From positions 338,530-359,340 of the forward strand of contig MU646734.1 in assembly GCA_026770585.1 (NCBI GenBank): 20,811 nt of DNA. Reading direction: 5' to 3'. This stretch comes from Baffinella frigidus (lineage: Eukaryota > Cryptophyceae > Cryptomonadales > Baffinellaceae). Under the pieces are notes generated by a model, which saw only the letters and a list, made by a program, of their open reading frames with translations, was not told the DNA's origin and did no database searches. Positions 1 through 20,811 of this stretch are shown piece by piece. Numbering within the stretch: the first letter of the stretch is position 1; every line of letters starts with the position of its first letter. Made by a program: the position numbers and the translations under genes.

Positions 1-380
1 CCCCACGGGGCAGGGAATGGCCACCAGCCAGCCAGCCGCGGGTTCGACCCCCGAGCCCTTCGACGTTCCCCCGCCCACCCAGCCACGCACCTAACCTTTA
101 GGTCCGTTAGGTTCTTCGAGCTCCCAACACAGGCGGACACCGGAACTGGTTCTGCAGAAAAGGCATGCTTCCTTTCGGATCACGTTCAGGCCTCCCGGTG
201 CAGAGGATCGCAGCAGGAACCGGCTAAAGGGTATCCTCATCGGGCGTTTGAGTTAGGCCAAAGAGGCACAGGCTCGCACACACACTCAGGATAAAGCAAC
301 GGCCATTAGTTTGGAAGAAGCACCCACCCGCACAAGCTGGGGTGGCATCAAGCCCCCCCCCCCCGCGCCGCGTGGTTCCA

Positions 381-514
381 TATGGAAACACTTTCAATTT
401 ACAACCTTGGATTCAATCAAAATTACTACACATTTGCTTAAATATCACTAATAAAGATCGTTGTGTGTAGTAAATTTCATTGAACCAAGTTCGTAAATTA
501 AAAGTGTTGACATA
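381..514. mobile_element. Hairpin MITE (family F), TA-flanked
   Basis: Imperfect inverted repeats of about 50 nt face each other: TATGGAAACACTTTCAATTT at the left and its approximate complement ending at CATA on the right. The inner arms include AAATTACTACACA. Terminal TA on both sides fits a TA target duplication. The inner arm resembles sequences at 20431-20503 and 15550-15600. Positions 1-380 hold no gene that I can support, only C-rich sequence. Confidence 0.65.
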
Positions 515-592
515 CAAGATTCCCCACGCACCCAGCCACCCGCGCCGCGGCTGACTCCCCCCCATCGGAGGATAGGGTTCAGCAGGGCCTGC

Positions 593-720
593 CCCGAAAG
601 TCAAATCAAGGCCGCGGAAGGGAATACATGGTGCCCGTGTTGGTTTCGATCCGTAATAAACGCACTTGTCGTTCTGGCCTCGATGGCTCCGAAAGTCAAT
701 TCAGCCCCTCGGAAAGTCAA
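593..720 (+). repeat. Three copies of the 5' edge of RING exon 1
   Basis: The motif GAAAGTCAA followed by an AAGGCC-like end occurs at about 594-614, 690-703 and 712-728. The third copy continues into the RING exon. Each copy keeps the AAAG presumed acceptor. This is the first example in the window of an exon edge repeated within its upstream intron. Confidence 0.55.
613..672 (+). repeat. Dispersed repeat I, copy 1
   Basis: This segment, beginning CGCGGAAGGGAAT and ending AATAAACGCAC, matches the reverse complement of about 11125-11190 over some 60 nt. Its shared core is TGTTGGTTTCGAT-like. Confidence 0.65.
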
Positions 721-1722
721 ACGAAGGCCCTCTGGATGCAGGCGTGGAAAGCGAAGCTGAAGAAGAAAGATTGGTGTCCAGAATGCCGCATCTGCATGGT
801 CCTTCCCCGCCTGCCCTCTCGAGCCTGCCCGTGCCCTTTGTTTCAATGTCGCTTTAATCCGGGGACATGTTTAATTTAAAAGAAACTGGATCCCTATTTG
901 TTCATAGGAGTTGGACGAAGGTCAATTAGGGCCCTAAATGAATTTGATTAGGGCCATAATCCGGTTTGATAGGCCATTTTATTTTAAATTCAACATGTTC
1001 CCGGATGAGCTTTGACTCGCGGATCCAGGTTTGTACGGGTCTGGTCACGTTACCGCCCGATATTCGGGCGGTAACGTGACCAAGTTTCGTACAAAAAGTC
1101 TAAAAGAGGTTGTACACAGCCACTTGTCGGGTGCATACAAAGGTGACGGTGAGGCTCGAGAGGTCTCGGAAAGGCTACGGCGCCGGGGCGGAGCACTGCT
1201 CCTGCGGGGGCAGGCTACGTGGCGTTCAGTTACGCGCGTAACTCAAGCCGCGCGCCTGGCCCAGCGCTCCACCATCCAGTCACCTGAGTGACTGAATCGG
1301 TGGGGCGGCGGACCACGAGGTGGCCCGACAGAGCGCACCCGAGCACCACGTGTCTGTCAAACCCTCAACCCTAACCCCTAAACCATAAACCATCAACCCT
1401 ACACCCTAACCCATAAACTCTAAACCCTACACCCGAAACCCCGGCAGAGCGCGGCGACGGGCCACGTGACGATCCGTAATGGTCCTAACTGATTTTCGGA
1501 TGGTCTTAATTTATTATCCTATCGTCCTGATTAATTGTCCTGTAGTCCTTATTGATTTTCCTACGGCAGAGCGCGCGCGCGGACCACGTCTCTCTCTCTC
1601 TCTCTGACTCTCTCTCTGACTCTCTCTCTGACTCTCTCTCTCTCACACACACTCTCTCTGACTCTCTCTCTCTCTCTGACGGGATTCGGGGTTGGCGCGG
1701 CAGAGCGCGCGCGCGGATCACG

Positions 1723-1753
<31 letters not shown>

Positions 1754-2508
1754 CTCTCTCTCTCTCGCAGAGCGCACCGGCAGACCACGTGACGATCCCG
1801 TGCGGGCACTTCTTCTGCCGCACCGAACCCTGCGTCGACAAGTCCCGCGGCAGGTTGCGAGCCTCACCCTAAAAATCGTCAGGTTGCGAGCCTCACCCTA
1901 AAAATCGTCAGGTTGCGAGCCTCACCCTAAAAACCTAAACCCTGAACCCTAAACCCTAAAAACTAACAACTAAACACTAAACCCGAAACCCGAAACCCGA
2001 AACCCGGAACCCGAAACCCGAAACCCTAAACCCTGAACCCTGATTCCTGAACACTACCCCCCCCCCCCGTACCTACATTCCACGGTGGACCTACCACAAC
2101 CCGGCCATCCGACAGATGTGAGGTTTCCTGGCATAGATGGCGGGGGTGTTGGTAGCAACCAAGTAGTCTCTCTGCCTCGCTCTCTCGCTCGCTGGGCAGA
2201 TGGGAGAAGGAGTGCTGCGTTGCTAGCATTACACCTCGCTCTCATATCGAGCAGGATCATAACCTTGTAAAGTTGATAACTTGACCACTTTCGTGTGGGA
2301 GTTGACTTAAGAAAGGAACTCTCGCGCTGGGCAGATGGGAGAAGGAGTGCTGTTGGAAGCAATCAGGTACTCTGCCTGACTCACTCTCTCGCGCGGCAGG
2401 TGGGAGAAGGAGTGCTGCGTCTGCTTCCAGAAGATCACCGGCTTCATGAAGGTCGTGTCCGTAACCTGTCTTCCTGCCTACCCTCACAACCTGTGTCCTA
2501 CTTTCTGA
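717..2508 (+). CDS. RING-finger protein, three exons (3' part of gene)
   Basis: Three exons join in phase: about 717-798, 1771-1853 and 2400-2508. Together they give one C3HC4 RING domain with spacing C-x2-C-x11-C-x-H-x2-C-x4-C-x11-C-x2-C. Exon 1 carries the first pair (CRIC) after a Lys-rich stretch, exon 2 carries IPCGHFFC and the sixth Cys, and exon 3 carries CCVC. Phases agree: exon 1 ends in phase 0, exon 2 in phase 2 (AG), and exon 3 supplies the third base of an Arg codon. RING domains usually act as E3 ubiquitin ligases, so a ligase role is family knowledge. The x4 gap between Cys 5 and 6 is longer than usual. The frame runs on to TGA at 2506-2508, but GT at 2450 could be another donor, so the C terminus is uncertain. 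The N-terminal exons are not seen. The donor of exon 1 (GTCC) is weak. CT tracts precede the acceptors of exons 2 and 3. Confidence 0.72.
1000..1140. mobile_element. Palindromic MITE with a perfect 18-bp hairpin (family G), copy 1
   Basis: Positions 1043-1060 and 1064-1081 are perfect complements around a 3-nt loop. The hairpin is flanked by TTTGTACGGG and its approximate complement. Outer sequence to about 1000 and 1135 is shared in inverted orientation with 13540-13665, which defines an element of about 120-140 bp. Confidence 0.75.
1360..1440 (+). repeat. Degenerate telomere-like CCCTAAA tract in intron 1 of the RING gene
   Basis: Irregular CCCTAA/CCCTAAA units, C-rich on the coding strand, lie between two copies of the exon 2 edge. 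Confidence 0.8.
1587..1770 (+). repeat. CT microsatellites ahead of the RING exon 2 acceptor
   Basis: Two (TC)n blocks, about 1590-1680 and 1724-1766, lie on the coding strand. They are interrupted by an exon-edge copy at 1701-1723. The second block runs into CAG at 1768-1770 and so can serve as the polypyrimidine tract. Frames through it encode only Ser-Leu or Arg-Glu repeats. Confidence 0.85.
1851..1935 (+). repeat. Three tandem 29-bp units at the RING exon 2 donor
   Basis: Units begin at 1851, 1880 and 1909. Each starts CAGGTTGCGAGCC, so the presumed donor CAG|GT is present three times in a row. Each ends with CCCTAAAAA, which merges into the telomere-like tract that follows. Confidence 0.9.
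1925..2045 (+). repeat. Telomere-like array with AAACCCG variant
   Basis: CCCTAAA units pass into a block of the variant heptamer AAACCCG and back again. The array is C-rich on the coding strand of the RING gene, inside intron 2. Confidence 0.88.
2197..2420 (+). repeat. Three copies of the 5' edge of RING exon 3
   Basis: CAG followed by (A/G)TGGGAGAAGGAGTGCTG occurs at 2197-2220, 2332-2353 and 2397-2420; only the last continues with the CCVC codons. All three keep the CAG acceptor and are preceded by short CTCGC-type pyrimidine runs. The A/G difference at the first base still gives Arg with the preceding AG. Confidence 0.88.
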
Positions 2509-2530
2509 AGGTTGTGTCCGTAACCTGTCC
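2445..2530 (+). repeat. Direct duplication around the end of RING exon 3
   Basis: A segment GAAGGT(C/T)GTGTCCGTAACC occurs at about 2448-2470 and again at 2507-2529. Short CCTCA(C/T)AACCTGTG motifs lie nearby, a motif that recurs around 11596 and 17670-17700. The duplication may mark a donor-side exon edge or simply be 3' flanking repeat. Confidence 0.5.
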
Positions 2531-2675
2531 TCGAGTCTAGCCTCATAACCTGTGTTCTAGCCCCTGCGTGTGAGGATGTAGTCTCAAGATCACCCACAGG
2601 CTTGGGCACCCTCTTTAAAACACTTGCTTCTGAAAACTTGTACCAGCATCCCGCACCTGCCTGCAACCCTGGCTC

Positions 2676-2796
2676 TACAGGGGTACCTCGCTCACAAGAA
2701 ACTGCACCCCCCCTAGGACCACCATAGGGCCCTAGGCATGGGCCTACTGTAGGGTGCTAGGGGGGGGCGGTTTCTTATGAGCGAGGTACCCCTGTA
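2676..2796. mobile_element. TACAGGGG palindromic MITE (family A), copy 1
   Basis: This 121-bp near-palindrome has ends TACAGGGGTACCTCGCTCA and the complement, then a C-run/G-run and a palindromic core rich in CCTAGG and TAGGGCC. The flanks CCCTGGC and GCCAGGG extend the symmetry. No ORF lies inside, so it is a non-autonomous element. Confidence 0.9.
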
Positions 2797-2811
2797 GCCA
2801 GGGCCTGTTGA

Positions 2812-2872
2812 GACACAGCCTCGGTGGGGGTGCACAAATGGCGGCCGTGTTGCAGTAATAAAGGTCTCTTTC
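2812..2872 (+). mobile_element. Retroposon-like unit J, copy 1
   Basis: The unit GACACAGCCTCGGTGGGG, GTGCAC, GGCGGCCGTGTTG, AATAAAGGTCTCT recurs near 3134, 3488, 4076, 12640 and, inverted, at 12905-12965. The common end AATAAAGGTCTC followed by a CT-rich tail suggests the 3' end of a retroposon with a simple-sequence tail. This is inference from copy structure only. Confidence 0.5.
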
Positions 2873-2974
2873 TCTCAAGTGTGTCGCGCGACAGGTGTAC
2901 GGTGGGCGAAGCGAGGATAACAATGACTCCGACGCCGGATGAGCCGCAACCCCACAGCCTCGGGATCAGTCGTC

Positions 2975-3095
2975 TACAGGGGTACCTCGCTCATAAGAAA
3001 CCGCCCCCCCCCTAGGACCACCACAGGGCCCTAGGCATAGGCCTACTGTAGGGTCCTAGGGGGGGACGATTTCTTATGAGCGAAGTACCCCTGTA
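2975..3095. mobile_element. TACAGGGG palindromic MITE (family A), copy 2
   Basis: A 121-bp palindrome with the same ends and core as the copy at 2676. The right terminal repeat has one change (CGAAGTACCCC). Confidence 0.9.
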
Positions 3096-3133
3096 CGTGT
3101 AGAGTGCCCATGACCTCTCGCTAGGTCCTGCTC

Positions 3134-3302
3134 GGACACAGCCTCGGAGGGGGGGGGGCGTGTTGGCAGTACAGGGGTTGCCCAAAATCCAAGACACGCA
3201 CCGTCCTAGGCTCCTACAGTTGACCAATTCCTCTGCGCCTAGGACCACCCGAGGGACGGTGTGTGGCATTAATCGCGAGTAACCCCTGTAATAAAGGTCT
3301 CT
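3134..3302 (+). mobile_element. Unit J, copy 2, interrupted by a family B MITE
   Basis: The unit is split at its TAATAAAGG motif by the element at 3170-3290. The uninterrupted copy at 2812 shows the empty site, gcagTAataaagg. Confidence 0.7.
3170..3290. mobile_element. TACAGGGGTT palindromic MITE (family B), copy 1
   Basis: Ends are TACAGGGGTT and AACCCCTGTA, with subterminal ACACGCACCGTCCTAGG and complement. It shares its outer 8-9 nt with family A but has different subterminal sequence. It is inserted at a TA of unit J, with TA present on both sides. Confidence 0.85.
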
Positions 3303-3341
3303 ACTACGACCCCCGTGACTCCCGACGCCGGATGAGGCTGG

Positions 3342-3464
3342 TACAGGGGTACCTCGCTCATAAGAACCCCCCCCCCCCTAGAGGACCCTACAGTAGGCCT
3401 ATTCCTAGGGTCCTATGGTGGTCCTAGGGGTTTGGGCGTTTCTTATGAGCGAGGTACCCCTGTA
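3342..3464. mobile_element. TACAGGGG palindromic MITE (family A), copy 3
   Basis: A 123-bp copy with the core inverted relative to copies 1 and 2 (CCTACAGTAGGCC on the left). The ends are intact. Confidence 0.9.
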
Positions 3465-3487
3465 TGCCCTCTTGCTTGGTCCTGCTC

Positions 3488-3546
3488 AGACACTGCCTCG
3501 GTGGGGGTGCACACATGCCTGCCGTGTTGGTAGGAATACAGGTCTC
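3488..3546 (+). mobile_element. Unit J, copy 3
   Basis: GACACTGCCTCGGTGGGG, GTGCAC, GCCGTGTTGG then ACAGGTCTC. This is a diverged copy of the unit at 2812. Confidence 0.5.
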
Positions 3547-3565
3547 CCTCATCGATTAAGACCTC

Positions 3566-3686
3566 TAAAGGGGTACCTCGCTCATAAGAAACTGCCCCCC
3601 CCCTAGGACCACCATAAGGCCCTAGGCATAGGCCTACTGTAGGGTCCTAAGGGGAGGCAGTTTCTTATGAGCGAGGTATCCCTGTA
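3566..3686. mobile_element. TACAGGGG palindromic MITE (family A), copy 4
   Basis: A 121-bp copy. The left end is TAAAGGGG instead of TACAGGGG and the right end is ATCCCTGTA. Confidence 0.88.
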
Positions 3687-3802
3687 TTTCTAAGATGAGG
3701 CTGGGGCTGGGGCTGGGGCCTATTGACGCTTACATGTATCGACATTTCTTACAAGAGAGAAAATGCACAAGGCGCAGAGCTGAAGCGAGCTTAGGGTCCG
3801 TC

Positions 3803-3932
3803 TGGGGTGTCTTTGTGGGTATCTAGGCTCTAAGGGCATCTAAGGACGCATAAGGTTATGAGGACGTCGGCGTACATTCACTTAGGCCTCCAAAGTACAT
3901 TCACTTAGGCCTTCTAAGTAGAGAGAGTTGAC
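3803..3932. repeat. Dispersed repeat (about 115 bp), copy 1
   Basis: The stretch with GTATCTAGGCTCTAAGGGC, GGTTATGAGGACGTCGGCG, CATTCACTTAGGCC and AGTAGAGAGAG matches the reverse complement of 11405-11518. The block ATTCACTTAGGCC occurs twice within it. It has no obvious terminal inverted repeat. Confidence 0.75.
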
Positions 3933-4075
3933 TGGTCTTCTTGCTCAAAGGTGGGCCTATCAGGCTGAGGCCGAGGCTGTCGGAAATTTCGCGGAGTGCG
4001 GGGCAGCACTCGTGTGTGCGATGACACGCGACCTGTGGAGTGTGCGGGACCTCTCTTGTCGTCCGTACGGAAACT

Positions 4076-4125
4076 TGGCCTCCGTGGGGGGGAATGGAAT
4101 GCATTGCGGCCGTGCTGGTGCCAAC
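4076..4125 (+). mobile_element. Unit J, copy 4 (diverged)
   Basis: GGCCTCCGTGGGGGGG, GCATTGCGGCCGTGCTGGTG matches the middle of unit J; the AATAAA end is absent. Confidence 0.4.
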
Positions 4126-4136
4126 AACGCTACATG

Positions 4137-4215
4137 TACAGGGGTACCTCGCTCAGAAGGAGGCGCCCCCCCCCCCTACATGTAGGACCTTGACGCCATA
4201 CATGTAGGTAGGCCT
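4137..4215. mobile_element. Family A MITE, truncated copy 5
   Basis: The left end TACAGGGGTACCTCGCTCA is intact and followed by the C-run, but the right half is lost. TACATGTA motifs flank and interrupt it. Confidence 0.75.
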
Positions 4216-4327
4216 ACGGTACCCACAAAGCCATCTCTCCCGCAGCGAGGGAGGCCACTCGAGACAACCTTCCGGATGCGTACGTTCCAGGTTCGTGTTC
4301 ACTGTGCGCTTCACTCGAGCAACAGCC

Positions 4328-4465
4328 TGTCTCTCTCTCTCACACACACTCTCTCTCTATCTCACTCTCTCTCTCTCTCTTTTTCTCTCTCTCTCACCCT
4401 CTATCGCTCTCTGCCTATCTCTCTCTCTCGCACTCTCTCTCTCTCCCTCTCTCTCTCACTCTCTT
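4328..4465 (+). repeat. CT-rich microsatellite
   Basis: An interrupted (TC)n tract. The frames through it encode Ser/Leu repeats and are not genes. It is flanked by two copies of a CGAGCAACAGC motif (about 4315 and 4489). Confidence 0.85.
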
Positions 4466-4488
4466 CGGCTCCCTCACCCGAGCAACAG

Positions 4489-4553
4489 CTTGAACAAGAC
4501 TGTCAAAGTGTTCAAGAAGATGAGCGGCCCTGCACACACGGGAGGCCACGCCA
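4489..4553 (+). CDS. Candidate exon, gene unknown
   Basis: One frame reads NSLNKTVKVFKKMSG and continues to a CCAG|GTCAGA donor near 4553. The left edge (CGAGCAACAGC) is echoed at 4315 and the right edge (GGGAGGCCAC) at about 4248, the same pattern that marks real exons elsewhere here. A long CT tract precedes it. No family is recognised and the other frames are also open, so this is tentative. Confidence 0.3.
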
Positions 4554-4744
4554 GGTCAGAAGTCGAAATTTGAACGTCTTTTCATTTTACTACACGATCT
4601 AGAAGTAAAGTTGATTCTACCCGAGAAACACGCCAAAAGTGTTGGGAATTGGAGCTGTTTGTCGCCGGAGTTTTAAAAATCTGTACCACGATAAGCCATC
4701 TAAACACTTTTAGCGCGAACGAGTGTGTGTGAAAATCCCACTTC

Positions 4745-4815
4745 TGCCCTGGCGCGGCCGCCTCGTCAGTGGTTGCCTTGTTCGGATCCTCAACTTGACG
4801 CTTTGAAGGGGGGTT
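4745..4815 (-). CDS. Candidate exon, gene unknown
   Basis: On the minus strand a frame with VEDPNKATTDEAAAPGQ looks more protein-like than the AT-rich flanks. It might belong to the same gene as the exon at 5909-6007. No clear acceptor or echo supports it. Otherwise 4600-5230 holds only repeats. Confidence 0.22.
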
Positions 4816-4892
4816 CACAGCAAATTCGAGGAAGCTTCATAGGCGAACTGAACTTATCAAAGGTGCTGGAGTGGTTCCAAAATTAAAACATG

Positions 4893-5232
4893 ACTGCGGT
4901 AAAACACTGTCAAACCTCTTCTGTTTTGATTTTGTACCAAGAAAGTCAGAGGTGGGCCCATCCGAGGGGATTAATTTAGGGTAGCGGACGGGCGGACGGG
5001 CCCGCCTCCCACTCGCGGGCCCGGGTTGGCCCGAGGTATTGCCGAAAGCTCACGTTAGAGACCGACTTAACACCGGACGTAAGTCGAGGCTGCTTCATGG
5101 GAGAACGGGCCTAACCAAAGCCGCTTGTGCGATACAAGTTTTTTTGAACGGCTACCGTAAAACACTTTTAAACCTCTTCTGTTATTTTTTTACTGAAAGT
5201 CTGAGGCGGGCCCCGTCTGAGCGGACTAATTC
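4893..5232. repeat. Diverged direct repeat, about 80 bp, two copies
   Basis: About 4893-4976 and 5150-5232 share GTAAAACACT, AAACCTCTTCTGTT, AAAGTC(A/T)GAGG(T/C)GGGCCC and a GG(A/G)CTAATT-like end. The second copy runs directly into the hairpin element at 5232. Confidence 0.65.
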
Positions 5233-5386
5233 TAGCTCTGTCGCACTTTGAATTGGGCTCATCATCAATTCGCCCCCCCCCCAATTTCCGATGTGAATTT
5301 CCTGGGGGGGGTGCAAAATTCACATGGGAAATTCAGGGGGGGGGGCGAATTGATGATGAGCCCAAATCAAAGTGGGACAGAGCTAG
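5232..5386. mobile_element. Hairpin MITE (family D), copy 1
   Basis: Terminal inverted repeats CTAGCTCTGTC(G/C)CACTTTGA face each other, with inner arms containing TCATCAATTCGCCCCC and an inner GAATTTCC pair. A diverged second copy is at 9041-9168. Confidence 0.88.
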
Positions 5387-5514
5387 TAATTTAGTCTCGG
5401 TTCCGCCATTACACTGCTGTCGGCAAGATTATTTCAAAGTCAATTCCCATACAACCTGTCAACGTCAGGTTCCGAACACGCCAGATTTGCGTGTTTGTTT
5501 CAAATCAATCTATT

Positions 5515-5590
5515 CAAAAGTTGACGGTGTGTATGGGGTTGGCTCTGACGAAATCTTCCCGCGAGTAGTGCATTCAGCTGCTGCCAAAAA
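5515..5590 (+). repeat. Dispersed element end with acceptor-like GCAGTG (family H)
   Basis: AAAAGTTGACGGTGTG...TCTTCCCGCGAGTAGTG resembles 10588-10650 (AAGTTGACGGG...CCTCCCGCGAGCAGTG) and, more loosely, 8655-8697 and 2292-2334. All combine a GTTGAC core with a CCCGC..GCAG-like end. The 2292-2334 copy ends exactly at a CAG in front of a RING exon 3 echo. Confidence 0.45.
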
Positions 5591-5624
5591 CTCCGCACGG
5601 ATGGCAGCGGCGGTTTAGAGTTGA

Positions 5625-5705
5625 GATTTTGGGTTTAGGGTGTAGGGTGTAGGATGTAGGGTGTTGCAAGGTTGAGGGTTGAGGTCTAGCTTTAGGGTTA
5701 AGTGT
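5625..5705 (-). repeat. Degenerate telomere-like tract
   Basis: GGGTTTAGGGTGTAGGGTG-type units, G-rich on the plus strand and therefore C-rich on the strand of the neighbouring minus-strand exon. Confidence 0.75.
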
Positions 5706-5786
5706 TCGAGGTGTAGGCATTGCTCGCCTTACGAGTTGCTCGCCCGGGCGGCAGGGAAGCCAGGAGGGGAGTCACTCGTCGCTCCG

Positions 5787-5845
5787 ACAGAGAGAGAGAG
5801 ACAGAGAGCGAGAGAGCGAGAGAGAGAGAGAGAGAGAGAGAGAGT
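5787..5845. repeat. GA microsatellite
   Basis: (GA)n of about 58 nt with minor interruptions. GCGAGCAACTC on the minus strand is repeated on both sides (about 5730, 5740 and 5845), possibly an echo of an exon edge not otherwise found. Confidence 0.85.
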
Positions 5846-5908
5846 TGCTCGCGGTCAGACTCAAGTGGAAGAGCCCATCTATTGTATTTTTCGGCTACGG
5901 GCACTCAC

Positions 5909-6007
5909 ACATCATGACGAGTCGGACCGCCTTGACGATGGAGAGGACCTTGGACTTGACGCTGTTCGGGTCTGGTCCGGCGTCGAACTCTCCCGTCCCC
6001 CACCCAT
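5909..6007 (-). CDS. Internal exon of an unidentified minus-strand gene
   Basis: On the minus strand CAG at 6010-6008 is followed by 99 nt with an open frame containing GWGTGEFDAGPDP and KSKVLSIVKAVRLVMM. It ends at a perfect GTGAGT donor (5908-5903). Start and end are both in phase 1. The composition and the amphipathic helix-like tail argue for real coding sequence. The acceptor is joined directly to a telomere-like array, as in the fucosyltransferase-like gene. I do not recognise the family. Partner exons may lie at 6290-6470 and below 5900. Confidence 0.6.
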
Positions 6008-6016
6008 CTGCCCCAG

Positions 6017-6090
6017 GTTCAGGGTTCAGGGTTTAGGGTTTAGGGTGTGGGTTCAGGATTCAGGGTTTAGGGTTCAGGGTTTAGGGTAGG
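6017..6090 (-). repeat. Telomere-like array next to the 5909-6007 exon
   Basis: TTTAGGG/TTCAGGG units on plus, that is C-rich on the coding strand. The array lies immediately upstream of the exon's acceptor. Confidence 0.88.
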
Positions 6091-6289
6091 TGAGTGAGTG
6101 ACAGCGTCAGGCACTGCCCGGCATGGCCAACATGCCTCACCCGGTCCACCCTCTCCCACCCCGTCCTCAACCTCTGCCCCCCCCCCCCCCCTCTGTCCCC
6201 TCTGTCTCTCTCGCTCTCTCTCGCTCTCTTCTGTGGTCGGTGGGAGGTCACACATTTCCTGCAAGTTGAGCTTCCATCAAAGGCTGGAG

Positions 6290-6470
6290 GCGTTGCACAA
6301 CAGCCCTCCCATGCGCTGAGACGTGCTGCCAGCGTCGCCCTGGCACGCGATCCGCAGATCCTCGAGGCTTTGCGCGTGTCCAGGGTGGTCAAAGACAACC
6401 ACTCTGGTGCATGGACGGCGGGTTTTGCTGCCACGTGGCCACACTCGAGGCAGAGCTGAGGCAGGGATCT
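6290..6470 (-). CDS. Candidate exon region, frame and strand undecided
   Basis: The minus strand is open in two frames. One contains LCLECGHVAAKP, with a CxxC..H look, and the other contains VVVFDHPGHAQSLEDLRI. The plus strand is also open (VAQQPSHALRRAASVALAR). High GC and lack of stops suggest coding sequence, probably upstream exons of the gene with the 5909-6007 exon. Neither splice sites nor phase settle it. Confidence 0.35.
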
Positions 6471-6540
6471 CGCGGGTACCCTGAATAGCGCTGATCATCT
6501 CACTGGCTCGTCCATGTGGAACCGTCGCCGTCTCCCTCAC

Positions 6541-6793
6541 AGTGATTGCATCGCTTGAGGCGGTCCTCGCTCCTGGCGGGATACATCAACTGAGGAGTAG
6601 GGCCAGGGCTCACTTTTAGCGAGGAAGCGCTGTTCATGGAGAATGGCGACCGCGTTCAGCACCAGCAGCCCTGATATGTAGAGCTCGCCCAATGAAATCC
6701 CCATCGTTTCAAAGCGCCCCGTCTCCCCTCCACAACGCCAGCCTCACCCCCCTTTCGCCTGGGCAAAATCGTCCTGGACGAACGGATTTTGCG
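6541..6793 (+). promoter_or_regulatory. Presumed 5' flank of the five-exon gene
   Basis: This interval separates the presumed minus-strand gene from the start at 6794, so a divergent promoter region is expected. The frame upstream of 6794 stays open to an ATG at 6692, which might be an alternative start, but the codons before 6794 look like leader sequence. No TATA or other named element is seen. Confidence 0.3.
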
Positions 6794-9700
6794 ATGGCCG
6801 ACGCGACCGAGGATGCCGTGGAGCTCAAGTCAGTGTCGATCGAGCCCAACGACTGCCCGCTGGGCGAGCGGATGTGCATCAAGATGGGGTTCAAGACCAA
6901 CCGGGCGGTGAACAAGGCCGTGTGGGACATGAAGGTGAGAAGACTGGAACTGAGGGCGGAAACGTTATGATGGAGGGACAGTGGCGGGCGGCAGGCACGC
7001 AAGGAGAATGAGAAAGCGCAGGAGAGAGGGGAGGGGGTAGAGAAACAGATTCAGGAGATAAAAGAGGGAGGGAGGGAGGGAGGGAACAAGCAATCATCTG
7101 TCAGTCTCGACGTTGGTTCCGGATCCCGGATTGATTGTCCGAGTGATTCGAGGCGGAGCAGGCGGCCACCAAGATGTTGAGTTGCACAGAATGTTCACGC
7201 ATGCGCCCATCCCCCCTCCCCCCCTCCCTTTCCCCCTTCACTGCATCTTGCAACGTAGGGTCGAACGCCGACCAGGCAGAGCGTGGACGCGAAACGTGAA
7301 CTCCCAGCTCCGCCTCACTCGGGTTGGCTGACTATTCCTAAGTTGACATGCTGGGTTCGCGGTGCCAATCCGTCCATTTCAACGCGGAAAAGAGCCCGGT
7401 CTCTCCAAATTGGTGCGACCGAATACACAGATAAAGCTAGAACTTGGACAGGCGATGGTGCAAGAGAGCCCCCCGACAGTTGACAGCATTGGCAGGGTGT
7501 GCACCAGGAAGGTAACTCATGCGGGCAGGTTCACTACCAGGAAATGAATTTTAACAACGGTCGTGGCGCTAGCTGACCTCAAGAGAGAGGAGACGAGGCT
7601 TAATTGAACGTATGGCGTCGGAACCATAAACTTTAAGCCTCCAGAGAGGGCTCGAAAGTGAAGGTCTCACGGCTAACGCAAAACCGCCCTGAACAGTACA
7701 TGGTGGACATGGCGTCAAAACGGAAAGTCATCCGTGAGTCACCCACCCCACCCAGATTCGGTCATCAAATTGCTCTTGTCAATAATGAAAATGCTCTTGT
7801 CGCGTCAATCAAATTGCTCTTGTCCAGTACTCACGATAATCAAATCGCGCATGTCCACTTTCGAGGCGTATGACCTCTGCCACTAGAGTTTTCCCCCCAA
7901 GACGATTTCCCCCTCTGATGCCAATCACAGAGCAATTCGCAAGAAACGCTTGCTTTCTGTGATACAACGGTAGAGCTGGCGACCCAGATTCACCATTGCT
8001 CGATCATTGCTCTTGTCCACCGACGTTCGAGACGTGGGGGATATCTGCCACTAGGGCTGGTGCATGTTTCCCCAGATGCAAGCACAGAGCTCAAGCTCTG
8101 TCTCAGCTAGGTTGGCTGACTATTCTTAAGTTGACATCCTGGGTGTGGTGTACAAATCCGTCAGCTTTGGAGCGGGAAAGAGCCTGGTCTCACCAAATTG
8201 GTGAGACCAAATAGACTGAGACTGAGCTAGAAGGTTCGCGAACCAGCCCCCCCCCTCACGACTCTGAATTCGTTTCTGTGATGCAGGGGCGGTCTCAATT
8301 TCCACACAATAATTAGTACCACGAAAATGCATGGACTGATCAATTAGTACCACGAAAATGAATGGACTGATTTAATAGTAGCACGAAAATAAATGGAGCG
8401 GTGTGGCAGAGCTGGCGACGTCGGCGGAGACATCGTATGCCGCGGGGGCGGTCTCGTCCATGGAGATTGAGAGCGCCGGCATCGACACCGCCGGCTTCAA
8501 ACCCCACCAGGTTTGCGAAATGCACCAGGTTTGCGAAATGGCTACCGCTACCGGGAAGGTGTTGCTCAAGTCGACCCGAGTCACAAAAGCTGTCAACTTC
8601 AGGATCCGAATAAACCAGATTGGCCTGTTCTTTTCAGCTTAATCTACTGAAAATTTGTGTGGGGTTTGACTTGAGCAAAAAGTTCCCGCTAGCAGTGAAA
8701 TAGGGGTTCGCGCCTGGAGGTTAGGGGTAAGGGGTAAGAGGTTAGCGGATAGCGGTTAGCGGATAGCGGTTAGCGGTTAGCGGTTAGCGGTTAGTGGTTT
8801 GCGGTTAGGTGTGAGGCTTTGAAGCCCATCAGGTTGCTGGAAACCAGAGCAGCAACCCATAAGGGGTAAGAGGTCAGCGGGTAGCGGGTAGCGGGTAGCG
8901 GTTAGCGGTTAGCGGGTAGGTGTTAGGCTTCGAAGCCCATCAGATTGCTGGAGACCAGAGCAGAGACGGGTGTGTCTCCTTTCTCGTGAGCAACCCCTGC
9001 GCTTTTGCAACCCTACGGGGGTCCTCCGCTCCTGCGAGTACTAGCTCTGTCCCACTTTGATTTGGGATGAAACAATCAATTCGCACCCCCCCTCCAGGAA
9101 ATTCACATGGGAAATGGGGGGGGGGGGCGAATTGATGATGCGCCCAAATCAAAGTGGGACAGAGCTAGGAGTAAGCCTCCCGCAGGACCGCATGGTGGGG
9201 TGTCTTCTTTCTCCTGTGCCCCGTCGAGTCCGGTTGGCGGCCTATCCTTAAGTTGACATGCTGGGTGCGTGGTACAAACCCGTCAACTTTGGCGCTGGGC
9301 AGCTGGCGAACGCGGGGCTGGTGATGCTGACGCTCTCCGACGGAGGCGAGGAGCTCCTCACCGTCAACCTCGTTACTCAGGTCCCACCAACCCTCACGCA
9401 AAGACCAAATCGTCCATTTTCAGACCTCGAAATCACCTTGCAGCGGGGTCGGATCCGACCCTGCTGCAAGGTGATTTCGAGGTCTGAAAATCGACGATTT
9501 GGTCCGCCTGTGAGGGTTGGTGGTCCCCCAACACTTATTTCGATCATTGTCTGGTACAAAAGTGCAGAATCAGACTTTTCAAAGGGCTGTAAATCCCTCC
9601 AGTGTAAATTTTGTACCGGAGCTCCTCACCGCCAACCTCGTCATTCAGGTTCACCGACTATTCTCAAGTTGACACGCTGGGTTTGCGGTAAAAATCTGTC

Positions 9701-10735
9701 AACTTTACAGCGGAAAGGAGCCCGGGCTCACCAGATTGGTGGACCCAAATAGACTGAGATAGAGGTAGGGCGAAGAGTTCCTCACCGTAAGAGACAACCT
9801 CGTCACTCAGGTACTGCCGAAATTTCTCTCTCTTGATTACTCGAGCCTTAATTAAGGTGAGTGATCCAATAGTCTATGAGCCTCGTCGTTTGACGGACCC
9901 GCCTCGGCATGCTCAACACCCTCAATGTTGACACCACCTTCAAAAGTGGACCCGCCTCAGGATATGAGAAGAGCTCCTCACCGCCAACCTCGTCACTCAG
10001 GTTGGCCGACTATTCTTAAGTTGACATGCTGGGTGTGCGGTACAAATCCGTCAGCTTCGGAGCGGGAAAGAGCCCGGGCGCACCAGATTGGTGAGCCCAG
10101 ATAGACTGAGACTGAGGTAGGGTGAAGAGCTAGGCTCGGAGAGGCTCGGGCCAGGCTGGGCCAGGCTTGGAGAGGCTCGGGCCAGGCTGGGCCAGGCTTG
10201 GAGAGGCAGGCTGGGCCAGACAGCTCCTCACCGTGAACCTCGTGGTCGCAAATCGCCAAGTTGACTACTGAAAGGATTTCATCCGGACGAGTATTTCTGA
10301 GAAATACGATTTCGGGGACCACCGATGCGATTTTGGTGTATCTTAAGGCTATATATTATGAAGTTACTGCTATGAAAGGCCAATATGAACCGCCCCTAAG
10401 CCTTAATATACACCAAAATCGTATTCCTCAGAAATACTCGCCGTGATGAGATTGGTGTTGGTGAGCAGGTGACGAAGAAGGAGCGCGACACTTTTCACTC
10501 GAGATATCCCCGGGAACATTTTGTATCAGTCAGCTCTGGAAAATCCAAGCAATATTGGAGATGTGTGGGGTAAGCAATATGGTGACTCTTTTCTAAGTTG
10601 ACGGGTTTTGTGGGGGAATCGACTTTAGAAAAATCCTCCCGCGAGCAGTGTGCTGAAAGGTTTGGTGGGGTTTGATCAGGTGACCAAGAAGGAGGGCGAC
10701 ACTTTGTACCGCACCGTCTACAGCCCCCTCGACGA

Positions 10736-10739
<4 letters not shown>
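6794..10739 (+). CDS. Conserved-looking 138-residue protein, five exons, family unknown
   Basis: Exons 6794-6934, 7697-7733, 8410-8510, 9303-9380 and 10680-10739 join in phase from ATG to TAG. Exon 1 ends MK with donor GTGAGA. Exon 2 begins YMVDMA and ends in phase 1 at GTGAGT. Exon 3 restores phase with CAG and runs to KPHQ. Exon 4 is LANAGLVMLTLSDGGEELL to VTQ. Exon 5 is VTKKEGDTLYRTV to PLDE. Alternating hydrophobic stretches (SVSIEP, LVMLTLSD, LLTVNLVTQV, LYRTVYSP) suggest a small all-beta fold with no signal peptide or membrane helix. I have a weak impression of a protein type found in flagellated protists but do not recognise the family. The coding total is 417 nt in 3.9 kb. The exon 4 donor (GTCCCA) is weak. 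Exon 4's acceptor lies within a partial introner. Nearly every exon edge is echoed in the introns. Confidence 0.78.
7018..7085. repeat. Purine-rich GGGA tract in intron 1
   Basis: GAGAGGGGAGGGGG followed by (GGGA)n. The reverse frames encode Ser/Pro/Leu repeats only. Confidence 0.7.
7323..7440 (+). mobile_element. Introner-like element E, copy 1 (118 bp)
   Basis: Begins GTTGGCTGACTATTCC and ends AAGCTAG, so its own termini are GT and AG. An internal short inverted repeat AAGTTGAC/GTCAACTT is present in the family; here the right arm is decayed. It lies in intron 1 of the five-exon gene, in the sense orientation. Confidence 0.8.
7755..8100 (+). repeat. Diverged direct repeats in intron 2
   Basis: The block TCAAATTGCTCTTGTC recurs four times between 7755 and 8020. 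A longer block with TCTGCCACTAG(A/G)G, TTTCCCC, GATGC(C)AA and CACAGAGC occurs at about 7855-7940 and 8018-8095. An echo of the exon 3 start (AGAGCTGGCGAC) is at 7975. Its preceding TTTCTGTGAT recurs at 8274 before an echo of the exon interior (GGGGCGGTCTC). Confidence 0.6.
8111..8230 (+). mobile_element. Introner-like element E, copy 2 (120 bp)
   Basis: GTTGGCTGACTATTC to GAGCTAG, GT-AG at its ends, with intact internal AAGTTGAC and a matching GTCAGCTTT arm. It is preceded by CAGCTAG. It lies in intron 2 of the five-exon gene, sense orientation. Confidence 0.88.
8307..8398 (+). repeat. Three tandem units of about 33 bp ahead of exon 3
   Basis: Units of ATTAGTACCACGAAAATG plus AATGGACTGAT, the third diverged. 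The array ends a few bases before the CAG acceptor of exon 3. Confidence 0.85.
8505..8541 (+). repeat. Tandem 18-bp duplication across the exon 3 donor
   Basis: GTTTGCGAAATGCACCAG (8511-8528) repeats the donor context, giving two consecutive CACCAG|GTTTGCG donors 18 nt apart. Use of the second would add six codons (VCEMHQ) without changing frame. Confidence 0.85.
8700..8925 (+). repeat. GGTTAGC-type heptamer array with two echoes of the exon 3 end
   Basis: Units of GGTTAGC and GGGTAGC occur in two blocks (about 8705-8810 and 8860-8925). After each comes a copy of the exon 3 end: GGCTTTGAAGCCCATCAG at 8815-8832 followed by GTTGCT, and GGCTTCGAAGCCCATCAG at 8926-8943 followed by ATTGCT. The heptamer is probably a drifted telomere unit, here G-rich on the coding strand. 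Confidence 0.8.
9041..9168. mobile_element. Hairpin MITE (family D), copy 2
   Basis: CTAGCTCTGTCCCACTTTGA and its exact complement form the ends; inner arms contain CAATTCGC and a C/G run. It lies in intron 3 of the five-exon gene. Confidence 0.88.
9233..9302 (+). mobile_element. Introner-like element E, 5' half, supplying the exon 4 acceptor
   Basis: GTTGGCGGCCTATCCTTAAG through GTCAACTTTGG matches the left half of element E. It then runs into GGGCAG, the acceptor of exon 4. The right half of the element is missing. Confidence 0.7.
9384..9523. mobile_element. Near-perfect 140-bp palindrome (family P), copy 1
   Basis: Arms of about 70 nt start CCACCAACCCTCACG and meet at a central GGATCC. 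It follows the exon 4 end directly. Flanking TC appears on both sides rather than TA. Confidence 0.92.
9649..9768 (+). mobile_element. Introner-like element E, copy 4 (120 bp)
   Basis: GTTCACCGACTATTCTC to GAGGTAG, GT-AG at its ends. It sits exactly between two copies of the exon 4 edge: CATTCAG on the left and GGCGAAGAGTTCCTCACC on the right. Confidence 0.92.
10001..10120 (+). mobile_element. Introner-like element E, copy 5 (120 bp)
   Basis: GTTGGCCGACTATTCTTAAG to GAGGTAG, GT-AG at its ends, directly after CACTCAG of an exon 4 echo. It is followed by GGTGAAGAGC, a decayed start of another echo unit. Confidence 0.92.
10139..10222 (+). repeat. Minisatellite of about 31 bp
   Basis: GAGAGGCTCGGGCCAGGC plus TGGGCCAGGCTTG repeats about two and a half times, between an element E and the last exon 4 echo. 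Confidence 0.85.
10288..10440. mobile_element. Hairpin MITE, CGAGTATTTCTGAG ends
   Basis: Left CGAGTATTTCTGAGAAATACG and right complement, with a second shared block ATTTTGGTGTAT and TTAAGGCT. The left arm has an insertion of about 21 nt relative to the right. It lies between the last exon 4 echo and an exon 5 echo. Confidence 0.88.
10459..10500 (+). repeat. Echo of the exon 5 start
   Basis: GAGCAG followed by GTGACGAAGAAGGAG, CGCGACACTTTTCAC matches the start of the true exon 5 (10680, after GATCAG). It diverges after about 30 nt, so it is a partial exon copy with its own CAG acceptor. Confidence 0.88.

Positions 10740-10783
<44 letters not shown>
10740..10783. repeat. GA microsatellite right after the stop codon
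   Basis: (GA)n of about 44 nt starts at the TAG stop (10737-10739), so it begins the 3' untranslated region of the five-exon gene. Confidence 0.9.
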
Positions 10784-10785
<2 letters not shown>

Positions 10786-10825
10786 AGAATCGCTTCACGT
10801 CGCGAGCAAGAAGACGCTCCGTCCA

Positions 10826-10950
10826 TACATCAAGGGATGCCTCGCTCATAAGAAACTGCCCCCCCCTAGGACCCTACAGTAGGCCTATGCCTAGGGCCCT
10901 ATGGTCGTCATATGGGGGGGGGGGGTTCTTATGAGCGAGGTACCGCTGTA
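10826..10950. mobile_element. Family A palindromic MITE, copy 6
   Basis: The left end is decayed (TACATCAAGGGATGCCTCGC); the right end is CGAGGTACCGCTGTA. The core is in the CCTACAGTAGGCC orientation. It lies about 85 nt past the stop codon of the five-exon gene. Confidence 0.88.
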
Positions 10951-11124
10951 GGCTCCTAGGAATAGGCCTGCATGGTTCCGTAGGACCCTAGGGCGGTGCG
11001 TGTGATTGTTCGTTGGCGAGTGAACACCCCGTGTCTACCGTGTCTTGCAGAAGCGTGTGCGAGCGAGCGTGCGCTAACTCACTATCACGCCACGTTGCTT
11101 CTGTTCTCGAGAAACGTGCGTTTA

Positions 11125-11190
11125 TCACGCATCGAAAACAACATGGCCACAATTCATTCCCTTCCCGCGAAAGCTGTGCAGGACTAGGAA
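11125..11190 (-). repeat. Dispersed repeat I, copy 2
   Basis: The inverted copy of 613-672: GTGCGTTTATCACGCATCG through CATTCCCTTCCCGCG. The rest of 10985-11400 shows no gene that I can support. Confidence 0.65.
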
Positions 11191-11404
11191 CCAAACGCCA
11201 AAAAAATTAGCCCGCGCAGACAACACATCATTTCGATATCGCTGCAGCGTGAGAGAGCTGTACACGTAGGGTCCTACGACCTTACGAGGTTCAGAATTGA
11301 CCCACCCGGCACTCAAGGGAGAAAGGTAACTCGACCACAAGAAGCCGCACCCTGCTTGGGCCCTGCAGGACGGCTATCCCCGAGGTGGAAGCATCTCCAG
11401 CACC

Positions 11405-11518
11405 TCCACTCTCTCTACTTAAAAGGCCCAAGTGAATGTACTTATGGAGGGCTAAGTGAATCTACGCCGATGTCCTCATAACCTTGCGTCCGTAGATGCC
11501 CTTAGAGCCTAGATGCCC
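11405..11518. repeat. Dispersed repeat (about 115 bp), copy 2
   Basis: Inverted relative to 3803-3932; shares CTCTCTCTACTT, AAGTGAATGTACTT, GATGTCCTCATAACCTT and CCTTAGAGCCTAGATGCCC. Confidence 0.75.
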
Positions 11519-11963
11519 ACACTTGCCCCGCGCCGAGCGCTTCCGCGATGGCGAGCGCGTGCCCGCCATCGTTCGCCTCAGGACTGGGAGGTTGAGCCTC
11601 ATAACCTGTCACGCGGCGAGTGTGCCACACTCGCCCAACGTCACGCTCCGGAGCCTCTGTGTTGGGGGCGTCTCCTTGTCCGTTCTGCACCACCGTGTAG
11701 TGCTTGTGAGAGAACTCCAGATCCTTGTCTCGCAACAGCCCCCGCATTGGGTCTTGGTGTGTGGTCATCTGGTTATGCTGGTCTTGTGATCGATGAACTC
11801 TCTTCATCCTGGAAGGACGGAGAGGCGTGGTGCGCTTCTTCAACACTCCTCCTACGAAATAGCAGCCGTGCCCTCCCGCAACACTTGCGGCAACACTTAC
11901 CAGCAGCCAGAACGCCCAGCAAGCCTTCGACTTCATTTGCAAGCGCCTTCCACCAAGACCCAC
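11502..11963 (-). CDS. Open region, possible exon(s), not assigned
   Basis: The minus strand is open for about 150 codons and includes protein-like segments such as VVQNGQGDAPNTEAPERDVG and GGHALAIAEALGAG. The plus strand is open over nearly the same length, so openness alone proves little. It lies in the direction of, and 1.7 kb past, the last fucosyltransferase-like exon. No splice sites, echoes or family motifs could be tied to it. Confidence 0.22.
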   Translation of the reverse strand: MGLGGRRLQMKSKACWAFWLLVSVAASVAGGHGCYFVGGVLKKRTTPLRPSRMKRVHRSQDQHNQMTTHQDPMRGLLRDKDLEFSHKHYTVVQNGQGDAPNTEAPERDVGRVWHTRRVTGYEAQPPSPEANDGGHALAIAEALGAGQVWASRL

Positions 11964-11999
11964 TGTGCGGCTACCCTTAGGAGCCTCATCCCACCCTCG

Positions 12000-12222
12000 A
12001 GCTGAGTGGGGGTTAAATTGGTGAATCGTCCTCGATCGTAAAATTTGACAACTTTGAACCTTTTTGTACCCAAAATCATCATTAAGACCACTCAGAATCC
12101 TAGAGGTTTCTGGGGAAAGTGATCTTAAGGTGCCAAATTTACCCCCCGAGTCAATTCTTGGCCGGCAGGTGAGACCTTTGATAATACAAACACTGCCATC
12201 ATGTATGCACTCCCATGGAGGC
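12000..12222. other. Unassigned AT-richer interval
   Basis: Contains one GCCGGCAG|GTGAGA donor-like junction at 12169 on plus with a short open frame before it (PPESILGRQ). There is no echo or partner exon. Nothing else is seen here. Confidence 0.2.
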
Positions 12223-12326
12223 TATCCCTTAAGTGGCCATGCCGTCAAATTTGACGGCCAAAAGGTCCTAGGCAGGCCCTAGGGCCCTACGGTAGGGCGT
12301 ATGAGCCTACTGGCCACTTAAGGGAT
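12223..12326. mobile_element. Hairpin MITE (family C)
   Basis: Ends ATCCCTTAAGTGGCCA and the complement TGGCCACTTAAGGGAT. The interior is rich in CCTAGG and AGGGCCCTA like families A and B, and also has TCAAATTTGA. Confidence 0.9.
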
Positions 12327-12507
12327 GGTTGAGCCAGGACGACGCTGCGGGGTAAGGTCGTGAGAGGTCAGAGAGAGACGGTCCTAAACCCCTAAACCCT
12401 AAACCTTCGGCACCGAAGTGTTATTCACTGGACTGTCCTCGCCACCCTCACCTCTTGTTGAGGGCTGCTCTGCCATGGAGAGTGCACATCACCTCTCTCG
12501 TCGCCTC

Positions 12508-12634
12508 TACAGGGGTACCTCGCTCATAAGAAACCGCCGCCCCCTAGGACCCTACATGTACAGTAGAACCATGCCTAAGGTCCTATGGTGGTCCTAGGGG
12601 GGGGGCGGTTTCTTATGAGCGAGGTACCCCTGTA
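12508..12634. mobile_element. Family A palindromic MITE, copy 7
   Basis: A 127-bp copy with intact TACAGGGGTACCTCGCTCAT ends. An internal TACATGTACAGTA interrupts the core. Confidence 0.9.
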
Positions 12635-12639
12635 CTCAT

Positions 12640-12690
12640 CTGGCACACCCTCAGGGGGGGGCGCATGCATGGCGGCCGTGTTGGTATCAG
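12640..12690 (+). mobile_element. Unit J, copy 5
   Basis: CACACCCTCAGGGGGGG, GCATGGCGGCCGTGTTGGTA. The AATAAA end is replaced. A family A MITE lies just upstream, as at 3342-3488. Confidence 0.45.
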
Positions 12691-12884
12691 TCAAGATCGC
12701 CATCTAGTAACCCCTGCCGCCACGCATCCCCCCCCCCCAAGCAGGCTGAGATTCAGCATTGATGCTCAGTGTGGTTTCCGATGTTTACTCCCGACGGCAC
12801 GTGCAGCCCTGAGGGGCTTACCCCGAGTACAGTCGACCTAACGGCGCGAGGCGGGCTCGTGCTGCACTATGTCCCACGATGAGA

Positions 12885-12965
12885 GAGAGCGAGAGAGAGA
12901 GAGAGACCTTTATTGATGGCAACATAGCCGCCTTGCACCCCCCCGAACCGAGGCTGGGTTTTAGC
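12885..12965 (-). mobile_element. Unit J, copy 6, inverted, with GA (CT) tail
   Basis: (GA)n followed by GAGAGACCTTTATTG, CCGCCTTGCACCCCCC and CCGAGGCTGGGTTT is the reverse complement of unit J. The CT tail lies directly after AATAAAGGTCTC on the unit's own strand, which is the best evidence for a simple-sequence-tailed retroposon end. Confidence 0.6.
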
Positions 12966-13012
12966 ATGCAGGCTCAGCCTAGAGGCTCCTGAAGCTAAGA
13001 TGCTCAGCGTTG

Positions 13013-13090
13013 ACAGGCCCGCCTCGGGGCAGGACCGTGGACGGGCCCGCCTCGGGGCAGGAATCCAGGACGGGCCCGCCTCGGGGCGAG
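13013..13090. repeat. Tandem CCCGCCTCGGGGC minisatellite
   Basis: Three units of GAC(A/G)GGCCCGCCTCGGGGC with a 12-14 nt spacer each. A related GCGGG/CCGCCTC motif is repeated at 14576-14660 and 9893-9960. Confidence 0.85.
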
Positions 13091-13193
13091 AGGCCCGGCG
13101 AAGAGGAGACGGTTTCGGCAGTGATGCTCAGGGACTCCAGAAGTGGTCGAGGGACGCGTGGACGGGAATCGCCTGTTCAAGTGCGGACACCGT

Positions 13194-13307
13194 TACAGGG
13201 GTTACTCGAAATTAAGGACACGCACCGCCCTGGGGTCCTACGGTAGGGCTATGCCTAGGAGCATAGGACCACCCTAGGGGCGGTGCGTGTTCTGAATTTC
13301 GAGAAAC
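13194..13307. mobile_element. Family B palindromic MITE, copy 2
   Basis: TACAGGGGTTACTCGAAATT and complement at the ends, with ACACGCACCGCCC inner arms and a CCTACGGTAGGGC core. A 114-bp full-length copy. Confidence 0.9.
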
Positions 13308-13539
13308 CCCTGTACGCGCGCCACCTCCGATCATCCGCGCATCAAAAATGTCTACCGTAGGCCTAACACTCTGTACAGACGTTTAGCCGTTTGGGATGTG
13401 TTGAGGGGACGCGTCCCGCGTTACGCGTACCGCCTCCAATCATCCTTGCATCCCCCCCCAAGGATGCACCCAAAATGACTATCGGAAGGCGCACACTCAG
13501 TACAACCACTCAAGGCTGACCGTCGCGGTATTATGCATT

Positions 13540-13665
13540 CTACAAGTGGCTGCGTAAAACCTCTTTTAGCGGATGTGTACGGGGATGGTCACGTTACTCT
13601 ACGGAATTCCGTCGAGCAACGTGACCAACCCCGTACAAACCCTGGAAGCGGGGCGTAAAATGAAC
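13540..13665. mobile_element. Palindromic MITE (family G), copy 2
   Basis: GTGTACGGGGATGGTCACGTT and the approximate complement, with central GGAATTCC. Flanks out to ACAAGTGGCTG (left) and the GCGGGG side (right) match copy 1 at 1000-1140 in inverse orientation. It lies just past the last fucosyltransferase-like exon. Confidence 0.75.
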
Positions 13666-13691
13666 AACGAAGAAAGAGCGTGGTGTCGTGC

Positions 13692-16600
13692 CTGTTGGCG
13701 GGCGGCCTGGAGTTCGAGGACGCGCTTGGAGTAGCCCGAGGAGAACGTCCCGACGAAGCCGTCAGACGCCCGCGAGAGCAGCACCAGGTTCACCTGCCCC
13801 CCCCCGCCCCACCTCTCGTCACCCACGTCCCTTGCTTTTCCTGCAAACCGGGACCTAGTCTATGTCCTGGTCAGACCAGGCGTCCTCGGGAGGGAGGGGG
13901 GGGCATCGTGGCAGCCTTGGTGGGCGAGATGAGCACGAGGTTCACCTGCCCGAGAGCAAAATGCGGTTATGAATCAGCGCACTTTTGGTCGTGCATAGCT
14001 GCACTGTCTTGCGGCGAAACGAGGAGTATAGCAGCACTAGGTTCACCTGTACCCTCCGCGGAGTATCATCTCAGAGAATGCATTAAATAATGCCATTTAT
14101 GCTATCGAAATTTACAGCAGCACTAGCTTCACCTGCCCGCGCCAGGTCACAAGTGTGAACTGAAGGTTGATGCTCTCTCCTTTCAAAAGGGTTTCCTGGT
14201 ACACCTGAAACATTATTGCGCATGGCAATGGCTCTAGTTGCTGACTATGCCCTCGATGCCTGACGCCCGTGACAGCAGCACTACCACCAACCCCCACGGC
14301 TTGGGCAAATCGATGATTTTCGATTTGGGATTTCAAGGGGGTTGAAGTCGGAATCCAACTTCAACGGCTCCAATTCCCCTTGAAATCGGGAAATCGAAAA
14401 TCATCGATTTGCCCCAGCCGTGAGGGTTGGTGGTATGTCCACCTGCCCGAGAGAAACGTGCGGTTCTGCATCAACGCACTGTTGGTCGTGCACAGCTGCA
14501 ATGTCTTGCGGCGAAACGAGGATTATAGCAGCACTAGGTTCACCTGTACCCTCCGCCCGAGCAGTCGTCAGCTACTTCCCGAGGCGGGCCTATCCATCCC
14601 GAGGCAGGCCTGTCCATCCCGAGGCGGGCCTATCTATTCCGAGGCGGGCATATCCCTTCGAGAGGCGCAACCTCGGAACGGCATCGTGGTGCGAGAAAGG
14701 TAGTTATCGCAAAAGTGGCTGGGTTGGCTTTTGGCTTCCGAGGCACGGACGCTAGCGTGGTTTGATTTTGCTGAAACGTCTAGGTCCTGGCCAAACAACG
14801 AGAGGGTGGGTTCTCTGTGCTCACCAGCGAGATGCGGTTCTCCTCGGCGGCCGAGAGCAGCCCCAACCGAATCGCCTGTAGTGCTCGAGGCCCAGGGTTT
14901 ATGGTTTCGGGTTTCGGGTTTAGGAATTGAGAATTAGGAGCAGCCCCAGCCGGATCGCCTGCAGTGACAGGGTTTCGGGTTTGGAGGTTAGGAATTAGGA
15001 AATAGGAATGCGGCTTGAGGAAGAAGGAAGTAGGAGCAGGCCGAAGTTGATCGCCTGTGGGGTTCAGGATTCAGGGTTAAAACCCGAATGCCTAGGAGCC
15101 CTACGGTCTACTGTAGCCAATAGGCTCGACGGGTTTGAGGTTTGGGGTTTTAGGTTTGGGGTTGAGGGTTGAGGGTTGAGGGTTTAGGTTTTAGGGTTTG
15201 AGCTCAACGGGTTTGGGGTTTGGGGGTTGAGGTTTGAGGTTTAGTGTTTAGTGTTTAGGGTTTAGGGTTTAGGGTTTAGGGTTTGGGGTTGAGGGGTTAA
15301 GATTTAGTGTTCGCGGTTTGTCTTTGAGGGGTTGGGATTGATGGTTTAGGGTTTGGGGTATAGGGGTTAGGATTTAGGTTTCACAGGTTAGGGGTTAGGG
15401 GACAGGCCTGGGGGATGGAGATGCGTAGTGAAGCGCGAGGGTGGGTTGTCCAGTAGAATCGCAGCCTCTGTCCTCGCGCTTCCCGCACCGCCACGCCCCT
15501 GCACTCAAACACATACTTTTAACTTCGGACACGAATCAAAAAGTTAGTTTCTGGCAGCGAAAATTACTACAGGATTGGGCCATACTAGTAATGATAACTC
15601 ATTTTTTTAGGGATTTGGAGTGATGCGGAGGGACGCGCGAGGGTGGGTGGTCCAGTAGAAGCTTGGCCCCTACCCCCACGCCTCCCGTACCGCCGCGCCC
15701 CTGCAAGAGATAGACTTTGGTACTAGCAATACGGCCGGCATTGTATGCACCCCCACCGAGGCTATGTCTGGCAGAACGCGTTACCGGTACCAACATATGA
15801 GTCAAACACCGTGTACTACGGGCTTGCAAGCCGGCAGTAGTGTGAGGTTGTAGCTCTGCCGCAGTCGAGTTGACGCACTATTCTCAAGTTGACATGCTGG
15901 GGGTGTAGTACAAATCCGTCAACTTTGGAGCGAAAAAGAGCCCGGGCCCAACAAATTGGTGAGACCAAATAGACAGAGGAAGAGGTGGTGGTCGCGCGCA
16001 CCATTCAGCAGGGTCGACGCCGGCGGGTGTCTCTGGCGCAGCGTCGCCTCCCTCTCGCGCGGCGTTGAGTGCCGCGAGGAGATCGATCGTCGCCTGGTCT
16101 TCGGTGGCGACCAGCACGGCCCGCTCCCCCCCAGCAATGCGCCCTTCGCCCGCCCCGGCTTCCGCACACCGCGCCAGCATTTCGATGTACTCCCCCAATG
16201 CCCTGATGCGGAATCAGCTTCAGGTTTTTGTGCTATCTTAAGGATGAAATTTGCTATGTTAGCCTCTGTACAGCTTGAAGAAAGCACATAACACACCCGT
16301 AAGATCCCGCATCCCCCACTACCTCCGCACACCGCGCAGGCATCTCGATATACTCCCCCAACGGCTTTTGCCTTAGCCAGGTTGGCGGACTATTGTCAAG
16401 TTGATGGTTCTGGGTGCGTGGTACAAATCCGTCAACTTTGGGGCGAAAAAGAGCCGCCTCCGCGCACCGCGGCATCCACGCCAGGCTCTTGGGTAGGGTA
16501 TTCCATGTGCGTTCTTGGAGCCGTTTGTGCGTTCTTGGAGCCGTTTTAATCTTAAAATTGACTTTTCAACACCGTTTTCCCTTGAAAAATGACTTTTGAA

Positions 16601-18746
16601 TACCCCCCCCTCCAGCCCTGCGTGGCTCGATATACTCCCCGAGAGGTCTGCCCGGGTTGGTGGACTGGAGTCAAGTTGACTATTCTGAGCACGGCTCGCA
16701 CCAAGAGAAGCGAGGATCAGTCAACCGTCGTGTCGGAGGCTCATAACCTTGGGGTGGTCTCGACCCTAAACCCTAAAACCTCAACCCTCAAGCCAGACCT
16801 GGGGGCGGTCTCGACCCACTTGTGTCCTCTCCGGATGTGTGCGCCCAGGTACTCCCGCGGGAGCCCCATCTGTTTCAGGCTTGAGGGTTCAGGGTTGAGG
16901 CTTTAGGGTTTGGGGTTTAGGATTTGGGTTTGGGGGTTTAGAGGTGAGGGTTCAGGGTTTAGGGTTTAGTGCTTAAGGTTTAGGGTTTGGGGTTTAGGGT
17001 TTAGGGCTTAGGGTTCAGAGTTTAGGGTTTAAGGTTTAGGGTTTAGGGTTTAGGGTTTAGGGTTCAGGGTTTAGGGTTTAGGGTTTAGGATTTAGATGAA
17101 GGGGTTAGGGGGCAGGTACCTGCTGGGCCTCCGCGGCGAAGAGGGTCGCGGGGGGGGCGCAGCGCCAGATCACAGTACCACACAGCGGGCTTCCAAGGGA
17201 TTTTCGGCCCATTTCGGGCCGAATTTCCGTTACCTTATCCGTAGGAACCCCCCTAAGCCCCTACGGGTTGTCTACCGTAGGGTGGGTACCGTAGGTCTGA
17301 TCGTATAAGGGTTATTCAAAATCCCTTCGAACTCCGCTGTGTGGTTGTGGCATGCTCGTGTGGGTTGTTGCCATCTTGGGCATAAAATCCATGCCTTACA
17401 TGGCATAAAAGTGGTCCGGATTTAGTGATATTGATAGATGAACGCAGGGCGTTCATACTTACCTGTTCAGCTTCAGGTTTTTGTGCTATCTTCAGCATGA
17501 AATTTGGAATCGGGCTTCCGCGGCGATTCCAGGGTTGACAGTTGAGTAGCAGCGTCGTGAACCGTTGGGCGTCTTTGGGAGTGGCCTCTACCTGGAGGGC
17601 TTCCGCGGCGACGAGCGCTTCGAGTGTCGCAGAGGGGCGCAGCGCCTGCTCCCCCCGGGACAACAGGTTGTGAGGATCCAACGTGGACATCAGGTTGTGA
17701 GGCCCCATCCAAATAACAGGTTTCGAGCCTGCGCCACTCGACCCGCACACAGGTTATTGCGCTCCTCGTTGCTGCGTTGAGGCTGGCAATGGGAAACGCC
17801 TAGCCTCCAAATGGCTGCAACAAACGCAGCAGCACTTGACAACGCAGCACTTTGGAGTTGAGGCGTTCCCTGTTGGCAGCCTGAAAGCAGCGATCGCGCA
17901 GGGTCGGGGGGGGCAGAGAGGTGACAGCGATCCAGCGGAGCTGTTGACTAATCCGCGCTGGTTTTGTACCAGGACGGTAACTAAACCGGGGAGGATTAGT
18001 ACCAGCGAAGCCTGGGATTCGTGAACCGTCGCGGGTCGAGACCAGAGAGGCGATGCCATCTACCGGTTTCACGCGTTTAGGGTCGTAGGGTTTGAGAGTT
18101 GCAGGGTTGTAGGGTTCTGGGGTTGTTGGGTTGTGAGGTGGTAGGGTTGTAGGGTTGTAGGGCTGTAGTGTTTTACAGTTGAAGGGCTGTAGGGATGTAG
18201 GGATGTAGGGCTGTAGGGTTGGTGTGTGTTAGGAGTGAGGGAGACCAGAGAGGCGAGGGCAGCGATCCAGCGGAGCAGCGCTCCCGCCACGGGCACCTGC
18301 CGGGACCGAGGCCATCGTCAGCACACATAGTGCGGGGTTGTCTCACCAGCCTCAGGAGACACGCCGGCACCTCCCAGTTGCCGCAGCGTGTGCGCACATC
18401 ACACGCCTCTTGCATACCTGACTCGACTGCCGGGCACAGTCGAGTTAGGGTTGGGGGCTCGGGTCCACAGACACACAGGGCACGGGGCAGAGAGAAGCGC
18501 GCTCAGCTTGTGTACCAGGACCAAATTTGAGGTCACGTCCGAAATAAAAATACGAATTTAAAAGGACGTAGACCTGTTGGTATCCGGGTGCGGATCACGT
18601 TTGCTAGTACTGACCGTGTCCGGTTTAGTCATGGCTAAGCTGGGCACGGTCAGTACCAGGAAACGCTGGCATTTGTCAGCGGTCCCGCCACGGGCTGCAG
18701 AGAGACAGAGAAAGAGAGAGAGACAGACAGACAGACAGACAGCGAC

Positions 18747-18803
<57 letters not shown>

Positions 18804-20392
18804 CGCCCAGCTCCGGGGGGGCGGTGAGCGGGCGTGGGAGGCGTGTGAGGCGACACACCCAGAGGCCTCTGTGTGGTCATTGCTGCCGAGCGGGCAACTG
18901 GAGAGGCCATGGTTTGGGGTACTGCAGAGATGCACGGAGGCGACGGTGAGGGGGTGTCTTGACAAAATGGTGAGGGGTTGTCTTGACAGGCTGAGGAGAC
19001 GCAGAGAGGCGCACTCAACCCCCTCCTCCTCAAACCCTAAACCCTAACCCCAGATGTAGAGACTGTGCACCTGATCGGCGTTCCCTTACCCTGACCCCTG
19101 ACCCCTAAACCCTAAACCCTCACCCCCTCAATCGCAAACCCTAAACCCTAAACCCAAAGCCAGCGCACCTGGTCAGCGCTCTCTGGGGGGTCGGCACCCA
19201 GCCAGCCCTGGGTTTAGGGTTAGAGGTTTAGGGCTTAGGGTTTAGGGTTTAGGGTTTAGGGTTCAGGGGTTAGGGGTGAGGGGTTAGGGGTGAGTGGTGC
19301 GTGGTTAGGGTTTAGAGGTTAGGGGTAATGGGCTAGGGGTTTAGGGTTTAGGGTTTAGGGTTTAGGGTTTAGGGTTTAGGGTTTAGGGTTTAGGGTTTAG
19401 AGTTTATGGTTCAGGGGTTAGGTTTCAGGGGTTATGGTTTAGCGGGGTTTGCCTGGGCGGGGACGAGGGATCGGAAGAAGGGGAGCGCTGTGTCGTCCTC
19501 CACCACTACCACCCTCTCTTCCTGCATCACCGTTTAGGGTTTAGGGTTGAGGGGGGGTTTAGGGTTTAGGGGGTAGGGTTTAGGGTTTAGGGGGGGGTTA
19601 GGGTTCGTAATTGAGGGGTGAGGGTGTAGGGTTGAGGGTTTATAGTTTGGGGTCAGGGGTTGGGGTCTAGGGTTTTGGGGTCAGGGTTTAGGGTTTAGGG
19701 TTTTAGGTTTAGGGTCTAGGGTTCAGGGTTTAGGGTTTAGGGTTTAGAGTTTAGGGTTTAGGGTTTCGGGGTTCAAACCTGTTCAAGGTTGTCGGCGAGC
19801 GGGGGCGTGGGCTCGGCGAGCGAAACATCCGAAGCTGGCTATGCCTAAGTTGACATGCTGGGTGTGCGGTCCAAATCCTTCATCTTTGGCGCGGGAAACA
19901 GCCCGGGCTCACAAAAACGAGGGTCCCAAGTCGACCGTTTGGGGTTTCGGGTTTCGGACCTGCTCGAGGTTATCAGCGAGCGGGGGCGTGGGCTCGGCGG
20001 GTGAGATGTCGGAAACCGAGCATGAGGAGAGCGGTTGGAAGTAGGTTGGGAAGAAGCCCCCCTCGCAGCCACCACCCTGCCAGCGTTTGGGGGTTGGGGT
20101 ATGGGGTTTGGGGTGTGGGGTTTGAGGTTTGGGGTGTGGGGTGTATGGTGTATGGTGTATGGTGTATGGTGTAGGGTGTAGGGTGTCTGGTGTCTGGTGT
20201 ATGGTGTATGGTGTATGGTGTAGGGTGTCTGGTGTATGGTGTATGGTGTAGGGTGTAGGGTGTAGGGTGTAGGGTTTAGGGTAGGAGAGCGGCATACCGT
20301 CGAGGAGCAGGAATCGGAGAAAGGCCAGGGGGAGGCGTGGTCGATGACGAGCGTTCGCCCCGAGAGGAACGCTGCCGAGAGCGCCACCGAGA
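13692..20392 (-). CDS. GT23/FUT8-like fucosyltransferase, at least 12 exons, 5' end outside window
   Basis: Minus-strand exons in order: A 20298-20392, B 19960-20076, C 19453-19521, D 19169-19207, E 18347-18426, F 18246-18296, G 17592-17645, H 16799-16869, I 16002-16202, J 15408-15498, K 14825-14875, L 13692-13793. About 340 codons are recovered. A has SGRTLVIDHASPWPF, B has FFPTYFQPLSSC, H has YLGAHIRRGHKWVE (the FUT8-type G-x-H-x-R-R motif), I has YIEMLARC and AVLVATEDQATIDLL, and L has SDGFVGTFSSGYSKRVLEL (the TFSS motif). Motif order matches FUT8-like GT-B fucosyltransferases that transfer fucose from GDP-fucose. Phases agree across all joins except D to E, where one short exon is probably missed. 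C, J and L seem to use GC donors (CAG|GC). The last exon may be followed by others or read on to a stop at 13599. Function is inferred from motifs only. Confidence 0.8.
13928..14543 (-). repeat. Six partial copies of the 5' edge of fucosyltransferase exon L
   Basis: CAG|GTGAACCT(A/G)GTGCTGCT on the minus strand occurs at 13948-13928, 14049-14031, 14135-14116, 14282-14272 (edge only), 14445-14438 (acceptor and 5 nt) and 14546-14528. The true exon begins at 13793. Most copies break off within 16-20 nt of the acceptor and are separated by unrelated inserts. Confidence 0.9.
13942..14558. repeat. Direct repeat of about 115 bp, two copies
   Basis: 13942-14056 and 14440-14558 share CACCTGCCCGAGAG, TGCGGTT, TTGGTCGTGCA(T/C)AGCTGCA, TGTCTTGCGGCGAAACGAGG and AGCAGCACTAGGTTCACC. 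Both begin and end with an exon L echo, so the duplicated unit is an insert plus exon edge. Confidence 0.88.
14284..14433. mobile_element. Near-palindromic MITE (family P), copy 2
   Basis: CCACCAACCCCCACGGC and the complement at the ends, AAATCGATGATTTTCGATTT inner arms, then CCTTGAAATC/GATTTCAAGG. It has TA on both sides (14282-14283, 14434-14435). It splits an exon L echo. Confidence 0.9.
14576..14660. repeat. Tandem CCCGAGGCGGGCCTATCCAT minisatellite
   Basis: Four units of about 24 bp with small changes. Confidence 0.9.
14938..15054 (-). repeat. Two echoes of the 5' edge of exon K
   Basis: CAG|GCGATCCGGCTGGGGCTGCTC at 14961-14938 and a decayed CAG|GCGATCAACTTCGGCCTGCTC at 15057-15034 on the minus strand. 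The true exon edge is at 14878-14875. Heptamer-like tracts separate them. Confidence 0.85.
15065..15405 (-). repeat. Degenerate telomere-like array in the J-K intron
   Basis: TTTAGGG, TTGAGGG and TTTGGGG units on plus, C-rich on the coding strand. The array begins a few bases after the presumed GC donor of exon J. Confidence 0.88.
15550..15610. mobile_element. Family F fragment
   Basis: GTTTCTGGCAGCGAAAATTACTAC, ATTGGGCCATACTAGTAAT matches the reverse complement of about 20465-20505. It lies between the two copies of exon J. Confidence 0.65.
15618..15700 (-). pseudogene. Decayed full-length copy of exon J
   Basis: CAG at 15703-15701 is followed by a sequence parallel to exon J (GGCGCGGCGGTACGGGAGGC, later TTCTACTGGACCACCCACC). 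In the required frame it has TAG after AVREAWG. It is the longest exon echo here and shows what happens to an unused copy. Confidence 0.75.
15869..15988 (+). mobile_element. Element E, copy 6, antisense to its host gene
   Basis: GTTGACGCACTATTCTCAAG to AGGAAGAGGTGG is a full-length-like copy with altered ends. It lies in the I-J intron of the minus-strand gene, about a dozen bases past the exon I donor (GTGCGC at 16001). Confidence 0.82.
16321..16642 (-). repeat. Three echoes of the 5' part of exon I
   Basis: TTGGGGGAGTATATCGAGATG plus GCGCGGTGTGCGGAGG at 16362-16321; a GCCGCGGTGCGCGGAGGC piece at 16478-16455; and GGGGAGTATATCGAGCC at 16642-16626, all on the minus strand. The true exon edge is at 16202. 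Confidence 0.85.
16381..16456 (+). mobile_element. Element E, copy 7, truncated, antisense to host gene
   Basis: GTTGGCGGACTATTGTCAAG through GTCAACTTTGGGGCG; the right third is missing. It is placed between two exon I echoes. Confidence 0.82.
16748..16764 (-). repeat. Echo of the 3' edge of exon H
   Basis: GTCGAGACCACCCCAAG|GTTATG on the minus strand parallels the exon end GTCGAGACCGCCCCCAG|GTCTGG at 16816-16799, donor included. Confidence 0.8.
16882..17092 (-). repeat. Telomere-like array beside exon H
   Basis: TTTAGGG units with TTCAGGG, TTTGGGG and TTAAGG variants, C-rich on the coding strand. It lies 10 nt upstream of the exon H acceptor. Confidence 0.92.
17127..17530 (-). repeat. Two echoes of exon G
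   Basis: GCGCTGCGCCCC, GCGACCCTC, GCCGCGGAGGCCCAGCAG|GTACC on the minus strand at about 17165-17127, and a short ATCGCCGCGGAAGCCC at 17528-17513. The first copy keeps the CAG|GTA donor; it differs from the exon by indels and is frameshifted. Confidence 0.82.
17178..17344. mobile_element. Hairpin MITE (family L)
   Basis: CCACACAGCGG, AAGGGATTTT and the complement at the ends (about 27 nt). The interior has a CCTACGG/CCGTAGG palindromic core reminiscent of families A-C. Confidence 0.88.
17914..18055 (-). repeat. Two echoes of exon F
   Basis: CTCCGCTGGATCGCTGTCACC, TCTCTG at 17940-17914 and GCATCGCCTCTCTG|GTCTCG at 18055-18043 on the minus strand. The true exon is 18246-18296 and ends CTCTCTG|GTCTCC. 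Confidence 0.85.
18075..18232 (-). repeat. GGGTTGTA-type octamer array
   Basis: Units of GTAGGGTT, GTAGGGCT and GTAGGGAT with an 8-nt period, a variant of the heptamer arrays nearby. Confidence 0.88.
18598..18665. mobile_element. Short hairpin element (68 bp)
   Basis: CGTTTGCTAGTACTGACCGTG and the approximate complement CACGGTCAGTACCAGGAAACG around a short loop with TTTAGTC and ATGGCTAAG. Confidence 0.88.
18670..19005 (-). repeat. Echoes of exon E and F edges
   Basis: CTGCAG|CCCGTGGCGGGACCGCTG at about 18700-18680 parallels the exon F start. CTCCTCAGCCTGTCAAGACAA at about 18998-18975 parallels the exon E end plus donor, CTCCTGAGGCTG|GTGAGACAA, and a shorter TTTTGTCAAGACACCCC lies beside it. 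Confidence 0.65.
18707..18800. repeat. GA/CA microsatellite
   Basis: (GA)n with a (GACA)n block, CT-rich on the coding strand and leading to CTGCAG in front of an exon F echo. Its frames give only Arg-Glu or Ser-Leu repeats. Confidence 0.9.
19027..19160 (+). repeat. Telomere-like tract in opposite orientation
   Basis: CCCTAAA and CCCTGACC units are C-rich on plus, hence G-rich on the coding strand of the host gene. It flanks an exon D echo at 19071-19083. It is the main exception to the orientation seen in this gene. Confidence 0.85.
19208..19440 (-). repeat. Telomere-like array forming most of the C-D intron
   Basis: Nearly continuous TTTAGGG units on plus. On the coding strand it ends CCCTAAACCCAG, which is the acceptor of exon D at 19207. 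Confidence 0.92.
19533..19775 (-). repeat. Telomere-like array in the B-C intron
   Basis: TTTAGGG units with many variants, C-rich on the coding strand. It starts about 10 nt from the exon C acceptor and ends against the exon B echo. Confidence 0.92.
19779..19827 (-). repeat. Echo of the 3' edge of exon B
   Basis: About 49 nt matching GCCGAGCCCACGCCCCCGCT, CGCCGACAACCTTGAACAG|GTTTG on the minus strand. It would encode LAEPTPPLADNLEQ like the real exon, donor included. Confidence 0.92.
19834..19925 (+). mobile_element. Element E, copy 8, antisense to host gene
   Basis: GCTGGCTATGCCTAAGTTG through GCCCGGGCTCAC; the two ends are eroded. It lies between the exon B echo and exon B itself. Confidence 0.85.
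20090..20280 (-). repeat. GGTGTAT heptamer minisatellite
   Basis: A strict 7-nt period of GGTGTAT, GGTGTAG and GGTGTCT. The minus frame translates to a Thr/Pro/Tyr/His repeat that is not a protein. It looks like a telomere heptamer that drifted and re-amplified locally. Confidence 0.93.
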
Positions 20393-20430
20393 CTGTACAC
20401 CAGGGCCCCAGTAAACATATCAGTTTCTGG

Positions 20431-20503
20431 CCAACGAAACTTACCACACAAATGCTGCACTTCTATTACTGGTATGACCCAATTGTGTAGTAATTTTCGT
20501 TGT
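20431..20503. mobile_element. Hairpin of family F between two exon A copies
   Basis: CCAACGAAACTTACCACACAAAT and the approximate complement AATTGTGTAGTAATTTTCGTT around a 27-nt loop. Confidence 0.75.
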
Positions 20504-20510
20504 TTAGGAC

Positions 20511-20691
20511 TGACAGGGGGGAGGCGTGTTCAATGACGAGCGTTCGGCCCGAGAGGAAAGTTGCCGAGAGCGCCGCCGAGACTGCGTCCGCCCACATCTT
20601 TCATTTACTAGTAAACGGGATCCGGGCCCTAGTTAAATTTAGGTGGGGCCCTAATTTAAGATCATCCACCACCAGAGCGCCAGCGAGGCTG
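20511..20691 (-). repeat. Two echoes of exon A
   Basis: 20584-20511: CAG|TCTCGGCGGCGCTC, CTCTCGGGCCGAACGCTCG, CACGCCTCCCCCC, covering over 70 nt of the exon. 20691-20672: CAG|CCTCGCTGGCGCTCTGG, only the acceptor edge. The true exon begins at 20392. Confidence 0.9.
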
Positions 20692-20727
20692 CGAGCCATC
20701 CTTGTTCTGTTAAGACCGTGTTAGCCT

Positions 20728-20811
20728 GGTTTCGGGTTTCGGGTTTCGGGTTTCGGGTTTCGGGTTTCGTGTTTCGGGTTTAGGGTTTCGGGTTTCGGGT
20801 TTCGGGTTTCG
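20728..20811 (-). repeat. GGTTTCG heptamer array
   Basis: Homogeneous GGTTTCG units with one or two TTTAGGG units, running off the window edge. The same variant occurs at 1981-2030 as AAACCCG. Confidence 0.93.

What the first reader, a model, noticed from the sequence alone, without database searches (positions are those of the whole stretch)
9351..10250. Exon-edge echoes: a 36-bp exon border repeated five times, each time followed by an intron-like insert
Five copies of the exon 4 border lie in the following intron. Two are followed exactly by full-length element E, one by a 140-bp palindrome. The sequence after one E copy is the start of the next border copy (GGCGAAGAG against GGCGAGGAG), so each insert is flanked by a direct repeat of about 36 bp. 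That is far longer than normal transposon target duplications. It may record repeated intron insertion by a mechanism that copies the exon border, such as repair of staggered breaks or template switching. The mechanism is inference; the repeats are seen.
Basis: partly seen in the sequence, partly recalled or inferred. Interest (0 to 1): 0.9.

Follow-up and report, generated by a model that had tools for sequence, protein, structure and literature searches.

The report
Exon edges copied into neighbouring introns
In this algal genome, pieces of coding sequence next to splice sites are repeatedly found copied inside the neighbouring introns, which looks like the scar of repeated DNA-break repair and offers a readable record of how introns grow.

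Summary
The window is nuclear DNA of the cryptophyte alga Baffinella. Intron 4 of a small conserved gene carries four copies of 22-36 bases from the end of the preceding exon, besides the exon itself. In two window genes 11 of 28 exon edges (9 of 14 introns) have a copy in the adjoining intron at p 0.005 against shuffles; in two further genes, chosen after I saw repeats there, 7 of 12. Most copies stop within a few bases beyond the splice site. 'Element E' is not full length in intron 4: elsewhere it is a 139-base MITE with inverted ends; the intron-4 copies lack at least its first 11 bases. Truncated E copies are flanked by long direct repeats more often (9 of 23) than intact ones (3 of 37). 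Local direct repeats outnumber inverted ones 239 to 35. Best reading: recurrent repair of staggered breaks with capture of filler DNA, tolerated at exon edges because the duplicated segment carries its own splice site. The mechanism is inferred; no empty-site or cDNA test could be run.

The parts
6794..6934 (+). gene 1 exon 1 (conserved cryptophyte protein of about 139 aa)
   Evidence: translation aligns with MMETSP/EukProt proteins P0001-P0004; GT donor
7697..7733 (+). gene 1 exon 2
8410..8510 (+). gene 1 exon 3; its end CACCAG|GTTTGCGAAATG is tandemly duplicated (18 bases x2, 8505-8540) and weakly echoed near 8816 and 8927
   Evidence: (p 0.015)
9303..9380 (+). gene 1 exon 4, source of the echoes
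9384..9523 (+). 140-base palindrome (MITE-like) 3 bases after the real border
   Evidence: inverted arms 9384-9453/9454-9523, 90% complementary; similar ends at 14284-14321 and 14396-14433
9618..9650 (+). echo 1 of exon-4 edge, CAG|GT kept
9649..9768 (+). E copy, 5'-truncated (match to E starts at 9641 = position 12, within bases shared with the border)
9769..9812 (+). echo 2, with 6-base in-frame insertion
9968..10002 (+). echo 3, CAG|GT kept
10001..10120 (+). E copy, 5'-truncated (match starts at 9993 = position 12)
10132..10219 (+). tandem repeat (31- and 21-base periods) that interrupts echo 4
10222..10243 (+). echo 4 (22 bases, 95%)
10462..10494 (+). echo of exon-5 start (GAGCAG|GTGACG...)
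   Evidence: 91% to 10673-10705; p 0.005
10680..10739 (+). gene 1 exon 5
13700..13793 (-). last window exon of the P0008 gene, from orthologues, not in the public model (low end not fixed); its start is echoed at 13945, 14046, 14132, 14543, and partly near 14291. Searches used 13794, one base off
14825..14875 (-). P0008-gene exon; start echoed at 14958
15408..15498 (-). P0008-gene exon; 64 of 85 bases of its start echoed at 15700-15616, with a stop codon in the echo
16002..16202 (-). P0008-gene exon; start echoed at 16365 and 16647
16799..16869 (-). P0008-gene exon; end echoed at 16748
17592..17645 (-). P0008-gene exon; end echoed near 17506 (part) and at 17120
18246..18296 (-). P0008-gene exon; end echoed at 18043 and 17914, start partly at 18697
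19169..19207 (-). P0008-gene exon, no echo of either edge found
19453..19521 (-). P0008-gene exon, no echo of either edge found
19960..20076 (-). P0008-gene exon; last 54 bases echoed (44 of 54) ending at 19779, with an E fragment (19839-19912, opposite strand) between them
20298..20392 (-). P0008-gene exon; 68-base copy at 20517-20584 (91%) in the upstream intron (this edge is not among the 28 tested)
1767..1850 (+). likely exon of a RING-finger gene (limits by eye); start echoed at 1444-1475; similar bits at 1564 and 1698 by eye
   Evidence: (PF13920 1.9e-5, below its cutoff)
2396..2454 (+). likely RING-gene exon (limits by eye); start echoed at 2182-2217 and 2319-2352

Best explanation
The echoes are direct repeats left by recurrent local duplication with insertion, most likely repair of staggered double-strand breaks (two offset nicks) in which both overhangs were filled in and unrelated 'filler' DNA was captured between them. 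This duplicates a segment of roughly 20-85 bases on either side of the filler. Such a duplication inside an exon would ruin the gene, but when the segment covers a splice site the outer copy keeps a working GT or AG, so the filler and the spare exon edge are spliced out as part of a longer intron. Repeated rounds at the same edge give several echoes separated by different inserts. SHOWN: the echoes, their position, their statistical excess, their presence in other genes, the truncated state of E between direct repeats. INFERRED: staggered breaks, fill-in, order of events, neutrality.
For: Echoes at 11 of 28 edges, p 0.005 each (200 shuffles, the lowest value possible), 0.28 expected at p 0.01; leaving out intron 4, 9 of 26. 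Exon 40-mers near an edge have a copy in adjoining introns in 16 of 41 cases, deeper ones in 5 of 42, intron 40-mers against the rest of their own intron in 95 of 662, or 37 of 498 without hand-listed echoes; the 40-mers overlap, so the Fisher values (0.006 and 1e-7) are only a guide. Two more genes: 7 of 12 edges, among them a 29-base, 100% identical pair spanning the acceptor of an HSP70-family gene, 118 bases apart. Local direct repeats exceed inverted ones 239:35 across window plus 20 loci (BLAST pairs, not independent); 234 pairs have median length 42, gap 225, identity 90% and form 122 families. E between long direct repeats is mostly truncated (9 of 23 truncated, 3 of 37 intact, p 0.006; both-ends-truncated 5 of 6; control 31 of 3462). 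Spacers are mixed: E fragments, palindromes, tandem repeats. Known precedents: Daphnia neointrons with exon-end direct repeats of 4-12 bases and repeated staggered breaks (PMC4202315, passages read); tandem duplications from filled-in overhangs (PMC8355091, passages read).
Against: Repeats reach deep into the exon but usually 0-8 bases into the intron: of 13 window edges with a repeat covering the junction, the exon part is longer at 12 and the intron part at 1 (sign test 0.003; one search tested 13 of 14, a miscount). A break placed at random across a splice site does not predict this. Against the asymmetry: 4 more edges matched only with telomere-like intron sequence (exon part 0-1) and were set aside; g3_I2 runs 23 bases into the intron; the TTL-like exon start about 19, an HSP70-family exon end about 9 and a RING-gene tandem unit 26 (read by eye). 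Exact bracketing by the repeat (3 bases or less on both sides) was seen in only 2 of 23 truncated E copies, and one of the 12 flanked copies (L011) was equalled by a control. Exon-intron pairs stay recognisable longer than intron-intron pairs, so part of the excess at exon edges is ascertainment. Third-codon-position differences (41 of 64) are slightly more than the 50% expected if only the exon is constrained (p 0.033). No empty site, orthologous intron sequence or cDNA was seen.
Confidence: 0.58

Rival explanations
1. Ordinary short tandem duplication (slippage, unequal exchange, template switching) copied the edge first; MITEs and other DNA moved into the copies later. No insertion-linked duplication is needed.
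For: Pure tandem copies occur at edges in the same window: CACCAGGTTTGCGAAATG x2 at 8505-8540 and a 29-base unit x2.9 at 1851-1933 beginning CAG|GTTGCG. Border and E share TCACTC[A/G]G at their junction. Three intact E copies sit inside spacers, away from the repeat ends on at least one side.
Against: Most copies are spaced (median gap 151 bases between adjacent copies, 176 pairs; pairs closer than 20 bases were not taken in), and truncated rather than intact E is linked to the repeats.
Confidence: 0.24
2. E is an introner-like transposon that inserts after AG with an unusually long target-site duplication.
For: In intron 4 E begins with GT straight after CAG and is followed by the next border copy.
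Against: Typical genome copies of E begin CTAGCTCTGCC and end GACAGAGCTAG; 37 of 60 copies are intact, only 3 of these have long flanking repeats, and none of the 3 is abutted by them on both sides. Five of the 9 introns with echoes hold no E match.
Confidence: 0.04
3. The copying is coupled to splicing or transcription: one end of the duplicated segment is set by the splice junction itself (for example breaks at R-loops or splicing intermediates used as template).
For: Past GT, similarity is 3-9 of 20 in seven of eight exon-end pairs; before CAG it is 4-10 of 20 in the five exon-start pairs in register, where about 5 is chance. Exon part longer than intron part at 12 edges against 1.
Against: Direct repeats are also abundant in 20 loci with little sign of codon periodicity (180 of 555 mismatch intervals divisible by 3; 391 of 686 mismatches in the best phase, null mean 373, null maximum 400), so the process is not confined to exons; some repeats run 9-26 bases into the intron.
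Confidence: 0.1
4. The echoes are kept because they work, for example as recursive splice points (AG|GT) or decoy splice sites in long introns.
For: Seven of the eight exon-end echoes in register still read GT after the exon-like part (seven of nine with echo 4 of intron 4), and eight of nine exon-start echoes keep CAG (the 18697 echo, not in that call, does not have CAG at that place).
Against: At about 10% divergence most dinucleotides would survive by chance; the 15700 echo has a stop codon and 25% divergence. No RNA evidence.
Confidence: 0.04

Closest known systems
Staggered double-strand-break origin and growth of introns in Daphnia pulex (PMC4202315; passages read)
   Same: direct repeat of the end of an adjacent exon inside the intron; repeated bouts of staggered breaks; inserts
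   Different: there 4-12 bases and newly gained introns; here about 18-85 bases, up to four or five echoes per edge, and at least intron 4 looks older than the echoes (P0007)
Direct repeats near intron borders (PMC11782384; abstract and first part of Results read)
   Same: reports repeats of 4-30 bases at or near intron borders across many taxa
   Different: mean 11.4 bases, one pair per intron tabulated; here longer, far above shuffles, and serial
Small tandem duplications from filled-in break overhangs (PMC8355091; passages read)
   Same: duplication made by fill-in of break overhangs of about 43-50 bases
   Different: induced breaks in mouse and human cells, copies adjacent; here copies are spaced by filler
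Introner elements (PMC9860276; passages read)
   Same: mobile DNA in introns next to AG|GT
   Different: introners carry or co-opt splice sites, with 3-9 base duplications where present; E does not define introns here. Cryptophy-, cryptist-, Guillardia and Baffinella do not occur in that paper's main text

Membership tests
Staggered-break repair with insertion | insert flanked by direct repeats of target sequence | tested here: met
Staggered-break repair with insertion | insert is not an intact transposon | tested here: met
   9 of 23 truncated against 3 of 37 intact E copies have flanking repeats
Staggered-break repair with insertion | repeats abut the insert exactly | tested here: inconclusive
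   3 bases or less on both sides in 2 of 23 truncated E copies; 0 and 5 bases for the 9649 copy
Staggered-break repair with insertion | empty site has one copy and no insert | not tested
   genome search did not complete again
Introner element | element defines the intron, with its ends at the splice sites | tested here: not met
   E ends are CTAG...CTAG inverted repeats; the splice sites of the 14 introns lie elsewhere, except that a partial E (9229-9295) runs close to the acceptor of intron 3
Introner element | short target-site duplication | tested here: inconclusive
   none consistent outside CTAG seen by eye; CTAG itself could be one; not every introner family has one (PMC9860276)
MITE (for E) | short, non-coding, terminal inverted repeats, many copies | tested here: met
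   139 bases, CTAGCTCTGCC/GACAGAGCTAG; 3210 first-look candidates, of which 40 were scored
Intron gain by AGGT tandem duplication | intron bounded by the two copies of one exon segment | tested here: not met
   echoes lie inside the introns, not at both ends
Recursive splicing points | AG|GT used as intermediate splice site | not testable with these tools
   needs nascent RNA

The most novel reading that the evidence does not exclude
In this alga a duplication process is anchored at splice junctions: one end of the copied segment is set by the exon-intron border, the other lies 20-85 bases inside the exon, so introns grow by stacking exon-edge copies through a mechanism linked to splicing or co-transcriptional breaks.
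Probability: 0.12. Interest if true: 0.88.

Novelty: new variant of a known kind. Interest (0 to 1): 0.62.

Why it matters
How introns arise and lengthen is still argued from rare and faint traces. Here the traces are long, repeated and frequent, so the order of events can be read and the break-repair model tested gene by gene. It may also help explain why this genome (534.5 Mb) is about six times larger than that of Guillardia theta (figures from PMC9756366, passages read).

Tried and rejected
Telomerase healing: telomere-like repeats are common, but they are not enriched between repeats (30 of 176 spacers, 26 of 176 random segments) and show no orientation rule. Coding function of the echoes: outside the window hardly any codon periodicity. 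Known RNA families and tRNAs: none at their thresholds. E in IMG/VR: no exact match to one 18-base pattern. Protein family of gene 1: no Pfam above cutoff, no solved relative below E 0.4. Repeat-end motif scan over 234 pairs: CAG at the left end 10 against about 3, CTG at the right end 11 against about 3, ACCT at the left end 4 against 0.5; AGGT at the right end 0 against 0.8, not enriched (offsets picked after seeing the counts). A junction scan with random intron points as null was swamped by telomere-like repeats (the null scored about as high as the real junctions) and is used only for the extents of repeats.

Rows dropped or misplaced: one search placed the real g3_I10 row, the g1_I3 row and the 15040 row out of register; one search had the g3_I10 error and a gapped g3_I5 row; one search replaces it and leaves out g3_I5 and the gapped or broken gene-1 echoes (9769-9812, 10222-10243). 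One search also tested 13 of 14 for the asymmetry; a recount gives 12 of 13. The two intron-4 E copies count as truncated without flanking repeat, because the alignment there takes up part of the repeat. The L016 and L024 genes were chosen after repeats had been seen there; the end of the first L016 exon was not tested. One search failed on a wrong search string and was redone. The printout was cut; its totals were shown.

Full report
WHAT THE WINDOW IS. Joined exons from the minus strand match P0008, a hypothetical protein annotated for Baffinella frigidus (T484DRAFT_3000937); residues 50-343 of P0008 map exon by exon between 20393 and 14783, at 100% where the match does not run into an intron, while its first 49 residues lie outside the window. 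The window lies in a 382-Mb assembly of 1364 contigs and ends at a contig end. Gene 1 on the plus strand encodes a conserved protein of about 139 residues with transcript-derived relatives in cryptophyte records (names cut off in the listing: Rhodom-, Gemini-, Hemisel-). Orthologues and the gene model fix 5 exons of gene 1 and 11 of the P0008 gene, so 14 complete introns and 28 edges.

THE OBSERVATION. The exon-4 edge 9342-9380 is followed in its intron by four echoes (9618, 9769, 9968, 10222) at 80-95% identity. The start of exon 5 is echoed too, at 10462. Both are far above shuffles and above the 13 other introns. Two of the four echoes are followed by E, but the two [border+E] blocks are 87% identical over 159 bases and may descend from one.

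IT IS GENERAL. Each exon edge (40 bases, or the whole exon if shorter) was compared with its own intron, 200 dinucleotide shuffles and the 13 other introns. 11 of 28 edges reach p 0.005, the lowest value possible, in 9 of the 14 introns; 10 of these 11 score higher than all 13 other introns, and the eleventh (start of exon 18246-18296) is matched by the intron on the other side of the same exon. The other 17 edges have no clear echo; two of them are at p 0.015 and 0.025. Further pairs, outside these 28 edges, lie at 20328/20517 upstream of the first P0008-gene exon in the window and at the RING-like gene. In an HSP70-family gene (PF00012, 3e-44; HSP110-like by recall) and a TTL-family gene (PF03133, 6e-6) on other contigs 7 of 12 edges show it; these two genes were picked because repeats had been seen there.

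SHAPE. Exon-end echoes cover 19-54 exon bases up to the splice site; beyond GT similarity is 3-9 of 20 in seven of eight pairs and 16 of 20 in g3_I2. Exon-start echoes mostly begin at CAG and run 18-85 bases; before CAG similarity is 4-10 of 20 in the five pairs in register. Where a repeat covers a junction, the exon part is longer at 12 edges and the intron part at 1, with 4 telomere-like edges set aside. This asymmetry is the least explained point.

BACKGROUND. After masking tandem and shared repeats, the window plus 20 loci show 239 local direct against 35 local inverted repeat pairs within 2 kb. So exon echoes are one face of a broader habit of local duplication. Still, exon edges are hit more often (16 of 41) than exon interiors (5 of 42) or intron segments (95 of 662); longer survival of similarity when one copy is under selection explains part of this.

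ELEMENT E. The copies checked (60 of 70 bases or more in 39 sequences) show that E is a 139-base element with ends CTAGCTCTGCC and GACAGAGCTAG. Intron-4 copies lack its first 11-19 bases and join the border at a shared TCACTC[A/G]G. Long flanking repeats accompany 3 of 37 intact copies, 2 of 6 with only the 3' end lost, 2 of 11 with only the 5' end lost and 5 of 6 with both lost; control 31 of 3462. Truncated versus intact: p 0.006. This speaks for capture of fragments and against transposition with a long target duplication. The repeats abut E exactly on both sides in few cases (2 of 23).

ORTHOLOGUES. Only protein evidence was available. P0007, from a short public contig, runs through GFKPHQLANAG without a break where Baffinella has intron 3, and departs after VNMVTQ where Baffinella has intron 4. 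So intron 4 is probably older than its echoes, which then record growth rather than birth. Whether that contig is genomic or from RNA is not known.

LITERATURE. Staggered breaks with exon-end repeats are described in Daphnia (PMC4202315), and short repeats at intron borders broadly (PMC11782384). In Amoebophrya introns direct repeats of 3-5 bases overlap the borders (PMC7789003, passages read). The word intron does not occur in the main text of the Baffinella genome paper (PMC9756366). I saw no report of serial exon-edge copies in cryptophytes in the listings of searches; the library lacks most subscription journals.

VERDICT. Real, recurrent and unusually strong; the kind of process is known, its scale and its anchoring to exon edges are not, as far as these searches show.

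Noticed in passing
window 2673-2797, 2973-3096, 3342-3465, 3563-3687, 10832-10951, 12505-12634: A palindromic MITE-like family (GGTACCTCGCTCATAAGAAAC...) with at least six copies in 20 kb, 74-93% alike.
   Followed up: no
window 5232-5386 and 9041-9168: Another MITE-like element whose ends (CTAGCTCTGTC...GACAGAGCTAG) resemble those of E, suggesting one transposase family.
   Followed up: partly
window 15131-15401, 16872-17095, 19210-19442, 19532-19770: Long degenerate TTTAGGG-like arrays inside introns.
   Followed up: partly
window introns of gene 1 and the P0008 gene: Donor sites are often weak beyond GT (GTCCCA, GTCCGA, GTCTCC, GTCTGG) and two introns look GC-AG; the five introns with clear exon-end echoes lack GTRAGT-like donors, while three of the others have GTGAG (read by eye).
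   Followed up: no
window 14825-14783 and 13700-13793: The public gene model P0008 reads into the intron at its C-terminus; P0010 and P0011 point to the exon starting at 13793 as the continuation.
   Followed up: partly
L015:4073 region: E copy lacking its first 9 bases, bracketed exactly by a 17-base direct repeat with one mismatch.
   Followed up: partly
window 9229-9302: A partial E ends close to the 3' splice site of intron 3, so part of E may serve as the end of that intron.
   Followed up: no
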